From Xanthobacteraceae bacterium (GTDB lineage: Bacteria; Pseudomonadota; Alphaproteobacteria; Rhizobiales; Xanthobacteraceae), in NCBI GenBank assembly GCA_030041005.1, contig JASHOR010000059.1, forward strand, positions 1 to 47,048: DNA of 47,048 bases, written 5' to 3'. The notes below the pieces were generated by a model. The model was given only the letters and a program-made list of their open reading frames with translations. It made no database searches and had not been told where the DNA came from. Below, one piece after another: positions 1 to 47,048 of this stretch (positions are counted from its first letter, which is position 1; each line of letters opens with the position of its first letter). The position numbers and the translations under genes are program-made.

Positions 1-214
1 CGAGTTCCAAGTCAGCAGCAAGGACGTGAACCACGGCTTTGGGCTTTATGATCCCGAGTTCCGCATCGTCGCGGAGGTTCAGGCGATGCCCGGCTACACC
101 AATGTGCTGCGCTACACTTTCAAAGAGCCGGGCACCTATCAGGTGCTGTGTCTGGAATATTGCGGCGTCGCCCACCACGCAATGCAAGCGCAGATCAAAG
201 TAACCGACCATTGA
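1..214 (+). CDS. Heme-copper oxidoreductase subunit II (CuA domain), 3' part only
   Basis: The reading frame is open from the window edge (first full codon at base 2) to TGA at 212-214, so only about 70 C-terminal residues are visible. They form the end of a cupredoxin fold with a complete binuclear CuA signature, C-LEY-C-GVA-H-HA-M (Cys-x3-Cys-x3-His-x2-Met). This periplasmic domain takes electrons from a soluble donor and passes them to subunit I. The next gene starts 52 bp downstream on the same strand and encodes the matching heme-copper subunit I. The four-gene order resembles norS-norY-senC-orf1 of sNOR-type NO reductases, in which this gene would be norS. The alternative is subunit II of a B-type oxidase. 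The CuA call is firm; the choice between oxidase and NO reductase rests on the neighbour. Confidence 0.88.
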   Translation, partial: EFQVSSKDVNHGFGLYDPEFRIVAEVQAMPGYTNVLRYTFKEPGTYQVLCLEYCGVAHHAMQAQIKVTDH

Positions 215-266
215 TTCGGCGCGGGACCTAAGGCGTCGAGCGACTGAGCGATTCAGGGAGGAAACC

Positions 267-1724
267 ATGACGATGGCAGCCACCGCAGGCCGGAGCGCGA
301 TCAGCCCGCGTGCCGCCGTACTTTCCTATCTCGCGGTTTCGGGGATCGTCCTCCTGCTGATGATGCTGTTCGGTCTGACCATGCGGCTCGCCCAGGCGCA
401 ATGGATCAGCGTGTCGCCTGATTTCTTCTACGTGGTCATGACCATGCACGGCGCCGGCATGGTCGGCATTGCAGGCTTATGCAGCGCGGCGGTGATGTGG
501 CACTTCGTGCGTCGCCACGTGCCGGTCTCGACCGCAGTGTTCCTCACCAATCTGGTGTTCTTCCTGATCGGCGCCGTGCTGATCCTCGGCTCCGGTTTCA
601 TCGGCGGGTTCGGCGCTGCCTGGACGTTCCTGTTCCCCTTGCCGGCGCATTCCATGGGGCTGTGGTCGGTCAATGCCGCGGCCGCTTACCTCGTCGGTCT
701 GATTTTCATCGGCGTCGGATTTCTGCTGCTGCATCTCGACATCGCCCGCGGCATCCTCTCCGTCTACGGTGGGCTCGGCGCCGCGCTGGGCGTGAAGCAG
801 GCTTTCGGGCTGACCGACAAGGCCGGCCCGCCGCCGGCCGTCACCGCTTCGACAATGGCGCTGATCGCCAACATCCTCGGCATCTTGGTGGGCGCCGCGG
901 TGCTCATTATCTCGCTGGTTAATCTGTACGTGCCGAGCTTCACCTTCAACGCGCTCGCGGCGAAGAACCTGATCTACTATTTTGGCCACACCTTCATCAA
1001 CGTCACGATCTACATGGCGGTGATCGCCGTCTACGAGATTCTGCCGATCTATGCTCACCGCGCCTGGAAGACCAACTGGGCGTTCTATCTGGCCTGGGTT
1101 CTGTCGACCGTGTTCGTGCTCACAGTCTATACCCATCACCTGCTGATGGATTTTGCCATGCCGACCTGGACGCTGGTCGCCGGACAAATCATTTCCTGGC
1201 TGAGTGGCCTGCCGGTGCTGCTGGTGACCGCATTCGGAACGCTGACCGTCGTGTATCGTTCGGGATTGCGCTGGAATCCGGCGGCGGCTTTGGTGTTCCT
1301 CGGCGTGGCCGGCTGGGCGATCGGGGTCATCCCGGCGATCGCCGACGGCACCATCGCGGTCAACAGCGTCATGCACAACACGCAATGGGTGCCGGGTCAC
1401 TTCCACACCTATCTGCTGCTCGGCATGATCGCGATGGTGCTCGGTTTCATGACCTATCTCACCAACCCGCAGCCGCGCTACGGCTTCGCTTGGCTGGGCT
1501 ATTGGCTCTATCTCGGCGGCGGCGTCGTGTTCGTACTGGCGTTCCTGCTCGCCGGCAGCGTCAGCGTGCCGCGCCGCTACGCCGTGCACGTCGCCCAATG
1601 GCTGCCCTACGACCGGATGGGATCGATCGGCGCGGCCTTCGCCATCGCCGGCGTTCTGATCCTGGTGGTGCGCTTCTTCGTCGGCATACGGGCTGCGGCG
1701 ACCGCGCCAGATCCAAGCTCATGA
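267..1724 (+). CDS. Heme-copper superfamily subunit I, B-family-like, probable sNOR-type (NorY-like)
   Basis: A 485-residue polytopic membrane protein with a strong GGAGG ribosome site before ATG 267. The heme and copper ligands can be placed: His61 (TMHGAGM, low-spin heme), His241 (first CuB ligand), His290-His291 (YTHH, CuB), and His378/His380 in WVPGHFH (high- and low-spin hemes). The HNT..WVPGHFH block is typical of B-family (ba3-like) enzymes. In those oxidases the first CuB histidine is followed four residues later by the cross-linked tyrosine (HPVVY); here the sequence is H241-T-F-I-N245, so Asn replaces Tyr. Loss of this Tyr is characteristic of NO reductases in the superfamily. Together with the SCO gene and the small membrane protein downstream this suggests an sNOR. 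A cbb3-like enzyme taking its Tyr from another helix is the alternative; Tyr288 lies two residues before the His pair. Confidence 0.85.
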   Translation: MTMAATAGRSAISPRAAVLSYLAVSGIVLLLMMLFGLTMRLAQAQWISVSPDFFYVVMTMHGAGMVGIAGLCSAAVMWHFVRRHVPVSTAVFLTNLVFFLIGAVLILGSGFIGGFGAAWTFLFPLPAHSMGLWSVNAAAAYLVGLIFIGVGFLLLHLDIARGILSVYGGLGAALGVKQAFGLTDKAGPPPAVTASTMALIANILGILVGAAVLIISLVNLYVPSFTFNALAAKNLIYYFGHTFINVTIYMAVIAVYEILPIYAHRAWKTNWAFYLAWVLSTVFVLTVYTHHLLMDFAMPTWTLVAGQIISWLSGLPVLLVTAFGTLTVVYRSGLRWNPAAALVFLGVAGWAIGVIPAIADGTIAVNSVMHNTQWVPGHFHTYLLLGMIAMVLGFMTYLTNPQPRYGFAWLGYWLYLGGGVVFVLAFLLAGSVSVPRRYAVHVAQWLPYDRMGSIGAAFAIAGVLILVVRFFVGIRAAATAPDPSS

Positions 1725-2335
1725 GGCGCGGCTTTCCGGTTCTGCTTGCCGCCGTGCTGGCGACCGGAATGACCGCGCTCGCATGCGAGACCGATGGCTT
1801 TCGCGTTGTCACCAGCGCGGGCGCGCGGCAATTGGCGGTCGAACGCGCGCCGCAAGCGCTGCCGGATGCGCGGCTGCGGGACCAGGACGGCAGGCTTTTC
1901 ACGCTTGGCGCGTATCGGGGGCGGGCAGTGCTCGTTGATTTCATCTATACGCGCTGCCCGACGATCTGCGGCCTTCTCGGCGACGACTTCGCACGCATGC
2001 TGCGATTGATGAAGGCGAGGCGGTCGACCGCGCCGATCGATCTCCTCAGCATCAGCTTCGATCCGCAAGACGACGACCGGGACGCATTGCGGCTTTATGG
2101 CGAGCGGTTCGGCGCCAAGGCGCCGCGCTGGCGCATCGCCGCGCCGATCGACACGCACGCGCTTGCCCGCCTGCTGCGCAGTTTCGGGGTCGTCGTCATT
2201 CCCGACGGCATGGGCGGTTTCGTTCACAACGACGCCGTTTATCTGATCGATGCGCAGGGGCGCCTCGCCCGCATTCTCGATCCCGACGCGCCGGCGCGGC
2301 TTGTGGCCGCCGCGAGCAAGGTCGCTGCGCCATGA
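1721..2335 (+). CDS. SCO/SenC-family copper chaperone
   Basis: A 204-residue thioredoxin-fold protein. The ATG overlaps the TGA of subunit I (ATGA, 1721-1724), indicating translational coupling. The first 23 or so residues form a hydrophobic signal or anchor segment ending near ALAC. The copper site is complete: Cys-Pro-Thr-Ile-Cys in the YTRCPTICG segment and the distal His in GGFVHND. SCO proteins deliver copper to, or reduce the cysteines of, the CuA site in subunit II, which fits its place directly after the two enzyme subunits. An in-frame extension runs upstream to about 1385 but lies inside the subunit I gene and has no signal peptide, so the overlapping ATG is the better start. In sNOR clusters this position is called senC. 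Confidence 0.9.
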   Translation: MRRGFPVLLAAVLATGMTALACETDGFRVVTSAGARQLAVERAPQALPDARLRDQDGRLFTLGAYRGRAVLVDFIYTRCPTICGLLGDDFARMLRLMKARRSTAPIDLLSISFDPQDDDRDALRLYGERFGAKAPRWRIAAPIDTHALARLLRSFGVVVIPDGMGGFVHNDAVYLIDAQGRLARILDPDAPARLVAAASKVAAP

Positions 2336-2970
2336 GCGCCCGGCGCCTCGTTGCCGCGAGCGTCGGCCTATGGCTCCTGCTTTGGCTGCCCGCCGCGCGC
2401 AGCATCCTGGAAGGCGACATGGCGCTGCACATGGCGGTGCAGGTGCCGGCGTTGATAGCGCTCGGCGTGGTCGTCGGCGTTGCGGCGAGGCGCCGCGAAC
2501 CGCATTGGCTGGCGGACGCCGACTGGCTCGGCATTCCCGGCATACTCGCCGTCGTGCTCGGAACCTCGTTCTGGATGCTGCCGCGGGCGCTCGACCAGGC
2601 GGTCTCCGACGTGCGCGTCGATCTCATCAAGTTCTTGACCCTGCCGCTCTTGGTCGGCCTGCCGCTGGGCCTGAGCTGGCGGAGGATGCCGCCACTCGGC
2701 CGTGCGTTCATCTGGGCCAATTTCATTCCCAAGCTCGGCGCCGTGGGCGCTCTCTATCTCGGCGCACCGACGCGGCTTTGCGCCTACTACCGGCTGGACC
2801 AGCAAATACTCGCGGGCTGGACCCTGATCGCCGTCGCGGTGGCGCTGGGAATGACCTGGTTCATCGCCGCCTTCCTCGGCTGGACACCGAGCAGCGCCAG
2901 GCCGCCGTCAGAGCGCCCGGCTGGCGAAACGACGCCGCAGGGCGCGCTTCACGGCGCTTCCGCCGCCTGA
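2332..2970 (+). CDS. Small polytopic membrane protein at the end of the heme-copper cluster (orf1-like)
   Basis: 212 residues, starting at an ATG that overlaps the SCO stop by 4 bp. It has about five hydrophobic segments separated by short charged loops, beginning with a segment at residues 8-25. The residues WANFIPKLGAVGALYLGAP (about 124-142) and a central PRALDQAV motif recall the cytochrome c oxidase assembly/CtaG-like membrane proteins found beside B-type and sNOR enzymes, but I cannot name a family with certainty. Tight coupling to the three genes upstream suggests a role in assembling or maturing the complex. In the norSY-senC clusters an uncharacterised membrane protein, orf1, sits in this place. 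The last 22 bp overlap the 3' end of the opposing cytochrome c gene. Confidence 0.7.
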   Translation: MSARRLVAASVGLWLLLWLPAARSILEGDMALHMAVQVPALIALGVVVGVAARRREPHWLADADWLGIPGILAVVLGTSFWMLPRALDQAVSDVRVDLIKFLTLPLLVGLPLGLSWRRMPPLGRAFIWANFIPKLGAVGALYLGAPTRLCAYYRLDQQILAGWTLIAVAVALGMTWFIAAFLGWTPSSARPPSERPAGETTPQGALHGASAA

Positions 2971-3326
2971 TGCAGATAGGCGATGGCGTCGGCGCGATCC
3001 TGCGCGTTCGCAACGTTGAATGGCATCGTCGCGTCAGCCATGAAGCCTTGCGGGCTGGTCAGCCATTTATCGAGCTTGGCGTCGTCCCATTTGAATTTGG
3101 CGGCGGCGAGACCGGGCGAATAGCCAAAGCCGGGCGCCTTTCCCGCTTGGCGATCGAATAAGCCATGCAGATTGGGACCGATCTTGTTGGGCTCGCCGGC
3201 CTTGATGTTGTGGCAGAGCGCACAGCTTTTGAACACTGCTGCCCCCTTTGCCGGATCGCCGCCGCGCCGCAGCTTGCCGATCGGCTGGAGTCTAGCGCCG
3301 CCCCAACAGCCCGCGCGGCCGTACAT
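2949..3326 (-). CDS. Class I cytochrome c lacking a signal peptide (probable 5'-truncated remnant)
   Basis: The cytochrome c core is clear: a CALCH heme site, the IGPNLHG segment, and the axial Met in DATMPFN, ending in a C-terminal helix. Homology begins at GGDPAKGAAVF (about base 3262), which is where the mature protein of this family normally starts. Upstream in frame there is no hydrophobic signal, only an arginine-rich stretch. The nearest ATG (3326) lies inside the last codons of the livH-like gene read in another frame. Without export, heme could not be attached by the periplasmic Ccm machinery. I infer that a rearrangement joined the mature part of a cytochrome gene to the livH 3' end. 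An unusual start that I missed, or translational coupling to livH, is possible but would still give a protein without signal. Confidence 0.7.
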   Translation of the reverse strand: MYGRAGCWGGARLQPIGKLRRGGDPAKGAAVFKSCALCHNIKAGEPNKIGPNLHGLFDRQAGKAPGFGYSPGLAAAKFKWDDAKLDKWLTSPQGFMADATMPFNVANAQDRADAIAYLHQAAEAP

Positions 3327-4170
3327 ACATGAAGGCGACAAGGAGCAGCAGCGCCGGGATGGTGCGATAGGCCGGCGAGATCAGATAGGCCGTGATCGTT
3401 TCCAGATAACCGACCACATAGGCCGCGATCAGCGCTCCGGGAACGCTGCCGAGACCGCCCAGCACGACGATGGCAAAGGCGCTCGCCGTCAACGGCCCGG
3501 CGCTGTAGGAAGAGATGCCGAGAAACATGCCGAGCAGCACGCCGGCAATGCCGACGAGTACGCCGTAGATCGCCCACACCGCGATATAGACCCGTGACAG
3601 CTCGACGCCGAGCAGCGTGATGCCGCGCGGGTTCATCGAGGCGGCCAGCACCGCCTTGCCGGCGCGGGTGCGATTGACCAGGAGCCAAAGCACCGCAATC
3701 ACCAGCCAGCAGACGATGGCGGTGAAAATTTCGTTCGTTGGCGTGCGCACGCCGGCGATGGCGACGACGCCTTGCACGATCGGCGCCACGGTCTTGGCGT
3801 TGTCGGTATAAAAATAGGCGATGAGCTGCTGGATCATGATGCCCCAGAGCAGCGTCGCCGTGAGGATGAAGATCTCCTTTTCCTCTTCCCGGATCTTGCG
3901 GGTGCGCTGCAGCGGATTGACCACGAGGAAATAGGTGACAAGCGAGGCGGCGAAGCCGACCGCCACCCCGATTGCCGCGCCGGTATAGGGGCCAACATGC
4001 AGACTGTCGCCGGCGGCCCACGCGGCGACCACGGCAGTGACCATCAGCGCGCCGTGGGAAAGATTGAGCACGCCGGAAACGCCGAAGATGAGCGCAAATC
4101 CGGTGGCGCCGAGCGCGTACAGAGAACTGATCGCAAAGCCGTCGATCAGGATTTGCCAGAATTCCGTCAT
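3292..4170 (-). CDS. livH: Branched-chain amino acid-type ABC transporter permease LivH
   Basis: About 292 residues from ATG 4170 (MTEFWQILIDGF); a GTG at 4194 would add eight residues. The protein has the LivH pattern: an N-terminal GFALIFGVSGVLNLSHGA block, several transmembrane helices, a cytoplasmic SMNPRGITLLGV loop near residue 190, VVLGGLGSVPGALI, and the usual ending VRPRGLLGRR. It would form half of the membrane channel of a HAAT-family importer. The substrate-binding protein gene lies upstream on the same strand, separated by a hairpin and repeats. The partner permease (livM) and the ATPases (livG, livF) are absent; instead a truncated cytochrome c begins at the stop codon. The transporter is therefore incomplete here and would need partners encoded elsewhere. 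Confidence 0.9.
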   Translation of the reverse strand: MTEFWQILIDGFAISSLYALGATGFALIFGVSGVLNLSHGALMVTAVVAAWAAGDSLHVGPYTGAAIGVAVGFAASLVTYFLVVNPLQRTRKIREEEKEIFILTATLLWGIMIQQLIAYFYTDNAKTVAPIVQGVVAIAGVRTPTNEIFTAIVCWLVIAVLWLLVNRTRAGKAVLAASMNPRGITLLGVELSRVYIAVWAIYGVLVGIAGVLLGMFLGISSYSAGPLTASAFAIVVLGGLGSVPGALIAAYVVGYLETITAYLISPAYRTIPALLLLVAFMYVRPRGLLGRR

Positions 4171-4200
4171 CGGATCACGGGCGAAGGCCACCAACTAAAA

Positions 4201-4228
4201 CTCCCCGCTCGCCAGGACGAGCGGGGAG
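4201..4228 (-). terminator. Rho-independent terminator or attenuator between livJ and livH
   Basis: A perfect 11-bp inverted repeat (ctccccgctcg / cgagcggggag) with a 6-nt loop. Read on the minus strand the GC-rich stem is followed at once by TTTTAG. It lies downstream of the livJ-like gene and about 30 bp ahead of the livH start, so it should end livJ transcription or reduce read-through into livH, giving more binding protein than permease. Confidence 0.6.
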
Positions 4229-4261
4229 GGTGATGCGGGAGCGGAGATGCCCTCTTTGTCT

Positions 4262-4424
4262 AGTGGAGCGGATTTGCCATTCGCCACCCCCAAGCCATTT
4301 GCTCATGACGCGAATGCCAAATCCAAAGCTCCACTGGCACTTATAGTTGCTCGTAGTCCTTTGATTCCAACATTCGCACGAGGGCGTGCCAAAACGAGAT
4401 GCGAATGTCGGAACCGGACCACTA
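4262..4424. repeat. Palindromic intergenic repeat cluster 1 (families D and C)
   Basis: Two imperfect palindromes in tandem. Element D: arms 4262-4284 (agtggagcggatttgc...) and 4310-4335. Element C: arms 4356-4378 (gtcctttgattccaac...) and 4400-4419, closing in ccactag. Element C recurs in the cluster near 18141-18217, and half of D recurs at 17953-17975. In both D and C one arm carries three extra bases (ttt) at the same relative place. The final ctag supplies the TAG stop of the adjacent livJ-like gene. No coding capacity seen. Confidence 0.8.
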
Positions 4425-5684
4425 GTTGGCGGCGCCGACCTTGATGAATTTCGGGAATTTCAGCGTGCCGTTGGCGAGCTTCGGCGGCCAGACATTGACC
4501 TGTTTGCCGTCCTGCCATTGCAGCATCAGGCCCGGGATGGTCGATCCGCCGATCTTGAGGGCATGCGGATTGGCCGTGTCCCGGCCTTTGAACTGGATGC
4601 GGCCGATGGTGCCGACCCAGTCGGTCTTTTCCAGCGCCGCGACGAGCTTGTCGGGGTCGGTCGAGCCGGCGCGTTTGATCGCATCGGCGATGTAATAGAC
4701 CTCATCATAGGCGGTGTAGCCGCAATATGACGGCAGATTGCCGAAGCGCTTCTGGAACGCCGCGACGAACGGCAGGGTCTTGGGCGTCACCGCGACGCCG
4801 GGGCCGGAGACGGCCTGATACAGCACGCCTTCGGTGGCGCCGTTGGTGTCGTTCCAGAAAGTGGAGTTGGTCGCCTGCGAGGAGATGCCGAGCATGGGGA
4901 TGGGCACTTCCTGCTGCTTCCACTGCACCGTCGGCTGCGTGCCCACGTGCGAAATGCCGGTGATCATCACGTCGGCCTTCTCGCCTTCGATCTTGTTGAA
5001 GATCGGCGTGAAATCGGTCGTGTCGGGCGAGAAGCGGATGTGGTCGAGGACCTTCAATCCGACCTTGGGCAGACATTTGAGATATTCGGCGTCGAGCGGG
5101 GTGGTCCAGGCGGCATCTTCGCTCATGACCACCGCGGTCTTCATATGAAGCTCTTTGACGAGAAGATCCTTGGCGGCGTCGCACACCTGGTCCGCCAGGC
5201 TGGTCGAGGTCAGGTAGCCGTGGAAGGTGTATTTGAGGTGATCGTAATTCTTGGCGATGTTCTGGGTGATGACGTCGGAGGCGGCGCCGGGCGTGACCAT
5301 GACGGTCTTCAGCCGGCCGGTCCAGGGTTCGAGCGCGAGCACGACTTCGCTGATGTAGCTGGCGATGACCGCGTTGACGTGATCCTCGGTGGCGGCGCGC
5401 TGGAATGCGCGCACCGCTTCGGCCGCCGAGGAGTGATCGTCGTAGGAGATGATCTGAATCTTGCGGCCGTTGACGCCGCCTGCGGCGTTGATCTCGTCGG
5501 CGGCGAGCTGCGCGGCCTGCGGGATCGAGGACCCCGCAACCGACGTCGCCTCGGCGATGACGCCGATCTTGATCGGCGAAGCCGACTGAGCAGCGGCCGG
5601 CGCTCCCGGCAAAAGCATCGCCAGAGCAACTGCGGCGACCCCGGCCGCGAGCATCGGCGCGCCACGCTTTTCAAGCTTGTACAT
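4422..5684 (-). CDS. Periplasmic branched-chain amino acid-type substrate-binding protein (LivJ-like)
   Basis: 420 residues from ATG 5684, preceded by AGGGAGG; a start ten codons upstream is less likely. The N-terminus has a basic stretch, a hydrophobic helix and APAAAQSA, a signal peptide. The mature part begins IKIGVIAEATSVAG and follows the type I periplasmic-binding (Peripla_BP_6) fold: AADEINAAGGVNGRKI, then SSAAEAVRAFQRAATEDHV. It would capture a small ligand, perhaps an amino acid or aromatic acid, for an ABC importer with the livH-like permease downstream. The ligand cannot be read from the sequence. The TAG stop lies within the ctag edge of the palindromic repeat, so the last residues may have been altered by repeat insertion. 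Divergent from the TonB receptor gene. Confidence 0.9.
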   Translation of the reverse strand: MYKLEKRGAPMLAAGVAAVALAMLLPGAPAAAQSASPIKIGVIAEATSVAGSSIPQAAQLAADEINAAGGVNGRKIQIISYDDHSSAAEAVRAFQRAATEDHVNAVIASYISEVVLALEPWTGRLKTVMVTPGAASDVITQNIAKNYDHLKYTFHGYLTSTSLADQVCDAAKDLLVKELHMKTAVVMSEDAAWTTPLDAEYLKCLPKVGLKVLDHIRFSPDTTDFTPIFNKIEGEKADVMITGISHVGTQPTVQWKQQEVPIPMLGISSQATNSTFWNDTNGATEGVLYQAVSGPGVAVTPKTLPFVAAFQKRFGNLPSYCGYTAYDEVYYIADAIKRAGSTDPDKLVAALEKTDWVGTIGRIQFKGRDTANPHALKIGGSTIPGLMLQWQDGKQVNVWPPKLANGTLKFPKFIKVGAAN

Positions 5685-6012
5685 TCCATGCCCTCCCTTG
5701 GGACTTGCGGTCATCTGTTTCGAGACGACTGCCTTCAGCGCAGTCTACCGCATCGGGCTTGGCCGGCAAGTCCGTCGGCCCGCCTGGTCATCGGTCGAGG
5801 CTGCAAGTGTCCTGGTCGTGGCCGGTATGCTATTTCATTGACATCGTCATACTGAGGCGGCAAGGTACTCGGGTCGCCGGACGGAGGGCGGGGCATCTCC
5901 CGGCGAAAGGGTGCGGGGGGAAGCGCGTGTGATCCTCGCCGAAGGGTGTTGGATCGCGCAGATCGTTCACGCCTGGAAGCGGCGCGCTGAATCTCCCATA
6001 AAGGGGGACTTC
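5685..6012. other. Gene-free divergent intergenic region between livJ and the TonB-receptor fusion gene
   Basis: About 330 bp with no convincing coding sequence. It must hold promoters for both divergent genes. A TTGACA hexamer lies at 5838-5843 on the plus strand, but no good -10 box follows at 17-18 bp, so I do not call a promoter. A ribosome site (aaaggggga) immediately precedes ATG 6013. An in-frame GTG at 5911 would put an arginine- and glutamate-rich stretch ahead of the signal peptide and is rejected as start. Confidence 0.5.
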
Positions 6013-9000
6013 ATGTCGTTGCGTGCGCGGCTGCTCGCGTCCACGTCGATCCTCATCACCTCGGTTTATGCCGGCGCGTTGGCACAGACGGCGCCATCCG
6101 CTTCGCCGCCGCAACCGTCGCCGCCGTCCAGTCAGGCGCCGTCCGCGCCGCCTTCGCCGGCAGCGACCGCTCCTGCAGCGCCGGTGGCGGGGACGTCGGG
6201 CGCTACGCAATTGCCGACCATCACGGTGTCCGGCAACCACGCGCCGCCGCGCCGACCGCCTCGCGCCCGCCCGCCGAAGAACGCAACGGCACAGTCCGCC
6301 ACCGTGCCGGCTCCGTCGCCGCCGGCCTCGCCCTACGAGACCGGCGCGCCCGACATCGCCGGCGGGCCCGCGATAGCGCCGACCATGGCCAGTCAGATGA
6401 CGGTTTCAGGTGAGGACCTCAACGCGCGTCCAATCACCCGGCCCGGCGAGATCGTCGAAGCGGCGCCGGGGTTGATGGCGATCATGCACGCCGATGGCGG
6501 CAAGGCCAATCAGTATTACCTGCGCGGCTGGAATCTCGACCACGGCACTGATCTGGCAACGTTCTGGGACGACATCCCGATCAATCTGCCCACGCATGCG
6601 CACGGCCAGGGTTACACCGACCTCAACTGGCTCATTCCGGAAACCGTCAGCGGGCTGGATATCCGCAAAGGGCCGTACTGGGCCGACGTCGGCGATTTTG
6701 AAAACGCCGGTAACCTGCACATCAATCTGCGAGACAGCGTCGAGCAGAACATCGAGTCAGTCACCGTGGGCAGCTTCGGCTACCAGCGATACCTCACGCT
6801 CGGCTCGACCAAGGCTGGCGACGGAAATTTGCTCTATGCCGGCGAATTCACCGGTTACGACGGCCCGTGGACTTCATCGGACGACATGAAGAAGTTCAGC
6901 GGGCTCTTGCGCTACAGCCAAGGCACGGCGACCGACGGCTTCTCGCTGACCGGGATGGCCTACACCAACACCTGGAATTCGACCGATCAGAATCCGCTGC
7001 GGTATTACACGACCGGCCAAATGGGCCTTTACGGCACGTTCGATCCGACCGACGGCGGCGATACCAGCCGTTTCTCGCTGTCGGGGAGGGTGGCGCAAAC
7101 CACCGACGACGGCTCGTGGAAGGCCAACGCGTATCTCGTCAAATACACGATGGACCTGTGGAACAACTACACCTATGACACCAACGATCCGGCCTTCGGC
7201 GATCAGTTTCACCAGCACGACGACCGCATCTACGGCGGCGGCGGCGCCTCGCGCACCTTCGACGCCAGCTTTGCCGGCCTTCCGACCGAGACCGTGGTCG
7301 GCGTGCAAGGCCGCGACGACAACATCATCACGGCACTGAATTTCTCGGACCAGCGGTACTTGCTGGCGCCGTATATCTACGATCACGTCAATGAGGGCAA
7401 CGCCGCCATCTACGCCGAGAACACGGTCCATTGGACCGACTGGCTGCGGACGGTGGTCGGCTGGCGCGGTGATTACTACGCCGCCTCGGTGGATTCGATG
7501 CTGCAACCGGCGAATTCGGGTAATCCCCAAGAGGCCATCGGCAGCCCGAAATTCCGCATGGTACTCGGGCCGTTCGACAAGACCGAGTTCTTCGTCGGCG
7601 CCGGCATGGGCTACCACAGCAACGACGCGCGCGCGACGACGGTGACCGAAGTACCCGGCGATCCGACGACGCCGGAGGGCTCGTCGCCGTTTCTGGTACG
7701 CTCGCGCGGGGCCGAGGTCGGCGTGCGCACCAAGCTCATCCCGAACCTCGACAGCTCGATCAGTCTTTTCTACCTGCATCAAGACTCGGAATTGTTCTTC
7801 GACGGCGACACCGGCGACACCACGGCGGGCTTGCCCAGCCAGCGCACCGGGGTCGAGTTCACCAACGATTACCGTCCCGTCTCCTGGGCTCACATCGATG
7901 CCGATTTGGCGCTCTCGCGCGCCCGCTTTCTCGGCTTCGATACGACGCAGGAGGCGCTTTACGAATCGCTTGCCGGTTATCCGCAGGCGCAGATCGGCAA
8001 TGCGCCGGGCAATTACGTTTACAACGCGCCGTGGATGGTGGCGTCGGCGGGGCTCACGCTCGGCGAGAAGACCGGCTGGTTCAGTGCGCTGCGCTGGCGC
8101 TACATTAGCTCGCGGCCGCTCACCGAGGATGGGGTCTTCCAGTCGCCGCCGATGAATATAATCAATGCCGGGGTCGGTTACCGGTTCGACAACGGCTGGC
8201 GCATTCAGCTTGATGCGCTCAATCTACTCGACTCGACCGCGGATTTAGCCACCTACGCCTACGGCTCGCTACTCACCTCCGACGCTATGTTCGCCATGTG
8301 CTACCCGACGGCGAAAATCCCGGCGGCGGTCTGCGCCAACGGCGTGATGGACTATATCTACCATCCGATCGAACCGTTGGCCTTCCGGCTCACGCTTGCC
8401 GGACCGCTGGAGACGATCAATACCATCGACATTCCGGCGATGGCCGCCGAGATGAAACGGTCGTTCCCGGCGGCGCCGCTGCAGGCGGGGAATTACGGTT
8501 GGACCGGGTTCTATGTCGGCGCCCATGTCGGCCTGTCGCGATCGACTACCAGCGGAAGTACCGTCAACACGGTGACCGGCGCCGCATCGGCACCGATCTA
8601 CGGCAATCCGCCGGATTGGCACGGCGGTATCCAGGTCGGCTACGATTACATGCTGCCGTCGCGTGTCGTGATCGGCCTCACCGGGGACATTTCTTCCGGC
8701 GGCACGAAAGCAACCACGATCACGGATGCGTCCGGCACCAGCACCGGCCAGCTCACCGTCTTCGACAGTGAGAGCCTCCGCGCGCGTCTCGGTTATGCCG
8801 TCAACAACGTTTTGTTTTACGGCACCGGCGGCTGGGCCTGGTCGAGCAATCAATACATCCGCACGCAACTCACCGGCACGCTCAACCTCGCGACCGCCGG
8901 TACCGATGAGGCGGTCAACAAATACCTGGATGGCTGGACCGCGGGCGCGGGGGTGGCGGTGGCGATTGCGCAAAACTGGAACGCGTTCGCCGAGTATCGC

Positions 9001-9855
9001 TACACGGATTACGGTTCTACGACGACCACGCTGCCGTTCTCGCAGCTCTCCACGACGTCCGCCACCAAAGTGAGTGAGGTCGATGTCGGAGTGAATTACA
9101 AGTTCGACTGGGGAGCGCCGCAAGGCACGCCTTCCGTTCCGGTCTACAAGGCACCGTCCGCCGCCTACGCCGGCAGACCAACGCTTTTCGTCAAGGCGCC
9201 GTCCATTTCTCCGGCGTTCACTTGGACCGGACTTTATGTCGGCGGCGATGGTGGCTACGGCTGGCATGCTGCCAATGGCACCCTGACCACGGCGGCAGGT
9301 GCGGACTTGGCCGGGTACGATTACAACGTGAATGGCCCATTTGCCGGCGTCTTTGTTGGCGGCGATTATCAGCTCGGTCGGTTGGTGGCGGGGGTGGAAG
9401 GCGACTGGCAGCGCTCCAACCTGGCCGGCAACAATCAGCAACTCGCTGCGCTCAATGCGGTTGGCACCTTCCCGGGCGGGCCCTTTACCGTCTCGACCAC
9501 GATCAAGGACTACGAGTCGGTCCGTGGCCGGCTCGGTCTCGCGTTCGGCCGCTTTCTCCTGTTTGGTACCGGAGGCGTCGCGTGGGGCGATCCTTCGAAC
9601 GCATACGCCCTTCTCGGGTCGGCTCCGTTCGTGGTCAACGGCGGCAATTCATTCGGTTGGACGGCCGGTGCCGGATTGGATTACGCCCTGACCGACAATG
9701 TCTTCGGCCGCATCGAATACCGCTACACCGATCTTGGCACTTCCAGTTTCGTAAACGCCGCGGCCGACGCTGCCGACGCCGCCAATCGCGTGCCGATCAG
9801 CGACGTTCGCGTCGGCTTCGCCTACAAGTTTGATCCGCTCGCCGGCAATGATTGA
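6013..9855 (+). CDS. TonB-dependent receptor fused to two OmpA/Omp25-type outer-membrane barrels
   Basis: A single uninterrupted 1280-residue frame. Residues 1-25 are a signal peptide ending ALAQ, followed by a Pro/Ala-rich linker (about 26-115) holding a TonB-box-like LPTITVSG. The plug follows: MTVSGEDLNARPITRPGEIV, then NQYYLRGWNLDHGTD and THAHGQGYTDLNWLIPE. The receptor barrel runs to about residue 800 (EPLAFRLTLAGPL). Then come two separate eight-strand-type barrels of the Omp25/Omp31 class: about 826-1040 (YGWTGFYVGAHVGLS to VDVGVNYKFDWG) and 1068-1280 (FTWTGLYVGGDGGYGW to VRVGFAYKFDPLAGND), each with internal RARLGYA/RGRLGLAFG and EYRYTDxG motifs. A fusion of this kind is unknown to me. 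The substrate is unknown. The cupin gene begins 39 bp downstream, suggesting an operon. Confidence 0.88.
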   Translation: MSLRARLLASTSILITSVYAGALAQTAPSASPPQPSPPSSQAPSAPPSPAATAPAAPVAGTSGATQLPTITVSGNHAPPRRPPRARPPKNATAQSATVPAPSPPASPYETGAPDIAGGPAIAPTMASQMTVSGEDLNARPITRPGEIVEAAPGLMAIMHADGGKANQYYLRGWNLDHGTDLATFWDDIPINLPTHAHGQGYTDLNWLIPETVSGLDIRKGPYWADVGDFENAGNLHINLRDSVEQNIESVTVGSFGYQRYLTLGSTKAGDGNLLYAGEFTGYDGPWTSSDDMKKFSGLLRYSQGTATDGFSLTGMAYTNTWNSTDQNPLRYYTTGQMGLYGTFDPTDGGDTSRFSLSGRVAQTTDDGSWKANAYLVKYTMDLWNNYTYDTNDPAFGDQFHQHDDRIYGGGGASRTFDASFAGLPTETVVGVQGRDDNIITALNFSDQRYLLAPYIYDHVNEGNAAIYAENTVHWTDWLRTVVGWRGDYYAASVDSMLQPANSGNPQEAIGSPKFRMVLGPFDKTEFFVGAGMGYHSNDARATTVTEVPGDPTTPEGSSPFLVRSRGAEVGVRTKLIPNLDSSISLFYLHQDSELFFDGDTGDTTAGLPSQRTGVEFTNDYRPVSWAHIDADLALSRARFLGFDTTQEALYESLAGYPQAQIGNAPGNYVYNAPWMVASAGLTLGEKTGWFSALRWRYISSRPLTEDGVFQSPPMNIINAGVGYRFDNGWRIQLDALNLLDSTADLATYAYGSLLTSDAMFAMCYPTAKIPAAVCANGVMDYIYHPIEPLAFRLTLAGPLETINTIDIPAMAAEMKRSFPAAPLQAGNYGWTGFYVGAHVGLSRSTTSGSTVNTVTGAASAPIYGNPPDWHGGIQVGYDYMLPSRVVIGLTGDISSGGTKATTITDASGTSTGQLTVFDSESLRARLGYAVNNVLFYGTGGWAWSSNQYIRTQLTGTLNLATAGTDEAVNKYLDGWTAGAGVAVAIAQNWNAFAEYRYTDYGSTTTTLPFSQLSTTSATKVSEVDVGVNYKFDWGAPQGTPSVPVYKAPSAAYAGRPTLFVKAPSISPAFTWTGLYVGGDGGYGWHAANGTLTTAAGADLAGYDYNVNGPFAGVFVGGDYQLGRLVAGVEGDWQRSNLAGNNQQLAALNAVGTFPGGPFTVSTTIKDYESVRGRLGLAFGRFLLFGTGGVAWGDPSNAYALLGSAPFVVNGGNSFGWTAGAGLDYALTDNVFGRIEYRYTDLGTSSFVNAAADAADAANRVPISDVRVGFAYKFDPLAGND

Positions 9856-9894
9856 GCAGCAGAATGAAGGGCACGGCGGGTATCGGAGTTGAGA

Positions 9895-11106
9895 ATGGCG
9901 AATCGAGTCGAGAAGACAGCGTTTGATCCAACCGCTCTGATCTCTCCCCTCGGGTTCGAGGATTTCTTCCGTGAACACTGGGAGCGCAAGCCTCTGCATC
10001 TGTCCCGTGGGGATGCGCACTATTATGACAACGTTCTCACCAACGCGGATCTGGAGAGCATCATTTCCTCTGCCGACCTGCGTTACCCGGCGGTCCAACT
10101 CGCCAAGAACGGCTCCTACCTCCCACCCGAGGCCTATACCAGGAATATCAAGCACGGCACCGAGTCCTTCATCGGTGTGCCCGATCTTCAGCAAGTTCAA
10201 TCCGAATACCGCTCTGGCGCGACCGTGGTACTGCCGGCGCTGCAGCGGACTTGGACGCCGTTGCGTCGATTGTGCGCGGCGCTGGAAGACCAGTTCAGCC
10301 ATCCGGTCCACGCCAATGCATATCTGACGCCGGGAGACTCGCCCGGGTTCACGCCGCATTACGATACCCATGAGGTCTTTGTTCTGCAGATCGCCGGCAC
10401 CAAGCGTTGGCGCGTGTTCCGGCCCCCGCAACTGCTGCCGCACCGCAGCCAGCCGTTCGCACCGATCGGCTTCACTTTGCCGCCCCCGCTCCTCACACTC
10501 GATCTGAGGCCCGGCGATCTGCTGTATCTGCCGCGCGGTTTTGTGCACGCCGCGCACACCTCCAATGGCCATTCCGCACACGTCACCATCGGCATAACCG
10601 TCTACACCTGGGTCGAACTCATTGGCGAGCTTGCCGGCGCGGCAAAGGACATCGCTGCCCTGCGCGCGTCTCTGCCGCCCGGCTTTGCCTCACGCGAGGA
10701 ACTCAAACAGACGCTGCGGCAGAATCTTGACCAATGCCTCGAACTGTTGCGCGGAAACGTCGATGCAGCGCGCCTGATCGACGGTTTTTTGCAGAAGGTC
10801 ACCTCCGCTCGCGCTCGTCCGCAGGACGCGTTCAACTCGCAGGCAACGGTGGTCGGCTTGCAGACCCGGCTGAAGACGCCCGACACGGGCAATTATCGTC
10901 TTTCGACAGAACGGGGCAGGGTCGTCATGGAATTCGCGGGCAAAAAATTCGTGCTGCCCGACGATATCCGGGCGACGATCGACGAGATGTGCAGAAAGCC
11001 GGCATTCCGGCCAATAGACCTGTCCAGCCCATTAAGCAACGAGGGCAGGCTCACCTTGTCCCGCTATCTGTACGGTGAGGGCTTCCTCAAGCTGGCGGAG
11101 GATTGA
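9895..11106 (+). CDS. JmjC/cupin-4 family Fe(II)/2-oxoglutarate oxygenase
   Basis: 403 residues from ATG 9895, six bases after GGAG; a TTG two codons earlier is possible. The N-terminus has the family motif FFREHWERKPLHLSRGD. The double-stranded beta-helix carries the iron triad: His155 and Asp157 in TPHYDTHEVFVLQI, and His218 in LPRGFVHAAHTS. The segments AGTKRWRVF and LRPGDLLYLPRGF complete the cupin-4 (MINA53/NO66, RoxA-like) signature. A C-terminal region of about 160 residues looks like the winged-helix or dimer part of these enzymes (GKKFVLPDDIRATIDEM). Known relatives hydroxylate ribosomal proteins or act on peptides; the target here is unknown. It sits between the fused TonB receptor (39 bp upstream) and a nucleotidyltransferase gene (6 bp downstream). 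Confidence 0.85.
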   Translation: MANRVEKTAFDPTALISPLGFEDFFREHWERKPLHLSRGDAHYYDNVLTNADLESIISSADLRYPAVQLAKNGSYLPPEAYTRNIKHGTESFIGVPDLQQVQSEYRSGATVVLPALQRTWTPLRRLCAALEDQFSHPVHANAYLTPGDSPGFTPHYDTHEVFVLQIAGTKRWRVFRPPQLLPHRSQPFAPIGFTLPPPLLTLDLRPGDLLYLPRGFVHAAHTSNGHSAHVTIGITVYTWVELIGELAGAAKDIAALRASLPPGFASREELKQTLRQNLDQCLELLRGNVDAARLIDGFLQKVTSARARPQDAFNSQATVVGLQTRLKTPDTGNYRLSTERGRVVMEFAGKKFVLPDDIRATIDEMCRKPAFRPIDLSSPLSNEGRLTLSRYLYGEGFLKLAED

Positions 11107-11112
11107 CGATCG

Positions 11113-11937
11113 GTGATCCAGCCCCAACGCATCGGTCGTTATCTGACCGTCGACGAATGCGGGTATGTTGTGCCCGATGTTGCGGCCGATCGTATCGGTG
11201 CCATTTGGAAGCCGCTCGTGACATTCGTGCGCGACACCTTGATAGGCCGAAAGGGCGTCCGTTCGGTCTATCTACGCGGTTCGATCGCGCGCGGGCTGGC
11301 GATGGAGAACGTTTCCGATGCCGATTTCATTTACCTGTCCGAAACCGCGTTCGAGTGGGCGGATGTGCAATTGGAACGGGCAGTCGAAACGAAGTTCGCT
11401 TTCGTGAAAGGGCTTGAGCTGTCCCGCCTCGATCGCTCCACACTCGAAAAGGTTGGCCCGCGCCAGCGGCGGCCGTATTTTCACATGCTGCTCAAGACGC
11501 AATGCCTGTTTCTCGCCGGCGAGGATATCGCCAGGGACATCCCGCTCGTCAAGATCGGCCCCGAGATGGTCAGTCACGCGTTCTCGTTGCAAGGCGACTT
11601 CTCGCGATTGCCAAGCTTGCTGGAGGAAGGCCGCAAGATCGGCGTCGAGCGGGCCATGCACCAATGGTTTTCGCGAAGAATCGTGCGTTCAGGTTTCGAA
11701 GTTACGCTGGACAGAAACGACCGCTTCACCCGCGATCTCTATCTTTGCTACGAGCAGTTTGCCCGGTTCTATCCCTCCCGCGCCGGCGAGATGTTTCGCG
11801 TCCTGGTCAATTGCCTTAACGGTGGCGAGAGCCCGCTGCACTATGCAGAACTCGTACGCCATTTGGCGGAGGAAAGTGCGCGCCTTACCGCTGCTGCACC
11901 TGCACCGTCACGTGGGAGAGGGCGCGAAAGCGCCTGA
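11113..11937 (+). CDS. Pol-beta-superfamily nucleotidyltransferase-like protein
   Basis: 274 residues from GTG 11113, six bases after the cupin stop. The sequence VYLRGSIARGLAMENVSDAD contains the nucleotidyltransferase signature: Gly56-Ser57 followed by Asp69-x-Asp71, the metal-binding pair. The rest is predicted alpha-helical (FSLQGDFSRLPSLLEEGRKI; LYLCYEQFARFYPSRAGEMF) and I do not recognise its family. Such proteins transfer NMP to proteins, tRNAs or small molecules. The C-terminal tail (APAPSRGRGRESA) is read from DNA antisense to the dmeF 3' end, with a 53-bp overlap of the two genes, so the original stop may have been lost. Third gene of the apparent TonB receptor-JmjC-NTase operon; function unknown. 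Confidence 0.7.
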   Translation: MIQPQRIGRYLTVDECGYVVPDVAADRIGAIWKPLVTFVRDTLIGRKGVRSVYLRGSIARGLAMENVSDADFIYLSETAFEWADVQLERAVETKFAFVKGLELSRLDRSTLEKVGPRQRRPYFHMLLKTQCLFLAGEDIARDIPLVKIGPEMVSHAFSLQGDFSRLPSLLEEGRKIGVERAMHQWFSRRIVRSGFEVTLDRNDRFTRDLYLCYEQFARFYPSRAGEMFRVLVNCLNGGESPLHYAELVRHLAEESARLTAAAPAPSRGRGRESA

Positions 11938-13117
11938 GCAGCGACTGATAGTATTCCGCTCCGCGCGGTCGTTGGGTGGCGATGGAAAGAATTGCGGCAA
12001 GATGACCGGGACCGAGCCGCCACACATGCAAGTCGGTGAGCCGATCGCCATCGGCTTCGACGACGGCGCGCATGCGCTCGGCCATGGTGCGATCGGGATT
12101 CATGTCGAGCAGGATGGCGCCGGTGTCGCGGATGAGACTGTAGGACCAGACGGCGATGACGATCGCGCCGACGAGGCCGACGACAGGATCCATGAAGGTC
12201 CAGCCAAAGGACCATGCGAGCGAAAGCCCGACGATGACCAACAGCGAAACCGCCGCGTCCGCCAGCACGTGAACGATCGCGGCGCGCATGTTGTTGTCGC
12301 GACTGGTCGCGCCGTGAGCGTGTTCGTGCTCGGCAAACTCGACATCGTGCGTTTCCCGGCCGCGATCGAGCGATATGTGCGCGGTAAAGGCGTGCGGTTC
12401 GGGAATCTCGTCGAGTGATTCGAGATAGCCGCCGCGGGCGGCGAGCGCGAACGTTTGCCGCGCGCCGTCGGCGCGCACGGTCTCGACGCTGATCCGGTCG
12501 GCGGCGAGCTCCTTGCCGGCGCAGGACAGGCGAAAGCGCGGCGCCACGCCGTCCTCGAATATTTCCAGGGTCAGCGCGCCGGCGCCGGTCTGCAGATAGT
12601 GCGCTTCGTCATGGTCATGCTCATGGCCGGCATGGGAATGGCCGTGGCCATGATGCCGACCGGCACCGCCGCCGCTGAGCAACAGAACGCTGGCGATATT
12701 GACGATCAGCCCGAGCGCGGCGATCGGTATGGCCTGGCCGAATTTGATCGAGACCGGCCAGATGAAGCGGCCAAGCGCTTCATAGCCGATGAGGATCGCG
12801 ATCATCGCCAGCACGATGGCGCTGGCGAAACCGGCAAGGTCGCCGAGCTTGCCGGTGCCGAAGGAGAAGCGCGCATCGTCGGCATGATGGCGGGCGTAGC
12901 GATAGGCGAGTGCGGCAAGCAGGAGCGCGCTCGCATGGGTCGACATGTGCAGGCCGTCGGCCACCAGCGCAATCGAGCCGAACAGAAGACCGCCAACGAT
13001 TTCGACCGCCATCATCGCGCTGCAGAGCGCAATCACCATCCAGGTGCGGCGCTCGTTGGTCGCGTGTCCTTCGCCGAGAAACACATGGGTGTGGACGCCT
13101 GGAACGATGTCCGCCAT
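11885..13117 (-). CDS. dmeF: Cation diffusion facilitator DmeF (Co2+/Ni2+ efflux)
   Basis: 410 residues. This is a cation diffusion facilitator with the DmeF pattern: VADGLHMSTHASALLLAALAYR in helix 2 (HMSTHA, where most CDF members have HMxxD), HVLADA in helix 5, and a long histidine-rich cytoplasmic loop (HHGHGHSHAGHEHDHDEAHY, about residues 154-173). An inserted segment of about 90 residues precedes the second half, as in other DmeF proteins. It would expel Co2+ or Ni2+ from the cytoplasm by proton antiport. The dmeR repressor gene lies 40 bp upstream on the same strand and shares the operator, so efflux should be induced by metal. The 3' end overlaps the convergent nucleotidyltransferase gene by 53 bp. 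Confidence 0.93.
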   Translation of the reverse strand: MADIVPGVHTHVFLGEGHATNERRTWMVIALCSAMMAVEIVGGLLFGSIALVADGLHMSTHASALLLAALAYRYARHHADDARFSFGTGKLGDLAGFASAIVLAMIAILIGYEALGRFIWPVSIKFGQAIPIAALGLIVNIASVLLLSGGGAGRHHGHGHSHAGHEHDHDEAHYLQTGAGALTLEIFEDGVAPRFRLSCAGKELAADRISVETVRADGARQTFALAARGGYLESLDEIPEPHAFTAHISLDRGRETHDVEFAEHEHAHGATSRDNNMRAAIVHVLADAAVSLLVIVGLSLAWSFGWTFMDPVVGLVGAIVIAVWSYSLIRDTGAILLDMNPDRTMAERMRAVVEADGDRLTDLHVWRLGPGHLAAILSIATQRPRGAEYYQSLLRRFRALSHVTVQVQQR

Positions 13118-13157
13118 GACCGGTCCTCTGGTTCAGCGGCGTTGCCCGCGAGCGGCT

Positions 13158-13430
13158 TCACTTCAGGTAGGCTTGCACGGCCTCGATCAACTCTTCGGCG
13201 CCGCGAGAGCGGTCGGAGTCCTTGGCCGGATCGACCACGTGCAAACGGACGTGATCCTCGATCACCTCGGTCATCAGGCCGTTCATGGCGCCGCGCGCCG
13301 CAACGATCAGGTGCAGCACCGTGGCGCAGCCTTGCTCGTCTTCGAGCGCGCGCTCGACCGCCTCGATCTGGCCGCGCACACGGCGCACGCGATTGAGCAG
13401 CTTGAGTTTTTCAGACTGGGTGTGCGACAC
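13158..13430 (-). CDS. dmeR: DmeR/RcnR-type metal-responsive repressor
   Basis: A 90-residue all-helical CsoR/RcnR-family protein. It carries the complete RcnR metal fingerprint, His3, Cys35, His60 and His64, which distinguishes nickel/cobalt sensors from the copper (CsoR) and formaldehyde (FrmR) branches. Conserved basic residues (RVRRVRGQIEAVE) form the DNA-contacting surface. It is expected to bind the G-tract operator just upstream and to release it when Co2+ or Ni2+ binds, so that dmeR and dmeF are expressed together. The spacing of 40 bp to dmeF supports an operon. Confidence 0.93.
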   Translation of the reverse strand: MSHTQSEKLKLLNRVRRVRGQIEAVERALEDEQGCATVLHLIVAARGAMNGLMTEVIEDHVRLHVVDPAKDSDRSRGAEELIEAVQAYLK

Positions 13431-13452
13431 GAGCAGCAGTCTCCGGCAGGTC

Positions 13453-13478
13453 GTATAGGGTAGGGGGTATGGTATAGG
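13453..13478 (-). promoter_or_regulatory. Probable DmeR/RcnR operator
   Basis: The sequence gtatagggtagggggtatggtatagg lies 23 bp upstream of the dmeR start. A G/C tract flanked by TA-rich ends is the layout of RcnR/DmeR operators. On the minus strand it reads CCTATACCATACCCCCTACC with TATAC beyond. A second partial copy of the ATACC/TATAGGG unit overlaps it, which may allow two tetramers. Confidence 0.65.
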
Positions 13479-13705
13479 CGCGCGCGCTCCCGCTGTCGAG
13501 GGGCGCAGCCGGCACGTCTGCCGAAGTTCCGCGGCGGCAGGCCGGGGACCGCGACCGGCGTGGCAGAGGCGCCGCGATCGCTTTCACTCGCAGTCTGAAC
13601 TCGCCGAGAGCGCGCTCCTCGTGCGTCGCTTATTTTGCGTCGATCACGATCGGCGTCGTGCGTTTGAGCCGCGCGCGGCTCTTCAGCGGACGCGGAGCGC
13701 GTCCG

Positions 13706-14197
13706 TCATTGCGCGTTCGCGCCTTTGACGGGAAACTGGGCCGTCAGACTCTGGCCGTTGCCGAATTTCAGCGTGACCGGCACGCTGGCGCCGACCTTCA
13801 TGGCGCTGCCCGGCGACATGCACATCAGGTGATAGCCGCCCGGCGTAAAGCTCAGCGTGCTATGGGCGCCGACGGTGACGCTCGTGACTGGCAGCATCTC
13901 TTCGACGCCGTTCACCTCCTTGGACTGGTGCAGCATCACCATGCCGCAGGCGCTCGACGCGGCGGCGGTGAGTTGCACGGCGGAGCCGCTGTCGTTTTTC
14001 AGGGTGAAATATCCTGCCGCCGGCACCGATTTTATGACGAAACGCATCCAGGGCTTTTCGATGCTGACGCCAGCCGTCGGGCCGGCCGCCGGTGCGGTGT
14101 GGTCGCGGGACGGGCGGGCCTGCGCGGGTGATCCGAGGGCGAGAGCCGCAGACAGTGCTGTGAGCAAAGCCGATGTGACAGAGAAAGGCATGCGCAT
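13706..14197 (-). CDS. PCuAC-type periplasmic copper chaperone
   Basis: 163 residues from ATG 14197, with AAGGAG seven bases upstream; the frame is open further upstream but without homology. A signal peptide (MRMPFSVTSALL to GSPAQA) is followed by the PCu(A)C domain. The copper(I) motif is exact, His-x10-Met-x21-His-x-Met, running from MLHQSKEV through VEEM to GGYHLM. These proteins hand copper to SCO or directly to the CuA site of terminal oxidases. The gene is about 11 kb from the CuA-subunit cluster, so the two need not be linked. Downstream of a small exported protein on the same strand. A 7-bp stem (13687-13705) abuts the stop codon but has no T-run. Confidence 0.9.
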   Translation of the reverse strand: MRMPFSVTSALLTALSAALALGSPAQARPSRDHTAPAAGPTAGVSIEKPWMRFVIKSVPAAGYFTLKNDSGSAVQLTAAASSACGMVMLHQSKEVNGVEEMLPVTSVTVGAHSTLSFTPGGYHLMCMSPGSAMKVGASVPVTLKFGNGQSLTAQFPVKGANAQ

Positions 14198-14403
14198 TTG
14201 TTGCTCCTTCAAGGTATTTGTTGATCGTGTGACGCGCTGCCGCGCGCCGTTCCGGTTTGGGCGGCGGGCCGAGCGTGCAGTGATGCGCCTATCCCGACGC
14301 TTGCCGCAACCGCGGCGGTGCCAACCGACGAACGGGCAAAAACATGGCGCGCCACTCCAAGACAGATGCGTGAAAACAGGGCGCCAAGCGGCGCCGGGCG
14401 TGA

Positions 14404-14784
14404 TCACGCGGTCTGTGGAGGTGCTCGCGATCGATGCGATCCGGTCACTCGACCGGGGAAAAAGCCGATGATCGGCGACGGCGCCAGCAACTGTCCCGAT
14501 TCGTGCGGCGTCGCGACGGCCGTCGCGGGCGGCGGCGGTACGGCGCCGAGCTGCATCAGGCAGCCGATGGAGCAGTCGCTGGCGGGACTGGTCTGATCGC
14601 CGCCGGGCGTCGTTTGACCGAGCAGCGTCGGCCGGCAAATGACGATGCCCGACGCGGTGGCGTCCGTGACCGCGGCGCGAACGGCGCCGCAACTTGCGAT
14701 CACGCTCGCCAGCGCGACCGCATAAGCGGCGGCTAAGCCAACGACACGCCGCAGCAGCGGCCACTTGGCGAAACGCCTGTACAC
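14404..14784 (-). CDS. Small exported cysteine-containing protein (possibly DUF2946-like)
   Basis: 126 residues from GTG 14784. An N-terminal basic stretch and hydrophobic helix (LLRRVVGLAAAYAVALASVI) suggest export, followed by AVRAAV as a cleavage region. The rest is low in complexity, with cysteines in VICRP and DCSIGCLMQ. The layout resembles DUF2946 proteins found beside PCuAC and copper-related genes, which have spaced Cys/His residues, but the match is too weak to name. It precedes the PCuAC gene by 206 bp on the same strand, so a role in metal handling is a guess from context only. Confidence 0.45.
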   Translation of the reverse strand: MYRRFAKWPLLRRVVGLAAAYAVALASVIASCGAVRAAVTDATASGIVICRPTLLGQTTPGGDQTSPASDCSIGCLMQLGAVPPPPATAVATPHESGQLLAPSPIIGFFPGRVTGSHRSRAPPQTA

Positions 14785-15000
14785 GGCGGAGGGTCAGATC
14801 CCGATAGCGTATCCGGACGCCGAACGATAGCAGCAGGCAAACCGCGTGGCCAGAGAGGTAGCCTGCACTTCGCGCATCACAATCTCGCGCGGCTGCACAA
14901 GACGTTACGGATTACGCCGGCCATGGCCGCAAACGTGACTGGTCGGGTATGATTGCTGGAGGAATTGTTGGGGGCCAGCAACCGAGTAGGAGGAGTATCC

Positions 15001-15156
15001 ATGGCATCACCGCCTAAGCAGACCGAAACCGAGGCTCAGGTCATCGCTGCCCTACGAGGGATAGGGCAGGTGCTGCAACAGATTGCCGCCGAGGTTGCCG
15101 CGCTCCGGGTGTTATTGGAGGGGCGCTTACAGTCTCCGCCGTCAAAGCCAAATTAG
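15001..15156 (+). CDS. Small predicted coiled-coil protein (51 aa)
   Basis: ATG 15001 follows a strong AGGAGG by seven bases, which makes this short frame credible. The product is a single amphipathic helix (TEAQVIAALRGIGQVLQQIA then EVAALRVLLEG) with leucine and isoleucine at heptad spacing, ending in a polar tail. No family recognised. It is followed 97 bp later by a second small gene on the same strand. Confidence 0.5.
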   Translation: MASPPKQTETEAQVIAALRGIGQVLQQIAAEVAALRVLLEGRLQSPPSKPN

Positions 15157-15253
15157 GACACGACCAAGTGGCGTTGCGGTCGTGCCGCAGTTTGAGAATG
15201 CGTCCATGATCAAGCCGCGCAGGGCGCGGGCGATAAGAACAAGGGATTGTCAA

Positions 15254-15436
15254 ATGCGCACGCTTACCGCCTACGGGATCGGCGTCGTTATCGTTCTCGC
15301 TGTCCTCAACGGCATCGCATGGCAGGCAGGAATGCACCGGCTGCACAGCCTCAATGTGTTTTCCGCCGGGTTCGCCCTTGGCATGCTCGGGATGTATATT
15401 TCGGCTTTCGTAAACGGATATCGCCAAGTCGCCTGA
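15254..15436 (+). CDS. Small membrane protein, two transmembrane helices (60 aa)
   Basis: ATG 15254, with AAGGGA upstream. The product has two hydrophobic segments (about residues 5-24 and 35-54, the second with GFALGMLGMYISAFV) joined by the polar turn HRLHSLN. No family recognised. The TGA stop lies inside the first unit of a three-copy 15-bp tandem repeat. Convergent with the regulator gene downstream. Confidence 0.55.
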   Translation: MRTLTAYGIGVVIVLAVLNGIAWQAGMHRLHSLNVFSAGFALGMLGMYISAFVNGYRQVA

Positions 15437-15473
15437 TTTCAAGTCGCTTGATTTCAAGTCGCCTGATTTCAAA
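15429..15473. repeat. 15-bp tandem repeat, three copies
   Basis: Units tcgcctgatttcaag, tcgcttgatttcaag and tcgcctgatttcaaa lie end to end. The repeat covers the stop codon of the 60-residue membrane protein and ends one base before the stop of the opposing regulator gene. Because the unit is a multiple of three and holds TGA in this frame, copy-number change would not alter either protein. Confidence 0.9.
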
Positions 15474-15474
15474 C

Positions 15475-16236
15475 TCAGTCGCTACCAGCATTTCCGATCT
15501 GTCGCCGATTTCCGCCTGCGCTCGCGGCGGTCGCCTTGCCGTCGATTGCCATCGCGGGCGCAAGAGGAAGCGGAGCGAGGATGGCGTCGAGCAGGTGCTG
15601 CCGGCGCCGCATCGCGCGGGAACGATCGAGAGCGCGGCGCATCATCTCAATTTCCGCGACCAATTCGCGGGCCTGCCGATCGAGCGCGTGGCGCAGCCTT
15701 TCGCACTCCGCCCTGCGCTTGAGAATTTCCGACCACAATAAAGCGGCGGCGTCCGCCATCGCGCCGCTGCAGTGGAGCGTCGAGGACGGGATGCGTTGGG
15801 CAGCCGTTCGCCTGAAAAGGGGAACGTAGCTGCCCCGCGGGATTTCTATGAGCAACGGATCGCGTTGCCCCGCTCCGGCATAATAGCAGGCGAGCGCCTT
15901 GCGCAGCCGTCCCGCCTCGACACGCACGATCGGATCGTGCTGCGGGTCGAAATCCTGACCGCGGCCGAGCGCCTCGACGGCGATGGTGTAGGCCTTGATG
16001 GTGTCGGCTTTGCCGGCGAGCGCAGTCTCCACCACGAAACTCAGAAAGCGCGTCAGGCGCAGCGAGCAGCGGAACCGCTCGCTGCCGAGGATGCGGCCGA
16101 GCTGCCGCTGAACATCGTCGACGGGCGCACTTTCATCCTCGGCCCGGTCGTTGTCGCATGCCGGCCCGGCGCTGCGCGGGTCGGCAGATCGTTCCTGAGC
16201 ACAGTCCTGACCTACGTGGATTCCCGAATCGGCCAT
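15475..16236 (-). CDS. Winged-helix-type regulatory domain protein with C-terminal helix
   Basis: 253 residues from ATG 16236 (a TTG seven codons upstream is possible). Residues about 45-140 match a domain usually seen at the N-terminus of large signalling proteins with TPR, TolB-like or cyclase parts: RFLSFVVETALAGKADTIKA, VEALGRGQDFDPQHDPIVRV, then IPRGSYVPLF. It is probably a DNA-binding winged helix. Here the usual C-terminal modules are missing; about 100 residues of arginine- and glutamate-rich helix (ERLRHALDRQARELVAEIEM) follow, likely a coiled coil. An AT-rich tract lies just upstream (16255-16300) and may hold its promoter. The family assignment is by motif memory; no target is known. 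Confidence 0.6.
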   Translation of the reverse strand: MADSGIHVGQDCAQERSADPRSAGPACDNDRAEDESAPVDDVQRQLGRILGSERFRCSLRLTRFLSFVVETALAGKADTIKAYTIAVEALGRGQDFDPQHDPIVRVEAGRLRKALACYYAGAGQRDPLLIEIPRGSYVPLFRRTAAQRIPSSTLHCSGAMADAAALLWSEILKRRAECERLRHALDRQARELVAEIEMMRRALDRSRAMRRRQHLLDAILAPLPLAPAMAIDGKATAASAGGNRRQIGNAGSD

Positions 16237-16381
16237 ATCGTGGAGATTGCCACACAATTAAAAAGTGTAATATATAAAAATTACAACCTAGAAGAAAAGA
16301 CGCGCGCTTCGTGCAAAGTTGTAGTCGAAGGCTCGGTTCGGGCGCCCGGGGGGCCGTTTTCTGCCAGAGCAGAACGCGCTA

Positions 16382-16543
16382 GTGTGGCGGTTCAGAAGTC
16401 CGCATCATTCCTGCCGCAACCTCGTCATGCGGAGTTCTGAACCAAAGCCACACGAGATCAATAAGTTGCTAGTGTCCTTCGATTCCGAAGTTCGCAAACG
16501 AGGGTGCCGCATAATGATGCGAACTTCGGAATCGGGACACTAG
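16382..16543. repeat. Palindromic intergenic repeat cluster 2 (families A and B)
   Basis: Element A: arms 16382-16405 (gtgtggcggttcagaag...) and 16427-16453. Element B: arms 16471-16496 (agtgtccttcgattccgaag) and 16518-16543, ending ctag. Each has one arm longer by two or three bases (ttt in A, tt in B) about seven to eight bases from the outer end, as in clusters 1 and 3. They fill most of the gap between the regulator and aminotransferase genes (16237-16577), where no other gene is seen. Confidence 0.85.
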
Positions 16544-16577
16544 CGGCGCTCGAACTCCACCACGTGCGAGCGGGCAA

Positions 16578-17942
16578 ATGGCAGACGCGAGTGCGAGTGT
16601 AAGGGCGAACTCACCGGCTGGCGCTGCCGCGGTGCCAAACGATCTCGCCTCGTTTTGGCTGCCATTCACGCCCAACCGCGCGTTCAAGCGCAATCCTCGG
16701 CTGATCGCACGCGCCAGGGACATGCACTACTACGCGCCTGACGGCCGCGCGGTGCTCGACGGCACGTCCGGGCTCTGGTGTACCAATGCCGGGCATAATC
16801 GCGATCCGATTGTTGCGGCAATTGCGCGCCAGGCAGAGCAGCTCGATTACGCGCCGACTTTCCAGTTCGCCCATCCGGGCGCGTTCGCCTTGGCGAGTCG
16901 CATCGCCGCGCTGGCGCCGGCCGACCTCGATCGGGTGTTTTTCTGCAATTCCGGTTCGGAAGCGGTCGACACCGCGCTCAAGATCGCGCTCGCGTATCAC
17001 AACGTGCGCGGGGAGGGGACGCGGACGCGCCTGATCGGCCGCGAGCGCGGTTATCACGGCGTCGGCTTCGGCGGCATTTCGGTCGGCGGCATTGTCAACA
17101 ATCGGAAAGCCTTCGGCACGCTGTTGGCCGGTGTCGATCATCTGCCAGCGACCTATAGCCGCGAGCATCAGGCCTTCACCAGGGGCGAGCCGGAATGGGG
17201 CGCGCATCTTGCCGACGACCTGGAGAGAATCGTGGCGCTGCACGATGCCTCGACCATTGCCGCGGTGATCGTCGAGCCCATGGCGGGCTCGACCGGAGTA
17301 TTGCCGCCGCCCAAGGGTTACCTGGAACGGCTGCGCAGCATCTGCGACCGTCACGGCATCTTGTTGATCTTCGACGAGGTCATCACCGGCTTCGGCCGGC
17401 TTGGCTACGCGTTCGCCGCCGAGCGCTATGGGGTAACGCCCGATCTCCTCACCTTCGCCAAGGGCGTGACCTCCGGCAGCGTACCGATGGGCGGCGTGAT
17501 TGCGCGACGGCGGGTGTACGACGCTTTCATGCGCGGGCCGGAGCGGATGATCGAACTGTTCCACGGTTACACCTATTCGGCGCATCCGCTGGCCTGCGCC
17601 GCCGGCCTTGCCGCGCTCGATCTCTATCGCGAGGAAAGATTGTTTGAGCGGGCGCGCGCGCTCGAGCCGCTATTCGCCGACGCCGCCATGACGTTGCGGG
17701 AGCTGCCGGGCGTGCTCGACATTCGCACCGTGGGGCTCACCGCCGGGATCGACCTCGCGCCCAGTCCCGGCGCCGCCGGCGCGCGCGGCTACGACGCTAT
17801 GGATCGGGCTTTCCGCGATGAAGATCTGATGATCCGCGTCACCGGCGATACGTTGGCGCTGTGTCCGCCGCTGATCGCGAGCGAAGCGCAGATCGGCGAC
17901 ATGTTCGATAAGGTGGCGCGCGTGATCCGTGCGGTGACGTAA
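16578..17942 (+). CDS. Class III omega-aminotransferase (beta-alanine--pyruvate type)
   Basis: 454 residues of a fold-type I PLP enzyme. Visible features: WLPFTPNRAFKRNPRLI near the N-terminus, typical of the beta-alanine/omega-amino-acid:pyruvate group; GTSGLWCTNAGH; the phosphate-binding FCNSGSEAVDTALKIA; VEPMAGSTGVLPPP; the Asp in LLIFDEVITGFGR; and the Schiff-base Lys295 in TFAKGVTSGSVPMGG. It would move an amino group from beta-alanine or a related omega-amine to pyruvate. Length is normal. It stands alone, with palindromic repeat clusters on both sides (ending 34 bp upstream and starting 10 bp downstream), as if it were a separate cassette. Its start is supported by homology, not by an obvious ribosome site. 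Confidence 0.92.
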   Translation: MADASASVRANSPAGAAAVPNDLASFWLPFTPNRAFKRNPRLIARARDMHYYAPDGRAVLDGTSGLWCTNAGHNRDPIVAAIARQAEQLDYAPTFQFAHPGAFALASRIAALAPADLDRVFFCNSGSEAVDTALKIALAYHNVRGEGTRTRLIGRERGYHGVGFGGISVGGIVNNRKAFGTLLAGVDHLPATYSREHQAFTRGEPEWGAHLADDLERIVALHDASTIAAVIVEPMAGSTGVLPPPKGYLERLRSICDRHGILLIFDEVITGFGRLGYAFAAERYGVTPDLLTFAKGVTSGSVPMGGVIARRRVYDAFMRGPERMIELFHGYTYSAHPLACAAGLAALDLYREERLFERARALEPLFADAAMTLRELPGVLDIRTVGLTAGIDLAPSPGAAGARGYDAMDRAFRDEDLMIRVTGDTLALCPPLIASEAQIGDMFDKVARVIRAVT

Positions 17943-17952
17943 GGCCCGCGCG

Positions 17953-18217
17953 AGTGGAGCGGATTTGACATTCGCTACCGCCAAGCCGCTAGTGTCCCGG
18001 TTCCGAAGTCCGCGAACTTCAGAATCGAAGGACACTGGCAGCTTATTGATCTCGTATGGTTTTGGTTCAGAAATCCGCATGACGAGCTCGCGGCGGGAAT
18101 GATGCGGATTTCTGAACCGCCACACGAGCACTTATCCTTGCTCGTGGTCCTTTGATTTCCAACATTCGCACGCGGGCATGTCCGGACGGGATGCGAATGT
18201 TGGAATCGGACCACGAG
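17953..18217. repeat. Palindromic intergenic repeat cluster 3 (half D, B, inverted A, C)
   Basis: In order: half of element D (17953-17975); a short-loop element B (17991-18036); element A in reverse orientation (arms 18051-18080 and 18102-18128); element C (arms 18141-18170 and 18192-18217). Compare clusters at 4262 and 16382. In A and C the longer arm again has the extra three bases (ttt/ttg...). The B element follows the broken D closely, suggesting nested insertion. It fills the whole gap between the aminotransferase and arfB; no gene seen. Confidence 0.85.
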
Positions 18218-18236
18218 GGCGCGAAAAGCCACCAGC

Positions 18237-18659
18237 TCAATCGATCGACGGCCTCGCCCGGCGCAAGCCCTTGAGCTTGGCGCGGCGCTTCTTGGCTTCG
18301 ATGCGGCGGAGCCGCGCGGCCGCGGTCGGCCTGGTCGGACGGCGCGGCACCGGGGGGATCGCGGCGCGCCGGATGAGATCGACCAGGCGTTCGAGCGCGT
18401 CGGCCCGGTTACGCGCCTGCGCGCGGTGGCGTTGCGCGGTGATGACGACGACGCCGTCGGCGGTGAGCCGCGCGCCGGCAAGCCGTTCCAGCCGCGCCGC
18501 GACCTCCGGCGGCAGCGACGGCGAATGGCGCACGTCGAAACGCAACTGCACTGCGCTGGCGAGCTTGTTGACGTTCTGCCCGCCAGGCCCGGAGGCGCGA
18601 ATGAATTTCTCCGCGATCTCGCCTTCGTCGATGCTGATCTTGGCCGTGACGCGGATCAT
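18237..18659 (-). CDS. arfB: Alternative ribosome-rescue factor ArfB (YaeJ)
   Basis: 140 residues, the usual ArfB length. The catalytic GGQ loop is present near residues 25-27 (RASGPGGQNVNKLASAVQLR), and the C-terminus is the basic tail (RRIEAKKRRAKLKGLRRARP) that enters the empty mRNA channel of stalled ribosomes. It hydrolyses peptidyl-tRNA on non-stop complexes. Starts at ATG 18659. The last codons lie 20 bp from the repeat cluster. Confidence 0.95.
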   Translation of the reverse strand: MIRVTAKISIDEGEIAEKFIRASGPGGQNVNKLASAVQLRFDVRHSPSLPPEVAARLERLAGARLTADGVVVITAQRHRAQARNRADALERLVDLIRRAAIPPVPRRPTRPTAAARLRRIEAKKRRAKLKGLRRARPSID

Positions 18660-18829
18660 GACAGGCGCCGCCCCCTGCGCAACGCCGCAATGCGTCGCGA
18701 AAGCGGAGGATTATATCCTGAAAACCGATTGCCACACCGCGCGCGGCAATCTTCGCTCGGAACGCGGCGAGAAAGCCAGTCGTTACGGCGCGTTGTGGTG
18801 CGCGGGAAGTGGTGCAGACGCGTTGCCGA

Positions 18830-19537
18830 CTATTGCTGCGATTCGGCACTGCCGCTCGACAGCGTGGCGCGGTCGGCGACAGTCGGAACCTTATACCGCT
18901 TCTGATCGGGTCCGATGCCGTACGGCTGATCGGGCGACGGAGTAAGGTATCCCGGAGGTGGATCCGTCAGACTGGTGCGTGCCGGTTCGCCGGTGAACGT
19001 CGCATATTTCGATTTGTTGGGATTCAAGAAGCTGAAAATGTTCATCTTGTTGTCTATATCGCGTTCCGGATAGTCGGCGCTCGCATTGCCGCCGCCGCCT
19101 GCGGCGCTCGCTGAGCCGCCGACGACATCGTTGAGCTGGTCAGGACGCAGTGGCGCGGCCAGGCTGATCGCCCAATCCGGATGGGGCTTCGGCTTTTCCT
19201 TGACTTTGGCCTGGGTACGCCGCGCGATGTCGGGATCTTTGGGCCAATCCGCTACGGCGGGCGGCCGGTCCGCCGCCGGCGGAGGCAAATCGCGCGTCGG
19301 TGGCACCACCAGCGGGGAACGCTCGCTGTAATCGGGGTTTGGCGGCGCTTCGACCCCGATCACCTGCAACAGCTCGTCATAGAGGGAGGGGTTGTTGCTC
19401 ATGATATCGTTGTCGCCGGCGCGCGCTGTCGTGGCACCGATGCAGACGATCAGAACAGCGACTGCGGCGCCGCAAGCGGCCTTCAGCGCCGGCCTGGGCG
19501 GCCGGTTCTCGCGGCCGCCGAACTGCTTCCGCCACAT
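18830..19537 (-). CDS. Exported proline-rich hypothetical protein
   Basis: About 235 residues from the ATG at 19537 (MWRKQFGGREN); an in-frame ATG 13 codons earlier is also possible. Basic residues then the hydrophobic segment AACGAAVAVLIVCIGATTARA form a signal peptide. The mature part is rich in Pro, Asp and Lys (PPTRDLPPPAADRPPAVADW) with a Gly-rich stretch (GGSASAAGGGGNASA) and a C-terminal block (NIFSFLNPNKSKYATFTGEP) that looks conserved. No enzymatic motif. It follows lspA on the same strand by about 90 bp. I do not recognise a family; the lspA-adjacent position suggests an envelope role. Confidence 0.65.
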   Translation of the reverse strand: MWRKQFGGRENRPPRPALKAACGAAVAVLIVCIGATTARAGDNDIMSNNPSLYDELLQVIGVEAPPNPDYSERSPLVVPPTRDLPPPAADRPPAVADWPKDPDIARRTQAKVKEKPKPHPDWAISLAAPLRPDQLNDVVGGSASAAGGGGNASADYPERDIDNKMNIFSFLNPNKSKYATFTGEPARTSLTDPPPGYLTPSPDQPYGIGPDQKRYKVPTVADRATLSSGSAESQQ

Positions 19538-19625
19538 GCTTCTCACCCCGGGGTGCCGGTCCGGCACCGTTCCCAAAGGGCTCTAAGCCCTTGATAGACT
19601 TCCCACTTGCCAATTTTATCCCGGA

Positions 19626-20165
19626 TCAGGGCGCTTTTGCGGCACCACCCGGGCGCAGCGAGTCGCAGAGGAGACCGATAACGCCGGCCACGATCGCCAC
19701 ATCGGCGAGGTTAAAGACGTACCAGTGGAAATGAAAGCCGGGGCGATCCACGTGAAGAAACACGAAATCCATGACGCCCGGCCAGTGCAAGCGATCGATG
19801 GCATTGCCAACGGCCCCGCCAATGATCAGCCCGAGCGACAGTGCGGCGAGACCTGAAGGCGCTCGCGCGAGCCAGACCCACAGGAACGCGACGGCGGCGA
19901 TCTTGAAGGCCAGCAGAGCCCAGGGACCGACCGGGCCGTTTTGCGGAAACAGCCCATAGCTGATGCCGGTGTTCCAGGTGAGCGCGAGTTCGACAAAGCG
20001 CGAAAGCACGATCGGCCCGTGGCTGCCCAGATGCATGACGACCAAGAGCCAGACCTTGGCGGCCTGATCGATCGCGCAAATCAGCGCCGCCACCCCAATC
20101 CCGAAGGCACTCAACGGCCCCCACAGATAGGAGCGGCCGGCTTTGGCGGGCGCCACCTCGGTCAA
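19626..20165 (-). CDS. lspA: Lipoprotein signal peptidase
   Basis: 179 residues if TTG 20165 is used, eight bases after the ileS stop with GAGG before it; GTG at 20156 is the alternative. Four membrane helices and the aspartyl-protease signatures are present: NAIDR with Asp124 (GGAVGNAIDRLHWPGVMDF) and Asp155 in VFNLADVAIVAG. It cleaves signal peptides of diacylglyceryl-modified prolipoproteins in the inner membrane. The frame runs open far upstream inside ileS, but that part has no homology. The ileS-lspA order is conserved in many bacteria, and the near-overlap indicates coupled translation. Confidence 0.93.
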   Translation of the reverse strand: MTEVAPAKAGRSYLWGPLSAFGIGVAALICAIDQAAKVWLLVVMHLGSHGPIVLSRFVELALTWNTGISYGLFPQNGPVGPWALLAFKIAAVAFLWVWLARAPSGLAALSLGLIIGGAVGNAIDRLHWPGVMDFVFLHVDRPGFHFHWYVFNLADVAIVAGVIGLLCDSLRPGGAAKAP

Positions 20166-20173
20166 GATCGCCT

Positions 20174-23173
20174 CTACTCCGTCGCCTTGCGCATGGCTTC
20201 CCATTCGCGCAACGCCTGAGCATCGCGCGGCGTCACGTCGGGAAATTGCGGATCGAGCCCGACCGATTCGCTGACTTTCCAGGAGCGCGCGCATTTGCGG
20301 CCTTGCGCAAGCTGCGGCTCGACCGCGACGCCGCGCACGTCGTCGAGCCGGAACGCCGATGACGGCCCCTCCGCTTCCACCAAGGTCGCCGCCGAGGTGA
20401 TGCACAGTTCGGCGAGGTCGACGTCCACCGCGGCGGCAAAGAGCGCCTGATCCGCCACGTAGATGACGGGAGCCGCTTCGAGCGAGGAGCCGATGCGCTT
20501 TGCCGCCCGCTCCAGTTCGAGCGCGCCGGTCACGACCCGGCGAAGGCCGCGCAGCTTGCGCCATTTGTCGGCCAGCGCATCGTCGCGCCAATCCGCGGGG
20601 ACCTCGGGGAACGCTTCGAGGTGCACGGAGACGGCCTTCGGATCGCGCGCAAGCCACGCCTCCTCGGCGGTGAAGCAAAGCATCGGTGCGAGCCAGATCA
20701 CCGTGCAGCGGAACAGATGGTCGAGCACGGTGAGACAGGCTTTGCGCGTTGCCGACGAATACGGGTCGCAGTAGAGCGCGTCCTTGCGAATATCGAAATA
20801 GAATGCCGAGAGATCGACGGTCATGAACGCGTTGAGCGCAGCGAAAATGCGCTTGTAGTCGAAGTCGGCATAAGCGGCGCGGATCAGCGGATGGAGTTCG
20901 GCGAGCCGATGCAGCATCAGCCGTTCAAGCTCCGGCATGCGCTCCGGCTCGACGCGCTCGGCGACATGAAAATGCGCGAGATTGCCGAGCATCCACCGCA
21001 GCGTGTTGCGCAGCTTGCGGTAGGTATCGACCGTGGTCTTGAGGATTTCCGCGCCGATACGCAGATCGTCGGCGTAGTCGGCGGCGCACACCCACATGCG
21101 CAGGATGTCGGCGCCCGACTGCCTGATCACGTCCTGCGGCGCGGTGACGTTGCCGAGGGATTTCGACATTTTGCGCCCATCCTCGTCGAGCACGAAGCCA
21201 TGGGTGAGCACCACATCGAACGGCGCGCGGCCGCGCGTGCCGCAGCTTTCCAGAAGCGAAGATTGAAACCAGCCGCGGTGCTGATCGGAGCCTTCAAGAT
21301 ACATCACGGTGTCAGGCCCGCCGTCCGCCTTGCGTTTGATGCCGGCGAGGCCGGGGAAATGTTTCGGGTCCTCCAGAACGAAGGCGTGCGTGGAGCCGGA
21401 GTCGAACCAGACATCGAGAATGTCGTCGACCTTTTGCCAGCCTTCGTTGGCGCGCTTGCCTAAAAGGCGTTCGCGGGCGCCCGGATTGTACCAGGCGTCG
21501 GCTCCCTCGGCCTCGAAGGCCTCGATGATGCGCACGTTGACTTCCGCATCATCGAGGATGTCCACCGAGCCGTCCGCCCTTTCCGTGACGAAGAGTGTGA
21601 TCGGCACGCCCCAGGCGCGCTGGCGCGAGATCACCCAGTCGGGACGCGTTGCGATCATCCCGGCAATGCGGTTCTCGCCCTGCGGCGGAACCCAGCGCGT
21701 CGCGCCGATCGCCTCGCGGGCGCGTTGCCGGAGCGTGAGCCCTTGCTTCGGCGGCCACTCGATCGGCGTGTCCATCGCGATGAACCATTGCGGCGTGTTG
21801 CGGAAGATCACCGGCTTCTTTGAACGCCACGAATGCGGGTATTGATGCTTGAGTTTGCCGCGCGCGATCAGCATGCCGGCGTCGATCAACGCCTTGATCA
21901 CCGCCTCGTTGGCGTCGCCGCGATCGCCCTTTTCGGTCAATACGCGCTTGCCGGCAAAGCCCGGCGCCTGGTCGGTGAAGCGGCCGTCGGCATCGACCGT
22001 ATAAGGGATCGTGGTGTTGATGCCGCGCGCTTCCAGCTCGGCCTTGTGCGCCGTCCAAACATCGAAGTCCTCGCGGCCGTGGCCCGGCGCGGTATGCACG
22101 AAGCCGGTGCCGGTATCCTCGGTGACGTGGTCGCCGGGCAATAGCGGCACGACAAAGTCATAGTCGCCGCCCAAACCCTGGAGCGGATGACGGCAGGTGA
22201 TAGCGCCGGGCCATCCGACCGGCAGGATGGCAATCTGCCTGAAGGCGGTAACGCGCGCCTGCCGCAAGACCTCAAGCGCGAGTTTTTCGGCGAGAATGAA
22301 TTTCTCGCCGACCTTCGCCCAATTGTCTTCGGGAGCGTCGGTGATCTCGTAAAGGCCATAGCTGATCTTGGGCGAGTAGCTGATCGCGCGATTGCCGGGA
22401 ATGGTCCACGGCGTCGTCGTCCAGATCAGGACAGAAGCCGACTGCAGCATCCTCAGATTTTCATTCGCCGCTGCCGCAATAACCGGAAACTTCACCCATA
22501 CCTGATCGGAGACGTAGTCCTCGTACTCGACCTCGGCCTCGGCGAGCGCCGTCTTCTCCACCACCGACCACATCACCGGCTTACTGCCGCGATAGAGGAT
22601 GCCCTCGGCGGCGAACTTCATCAGCTCGCGCGCGATCTGCGCCTCGGCGGCGTAGGCCATCGTGGTGTAGGGATGGTCCCAGTCGCCAACCACGCCGAGC
22701 CGCTCGAACTCCTCCCGCTGCACCTTGATCCAGTGCTCGGCGAAGGCGCGGCATTCCTTGCGAAATTCCACGAGCGCCGTGGCGAGGGAAAAATCCGGCT
22801 TCGTCCTGCCCTTGGCGCGGTAATTATCCTCCTCGATCTTCCATTCGATCGGCAGACCGTGGCAGTCCCAGCCGGGCACGTAGTCGGAATCGAAGCCGAG
22901 CATCTGCTGGCTCTTCGTCACCACATCCTTGAGGATCTTGTTGAGCGCGTGGCCGATATGGATGTTGCCGTTGGCGTAGGGCGGCCCGTCGTGCAGCACG
23001 AACTTCGCGCGTCCCTTGCCGGCCTCGCGCAGCCGCCGGTAGAGGCCGATTTCCGTCCAGCGCGCGAGAATTTTCGGTTCCTGCTGGGGCAGGCCGGCGC
23101 GCATCGGGAAATCGGTTTTCGGCAAGAACAGCGTCTCGCTGTAGTTGCGGGCCTTGGCAAGCGTCTCGTTCAT
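20174..23173 (-). CDS. ileS: Isoleucyl-tRNA synthetase
   Basis: 999 residues from ATG 23173 ([18 protein letters not shown]). Class I signatures: HIGH at residues 72-75 within [20 protein letters not shown], and KMSKS near 664 within [13 protein letters not shown]. The editing (CP1) domain lies between, with [16 protein letters not shown]. The anticodon-binding domain follows ([20 protein letters not shown]). It charges tRNA-Ile and removes misactivated valine. The length is normal for bacterial IleRS. An upstream extension of 34 codons has no homology and is rejected. Upstream partner of lspA. Confidence 0.97.
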
Positions 23174-23307
23174 GGGCCGCCTTCTAACAAGCCGATGGCG
23201 GTGCGAAAAGGGCGCACGATGGTGGACGCGCCGCGGAACTGGGCGGCTGCACCTGGCGTTAGCCCGCGGGTTCAAGGGCGGCCACAGCGAGCGCGCCGGA
23301 GGCCTTC

Positions 23308-24411
23308 GTGGAATACATCCGCGCCAGCCGGGAAGCCCGCCACGCTCTCATCATCAGCGACCCGCAGCCGGTCGCCAGCGTCGGCTCGATCTGGGCGTCG
23401 GCCACCCAGGCCGCCAATATCGGCATTTTCCTGCTGCTGCTCGGCGGTTTCTTCTATATCGGCCGCGAGATCCTGCTCCCGATCCTGATTGCGGCGGTGG
23501 TGGCGCTGACGCTCGGACCCCTGATCAAGGTTGGCTCCAAGCACGGCATTTCGCCGTGGATCAGCGCCATCCTCATCGTGACGCTCGCGGTCGGAGCGCT
23601 CGCCTTGGCGGCGACCGCCATCGCCGGCCCGGTGAGCGAATGGATCGGGCGGGCTCCCGAAATCGGCGCCTCGATCAAGCAGAAGCTTGCCGTGCTCGAT
23701 CCGCCGCTCGCCGCCTTTCGCCAATTGCGGAGCGCGCTGTTCGGGCCCGCGGGCGCTGCCGCCGCGCCCGCGCCGGCAGCCCGCGACGTCGTGCTGCCGG
23801 TCGTCGCCTTTGCCACTCCGGCCGTCGGCGAGGTGCTGCTGTTCTTCGGCACGCTGCTCTTCTTTCTCGTCGGTCAGATCAGCCTGCGCAGCCGGCTGGT
23901 GCTCATGTTCTCCCAGCAGGAAGCCAGGCTGCGTTTTCTGCGGATCGTCAACGACATCGAAAAGAACTTGGCCGGCTATCTCACGGTCGTGACCGTCATC
24001 AATGCCGCACTCGGGACGCTTGTGGGCATCGGCGCCTGGATCGTCGGGCTGCCGGATCCGGCGATTTTCGGCTTGCTGGCGGCGCTGCTGAACTATGTGC
24101 CCTATGTCGGCCCGGCCCTCATGGTGGTGATCCTGTTCGGCGTCGGCTTGGTAAGCTTCGCATCGCTCGGGCACGCGCTGCTGGCGCCGGCCGGCCTGCT
24201 CGTTCTGTGCACCTTGGAAGGACACTTCATCACGCCGACCATCATTGGCCGGCGGATGACGCTAAATCCGCTTATCGTGGTCCTGGCGCTGGCGTTCTGG
24301 ACCTGGATGTGGGGTCCGGTCGGCGCCTTTCTCGCCGTTCCGCTCTCAATCATCGGTCTCGTCATCTTCAATCATTTGTTTCCCCACGATGAAATCAGGC
24401 TGCCTGATTGA
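23308..24411 (+). CDS. AI-2E family transporter-like membrane protein
   Basis: 367 residues from GTG 23308. Two N-terminal hydrophobic segments ([32 protein letters not shown]), a central soluble region of about 100 residues with an Ala/Pro-rich insert, then five or so helices. The family motif [10 protein letters not shown] is at about residue 267, and [19 protein letters not shown] near 308. Members are called AI-2 exporters or PerM but their substrates are mostly unproven; some act as Na+/H+ antiporters. Divergent from ileS (134 bp apart) and followed by the DUF883 gene. Confidence 0.88.
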
Positions 24412-24490
24412 ACAGAGCTTGCCCGGCTTGCTAATGTCGAGGGAACTTTTCCGGTCTTTTCCTACTTGAAGGGACAACTCGGCAAGGCTC

Positions 24491-24602
24491 CCAAGGAGAG
24501 ATGGCCAAGGAGAGATGGCCAAGGAGAGATGGCCAAGGAGAGATGGCCAAGGAGAGATGGCCAAGGAGAGATGGCCAAGGAGAGATGGCCAAGGAGAGAT
24601 GG
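24491..24602 (+). repeat. 14-bp tandem repeat, eight exact copies, each a Shine-Dalgarno plus ATG
   Basis: Eight perfect units of ccaaggagagatgg, ending two bases before the DUF883 start codon. Every unit holds AAGGAG followed two bases later by ATG. Since 14 is not a multiple of three, the internal ATGs fall in all three frames. Only the last AAGGAG has the ideal seven-base spacing to the true start at 24604. The frame through the repeat is open and would add up to 46 residues with a KERWPRRDGQGEMA period. Confidence 0.95.
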
Positions 24603-24603
24603 C

Positions 24604-24975
24604 ATGGATACTGCCTCTGACATTTCCGAGGGTGCCCGCGAGGCTGTTCGCGACACGACCGCAGCGGCTGCCGACGCATCGAGCGCCATCCAGAAGGATT
24701 TGCAGGCCTTGCGCGATGATCTTGCGCGGCTCGCGGAAGAGATCAGCGGCATCGTTTCCACAAGGGGCAATGCCGCCTGGACGCGGGCGAAGACGAGCAT
24801 GGACGGGGTAGTGTCGGACGCACAAGTCAAAGGCCAAGAGGCGGTCGACGCGGTCCGCGAAATCTCCGACAACTTCGTCGATGCCATTGACGAGTCCATC
24901 AAGACCCGTCCCTATACTACCTTGGCGTTGGCGGTCGGGTTGGGCGTTCTGCTGGGTGCGACTTGGCGACGATGA
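24604..24975 (+). CDS. DUF883/ElaB-family protein with C-terminal membrane anchor
   Basis: 123 residues from ATG 24604. The first 95 or so residues are charged helix (REAVRDTTAAAADASSAIQK, LQALRDDLARLAEEISGIVS) and the end is a single hydrophobic segment, TLALAVGLGVLLGATWRR, the usual DUF883 layout. In E. coli relatives (ElaB, YqjD) the tail anchors ribosome-binding proteins to the inner membrane in stationary phase. The gene after it is a holin-like (YqjE-type) membrane protein, the usual partner. Start choice: the Shine-Dalgarno of the last upstream repeat unit is correctly spaced for this ATG. The stop lies in the first unit of a second 14-bp tandem repeat. Confidence 0.85.
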   Translation: MDTASDISEGAREAVRDTTAAAADASSAIQKDLQALRDDLARLAEEISGIVSTRGNAAWTRAKTSMDGVVSDAQVKGQEAVDAVREISDNFVDAIDESIKTRPYTTLALAVGLGVLLGATWRR

Positions 24976-25060
24976 TTTGGCGACGATGATTTGGCGACGA
25001 TGATTTGACGAGGGCGACTGGGCGAGGGTGACTGGGCGAGGGTGAGTTGGCAACGCTGGC
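24963..25060 (+). repeat. 14-bp tandem repeat, three exact and four degenerate copies
   Basis: Units of ttggcgacgatgat at 24963, 24977 and 24991, followed by decayed units at 25005, 25019, 25033 and 25047 (tgggcgagggtgac and similar). The period equals that of the repeat upstream of DUF883, but the unit differs. The TGA stop of the DUF883 gene is formed within the first unit. The rest fills the gap to the holin-like gene. Confidence 0.9.
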
Positions 25061-25090
25061 CGGCAAGCTCAAGCGCCTGGCGAGGCTTCC

Positions 25091-25543
25091 ATGATCAAGG
25101 GCCTGATACGGGAAGCCACGCTCGCGGTTCAGGCCAAGAGCGGCGTCACTACGGGACTGATCGTCTGGCTGGTCATTGCCGCGCTTGCGGCGCTCACGGC
25201 CTTCTCGTTTTTCTGTGTTGCCGGCTACGTGTGGCTGACCCGGGAGTTCGGGCCGGTATTTGGCGCGCTGGTCGCCGCCGGTTTCTTCTTGCTGGTCACC
25301 GCCATCGCCGCGTTGACGGCGCTCCTTGTGCGCCGCGCAGCAAAACGGCGCGCAGTTCTCGAACGTGCGGCTCATGCCCACGCCGGCTCCTGGCTGCTCG
25401 ATCCGAAATTGCTGTCGAGCGTCGTACAGCTTGGCCGTACGCTCGGCTGGCAGCGGCTGGTGCCGTTCGCCTTGCTCGGCATTCTGGCCGCGCAATGGGC
25501 TCGCGAATCGCGCGATCACGACAAGCGCGAGGGCGGCAAATGA
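25091..25543 (+). CDS. Phage holin-family (YqjE-like) inner-membrane protein
   Basis: 150 residues from ATG 25091. Two long transmembrane helices (about residues 20-45 and 55-80) joined by a short loop (WLTREFGPVFG), then a basic stretch (RRAAKRRAVLERAA), a third weaker hydrophobic segment (LVPFALLGILAAQWA) and a charged end. The layout fits the Phage_holin_3_6 family, which regularly follows DUF883 genes. The name reflects fold only; there is no lysis gene or phage gene here. Probably in an operon with the DUF883 gene 115 bp upstream. Confidence 0.75.
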   Translation: MIKGLIREATLAVQAKSGVTTGLIVWLVIAALAALTAFSFFCVAGYVWLTREFGPVFGALVAAGFFLLVTAIAALTALLVRRAAKRRAVLERAAHAHAGSWLLDPKLLSSVVQLGRTLGWQRLVPFALLGILAAQWARESRDHDKREGGK

Positions 25544-25600
25544 TCTCTGCGGTGCTGGCCGCCCAACGATGGCGCCGGCCACTCTCGCATCGCCGGCGGA

Positions 25601-26095
25601 CTATGTCTTGGTCTTGCCGTTGGCCTTGGCCTTGCCGTTGGCCTTGGCCTTGCCGTTGGCCTTGCTCCTGCGCGCCATTCTGAGCCTTTTGCGGCGCGCA
25701 GCCCGCTTGCGGCGGCAGGCGGCGCATTTGCAGCCGCCGTTCTGCAGAAAATACTCCAGATATTCCTTGCCGTAACTGTAGGTGATTTCTTCCTCCGGTT
25801 CGATCCGGCGCGCCGCCACGATGACGATGCCGCCGTTACGCCCGACCGGTTTCGCGTTCGGCCTGCAGGAATGATTGATATAGCGCGCCACGTTCCAGCG
25901 CGGCGAGCCGTCGATGGTCCATTTGCTGGTAAGCTCGAACATGTAGCGCGCGCCGCGCGCCTCGCGCCGGTCGGCTTCCTCGGTCGTGATGCGGCGGCCG
26001 CGATAGGTCGCGATGTAAGCGCCGCGCTTGATCGGTTTGACAGCGAACAGTCCCAGCCCGGTCTTCGACCTGCCGATGCGAAAGAAGCGCGACAT
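25601..26095 (-). CDS. SET-domain protein methyltransferase with lysine-rich repeat tail
   Basis: 164 residues. It has a complete SET core: GLGLFAVKPIKRGAYIATY, the SAM/lysine-channel motif RYINHSCRPNA (NHSC at 74-77), and EEEITYSYGKEY. A post-SET cysteine cluster (Cys122, Cys124, Cys127 in GGCKCAAC) would bind zinc with Cys77. The C-terminus is basic and ends in three copies of KANGKA. SET enzymes methylate protein lysines. Bacterial examples outside pathogens are little studied; the lysine-rich tail may bind nucleic acid or be a substrate itself. It lies downstream of the FAD oxidoreductase gene (32 bp) and convergent with the holin-like gene. Confidence 0.9.
   Translation of the reverse strand: MSRFFRIGRSKTGLGLFAVKPIKRGAYIATYRGRRITTEEADRREARGARYMFELTSKWTIDGSPRWNVARYINHSCRPNAKPVGRNGGIVIVAARRIEPEEEITYSYGKEYLEYFLQNGGCKCAACRRKRAARRKRLRMARRSKANGKAKANGKAKANGKTKT
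25614..25664 (-). repeat. 18-bp in-frame tandem repeat in the SET gene
   Basis: Nearly three copies of ttgccgttggccttggcc. On the coding (minus) strand each encodes a six-residue unit of the type KANGKA. Because 18 is a multiple of three, copy-number change would lengthen or shorten the lysine-rich tail without a frameshift. Confidence 0.9.
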
Positions 26096-26126
26096 AAAAC
26101 GCGATTAGCCTCGGATTCGGGCGTTG

Positions 26127-27752
26127 TCACCCGCTATCCCCAGCTAAGTGCGAAGGCCGCCCGACAGCGCGTCGCAAATCGACGATCACCGCCTGCGCCG
26201 CGTTGTGTCCCGGCGCGCCGGTGACGCCGCCACCCGGATGAGCGCCCGCGCCGCACAGGTAGAGCCCGGGGATCGGCATGCGGTAATCGGCAAATCCGAG
26301 CATCGGACGCGCCGAGAAAAGCTGGTCGAGGGTGAGCGCGCCGTGAAAAATATCGCCGTTGGGCAAGCCGAAAATGCGCTCCAGATCGAGCGGCGAAAGG
26401 CTTTGCCGCGCGATCACGCTCGCCTTGAAGCCCGGCGCCCAGGCGTCCACGGTGTCGATCATCAAGTCGGCGATCGACTCGCGGCGGTCCTCCCAGGAAA
26501 CGCCGTCGGGCAAGTGCGGCGCGACGTGCTGGCAGAACAGGCTCGCCACATGGGCGCCGGGCGGCGCCAGACTGTCGTCGAGCGTTGACGGAATCACCAT
26601 CTCGATGATCGGCTTGCGGCTGAAGCCGTTGCTGACGCAGTCGCGATAGGCCGCGTCCATGTACGAAAGGCTCGGCGCCAGAATGATGCCTGCGGTGAGG
26701 TGATCTCCCGCACCCGGCAGCGCCGAAAAGTCCGGCAGCCTGGACAATGCGAGATTCATGCGAAACGTGCCGGAGCCTGCCTTCCACTTCTTCATGCGCG
26801 CCGCTGCGGCTGCCGGAACCGCCTGTTGCGGCACGAGATCGCGAAAGAGATGGAGCGGATTGACGTTGGCGATGACGGCGCGCGCTTTCACCGCCGTTCC
26901 GTCCTCAAGCAGGACGCCGGTGGCGCGGCCGCCTTCGACGATCACTTCGCGAACCGGCGAGGCCACGTCGATGCGCGCGCCATGTTCGCGCGCGGCTTTT
27001 GCCATGGCCTGCGTGATCGCGCCCATGCCGCCGATCGCGTGCCCCCAGACGCCTTGCTTGCCGTTCACTTCCCCGAACGTGTGGTGCAGCAGCACGTAGG
27101 CCGAGCCGGCGCCATAGGGGCTGGCGAGGTTGCCGACCACCGCGTCGAAGCCGAGCACGGCCTTGATCGGATCGGACTCGAACCAGCGGTCGAGCATTTC
27201 GCCAGCCGACGTGCTGAACAGATTGAATGCTGATTTGAAGCTCTCGGCTCGCCATAGCCGCGTGCCGACCGCCGCCAGCTTGCCGAGTTCACCCAGCGTG
27301 CGGCTGAAATTCCCCAGAAGCAGGTTGGGCGGCGCCTTGAGCACGAGACCGCGCAGCACCGACGCGATGCGGCTCATCTCGGCCTGGTAGGCCAGATAGC
27401 GCGCCGCGTCGCGGGTGTTGAACTTGGCGATTTCGCCTTCGGTACGGCCGTCGCCGGTGAGCAGGTAGCGGCCGTCCGGCAGCGGCAGAAAATTCTGCGC
27501 GCGGCGCTCGACGATGCGCAATCCGTGCGCCTGCAGTTTCAGGTCGCGGATGACCTTCGGCTGCAGCAGGCTGACCGTGTAGGCCGCGGTCGAGTTGCGG
27601 AAACCGGGATGGAATTCCTCGGTCACGCAGGCCCCGCCGACGATCGCGCGGCGCTCGAGCACCCGCACGCGCAAGCCGGCCAAACCCAGATAGGCGGCGC
27701 AGACCAGCCCGTTGTGGCCGGCCCCGATGACGAGGGCGTCGAGTTCGGACAT
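26127..27752 (-). CDS. FAD-dependent phytoene desaturase-like oxidoreductase (PYROXD2-type)
   Basis: 541 residues from ATG 27752 (MSELDALVIGAGHNG); three extra codons from a TTG are possible. The N-terminal Rossmann motif VIGAGHNGLVCAAYLGLAG binds the ADP part of FAD, followed by LERRAIVGGACVTEE. The middle has GVWGHAIGGMGAITQAMA and VIANVNPLHLF, and the C-terminus has the second flavin motif GLYLCGAGAHPGGGVTGAPG. This matches the PYROXD2/phytoene-dehydrogenase-related family of flavoproteins, whose substrates in most bacteria are unknown. No carotenoid genes are near, so a carotenoid role is not supported. The SET gene follows on the same strand. Confidence 0.9.
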   Translation of the reverse strand: MSELDALVIGAGHNGLVCAAYLGLAGLRVRVLERRAIVGGACVTEEFHPGFRNSTAAYTVSLLQPKVIRDLKLQAHGLRIVERRAQNFLPLPDGRYLLTGDGRTEGEIAKFNTRDAARYLAYQAEMSRIASVLRGLVLKAPPNLLLGNFSRTLGELGKLAAVGTRLWRAESFKSAFNLFSTSAGEMLDRWFESDPIKAVLGFDAVVGNLASPYGAGSAYVLLHHTFGEVNGKQGVWGHAIGGMGAITQAMAKAAREHGARIDVASPVREVIVEGGRATGVLLEDGTAVKARAVIANVNPLHLFRDLVPQQAVPAAAAARMKKWKAGSGTFRMNLALSRLPDFSALPGAGDHLTAGIILAPSLSYMDAAYRDCVSNGFSRKPIIEMVIPSTLDDSLAPPGAHVASLFCQHVAPHLPDGVSWEDRRESIADLMIDTVDAWAPGFKASVIARQSLSPLDLERIFGLPNGDIFHGALTLDQLFSARPMLGFADYRMPIPGLYLCGAGAHPGGGVTGAPGHNAAQAVIVDLRRAVGRPSHLAGDSG

Positions 27753-27861
27753 GCTGCTCAATTAACGCCGTCGTCTGGGCGATCGGTCGCTTCGCCCGGA
27801 CCCGCAGCCGAACGGCACCGCATTCGCGGACGCTCCAGGCGCACGTCAAGCGGCGTACCGC

Positions 27862-29457
27862 TCATGGCACCTTCAAGAAGAAGGTTTCCATCTTGCCCTT
27901 TCCCTTGACCTCGATGATGCCGCGCCGCTCCACCTTGAACCGGTCGCCCAGCGCCTTACGCGTGGCGGCCGAAAGCTGGATGCGGCCCGGCAGCGAGTGG
28001 GATTCCATTCGGCTCGCCGTATTCACGGTGTCGCCCCAGACATCGTAGACGAACTTGTGCGTGCTGATGACGCCGGCGATGATCGGGCCGGTGTGAATGC
28101 CGACACGCGCCTCCAGCTTCAATTTGTGCTCCTTGCCGACGGCGCGGACGGCATTGAGCATGCGCGGGGCGAGCACGGTGATGCGCTCGGCGTGGTCCGG
28201 CTGCGCCTCGGGGACGCCCGCAGCGACCATATAGGCGTCGCCTATGGTCTTGATCTTCTCGACTTTCAGTTCGGCGACCAGACGATCGAAGGCGGAAAAT
28301 GTGGCGCCGAGAAACTCGATCGTGCGCGTGGGCGGCAGTTCATGGCTGAGCGCGGTGAAGCCCACGACATCGCAAAATAGGATCGTCGCCTCGGCAATGT
28401 GGTCGGCGATCACCGCTTCGCCGTTTCGCATGCGCTCGACGATCGGCCGCGGCAGGATATTCAGGAGCAGACCCTCATAACGGCCTTTTTCATCTTCCAG
28501 GTCGACGACGAATTTCTTTTCCCGGTCGCGCAACCACTTTCTTTCCAGCGATGCGGCGATCCGCGCGCGCAGCAGGACCGGATTGAACGGCTTTGTCAGG
28601 TAATCCTCTGCGCCGGCTTCGATGCAACGCACCGCGCTGTCGATCTCGTCGAGCGCCGAGATGACGATCACCGGGATGTGCCGGGTGTGCTCGCTGGCCT
28701 TGAGGCGGCGGAGCACTTCGAAGCCGCTCATCCGCGGCATGATCAGATCGAGCAGAATGAGATCGAAATCGCCGGCGGCCGCAAGCTCCAGGCCGGCTTC
28801 TCCGTTCACCGCGGTAGCGACCCGGTGGCCTTCGCGGCTCAAACGGCGCTCGAGCACGTCGCGGTTGGAGGCATTGTCGTCGACGACGAGAATGTGGCTC
28901 GACCTCGCCGCATCCGCAGGCGCCTTGTCGAGCGGCTGCAGCGTCCGCAGCGCCTCGGCGACGACATTGAATTGTTCCGTGCGGCCGTGGTCCTCGGCGA
29001 TGCCGCCGTCCTGCCGCGCCAACCGCATCATGGCATCGATTTGCCCGAGCAGTTGATCGGCCGACTCCTTGAGCTTGGTCAGGTCGGTTCGCAGCGGATC
29101 CGCGCCGCCAGCCGGCATGTCCTCGATGAGCAATTCGCTATAGCCCTTGATCGCATTGAGCGGCGTGCGCAGGTCGTGGCGCAGGCGGCGATGAAAGGCT
29201 TCGAAATCCTCCTCGCGGCGCCGCTGCGAGGACGAATCCGCAATCAAAGTCTTGACGAAGGCATTGAGCTGAACACTGGCGCTGCGCATGCGATTGAGAT
29301 CGTCCAGGAACTGCTCGGGCTGCGATCCGCGCGCATCCTCGATGATCATCTCGAGAAAGTCGGTCACCGCGCTGGCCGGCGCCTGCACTTCCTGACGCAA
29401 GAAGGCCGTCAGCGCATGGCTCAACCGCTCGTCGGCGATCTTGGAACTTTCACTCAT
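27862..29457 (-). CDS. HisKA-receiver-class III adenylate cyclase
   Basis: 531 residues from ATG 29457; the upstream open frame has no homology. Order: helical N-terminus; HisKA dimerisation segment with His94 in HDLRTPLNAIKGYSELL, but no ATPase domain after it; receiver domain (about 187-305) with Asp237 in LILLDLIMPRMSG and Lys289 in LTKPF; then the cyclase domain (about 350-531). Cyclase residues are complete: metal Asp363 (LFCDVVGFTAL) and Asp407 (KTIGDAYM), adenine-selecting Lys403 and Asp472 (YDVWGDTVN), Asn479 and Arg483. ATP is therefore the predicted substrate, with activity set by phosphorylation of Asp237. Divergent from a transporter with a cNMP-binding domain, 207 bp away. Confidence 0.92.
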   Translation of the reverse strand: MSESSKIADERLSHALTAFLRQEVQAPASAVTDFLEMIIEDARGSQPEQFLDDLNRMRSASVQLNAFVKTLIADSSSQRRREEDFEAFHRRLRHDLRTPLNAIKGYSELLIEDMPAGGADPLRTDLTKLKESADQLLGQIDAMMRLARQDGGIAEDHGRTEQFNVVAEALRTLQPLDKAPADAARSSHILVVDDNASNRDVLERRLSREGHRVATAVNGEAGLELAAAGDFDLILLDLIMPRMSGFEVLRRLKASEHTRHIPVIVISALDEIDSAVRCIEAGAEDYLTKPFNPVLLRARIAASLERKWLRDREKKFVVDLEDEKGRYEGLLLNILPRPIVERMRNGEAVIADHIAEATILFCDVVGFTALSHELPPTRTIEFLGATFSAFDRLVAELKVEKIKTIGDAYMVAAGVPEAQPDHAERITVLAPRMLNAVRAVGKEHKLKLEARVGIHTGPIIAGVISTHKFVYDVWGDTVNTASRMESHSLPGRIQLSAATRKALGDRFKVERRGIIEVKGKGKMETFFLKVP

Positions 29458-29664
29458 GATGGCAGCCGGCGTTGGGCGAGGCATGATAGCACTTCTGAAT
29501 GGAAAATCCCCGCGTGACGTGGAACCGCCGTTGCGCTGCAACGCCGGCGGCGGACGCGGGGCGGATGCGGTTGCGTCGATCGCCGATGGCGCGAGGTTGC
29601 GGCTTCGATATACAGTAGAGCACCAATCCCAGCAGAGTACCCAATCCCAGCGGGGCGGCGGGGG

Positions 29665-31869
29665 ATGGACAGACCGACAGGACTCACCGGCGAACTGACC
29701 GGCGGCCTCGTTTCCGCAGCGGTCGCCATTCCGCTTGCCATGGGCTACGGAATGTTCGCCTTCGCCTCGTTCGGCGACAGCTATTTCGGTGCCGGCGCGC
29801 TTGCCGGCCTGATCACCGCGCTGGTCGTCGGCTTCGCCTGCGTGGTGCTCGGCGACCCGACCACCACCGTCTACGCCCCGCGGGTGACCAGTTCGTTCTT
29901 CCTCGGCGTCCTCACCTATGGACTGGTTCATTCGGGCGCGCCGCAGATCGCCTCGGGCGGTATCCCGCTGATCCTTGCCGTGGTGTTCTCGATCGTGCTG
30001 TTGGGCGGCGCTTTCGAGGCCCTGTTCGGCCTGGTGAAGCTCGGAACGCTGATCAAGTTTGCGCCGCAGCCGGTGATGGCGGGCTTTCAGAATGCCGCTG
30101 CGCTGCTGCTGTTTCTTGTTCAGCTCGGCAATATCTGCGGCTTCGACCAGAACGTGTCGTTCACGCAGGTGCCGGCGCATTGGGCCTCGATCAAGCCGTT
30201 GAGCGTCATCATCGCCGCGCTCACCTTCGCGGTGATGTGGAATGGACGCAAGCTTGTGCCCAAGGTGCCGCCGATGCTGACCGGCATCCTGTTCGGCTGC
30301 GGTCTTTATTACCTCTGCCAGCTCGTGGGCCTGCACGCGCTGCTCGGGCCGGTGATGACGAGTTCGTCCCACCCGGGGCTCGAACCGACGGCGTGGCCAT
30401 ACTTTGTCCACTTGGCCGAGGGCGGCAACCTCGTCGCTTTTGCGCCGACCATCGTCGGCGGCGCCCTGGCGCTGGCGATCATCGCTTCGATCGACGCCTT
30501 GCTGTGCAGCAAGCTCGCGACTGCGCCCGGGGAGCCGCGCCGCGACAGCAATCGCATCCTGCTGCGATTAGGCCTGGCCAATGTCGCCTCGGCCTGCTTC
30601 GGCGGCATCACCAGCGGCATCAATATCGGCGCCAGCGTCTCCAATCGCGGTTTCGGCGGCCGCTCGCGGCTTTCGGTGCTGGTCAATTCGGCGGCTCTGC
30701 TGGTCTCCAGCCTGTTTCTGTTCCGCTGGCTCGGATACATGCCGCGGGTCGCGCTGTCGGCGGTGATCATGGTGATCGCCGTTCAGCATTTCGACGTGTG
30801 GAGCCTGCGCCTTCTTGGCCGCATGCGCAGCGCCCCGCGTTCGCTGCGCATCAGCACCGTCGCCGATCTTGTCGTCGTGATCGTGGTTGCGGTGCTGTCC
30901 ATCGTACTCAACATCGTCGAGGCGGTGTTCATCGGCGTTGCCATTGCGGTGGCGCTGTTCGTGTTCCACATGAGCCGTTCGATCGTGCGGCGAAGCTACC
31001 GCTGCGATGCCATCCATTCGCGCAAGTCGCGCACCGCCGCCGAGCGCGCGTTTCTCGAGCACGCCGGCAGCGCGGTCCTGGTCATCGAGTTGCAGGGGGC
31101 GCTGTTCTTCGGCACCGGCGAGACCGTCGCCAGGGAGATCGAATCCAAGCTCGCGCAGGGGATTACCTGCGCGATTCTCGATTTGCGGCGGCTCACCGAG
31201 ATCGACAGCACCGGCACCGGCATTCTGCTCGACATCAGGTCCGATCTTCTTCGCCGGAACATGAGCCTGTTGCTCGCGGTCGGCCAACAGACAACCGTCT
31301 TGGCGCGCCTTGCCGAATTTGGCGCGCTCGCCGCCCTCGACTCCGCCAACCTTTTTCCCGACGTCGACCGCGCCATCGAGCGGGCGGAGGACGATCTGCT
31401 GCGAGCCCGGTCGCAGGTCGGCGAGACCGACCTCGCGCCGGCGGGACTGAGCCTGTTCGCCGGATGCGAGGCGGCCGATATCAAGGCGATCGCCGCGCAA
31501 ATGCGCCGCAAGAGCTATGCCGCCGGCGCGCTGGTGTTTCGCGAGGGCGATCCCGGCGACGAGGTGCTGATCGTCATCAAGGGTACCGCCAGCGCTTATC
31601 TGCAGCGGCCGAACGCCGCCAATATCCGCCTGGCCACGTTCGCTCCCGGCACATTGTTCGGCGAACTCGCCATTCTCGATCGGGGGCCGCGCTCGGCGAC
31701 GATCGTCGCCGACAGCGAACTGGTCTGTTACGCCATGAGCCGGGCCGATTACGTGGCTCTCGCCGAGACATCGCCGTCGGCCGCCATTTTGTTCATGGCC
31801 GCGATCGGCCGCGAACTGAGCGCACGGTTGCGCACCGCCAACCGCACGATCCACCAGCTCGAAGCCTGA
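29665..31869 (+). CDS. SulP-family anion transporter with STAS and cyclic-nucleotide-binding domains
   Basis: 734 residues from ATG 29665. A SulP/SLC26 membrane domain occupies about residues 8-440 (LTGELTGGLVSAAVAIPLAM; GGITSGINIGASVSNRG). A STAS domain follows (about 468-575; ALFFGTGETVA, LRRLTEIDSTGTGILLDI), and a Crp-type cNMP-binding domain ends the protein (about 590-720). Its phosphate-binding cassette is canonical: FGELAILDRGPRSATIVA, with the ribose-binding Glu and phosphate-binding Arg. It should move sulfate, bicarbonate or a dicarboxylate; the substrate is unresolved. The neighbouring divergent gene encodes an adenylate cyclase, so cAMP control of transport is likely. Its last codons are part of a duplicated segment shared with the region beyond ialB. 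Confidence 0.93.
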   Translation: MDRPTGLTGELTGGLVSAAVAIPLAMGYGMFAFASFGDSYFGAGALAGLITALVVGFACVVLGDPTTTVYAPRVTSSFFLGVLTYGLVHSGAPQIASGGIPLILAVVFSIVLLGGAFEALFGLVKLGTLIKFAPQPVMAGFQNAAALLLFLVQLGNICGFDQNVSFTQVPAHWASIKPLSVIIAALTFAVMWNGRKLVPKVPPMLTGILFGCGLYYLCQLVGLHALLGPVMTSSSHPGLEPTAWPYFVHLAEGGNLVAFAPTIVGGALALAIIASIDALLCSKLATAPGEPRRDSNRILLRLGLANVASACFGGITSGINIGASVSNRGFGGRSRLSVLVNSAALLVSSLFLFRWLGYMPRVALSAVIMVIAVQHFDVWSLRLLGRMRSAPRSLRISTVADLVVVIVVAVLSIVLNIVEAVFIGVAIAVALFVFHMSRSIVRRSYRCDAIHSRKSRTAAERAFLEHAGSAVLVIELQGALFFGTGETVAREIESKLAQGITCAILDLRRLTEIDSTGTGILLDIRSDLLRRNMSLLLAVGQQTTVLARLAEFGALAALDSANLFPDVDRAIERAEDDLLRARSQVGETDLAPAGLSLFAGCEAADIKAIAAQMRRKSYAAGALVFREGDPGDEVLIVIKGTASAYLQRPNAANIRLATFAPGTLFGELAILDRGPRSATIVADSELVCYAMSRADYVALAETSPSAAILFMAAIGRELSARLRTANRTIHQLEA

Positions 31870-32051
31870 GATGTCGCGCCGCTAGCCGGACTCGATGGGC
31901 GGGAAAGCGTCACCCGATCGCGCCAGGCTTTCGCGCGCGAGACGGACGTCCTCGTGCATCTGCCGCACCAGCCCGCTCACGAACCATGGATAACCCAGAT
32001 ATTCGGCCGCCTCGTCGACCCTGCCGGCGGCAAGCGCCGCGCGGATCGGGC
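31862..32051. repeat. Duplicated sulP-3'/ribF-3' segment, copy 1 (copy 2 at 33187-33669)
   Basis: The segment from gaagcctgagatgtcgcgcc (last sulP codons) through the ribF 3' end occurs here and again at 33187-33297 and 33591-33669 with only a few base differences (for example gcgtcacccg against gcatcccccg). Copy 1 lacks about 293 bp present in copy 2. The two copies flank the IalB-family gene as direct repeats. Confidence 0.9.
31882..32051 (-). pseudogene. ribF: ribF 3' fragment with internal deletion
   Basis: Reads GPIRAALAAGRVDEAAEYLG and YPWFVSG, then jumps to LVRQMHEDVRLARESLARS and the same last residues as intact ribF. The missing part (about 98 residues) is the riboflavin kinase core, including RELGFPTANLR, so this piece cannot work. 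The reading frame is kept across the deletion, at which a short cag is shared by both sides. The few differences from the intact copy suggest a recent event. An ATG at 32079 opens a 65-codon frame, but its first nine residues come from unrelated sequence. Confidence 0.88.
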
Positions 32052-32071
32052 CTCGCGTCGAGGCCGGACCG

Positions 32072-32269
32072 TCAATCATAAGGCACTATCTCGGTTATGT
32101 TCGTTGCGTTGATCGCGTGCAGCAAGCGTCTAAAGACGTTATCGATCTCGGATTGTGTCGCCATGCTCGCTGGGCGGATTTCAAGCAAGGCCGTGAAGCC
32201 CTCTTTGTGAAATCCCCCCCGGAACAGCATCTGCGGGTATTCATGGACTCGGACCCGAACGTGCTCCAT
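32072..32269 (-). CDS. Short hypothetical ORF in a low-GC patch (65 aa), possibly frameshifted
   Basis: Encodes MEHVRVRVHEYPQMLFRGGF and HKEGFTALLEIRPASMATQS, ending EIVPYD. Amino-acid composition looks protein-like, and base composition of 32080-32530 is clearly lower in GC than around it. The frame is open a further 15 codons upstream (GDWHLSTDLNCWP) to a TAA. One base less in the GGGG run near 32312-32315 (plus-strand CCCC) would join it to an ATG just before. The stop lies at the junction with the duplicated ribF fragment. No family recognised; it could be the tail of a gene brought in with the insertion. Confidence 0.35.
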   Translation of the reverse strand: MEHVRVRVHEYPQMLFRGGFHKEGFTALLEIRPASMATQSEIDNVFRRLLHAINATNITEIVPYD

Positions 32270-32433
32270 TGGCCAACAGTTGAGATCAGTCGATAAGTGC
32301 CAATCGCCCCATTATTGGAACGCAACATTTCTGATGAAATTGCAGAAGCAACGCTACCGACCAGCCACTCGCGCAACGTTCGAGCCTTCGTATTTCCAAA
32401 AGCGTCTGCGGTTCTTAAATTCATCAATTGTCA

Positions 32434-32455
32434 CAGTTGGCATACAGTTGGCATA
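32434..32455 (+). repeat. 11-bp direct repeat upstream of the IalB-family gene
   Basis: Two adjacent perfect copies of cagttggcata, one helical turn apart, about 95 bp before ATG 32550. The spacing would place the same bases on one face of the helix, as for a regulator bound in tandem. No regulator can be named. Confidence 0.6.
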
Positions 32456-32549
32456 AAGTCCGGCCGCCGCCATCTTGTGAGAGCCGCAACAACAAAGCTA
32501 ATATCGCGGTGTTTCTTTCAAATTGCGATTTCTTCCAAAAGAGGGCGCC

Positions 32550-33143
32550 ATGAAGCTCAAGCTCGTTATCGCCGTTGCAGCGGTTGTCGCACTCCCTCAA
32601 TTGGTGTTGGGGCAGCAAGGCGGCGTGCAGCTGATTTATTCGCCATGGACCAAGTTCTGCCTGACCGGCAACGAGACGGCCGGAAAGAAAGTCTGCTTCA
32701 CCGGCAAGGACGCGCGCATCGAATCCGGCGTGCTGGTGGCCTCGGCGGTGTTGATCGAGCCGGAAGGCGAGCCGAAAAAGATATTCCGCGTCACTGTACC
32801 GCTCGGCATGGCGCTCGCCAAGGGCAGCCGGGTGCTGATCGACCAGAACCAGCCGATGACCGCGCCGTTCGCCTTCTGCGTCCCGGCCGGTTGCATGGCC
32901 GATTACGCCATCACGCCAGAGACCGTGAACAATCTGAAGAAGGGCAAGAGTCTCTACATTCAGGCCATCAAGGTCGACGGTCAGCCGCTCACCGTGCCGC
33001 TGCCGCTTGCCGACTTCGCCAAGGCTTATGATGGGCCGCCGACCGATCCGAAGGTCTTCAAGGAGCAGCAGGACAAGCTACAGCAGGAACTCCAGAAGCG
33101 CTCCGAAGAAGCACGCAAGAAGCCCGGACAGAGTAAGCCATGA
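32550..33143 (+). CDS. Invasion-associated locus B (IalB) family periplasmic protein
   Basis: 197 residues from ATG 32550, preceded by GAGGG. A signal peptide (MKLKLVIAVAAVVALPQLVL) is followed by the IalB domain: SPWTKFCLTG, KKVCFTG, LPLGMALAKG-like VPLGMALAKGSRVLIDQNQP, and PFAFCVPAGCMADYAI with paired cysteines likely forming disulfides. The C-terminus is a charged helix (EQQDKLQQELQKRSEEARKK). First known from Bartonella invasion, the family is widespread in free-living alphaproteobacteria, so no virulence role follows. It lies between two copies of the ribF 3' region, beside lower-GC DNA. Confidence 0.88.
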   Translation: MKLKLVIAVAAVVALPQLVLGQQGGVQLIYSPWTKFCLTGNETAGKKVCFTGKDARIESGVLVASAVLIEPEGEPKKIFRVTVPLGMALAKGSRVLIDQNQPMTAPFAFCVPAGCMADYAITPETVNNLKKGKSLYIQAIKVDGQPLTVPLPLADFAKAYDGPPTDPKVFKEQQDKLQQELQKRSEEARKKPGQSKP

Positions 33144-33207
33144 GTCTCGGCCGCGCCACCACCCGAACGCCTTTCACGAACAAATTGAAGCCTGAGATGT
33201 CGCGCCG

Positions 33208-34176
33208 CTAGCCGGACTCGATGGGCGGGAAAGCATCCCCCGATCGCGCCAGGCTTTCGCGCGCGCGACGGACGTCCTCGTGCATCTGCCGCACCAGATC
33301 GTCGAGCGAGGCGAACATCGTCTCCTCGCGCAGCCAGGCGAGGAAGGCGATATCGATGCAGCGTCCGTAGAGATCGCCCGAAAAATCGAACAGAAAGACC
33401 TCGAGCAGCACGGCGCCGCTGTCAAACATCGGCCGGCGGCCGAAGCTCGCCACGCCGTCGTAGCGGCTGCCGCCGAGGTCGGCGCGCACCGCGTAAATGC
33501 CGTGGCGCAGGCCGCAGGACGGATCGAGCCGCAGGTTCGCGGTCGGAAAGCCGAGTTCGCGGCCGCGCCGATCGCCATGGATCACAGGCCCGCTCACGAA
33601 CCATGGATAACCCAGATATTCGGCCGCCTCGTCGACCCTGCCGGCGGCAAGCGCGGCGCGGATCGGGCCCGAGGCGACGGGACGGCCGTTGTCTTCGAAC
33701 GGAGGCACCACATCGACGGCGAATCCGTACTTTTTTCCCTCCATCTGCAGGAACTCGGGAGAGCCGGAGCGACTCATGCCGAAGTGAAAGTTGAAGCCGA
33801 TGACCGCCCCGCTCACGGCAAGCCGCTCGACCAGGATGCGGCGGACAAACTGTTGCGCAGTGAGTCCGGCAAGGGCGGCATCGAACGTCAGCACGATGGC
33901 GCCATCGAGCCCGGTCGAGGCCAATAGCCGCAGCTTGGCGGTTTCGTCGGTCAGTCGGAACAGTTTGTCACCTGGATTGAAAAAGTCGCGCGGATGCGGT
34001 TCGAATGTCAGCGCCGCTGCCGGCCTTTGCAGGCGGCGGGCACGCTCAATCGCAGTCGAGATGACCACCTTGTGGCCGCGATGCACGCCGTCGAAATTGC
34101 CGACGGCGACGACCGCGCCGCGCAAGGCATCGTCCCCCGCGCCGTCGCGCACGACGAGAAAGCTTTTTGCTGCCAT
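33208..34176 (-). CDS. ribF: Bifunctional riboflavin kinase/FAD synthetase
   Basis: 322 residues. The N-terminal FMN adenylyltransferase domain has VGNFDGVHRGHKVVI and FEPHPRDFF. The loop GFNFHFG is present, and GPIRAALAAGRVDEAAEYLG leads into the C-terminal riboflavin kinase domain with HGDRRGRELGFPTANLR and GVASFGRRPMF. It turns riboflavin into FMN and then FAD in the cytoplasm. Length is normal. Its 3' end is repeated, with a deletion, at 31882-32051. Divergent from the cheY-like gene (269 bp apart). Confidence 0.95.
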   Translation of the reverse strand: MAAKSFLVVRDGAGDDALRGAVVAVGNFDGVHRGHKVVISTAIERARRLQRPAAALTFEPHPRDFFNPGDKLFRLTDETAKLRLLASTGLDGAIVLTFDAALAGLTAQQFVRRILVERLAVSGAVIGFNFHFGMSRSGSPEFLQMEGKKYGFAVDVVPPFEDNGRPVASGPIRAALAAGRVDEAAEYLGYPWFVSGPVIHGDRRGRELGFPTANLRLDPSCGLRHGIYAVRADLGGSRYDGVASFGRRPMFDSGAVLLEVFLFDFSGDLYGRCIDIAFLAWLREETMFASLDDLVRQMHEDVRRARESLARSGDAFPPIESG

Positions 34177-34445
34177 CGGCCGGCAATGGTTAATAATGTG
34201 CTACGCCCGTAGGTGCCGTCGCGACAGCCACCGAGTCAAGTCAGCCGCTGGAAGCCGAGTTGCGGCGCCGCCCTTATCGCAATTAACCCGATCTTCAAAC
34301 CGCGATGCTAATTTTAGCGGCTATCCGGCAGGACCGCTCGGGGGGAGGGCTCCTGCCGCGATCACGATCGGCGATCAAGATCGCCTTTGACCCGGGTTTT
34401 TCGATCCGCGTCGATTGGCCCAACGCGCGCCAGGGGGCGAATGTC

Positions 34446-34847
34446 ATGGCTGTCGATCCGTCAATGCCGGTGCTCGTGGTCGACGACTACCGCACCATGA
34501 TCCGCATCATTCGCAATCTGTTGCGGCAGCTCGGCTTCGCCGATGTTGATGAAGCCAACGACGGCGCCTCGGCGCTCACCAAGATGCGCTCCAGGCGCTA
34601 CGGTCTCGTCATCTCCGATTGGAACATGGAGCCGATGACCGGCTACGACCTGCTGCAGCAGGTGCGGGCCGATCCCGGCCTCGGCGAAACGCCGTTCATC
34701 ATGGTTACGGCCGAGTCCAAGACCGAGAACGTGATCGCGGCCAAGAAGGCCGGTGTGAACAACTACATCGTCAAGCCGTTCAATGCGCAGACGCTGAAAG
34801 CCAAGATCGAGGCGGTATTCGCCGAGAATACCGAGGCCGCCCCGTAA
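34446..34847 (+). CDS. CheY-like single-domain response regulator
   Basis: 133 residues from ATG 34446, with AGGGGG upstream; earlier in-frame codons have no homology. The receiver fold is complete: acidic pair in VLVVDDYRTM, phospho-acceptor Asp in VISDWNMEPMTGYDLL, Thr in MVTAES, and Lys in YIVKPFNAQTL. The W-N-M-E-P-M-T-G run after the Asp is the chemotaxis CheY pattern. No output domain, so it should act by protein contact, at a flagellar motor or as a phosphate sink. No chemotaxis operon is near. The HAD gene is convergent, 19 bp away. Confidence 0.88.
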   Translation: MAVDPSMPVLVVDDYRTMIRIIRNLLRQLGFADVDEANDGASALTKMRSRRYGLVISDWNMEPMTGYDLLQQVRADPGLGETPFIMVTAESKTENVIAAKKAGVNNYIVKPFNAQTLKAKIEAVFAENTEAAP

Positions 34848-34865
34848 CGCCTGCGCTTATGGGTC

Positions 34866-35759
34866 TCACCAGACGAGCCCGCGCAGGATCGCCTTCGGCG
34901 CCACGGCGGCGGCACTGAACATCGCATTCAAGGCGTCGACATCGGGGGCCTCGCGCGAGCCGTATTGTTCGGCATGAAGGGCCGAGGTGACGAACACGCA
35001 ATCGAGCCCGAATGCGGCTGCGCCTCTGAGGTCGGTGCGTACCGAATCGCCGATCGCCAGCACGCGCGGCAGCGGCGGCGGCGTGCCGCCGCGCAAGGAA
35101 GCGGCCCTGGCCAGCGCCGTCTCATAGATCGGGGCGTGCGGCTTGCCGCAATAGACCACCTGTCCGCCCAGCGCTGCATACGCGTCGGCCAGCGCGCCGG
35201 CGCAATAGACCAGCGCGTCGCCGCGTTCGACCACGACATCCGGATTGGCGCAGACCATCAGCAGCGACCGGGCGCGCATCTGGCCGAGCATCCCGCGGTA
35301 GCTGTCGGGCGTCTCGGTGGTATCGTCGAACAGGCCCGAACAGACGACGTAGTCGGCCGTTTCGAGCGGAGCGAACGCCACGTCGAGCCCGGCGAAAATC
35401 GGCAGGTCGCGCTGTGGACCGAGGTGGAATACGCGCTGGCGCAGCCTCGCCTCGACCAGGCTGCGCGTCACATCGCCGGAACTGACGATGGCGTCGTAGG
35501 CCTCGTGCGGCACCGCGAGCCGGTCGAGGATGCGTCGCACGGCGGCACCAGGCCGCGGCGCATTGGTGATCAGGATCGCCGTGCCGCCGCGCTCGCGAAA
35601 ACGTCTCAGCGCCGCGCAGGCCTCGGTGAAGGCAGCAATGCCGTTATGCAGGACGCCCCAGACGTCGCAGAACAACACGTCATAATGATCGGCAAGCGGC
35701 GCAAATCGTTCGATGAGCGGCACGCCGGTTGACGATGAAGGGGCGTTGTCGCCGGTCAT
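34866..35759 (-). CDS. HAD-superfamily hydrolase (TIGR01459/NagD-like, class IIA)
   Basis: 297 residues. HAD motif I is FCDVWGVLHNG, with the nucleophile Asp32 but Trp two residues later where most phosphatases have the general acid Asp; a DxWG motif is usual in this alphaproteobacterial subfamily. Motif II is ILITNAPRPGAAV, a lysine lies in VYCGKPHAPIYE, and motif III is VLAIGDSVRTDLRGAAAFGL. Its substrate is unknown, probably a small phosphorylated metabolite. Starts at ATG 35759. Confidence 0.9.
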   Translation of the reverse strand: MTGDNAPSSSTGVPLIERFAPLADHYDVLFCDVWGVLHNGIAAFTEACAALRRFRERGGTAILITNAPRPGAAVRRILDRLAVPHEAYDAIVSSGDVTRSLVEARLRQRVFHLGPQRDLPIFAGLDVAFAPLETADYVVCSGLFDDTTETPDSYRGMLGQMRARSLLMVCANPDVVVERGDALVYCAGALADAYAALGGQVVYCGKPHAPIYETALARAASLRGGTPPPLPRVLAIGDSVRTDLRGAAAFGLDCVFVTSALHAEQYGSREAPDVDALNAMFSAAAVAPKAILRGLVW

Positions 35760-35855
35760 CGCAACGCGTGCGTTGCGCGAGCCGTCCGGGTTCGCTCGCC
35801 TGTCGATCTGACCGGCTTCGTCGCTTCGCGCCTCACGCCGACGGTCACCTTCGTG

Positions 35856-37454
35856 TCAGCTCCGCGCCGCGCCGGCACGAAGAAGCTGCGCGAGCGGCTT
35901 GCGCCCGTCGCCAACCGCCGATTGGCTCGCCGCGATTGCGGCTGGGGCGAGGGGACTGGCGCCGTCAGGCGGCTCTGCGGGGCTGGTCTTGCCGCGACCC
36001 TGATCCGTTTCGCTGATTGCGCCGCCCAGTGCTTCGGGACGTACCGGCCGCGGCGGCGCGAACAAAAAGCCCTGTCCGAAGCGGACATCGTAATCGAGCA
36101 GATCCACCACGGTATTTTCATTCTCGATCCGATCGGCAACCAGATCGATACCGAAACGCGCAAGCAAGTCGGAAAGATCGGCCGGATGGATGTCGGTGGA
36201 AACGCTGCCGACGCGGTTGAGCAGCAGCGCCGCCGAGGTCTTGATGAAGCGGAATCCCCGCTCGCTCAATTCGCGCGGCTCGACGCGAAGGTCGCTGAGA
36301 TTGTCCATGGAAAAGCGGAAGCCACGCTCGCTCAGCGCCGCCAGGCTTTCGTGCTCGATTGGCCCCATGGCTCGGACCGCGCTCTGGGTGAACTCGAGGA
36401 CCAGCGAAGCTGCGATCGCCCGATTGGCCTCCAGGTACTCGAGAAATTGCGGGAAGGCGGCGTCGGTCAAGGTGGCGCTCGACAGGTTGCAAAAAACGCC
36501 GATATCGCGGTTTTTAAGCAGCAGCCGCCGGACCACCTGCACGCACCGCCGCGCCATGAGATGGTCCAGTTTCGGCATCAGCGAGCCGGCTTCGGAATAT
36601 CTGAGAAAATTCGCCGCCGCGACCACGTCGCCGTTTTCGGCCTTGAGCCGAGACAAGGCCTCGTAAAAGCGCACCTTGCGTTGCGGCAGCATCACGAGTG
36701 GCTGCAGATAGACGTCGATCTTGCCGGACTCCACGGCAGTGCGGATCGTGGCAATGATGCCGTCGCGGTCGAGGCCGTTGAAGGCCGCAATCGGCGGCTC
36801 GGCTGCTGCGGGAGGCGTTGCCGGCGGGGCAGCCGGCGCCGTCACAGCGGTGGACGCATTGTCCGCGGAAGCTCCACCGACGGACGCTCCTTTGGTGGAA
36901 GCGCCCTCCATGGACGGCGCAGCCACCGACGGCGCAGCCGGGGGCGTGGAGGGTGCCGCCATCGGCGCCACGCCCGCGTCGCCGGGTATCGCCGCCACAG
37001 GCGCGCTCGCGACGACGGTATTCTCGTTCCCGTGCGATTTGGCGCGGTCGCCGCCAAGCGCTACTTCATGGGCCGCGACCGAATCCGCGAGTTCTCTCAC
37101 CAGACCGGAGAGTTCCTCGACTTCGATGGCGAGCGGCTCGGCCGCTGCCAGGGATCGCTCGAGTACCTGTTCGATCTTCTTGTCCATGGCGTTGAGCCGC
37201 AGCCCGACTTCGCCAATCTGGCGCGCCAGATCGCCGGAATTGCGCGACAGGGCGGAAATCTGACCGCTCGCCTCGGCGCGATCGCGCAGGCGCGCCACAA
37301 CGGCGTTATAGACCGCAAGCGCGGTCAGCACGCCGAGCGCGATCAAGGCCGATTCCGCCCCGGTCAGGCCTATGCGAAGATAGGCGACGATACCCAGCGA
37401 AGCGGCGATGAGCACCATGCAGCCGGCGATGAACATCGCGCTAACGCGGACCAT
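35856..37454 (-). CDS. Membrane-anchored EAL-domain protein, probably catalytically inactive
   Basis: 532 residues from ATG 37454 with AAGGGAG upstream. Two transmembrane helices (about residues 5-25 and 33-52), a coiled coil (LARQIGEVGLRLNAMDKKIE), a Pro/Ala/Ser-rich linker (about 160-230) and a C-terminal EAL domain (about 240-490). The EALSRL motif and NLSS are kept, but the metal-binding DDFG is DNLS (RFSMDNLSDL) and the ExTE glutamate is Gln (LEFTQS). Loss of the second Asp usually abolishes c-di-GMP hydrolysis, so it may be a c-di-GMP receptor or a protein-interaction module. No GGDEF domain. Confidence 0.85.
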   Translation of the reverse strand: MVRVSAMFIAGCMVLIAASLGIVAYLRIGLTGAESALIALGVLTALAVYNAVVARLRDRAEASGQISALSRNSGDLARQIGEVGLRLNAMDKKIEQVLERSLAAAEPLAIEVEELSGLVRELADSVAAHEVALGGDRAKSHGNENTVVASAPVAAIPGDAGVAPMAAPSTPPAAPSVAAPSMEGASTKGASVGGASADNASTAVTAPAAPPATPPAAAEPPIAAFNGLDRDGIIATIRTAVESGKIDVYLQPLVMLPQRKVRFYEALSRLKAENGDVVAAANFLRYSEAGSLMPKLDHLMARRCVQVVRRLLLKNRDIGVFCNLSSATLTDAAFPQFLEYLEANRAIAASLVLEFTQSAVRAMGPIEHESLAALSERGFRFSMDNLSDLRVEPRELSERGFRFIKTSAALLLNRVGSVSTDIHPADLSDLLARFGIDLVADRIENENTVVDLLDYDVRFGQGFLFAPPRPVRPEALGGAISETDQGRGKTSPAEPPDGASPLAPAAIAASQSAVGDGRKPLAQLLRAGAARS

Positions 37455-37680
37455 GCCGAACTCCCTTGGCCTTGCCGCAGGCGGTGCGAACCACACCGAT
37501 TCGCCGTACAGTTACTTTCTATTGCGCGCGGGCGCGTGTCCATCCACAAGCGGGATCATGCCGCCGGTTCCGGCCAATCCACCGAATCGAGACGGCGCCC
37601 GCGCTATGGTTCTATGAGGGTGCATTGTTATCTACCCCTACAGCCTCCGTTTTGACATGGTACGGGGATTGGGCCGCTTG

Positions 37681-39330
37681 ATGACCGACACGCCTAGTTC
37701 GGCCGCGATTTTGACGTCGTCGCCGCCGTCGACGACCAGATGCGGGCTGATCGGCTGGATTGAACGCCGACCGGGTTCGGCGTTCTGCGCGTTCCTCGGC
37801 ATCCATTTCGCGGTGTGGACGGCGTTGCCGACGCTGCTTTATGCCAATCTGCCGCTCGATCTGATCGAGGCGCTCACCTACGGCCGCGAATGGGTGCTCG
37901 GCTCCGACAAGCTGCCGCCGCTGCCGTGGTGGCTGGTCGAGATCACGTACCGGCTGTTTGGCGCCGACATCGCCTATTATGCCCTGGCCGAAATCATTGT
38001 CGGCATCGCCTTCGCCCTGGTCTGGGCGACGGCCCGCCCGCTGGTCGGCCCGACTCGTGCGCTGGTCGCCATCCTGATCATCGACGGGTTGCATTACTTC
38101 CAGTACACGGCGGTCAAGTTCAATCACGACGTCATCCAACTGCCGTTCTGGGCGCTCGCCGGCTACGCGCTCCATGCCGTGCTCAAGCGCCGGCAACTTC
38201 GCTACTGGCTGCTGCTCGGCGTGGCTTTCGGCGGCGCGCTCTGGGCCAAATATTTCGTGGTGGTGCTGGCCGCGCCCTATGCGCTCTTTCTCATCTTCGA
38301 CCGCGAGGCGCGCGGCGTCTGGCGGACGCCCGGTCCGTGGCTCGGTATCGCGCTGGCGTTTCTGATCACCAGTCCTCACCTGGTCTGGCTGCTCGAGAAC
38401 CGCTTCGTACCGTTTTATTATGTCGATGAGAGGTCGGCGCCGGTCTACGGCTGGTACGATCATCTCTTGCATCCGACCTGCTTCTTGCTCGGGCAACTCT
38501 TCTTCCTGCTGCCGACGCTGTTTATCGCCGCGATCTACCTGTGGCCGCGAAGGCGCACGGTAAAGGCTGTCATCGCCTCCATGCGAGCGGATTGGCGGCG
38601 CAGGTCGCACGCAATCGCGCCGGGCGCGCAAGCCGATGCGCCGCCTGCGGACCAGGCAGACACGGGACCACAATACGGCGCCGATGATTTCGATCGCCGT
38701 ATCGTCACCCTGATGGCCTTTGGGCCGGCCGCGGCCATGCTGGTGTTGATCGGGATCAGTGGACGCGGCGCCATCACCATGTGGGGTTATCCGCTCTGGC
38801 TCTTTCTCGGCCTCTGGATCGTGCTGTTCTTGCCGAGGTCACTCGAAGCGCTGCGGCTGCGCCGCGTCGTCGTGGCCTGGAGTTTGGTGTTTCTCGCCCT
38901 GGCGCTGGCATTTACCGCCGACTACACGGTGCTGCCGCCGCTCGACCACCGCTACCGCGCCGCGTTCTTTCCCGGCTCCAAGCTCGCCAAGATCCTGACG
39001 GCGCGTTTTCACGCCGCCACGGGCGACAAGAAGCTGCGCTACGTGATCGCCTCCATGTGGCTTGGCGGCAACGTCGCCCACTATTCGCCGGATCAGCCGC
39101 ACGTCGTCATCGACGGTCTGCCGCGTCGCGCGCCATGGGTCGATCTCAAGAACCTGCGCGCCAAGGGTGCGATCCTGGTTTGGGACACAGGCGATTTGCA
39201 ACACCTGCCCGCACCGTTTGCCGAGATCGCTCCCGGGGCCCGGGTGGGCGTGCCGTTTGCGCTTCCCGCGCGCCGTTTCGGCGCCACCATTACGACGTTC
39301 GGCTGGGCAATCTTGATGCCGGAGCATTAG
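37681..39330 (+). CDS. GT39-type (ArnT/PMT-like) membrane glycosyltransferase
   Basis: 549 residues from ATG 37681 (MTDTPSSAAIL). Ten or more hydrophobic helices. The first periplasmic loop has the acidic pattern of GT-C enzymes (LPLDLIEALTYGREWVLGSD, then KLPPLPWWLVEI). A hydrophilic insert lies at about 315-340 and a soluble C-terminal part at about 430-549. Such enzymes use polyprenyl-phosphate sugars to glycosylate lipid or protein on the periplasmic side. Acceptor unknown; no sugar-synthesis genes are nearby. Followed by mutL. Confidence 0.85.
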   Translation: MTDTPSSAAILTSSPPSTTRCGLIGWIERRPGSAFCAFLGIHFAVWTALPTLLYANLPLDLIEALTYGREWVLGSDKLPPLPWWLVEITYRLFGADIAYYALAEIIVGIAFALVWATARPLVGPTRALVAILIIDGLHYFQYTAVKFNHDVIQLPFWALAGYALHAVLKRRQLRYWLLLGVAFGGALWAKYFVVVLAAPYALFLIFDREARGVWRTPGPWLGIALAFLITSPHLVWLLENRFVPFYYVDERSAPVYGWYDHLLHPTCFLLGQLFFLLPTLFIAAIYLWPRRRTVKAVIASMRADWRRRSHAIAPGAQADAPPADQADTGPQYGADDFDRRIVTLMAFGPAAAMLVLIGISGRGAITMWGYPLWLFLGLWIVLFLPRSLEALRLRRVVVAWSLVFLALALAFTADYTVLPPLDHRYRAAFFPGSKLAKILTARFHAATGDKKLRYVIASMWLGGNVAHYSPDQPHVVIDGLPRRAPWVDLKNLRAKGAILVWDTGDLQHLPAPFAEIAPGARVGVPFALPARRFGATITTFGWAILMPEH

Positions 39331-39447
39331 GCTTTCATTGACGCGTGGGGACGGACCGGCGGAGCAAGCGTTGCCGATTTGCCGCCGGGCGCAACAGCGT
39401 TACGCCGCCGCTCAAACCCGGCTACCGTCTGCTGAACCGAGTCGCCT

Positions 39448-41277
39448 ATGCCCGTTCGCCACCTCAGCGAGGCCATCGTCAATCGCATCGCCGCCGGCGA
39501 GGTGGTCGAGCGCCCGGCAAGCGTCGTCAAGGAACTGATTGAGAACGCGCTCGATGCCGGCGCGCACCGCATCGACGTTTTCACCGATGGCGGCGGGCGC
39601 CGGCTGATCGGCGTTACCGACGACGGCGAGGGTATGACGCGCGCCGATCTCGATCTGGCGGTCGAGCGCCACGCCACGTCGAAAATTGCCGACAACGACC
39701 TCGTTTCCATCCGCACCCTTGGCTTCCGCGGCGAAGCGCTGCCGTCGATCGGGGCGGTGGCGCGACTTTCGATCGCGAGCCGGCACGCCAGTGAGCCGCA
39801 CGCCTGGGCCATCGGGGTCGATGCCGGAGCGAAATCGCCGATCAGGCCTGCCGCGCTTACGGCGGGGACCCGCGTCGAGGTCCGCGATCTGTTCTACGCC
39901 ACGCCGGCGCGGCTGAAATTTCTCAAGCTCGACCGCACAGAGGCGGAAGCGGTGCGCGAAGTGGTGCGCCGGCTGGCCATGAGCCGGCCGGACGTGGCCT
40001 TTGCGCTTGCCGGCGAAGAGCGCCTGCCGGTCACTTTCGCTGCGGCGCTGCCCGGCGCGGCCGGGCGACTCGCGCGGCTTGGCGACGTGCTCGGCGCGGA
40101 TTTTCGTCTCAATGCCGTCGCCGTGACCGCCGCGCGCGAGGGCATTGAAATCGACGGCTATGCGGCGCTGCCGACGCTGACCCGGGCCAACGCGCTTGGC
40201 CAATATCTGTTCGTCAACGACAGGCCGGTGCGCGACAAGCTGCTGATTGGCGCGGTGCGCGCGGCTTACGCCGATTATCTGCCGCGCGATCGCCATCCGC
40301 TCGTGGCGTTGTTCGTGACGCTGCCGGCGGGCGAGGTCGACGTCAACGTCCATCCGGCCAAGACCGAGGTGCGCTTTCGCAATGCCGGTCTGGTGCGCGC
40401 GCTCATCGTCCATGCGCTCAAAACCGCGCTCGGCCGCGACGCCACCCGCGCCGCGACCACCGGGGGAAGCGCGACGATCGCGGCATTCCGCCCCTCGGGC
40501 ATCGGGCCGCACACCGCTTCATGGGATTGGCGGCGCTCGCCGGCTCTGCCAGCGGGCGGGAGCTTTCCGCAAGCGGGCTCGCGCGCCGGAGGGCTTGCCG
40601 AAGCGGTACAGACCGCCTTCGACACGGGGGCCCCGGCGGCCGATGCACGCGGCTTCCTCGCTGTATCCGGGGACGAAATTTCCGCCGCCGCGCTCGACCA
40701 TCCGCTCGGCGCGGCGCGCGCGCAGATGCATGAGACCTACATCGTCGCCCAGACCCGTGACGGTCTCGTCATTGTCGACCAGCACGCGGCGCACGAACGC
40801 ATCGTTTATGAGAAGCTGAAAGCGGCGCTGGAGGCGAGCGGCGTCGCCCGCCAGATCCTGCTCATTCCCGAGATCATCGACCTCGACGAGGCCGAGCTGC
40901 ATCGTCTGCTGGCGCACAGTGACGAACTGGCGCGCTACGGTCTTGTGATCGAAGGCTTCGGCCCGGGGGCGGTGGCGCTCCGCGAGACTCCTTCGCTGCT
41001 CGGCGAGATCGACGGCGCGGGCCTGGTTCGCGATCTCGCCGAACACGTCAGCGAGTGGGACGAAACCGTGCCGCTCGAGCGCCGGCTGATGGCGGTCGCC
41101 TCGTCCATGGCCTGTCACGGCTCGGTGCGCGCCGGGCGCCGTCTCAAGCCCGAGGAAATGAACGCGCTGCTTCGTGAAATGGAGGCGACGCCGAATTCCG
41201 GTCAATGCAATCATGGCCGGCCGACTTATGTGGAACTGAAGCTCGCCGACATCGAGCGGCTGTTCGGACGGCGTTGA
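39448..41277 (+). CDS. mutL: DNA mismatch repair protein MutL
   Basis: 609 residues. The N-terminal GHKL ATPase has NRIAAGEVVERPASVVKEL, TDDGEGM and LGFRGEALPSI. A Pro/Ala-rich linker (about 335-425) leads to the C-terminal dimerisation and endonuclease domain with the DQHAAHERIVYE motif (DQHA-x2-E-x4-E), ACHGSVRAG and GQCNHGRP. These nuclease motifs mean this MutL nicks DNA, as in bacteria lacking MutH. Starts at ATG 39448. Confidence 0.96.
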   Translation: MPVRHLSEAIVNRIAAGEVVERPASVVKELIENALDAGAHRIDVFTDGGGRRLIGVTDDGEGMTRADLDLAVERHATSKIADNDLVSIRTLGFRGEALPSIGAVARLSIASRHASEPHAWAIGVDAGAKSPIRPAALTAGTRVEVRDLFYATPARLKFLKLDRTEAEAVREVVRRLAMSRPDVAFALAGEERLPVTFAAALPGAAGRLARLGDVLGADFRLNAVAVTAAREGIEIDGYAALPTLTRANALGQYLFVNDRPVRDKLLIGAVRAAYADYLPRDRHPLVALFVTLPAGEVDVNVHPAKTEVRFRNAGLVRALIVHALKTALGRDATRAATTGGSATIAAFRPSGIGPHTASWDWRRSPALPAGGSFPQAGSRAGGLAEAVQTAFDTGAPAADARGFLAVSGDEISAAALDHPLGAARAQMHETYIVAQTRDGLVIVDQHAAHERIVYEKLKAALEASGVARQILLIPEIIDLDEAELHRLLAHSDELARYGLVIEGFGPGAVALRETPSLLGEIDGAGLVRDLAEHVSEWDETVPLERRLMAVASSMACHGSVRAGRRLKPEEMNALLREMEATPNSGQCNHGRPTYVELKLADIERLFGRR

Positions 41278-41350
41278 ATCGCGGCAACGCGCAAGCGCCG
41301 CGGATTGCGCGCATCGGACGCGCGATTCGAGTGTGCGCGGTCGGCACGAT

Positions 41351-41923
41351 TTACGCCCCGCCGGATTCCGGCACGAAGCGCAGAATGATCAACTCGGTTT
41401 CGACGTAGCGGCGCCGTTCCAGCTCGGAGAATGCAAGCGGGGCGGCGAATTGCGATCGCGCCGCTTCTTCGACCACGATGAGTGCGCCGGGAGTAAGCCA
41501 TCCGCCGGCGCGGGCGCTGGCGAGCGCCAGTTCCGCGAGACCCCGGCCGTAAGGCGGGTCGAGGAATGCGAGCGAAAACGGTTCGAGCGGGTGGGCGGCG
41601 CCAAGGCTCGCGGCGTCGCGGCGAAAGACGCGCGTTTGCCCGCCCAGTCCGAGCGCGGCGATATTCTCGCGCAGGAGCGCACGCGCTTGCGCGCTGTCGT
41701 CGATGAACAGCGCAAATGCCGCGCCGCGCGACAGCGCCTCGATTCCGAGGGCGCCGGTGCCGGCAAACAGATCGAGCACGCGCGCCCCGCTGACCGGATC
41801 GCCGTAGGCGTGGATCAGAATGTTGAACAACGCCTCGCGCAGGCGGTCGGCTGTCGGGCGGATGGCGATCGATTTCGGCGCGGCGAGCGTTCGCCCGCGC
41901 AGCCGTCCGCCGACGATCCTCAC
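41351..41923 (-). CDS. rsmD: 16S rRNA (guanine966-N2)-methyltransferase RsmD
   Basis: 190 residues from GTG 41923, whose GTGA overlaps the stop of the pseudouridine synthase gene. Motifs: the N-terminal RIVGGRLRGRTLAAP, RPTADRLREALFNIL, the SAM-binding VLDLFAGTGALGIEALSRGA, and the catalytic LAFLDPPYGRGL. Methylates G966 in 16S rRNA. Translationally coupled to rluB. Confidence 0.95.
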   Translation of the reverse strand: MRIVGGRLRGRTLAAPKSIAIRPTADRLREALFNILIHAYGDPVSGARVLDLFAGTGALGIEALSRGAAFALFIDDSAQARALLRENIAALGLGGQTRVFRRDAASLGAAHPLEPFSLAFLDPPYGRGLAELALASARAGGWLTPGALIVVEEAARSQFAAPLAFSELERRRYVETELIILRFVPESGGA

Positions 41924-43053
41924 CGGCCGCGCCGCGGTCGCGACGGCCGCGGTCCGCTGGCGCGATCGGGCGCGCCGCGCGGACGCCTGCCGTGCCTGCG
42001 GTCCTTGACCCTTGTTGCTTCCGCGGTCTCGAGCGGCGGCGGGCGGCCGGCCCGCTCCACCGCGACGGAGCGTCCCTTGCGGTCGGTCAGAACGCCGGCC
42101 CGCACCTCCGGGCCTGGCGCCGACGCCCGCTTGATCTCGTCTCGTCTTGAGCCGTGAAATTTTCGCCGCAGCGGTCTTGCGTGTTGCTCGCTCGGCGCGC
42201 GCCAGGAATGGCTTGGCTTCGCCCCCTGTTTGTTGTCGGCCGCGCCGTCCCGCTTCGCCGGCGCCGAGGAAGCCGCGACCGGCCCCGAAAAGTCGGCGCC
42301 CGACAAGCTGACCAGACGCGGGCCGAGCTGCTCGCGCAGCGTCCGCGTGCGTACCTCCTCGATCGCTTCTTCCGCCAATTCGCCGAGCTGGAACGGACCG
42401 AACGACACGCGAATGAGACGGGTCACCGTGAGGCCGAGATGTGCAAGCACGTTCCGCACTTCGCGGTTCTTGCCCTCGCGGATGGCGAAGGTCAGCCAAA
42501 CGTTCGATCCCTGCACGCGATCGAGCTGGGCGTCGACGGCGCCATAATGAATGCCATCGATGGTAATGCCGGAGCGCAACTCATCCAGCTCGCGCTGCGT
42601 GACCGAGCCGTGGGCACGCACCCGGTAACGCCGCAGCCAACCGGTTGCCGGCAGTTCGAGCAGGCGGGCGAGCGCGCCGTCATTGGTGAGCAGCAGAAGT
42701 CCTTCGGTGTTGAAGTCGAGGCGGCCGACGCTGATGAGCCGCGGCAGATGTTTCGGCAGCCGCGCAAAGATCGTCGGCCGACCCTGCGGGTCGGCATGCG
42801 TGGTCAAGAGGCCGCGCGGCTTATGGTAGAGGAACAGCCTGGTGCGCTGGCGTTCCGGCAGCGCCTCGCCGTCCACCGTAATGCGGTCGTGAGCGGTGAC
42901 GTCGAGCGCGGCAGAGGCGATCGGCTCGCCGTTGACGGCAACGCGGCCGGCGGCGATCCAGGCTTCAGCCTCGCGGCGCGAGCCGAGCCCCGAGCGCGCG
43001 ATCGCTTTGGCGACGCGTTCCGCATCTTTCTGCGCTGGGGTTCGCTCGTTCAT
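41920..43053 (-). CDS. rluB: 23S rRNA pseudouridine synthase RluB-type, with long basic tail
   Basis: 377 residues from ATG 43053 (MNERTPAQKDAERVAKAIAR). An S4 RNA-binding domain (about 14-75; SRREAEAWIAAGRVAVNGEP) precedes the synthase domain with KPRGLLTTHADPQGRPT and the catalytic Asp in VGRLDFNTEGLLLLTNDG; KNREVRNVLAHLGL follows. After about residue 245 comes a disordered Arg/Pro/Ala tail of about 130 residues ending RPSRPRRGR, likely for RNA binding. Expected to modify U2605 or an equivalent site of 23S rRNA. Divergent from tadA (48 bp apart). Confidence 0.93.
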   Translation of the reverse strand: MNERTPAQKDAERVAKAIARSGLGSRREAEAWIAAGRVAVNGEPIASAALDVTAHDRITVDGEALPERQRTRLFLYHKPRGLLTTHADPQGRPTIFARLPKHLPRLISVGRLDFNTEGLLLLTNDGALARLLELPATGWLRRYRVRAHGSVTQRELDELRSGITIDGIHYGAVDAQLDRVQGSNVWLTFAIREGKNREVRNVLAHLGLTVTRLIRVSFGPFQLGELAEEAIEEVRTRTLREQLGPRLVSLSGADFSGPVAASSAPAKRDGAADNKQGAKPSHSWRAPSEQHARPLRRKFHGSRRDEIKRASAPGPEVRAGVLTDRKGRSVAVERAGRPPPLETAEATRVKDRRHGRRPRGAPDRASGPRPSRPRRGR

Positions 43054-43101
43054 AATGTGCACGCCGGCGAGGCTCAATAGCAGACAGGGTGGCAACCGGC
43101 C

Positions 43102-43554
43102 ATGGCATCCTTGATGGCATCGTTCATGGATATAGCGATGGAAGAGGCGCGCGCCGCCGGCAAACGGGGCGAGGTGCCGATCGGCTGCGTCATCGTCCGC
43201 GCCGGCGTGGTCGTGGCTCGCGCGGGCAATCGCACGATAGCCGATCGCGATCCGACCGCCCATGCCGAGATCGTTGCCATCCGCAACGCGGCGGCGGCGC
43301 TCGGCTCCGAGCGGCTCGAAGATTGCGATCTGCATGTCACCATCGAGCCTTGCGTCATGTGCGCCGGGGCGCTCTCCTTCGCGCGTATCCGACGTCTCTA
43401 TTACGGCGCCGCCGACGCCAAGGGCGGCGCGGTGGACAGCGGCGTGAAATTCTTCGCCTCGCCGACCTGCCACCATCGGCCGGAAGTCTATGGCGGCATG
43501 GCCGAGGCCGAGGCGTCCTTGCTGTTGAAGGAATTTTTCAGGGAGCGGCGCTAA
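43102..43554 (+). CDS. tadA: tRNA adenosine-34 deaminase TadA
   Basis: 150 residues. Zinc site complete: His and catalytic Glu in PTAHAEIVAIRNA, and the two cysteines in IEPCVMCAGALSFARI. It converts A34 to inosine in tRNA-Arg. ATG 43102 is used; in-frame ATGs at 43114 and 43126 are possible starts. Its last 17 bp overlap the convergent patatin gene. Confidence 0.95.
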   Translation: MASLMASFMDIAMEEARAAGKRGEVPIGCVIVRAGVVVARAGNRTIADRDPTAHAEIVAIRNAAAALGSERLEDCDLHVTIEPCVMCAGALSFARIRRLYYGAADAKGGAVDSGVKFFASPTCHHRPEVYGGMAEAEASLLLKEFFRERR

Positions 43555-44368
43555 GAAGTTTGCCGAGCTTGTCTTTCACCTCGGCCTTGATTGCGTCCGC
43601 CACGCGCAGGATTGCGCTTGCCTGGTAGAAATCGAGCGTGCGGAAGATCGTGACGTTCGGTCGGAGCAGAAGGTCGGGCGCCGCGCGATGCAGCTTGGCC
43701 GCCACGATCGTGCTCCCCATGACCAGCATGGTCATCGAAATGCATTCCCAGGTGCTCGGCATGTCGGCGCGATCGCCCTCGGGCACGCCGAACACGTCGA
43801 CGGCCACTGTGACATCCGCCATTCCTTCGAGCCGGTCGAACGGCAGCGGATTGGTCGTGCCGCCGTCGATCAGCAGGCGGCTGCCGAGACTGACCGGACG
43901 GAATATGCCGGGGATCGCCATCGAGGCGGCAAGCGCCGGACGCAATGGACCGGACGACAGCGGCACTTCCTGGCGACGATGCAGATCGGTGGCGACGACG
44001 AGGAGCGGAATTGCCAGCGCCGAAAATTCGGTCGGCACCTCTTCGGGCAGAAACTCCGCGCAGAATTTCTCGGCGTCGAGCTGCGTCGCCTGGCTCAAAG
44101 CGCCGGCGAAGAAATCCGCAAGCGTGCCCGCGCGCGCCTTCATGAGCCGGCGCCGGACCTCGCCATGGCTGTGCAACAGCGCGAGCAGGTAATGGCGGAT
44201 GTCGCGACCGCGCATTCCCGCCGCGTAGGCCGCGCCAATGAGCGCGCCGATCGAGGTGCCGGCGATCGCCGCAGGCTTCACGCCCATGTCGTCAAGCGCC
44301 TCGATCACGTCGATGTGCGCGAGCCCGCGCGCGCCGCCGGCGCCAAGCGCGAGTGCGAAGGTTTTCAT
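43538..44368 (-). CDS. Patatin-like phospholipase family protein
   Basis: 276 residues from ATG 44368, overlapping the phosphotransferase stop by 4 bp. The patatin dyad is present: oxyanion loop LGAGGARGLAH, nucleophile Ser39 in GTSIGALIG, and Asp168 in LLIDGGTTNPLPFD. It would hydrolyse acyl esters of phospholipids or other lipids. No signal peptide, so cytoplasmic or membrane-surface, like the RssA group. Translational coupling to the upstream phosphotransferase suggests a shared pathway. Confidence 0.92.
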   Translation of the reverse strand: MKTFALALGAGGARGLAHIDVIEALDDMGVKPAAIAGTSIGALIGAAYAAGMRGRDIRHYLLALLHSHGEVRRRLMKARAGTLADFFAGALSQATQLDAEKFCAEFLPEEVPTEFSALAIPLLVVATDLHRRQEVPLSSGPLRPALAASMAIPGIFRPVSLGSRLLIDGGTTNPLPFDRLEGMADVTVAVDVFGVPEGDRADMPSTWECISMTMLVMGSTIVAAKLHRAAPDLLLRPNVTIFRTLDFYQASAILRVADAIKAEVKDKLGKLLSAAP

Positions 44369-45441
44369 GCGCCGGCCGCCGCTGCGAATTGCCACGCCCG
44401 GGCGGCGAGCGGCTGTACCATCTCGGCCTTGGCGGCAGCAAACGCGCTGGTGGCGGTGCCGTCGCGCACGCGCCCGACGATGCCCTGAAATATCGCGGCG
44501 AGGCGGAAGAAGTTGTAGGCAAAGTAGACCGGCAGATACGGCCGCGGGTCCAGCCCGGTGCGGCGGATATAGGCCCCCACGTAATCCGCGAGCGCCGGGA
44601 TGCCGAGCGCAGCGAGGTCTTGGCCGACGAGCGAACCCGTGCCCGCATCCGATGGCGGCATGTGCCATTGCATCAGATGATAGGAGAAATCGGCGAGCGG
44701 ATCGCCGAGCGTGGACAGCTCCCAATCCAGCACAGCGGCGATTTCCGGCGCGTCCGGCCTGAGAATGATGTTGTCGAGCCGATAATCGCCATGCACCAGG
44801 CGGGCGGGCTGCGGCGGCGGCAAGTGGGCCGGCAGCCACGCGATCAGCCGCTCCATCTCCTCGATCTGTTCGGTTTGCGAGGCGCGGTACTGTTTCGACC
44901 AGCGTTCGACCTGCCGGGCGACGTAATTCTCGCCGCGGCCGTAATCGGAAAGTCCGATCGCCGCCGGATCGAGCGCGTGCAGCGTTGCCAGCACCGCGTT
45001 CATGGCATCGTAGACTGCGGACCGCTCCGCGGGATCGGCGCCGGGCATTTGCGGCTCCCAGAACACCCGGCCCTCGACATACGCCATCAGGAAGAAGGCG
45101 GTGCCGACGATGGTTTCGTCGGCGCAATAGAGCACCGGCTCGGCGACCGGGAAGCGCTGCGCATGCAGTGCCCGCATCACCCGATACTCGCGGTCAACGG
45201 CGTGCGCGGACGGCAACAATTTGCCGGGCGGCTTGCGTCGCAACACGTAGCGGCGCATCGGCGTTTCAACAAAATATGTCGGATTGGATTGGCCGCCTCT
45301 GAACTGGCTGACCACGATCGGTCCGGCAAATCCCGGCACCTGCGCCCGCAGGTAGTTTTCCAGCCGCCCGGTATCGAATTGCAAATGCTCGGCGACGTCT
45401 TTGGTGCCGGAAAATGCGGATTGGCGGTCGATGCCGGTCAT
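44365..45441 (-). CDS. Aminoglycoside phosphotransferase-fold kinase (ACAD10/11-like)
   Basis: 358 residues from ATG 45441; an ATG at 45492 would add 17. The kinase fold is clear: QFRGGQSNPTYFVET near the N-terminus, YVLRRKPPGKLLPSAHAVDRE, catalytic loop RLVHGDYRLDNIIL, and metal-binding VLDWELSTLGDPLADFSYHL. This subgroup resembles the kinase part of ACAD10/11, which phosphorylates 4-hydroxy-acyl-CoA in fatty acid catabolism; the same role is possible but not shown. The patatin gene overlaps its stop, which fits a lipid link. purD lies 67 bp upstream on the same strand. Confidence 0.88.
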   Translation of the reverse strand: MTGIDRQSAFSGTKDVAEHLQFDTGRLENYLRAQVPGFAGPIVVSQFRGGQSNPTYFVETPMRRYVLRRKPPGKLLPSAHAVDREYRVMRALHAQRFPVAEPVLYCADETIVGTAFFLMAYVEGRVFWEPQMPGADPAERSAVYDAMNAVLATLHALDPAAIGLSDYGRGENYVARQVERWSKQYRASQTEQIEEMERLIAWLPAHLPPPQPARLVHGDYRLDNIILRPDAPEIAAVLDWELSTLGDPLADFSYHLMQWHMPPSDAGTGSLVGQDLAALGIPALADYVGAYIRRTGLDPRPYLPVYFAYNFFRLAAIFQGIVGRVRDGTATSAFAAAKAEMVQPLAARAWQFAAAAGA

Positions 45442-45508
45442 CGGTTCGCTGCCTCGCTGGCCGGGACGATCCGGGCCGGGCAAGCCGTTCATATATGGTC
45501 GTTCGCGG

Positions 45509-46798
45509 TCACTTTGCCGGCAACCGGCGTTCCCGCTCGATCGCCCGCCAGCCGATATCGCGGCGGCAGAAGCCCTCGGGCCAGCGAATGCGCGCGATCG
45601 CCTCGTAAGCGCGCGCCTGCGCTTGCTCAACGGTGCTGCCGAGCGCGCAGACGTCGAGCACACGCCCGCCGTCGGCGAGAATTTTTCCCGCTTCGGCCCT
45701 GGTGCCGGCGTGAAAAATCTCCACGCCCTCTACGCTGGCCGCCTGGTCGAGGCCCTCGATGACCGAGCCCTTGGCGTAGGCGCCCGGATAGCCTTTGGTT
45801 GCCAGCACCACCGTCAGCGCGGCTTCGGGATACCAACGCAGGTCGAAGGATTTCAATTGCCCGTCGCGGCTTGCAAACAGCGCCGGCACCAGATCCGACA
45901 TCAGGCGCAGCATCAGCACCTGACATTCGGGGTCGCCGAAGCGCACATTGTACTCGATCAGCTTCGGCCCTTCGGCCGTGATCATCAGGCCGGCGTAAAG
46001 CACGCCCTTATACGGCGCGCCCATCGCCTTCATCGCCCGCAACGTCGGCTCGATAATCTCGGCGGAGACGCGGGCGCTCATCGCCTCGTCGATGACGGGC
46101 GCCGGCGAATAGGCGCCCATGCCGCCGGTATTCGGTCCTTGATCGCCGTCGAATGCGCGTTTGTGGTCCTGGGCGGTCGACAGCGCGATGGCGGTGTCGC
46201 CGTCGCACAGGGCGAAGAACGAGGCTTCTTCGCCTTGCAGAAGTTCTTCGATGACGATTTCGGTGCCGGCTCCGCCCAGCCCTCCGCCGAACATCATGTC
46301 AATTGCCGCCTCGGCTTCGGCCATGCTTTGCGCCACGACCACGCCCTTGCCGGCGGCAAGACCGTCGGCCTTGACCACGATCGGCGCGCCGCGCGCGCGC
46401 GCATACGCCTTCGCCGGACCGGCCGCCCGGAAGCGTTCGTAGGCCGCGGTCGGGATGTTGTTGACGCGGCAGAGATCCTTGGCGAACCCCTTGGAGCCTT
46501 CGAGCTGCGCCGCCACGCGCGTGGGGCCGAACGCCTTTATGCCGGCGGCTTCAAGATCGTCGACGAGGCCGGCGCAAAGCGGTCCTTCCGGCCCGATCAC
46601 GACGAGATCGATATGGTTGGCCTTGCAATAGGCGGCGACCGCGGCATGGCTGGCGATATCGAGCCCGATGCACTCTGCCTCGCGCGCGATGCCGGCATTG
46701 CCGGGCGCGCAGACGAGGTGGTCGACGAGCGGGCTTGCCGCGATCTTCCAGGCCAGCGCATGCTCGCGTCCGCCCGAGCCCAAGAGGAGAATGTTCAC
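45509..46798 (-). CDS. purD: Phosphoribosylamine--glycine ligase
   Basis: 429 residues from GTG 46798 ([19 protein letters not shown]). ATP-grasp enzyme: [45 protein letters not shown], the substrate segment [18 protein letters not shown], and [13 protein letters not shown] for metal. It makes GAR in the second step of purine synthesis. An in-frame extension to 46936 has no homology. Divergent from xseA. Confidence 0.96.
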
Positions 46799-46971
46799 CG
46801 CACGACGCCCATCCGGCTGTGGACACCTCGTCTCCGTAGCACGGCGCCGCCGCCGCGCAACACCGCCCGTTGGCCCCAAGAGTCCCTGATGAGGCCCTCT
46901 GATGAGGCCTTGACCCGCGACGGCGATGCGGCGCATGAGCGGCGGCGCAAAGAACGATCTTTGGCCTGCAA

Positions 46972-47048
46972 ATGAACGAGCCGCGCCTCAATCTGCCGGA
47001 ACTGACCGTCTCCGAGCTGTCGGCGGCGCTCAAGCGCACGATCGAGGA
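46972..47048 (+). CDS. xseA: Exodeoxyribonuclease VII large subunit, 5' end only
   Basis: Twenty-five codons to the window edge, starting [20 protein letters not shown] then KRTIE. This is the conserved N-terminus of XseA (PEFTVSELSxALKRTVE), leading into the OB-fold. The divergent purD-xseA order is common in alphaproteobacteria. The rest lies outside the window. Confidence 0.85.

Follow-up and report, generated by a model that had tools for sequence, protein, structure and literature searches.

A candidate nickel TonB-dependent receptor fused to two Omp25-type barrels in a genus of Xanthobacteraceae

INTRODUCTION

Polypeptides that contain several outer-membrane barrels have been described since 2021 (Solan et al., PNAS, DOI 10.1073/pnas.2104059118), and papers citing that work give GfcD and YjbH as examples with two barrels in one chain. 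As far as these sources describe them, multi-barrel chains are already known, and the layout reported here, a candidate nickel receptor followed by two Omp25-type barrels, is a variant of them; the view taken in an earlier sequence-only reading of this DNA, that such fused chains were unknown, was wrong in general. The gene shares with GfcD and YjbH, as described there, the presence of several barrels per chain, but joins a 22-strand receptor with a plug to two 8-strand barrels, which makes ~38 strands. A search for a fusion of a receptor with an OMP_b-brl domain gave no match among open-licence papers.

Described Ni(II) receptors include FecA3, FrpB4 and Bll6948, the last from Bradyrhizobium (PMC11247825). 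The receptor studied here shares with them the receptor fold, a NikR-type box and the proximity of nikR or of nickel transporters. All three are named in that source as plain receptors, whereas the receptor of the source gene is fused.

Free Omp25/31-type proteins (PF13505) start and end like the two small barrels of the source gene, which exceed the Pfam cut-off for this family; unlike the free proteins, the small barrels stand behind another barrel and have no signal peptide of their own, both beginning within the chain. Omp25-OprB porin fusions of the same bacterial family also hold an Omp25 barrel and a larger barrel in one chain, but there Omp25 comes first and its partner is a porin, whereas in the source gene Omp25 follows a receptor; their Omp25 part is the closest relative of small barrel 1. 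A receptor barrel with a single PF13505 barrel behind it is likewise found at loci L113 and L114, and at L179 and in Ancylobacter polymorphus (WP_244451181.1, 1097 aa). These fusions differ from the source gene in receptor family and in having only one small barrel, and no signs of nickel were noted for them; in Ancylobacter the gene lies on a plasmid, where it adjoins fhuF and fhuB. Judged from these sequences, the receptor-Omp25 fusion also exists in unrelated receptors.

RESULTS

Layout of the gene and its product

The window analysed, a 47,048-nt stretch, is a contig of a Xanthobacteraceae bacterium, a soil bacterium of a little-known genus. A single frame running from ATG 6013 to a stop codon at 9855 encodes the receptor and two PF13505 (Omp25-type) barrels. 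The open frame as listed begins at GTG 5911 (1314 aa), and ATG 6013, with AAAGGGGG 5′ of it, is the likelier start. The product is divided as follows:

6013-9855, + strand: three-barrel outer-membrane protein, 1280 aa; mature mass ~133.5 kDa, assuming cleavage after residue 24
6013-6084, + strand: putative Sec signal peptide, 24 aa, read from the sequence by eye
6211-6234, + strand: LPTITVSG (residue 67) after a Pro-rich stretch, which we take to resemble a TonB box, as judged by eye from the motif
6388-6708, + strand: TonB-dependent receptor plug (PF07715, E 1.7e-8)
6709-8409, + strand: receptor barrel, ~22 strands in the model, ending at Leu799 (8407-8409) (PF00593, E 1.6e-20)
8410-8490, + strand: linker 1, with some helix in both models
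8491-9105, + strand: small barrel 1, Omp25-type, 8 strands in a moderate-confidence model (PF13505; tree)
9106-9222, + strand: linker 2, rich in Pro and Ala, with YKAP/VKAP motifs and no structure in the models
9223-9831, + strand: small barrel 2, Omp25-type, 8 strands in the model (PF13505; tree)

Pfam assigns residues 126-232 to Plug, 300-738 to TonB_dep_Rec_b-barrel and two stretches to OMP_b-brl (best 824-1031). In a six-frame scan the PF13505 matches lie at nt 8482-9105 and 9220-9831 and score 65.5 and 46.5 bits against a curated cut-off of 28.7. The open frame and these domains bear out the sequence-only reading that one polypeptide holds a full receptor as well as two complete Omp25-type barrels, and the mature N-termini it had picked out are present as WTGFYVG at nt 8500 and WTGLYVG at nt 9223. 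The KF-type ends that it described hold in part: YKF does occur at 9097 and 9823, but a tail follows it, so that F is not the last residue. Small barrels 1 and 2 contain two and one His residues, respectively, and no Cys; this small number of metal ligands is a point against the explanation that we prefer below.

Two structure models (mean pLDDT 63.3 and 61.7; pTM 0.58 and 0.44) predict, with moderate confidence, the three barrels for which the sequence-only reading had proposed a structural check, with ~22, 8 and 8 strands; mean pLDDT of the model of the small barrels, with 8 strands each, is 61.7. A Foldseek search with the receptor model returned PqqU/YncD, FecA and OprC as the nearest folds (TMt 0.82 to 9c4o), while a sequence search of solved structures at E 0.001 found no relative of the receptor. 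For the pair of small barrels the top-ranked Foldseek matches were FadL-type barrels spanning both, with TM ~0.2 and rmsd >18; those that fit one small barrel were OmpA (TMt 0.72), Ail (0.61) and OmpX (0.60). A single 16-strand barrel made of barrels 1 and 2 was considered and rejected, given the low TM of the FadL-type matches and the occurrence of barrel 1 alone at two loci (L015 and L018).

Spread of the fusion and origin of the small barrels

Among the matches listed, the fused receptor was found at eight loci in 7 of the 20 genomes of the genus. All three parts are present at five of them (the source locus, L013, L016, L017 and L116), and the three-part frame is open in the other four as well; L017 and L116 lack the receptor N-terminus because their contigs begin inside the receptor. 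At L015 and L018 one small barrel follows the receptor, and L014 is truncated at the end of its contig. The other receptor loci listed in the genome scan, Bradyrhizobium relatives included, are unfused (74/74). The sequence-only reading had made its case depend on finding the fusion in other genomes together with separate homologues, and both exist: seven further fused loci in the genus, and the receptor alone at the 74 other loci listed. No unfused copy was seen in the genus among the matches listed (to ~E 1e-10).

Fused receptors form one clade in a quick tree (8/81 rows, SH-aLRT 100), within which L018 and then L015, with one small barrel each, branch off first. This receptor tree indicates a single origin of the fusion within the genus and growth in two steps, barrel 1 first and barrel 2 later. 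Barrel 1 clusters with the Omp25 part of the Omp25-OprB fusions and barrel 2 falls outside (support 97/99, and 98/98 in a second tree), which points to barrel 2 deriving from another Omp25 branch than barrel 1. The two trees disagree on the nearest relative of barrel 2, and the barrel-1 tree departs from the receptor branching order in placing L015 beside the source-locus copy (95/52). That barrel 2 arose by duplication of barrel 1 was considered and is not favoured, since the clade of barrel 1 and Omp25-OprB excludes barrel 2 in both trees.

Selection on barrels and linkers

All three barrels have dN/dS of ~0.07-0.33 and, by this measure, are under purifying selection. For linker 1 the ratio ranges from 0.04 to 1.16, on 20-23 codons only, and for linker 2 from 0.38 to 0.85; the loose constraint on linker 2 would suit a cleavable or an idle spacer.

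Last-strand residues

The sequence-only reading had anticipated a difficulty for BAM-mediated folding, and the difficulty is real and gains data from these sequences. Among the matches listed, the last strand of the receptor ends in Leu in 8/8 fused copies and in Phe in 74/74 unfused ones; the fused receptor thus does not finish its final strand with a C-terminal aromatic residue. In the second receptor fusion (L113 and L114) the receptor's last strand also has Leu; in the third, Leu is found in L179 and Phe in Ancylobacter.

Among Omp25 barrels (7 gapped rows and 2 others at contig ends set aside beforehand), a terminal Phe is present in 46/46 C-terminal and 20/32 internal barrels, that is, absent in 0/46 vs 12/32 (Fisher p 5e-6, relatedness ignored). 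On the tree this amounts to ~7 changes, and a sign test cannot reach significance because there are just 7 independent pairs, ~2 of them informative. Small barrel 1, though internal, retains Phe in 5/5 three-barrel loci, which speaks against a general rule of loss.

Nickel-related context

The surroundings of the gene contain the following features:

5825-5852, + strand: NikR-type operator GTATGC-N16-TCATAC with TTGACA within it, 1 mismatch to GTATGA-N16-TCATAC, which we take to be the NikR consensus
9889-11106, + strand: JmjC-domain (NO66/MINA-like) oxygenase gene, the next gene in the same direction (PF08007, E 3.8e-27)
11113-11937, + strand: nucleotidyltransferase-like gene (PF01909, E 8.5e-4, just below the cut-off)
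11885-13117, − strand: dmeF, CDF-family efflux transporter for Co(II)/Ni(II) (NCBIfam NF033827, 457.9 bits vs a cut-off of 250)

A box with at most 2 mismatches occurs in 33 of 78 windows upstream of related loci (among the matches listed) vs 18 of 1550 control windows, and is present 5′ of the source gene and, where upstream DNA is available, of the other fused loci (5/5); the other 45/78 upstream windows listed have no box within 2 mismatches. Over the whole 47,048-nt stretch, box-like matches with at most 2 mismatches are not above chance (2 vs 2.05 in shuffles). In a genome-wide scan at 1 mismatch, with the pattern relaxed by one letter so as to match the source locus, a backwards control gave as many sites.

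Among the matches listed, nikR lies in the flanking DNA of 21 of 81 loci (identity checked for two) and is found in 7/7 genomes with the fused receptor and 5/13 others, one of these by a partial match. The nikR of the source genome (C72:40228-40617, E 2.2e-55) is on a contig other than that of the fused gene. Several receptors have next to them a conserved 270-aa frame without a family match, which turned out to be the antisense of nikR. The JmjC-domain oxygenase gene, with NO66 and MINA as PDB relatives of its product, follows the fused gene in 5/5 three-barrel loci, and dmeF lies downstream at the source locus and at L015, L016, L018 and L116. Judging by the conserved box and by nikR or dmeF nearby, a context that the sequence-only reading had missed, the fused receptor is very probably controlled by NikR and has nickel as its substrate.

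DISCUSSION

Given the layout, its conservation, single origin and stepwise growth, the NikR-type box, the nickel neighbours and the selection on all parts, all read from sequence, we favour with moderate confidence a NikR-repressed nickel TonB-dependent receptor to which two Omp25-type barrels were added in turn, as built-in neighbours in one chain. The receptor would take up nickel, probably as a nickel chelate, with NikR repressing the gene. The chain would be exported by Sec, and all three barrels would be inserted into the membrane by BAM and remain joined through periplasmic linkers. An even number of strands in every barrel means that all termini can be periplasmic, so there is no topological obstacle. 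Most likely, the three barrels stay in one chain without cleavage. We tentatively suggest, as the weakest step, that the small barrels fix the membrane surroundings of the receptor as a scaffold or spacer, at a stoichiometry of 1:1:1.

It is also conceivable, though unlikely, that loss of stop codons joined the barrels without any function, in which case selection would act only against misfolding and the small barrels would have no part in nickel uptake. Omp25 barrels are here fused to unrelated partners (OprB, BcsS, BBP7, other Omp25 and two other receptor families), and 6/17 PF13505 matches of the genome sit in multi-barrel frames, the BcsS-type one (L008) being judged by its likeness to L122; the purifying selection seen in the small barrels may reflect no more than the harm done by misfolded ones. 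Yet the fusion has persisted through divergence to 66% identity, the genus shows no unfused copy at the search depth given above, and a second barrel was gained later.

An improbable alternative is a polyprotein whose linkers are cut during or after export, yielding equal amounts of a normal receptor and of one or two normal Omp25 proteins. This would suit linker 2, which is rich in Pro and Ala, loosely constrained and without structure in both models, and which keeps a VKAP motif like that after the signal peptide of free Omp25 proteins. Linker 1, however, is better conserved and partly helical, a receptor freed there would be without the terminal Phe of its unfused relatives (74/74 of those listed), and if small barrel 1 were released, nothing would favour retention of the receptor's Leu.

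More improbable still is a receptor that takes up a different ligand or metal, such as cobalt, with the NikR signs being regulatory only. DmeF, by its family name, exports cobalt besides nickel; the folds nearest to the receptor are those listed above, and its NCBIfam matches are sub-threshold only. Against this, the box and nikR indicate nickel, and NikR-repressed receptors are documented in Helicobacter, according to PMC5385501.

We reject as highly improbable an artefact in which sequencing or assembly errors hid stop codons at the junctions, as the sequence-only reading had feared: the genus is represented by draft genomes only, several titled metagenome assemblies from one project, but eight divergent loci share the junctions, indels come in multiples of three, dN/dS of the barrels is well below 1 and a comparable fusion was found on a finished plasmid.

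Returning to the fused receptor as a single inserted chain, its Leu, like the Leu of other receptor fusions and the missing Phe of 12/32 internal Omp25 barrels, raises the possibility, which we regard as rather doubtful, that one full C-terminal beta-signal suffices: BAM would engage the last barrel, the preceding ones would be inserted without a canonical terminal aromatic, and internal barrels would be free to lose it. If true, serial multi-barrel assembly by BAM could be tested in natural proteins; Ancylobacter polymorphus ZM13 bears a related fusion type and, going by the strain name, is a possible host for such tests.

Since an intermediate with one added barrel is kept in the tree, the stepwise gain can be traced. 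The fusion lets one ask if BAM can insert several barrels per chain, if a terminal aromatic is required in internal barrels, and if a transporter benefits from small barrels that have no known pore. If it is one folded chain, it would be a three-barrel protein of ~38 strands, in which a TonB-driven transporter bears its own small-barrel neighbours.

A receptor and two small barrels in one frame

The fusion of a TonB-dependent receptor to Omp25-type barrels is real and conserved, and it was built stepwise. The gene and its junctions are as follows.

6013–9855, + strand: three-barrel protein of 1280 aa, an open frame starting at ATG 6013
~8410–8490 and 9106–9222, + strand: the two junctions of the fused gene

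The sequence-only reading had placed a receptor and two Omp25-type barrels in this frame, and we found the same frame and domains again: a plug, a receptor barrel and two PF13505 domains. An AlphaFold2 model of residues 100–1280 (37 rows; mean pLDDT 63.3, pTM 0.58) has ~22 receptor strands and ~8 per small barrel, and its Foldseek matches are receptors. The model of residues 796–1280 (9 rows; mean pLDDT 61.7, pTM 0.44) has 8 + 8 strands; its top Foldseek matches are spurious FadL-type ones spanning both barrels, and OmpA, Ail and OmpX match one barrel. Pairwise dN/dS among the eight fused loci is 0.07–0.30 for the receptor, 0.12–0.33 for barrel 1, 0.12–0.29 for barrel 2, 0.04–1.16 for linker 1 (20–23 codons) and 0.38–0.85 for linker 2. 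These values are rough, as many pairs approach saturation at synonymous sites.

Distribution of the fusion

A scan of genome contigs found 96 loci. We kept the 80 best and examined every one: the frame is fused in six (L013–L018) and the receptor stands alone in 74. One of these 74, from Bradyrhizobium sp. 132 (L066:5968–8376), has its receptor gene broken into two frames. A Bradyrhizobium-like receptor also occurs in a record titled Frankia sp. RB7 (L042), a title that is possibly wrong. Searching 20 genomes of the window's genus with the junction sequence revealed eight fused loci in seven genomes (G000, G007, G008, G010, G012, G016 and two in G017), which, paired by frame length and gene order, are the L013–L018 sequences, except L116, from G007. 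No unfused copy was among the matches listed for these 20 genomes; such copies would have surfaced, since unfused receptors of other genera score near 1e-33. Across 119 genomes of 47 genera in the wider family, the fusion occurred in only two drawn members of the genus, and at least 14 genomes from other genera carried the unfused receptor. The matches listed for 199 genomes of the order included no further fusion of this receptor.

Stepwise assembly

All three parts are present in five loci (the window, L013, L016, L017 and L116) and a single small barrel in L015 and L018; in L014 the contig ends just past barrel 1, and the JmjC gene of that genome begins on another contig. In a receptor tree of 81 rows (quick method), one branch splits off the eight fused rows together (SH-aLRT 100), with L018 and then L015 diverging first (support 99 and 100). 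In a 60-row barrel tree, the eight barrels 1 form one clade adjoining the Omp25 barrels taken from Omp25-OprB fusions (97/99). The five barrels 2 form another, located elsewhere. Barrel 2 again fell outside in a second tree of 78 rows (98/98), its nearest relative being unsure. L018 and L015 each carry an Omp25-OprB gene on the downstream side of the receptor, so a local origin of barrel 1 is possible. L015 barrel 1 stands beside window barrel 1 with weak support (95/52), a pairing that may reflect gene conversion.

9889–11106: JmjC oxygenase gene, linked to the three-barrel form

This gene follows the fused gene in 5/5 three-barrel loci. Among the 20 genus genomes searched it has a strong match in seven and was not found in G012, whose fusion has one small barrel. 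Acquisition of barrel 2 may have coincided with that of the JmjC gene.

The last-strand Phe

In unfused receptors the last strand closes with Phe in 74/74 cases, as the final residue in 73; all eight fused receptors have Leu there. Among the Omp25 barrels encoded in the fetched loci (nine rows set aside), the matching residue is Phe in 46/46 C-terminal copies and 20/32 internal ones (otherwise 10 Leu, 1 Ile and 1 Pro). Non-Phe residues have ~7 origins on the tree, all in internal copies, with too few informative pairs for an independent-pair test. Barrel 1, though internal, kept Phe in 5/5 three-barrel loci. Two further kinds of receptor fusion have Leu: L113/L114, whose plasmid relatives (≤44% identity) have Trp or Phe as the closing residue, in some cases followed by a tail, and L179, whose Ancylobacter polymorphus relative retains Phe. 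Several BAM signals are the subject of PMC10945584 (eLife).

Nickel context

5825–5852: NikR-type box upstream of the fused gene, with one mismatch to the consensus

Of 78 upstream windows from related loci, 33 contain a box with ≤2 mismatches (26 perfect; shuffled expectation 0.4), against 18/1550 control windows of equal length from the same loci. Wherever upstream DNA is available, the other fused loci carry the box with 0 or 1 mismatch (5/5). Two points count against the nickel reading: within the window alone, box matches are not above chance, and the pattern for the genome-wide search had been loosened to accommodate the window's box. The regulator gene nikR lies inside the fetched flank at 21/81 loci (two of them tested by NCBIfam) and occurs in 12/20 genus genomes, including 7/7 with the fused receptor. 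Downstream, the window, L015, L016, L018 and L116 carry the efflux gene dmeF, and L064, L078 and L084 a NicO-like gene that scores below family cut-offs. Receptors repressed by NikR and receptors for nickel have been described before (PMC5385501, PMC11247825).

In G011, a genome that lacks the receptor, nikR and an Omp25-OprB gene flank a perfect NikR-type box (L169:5725–5752); this porin fusion may therefore be a second nickel entry.

Other Omp25 fusions

Omp25-OprB fusions, with Omp25 in front of an OprB-type porin, are frequent in the genus and family (L003:190–2586, L015:11623–13593, L018:9406–11508 and L100–L110; assigned by Pfam for L003 and by likeness for the rest). L113:487–4464 and L114:2576–6533 join another receptor family to an Omp25 barrel immediately after a free Omp25 gene. 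In a 905-aa frame (L115:198–2912), two Omp25 barrels flank a central barrel that matches Omptin weakly. Double Omp25 proteins occur at L009:1000–2433, in the window's own genome, and L120:1704–3236; Omp25 is joined to a BcsS barrel at L122:1446–2903 and a BBP7 barrel at L124:1684–3783. With OprB, BcsS, BBP7, a second Omp25 and others as partners in the genus, the receptor fusion is thus part of a wider habit.

The product here is most likely one uncut three-barrel putative nickel receptor. The sequence-only reading knew of no such fusion; multi-barrel chains as such are already described (Solan et al. 2021), and what is new to us is the receptor-8-8 layout together with its nickel setting.
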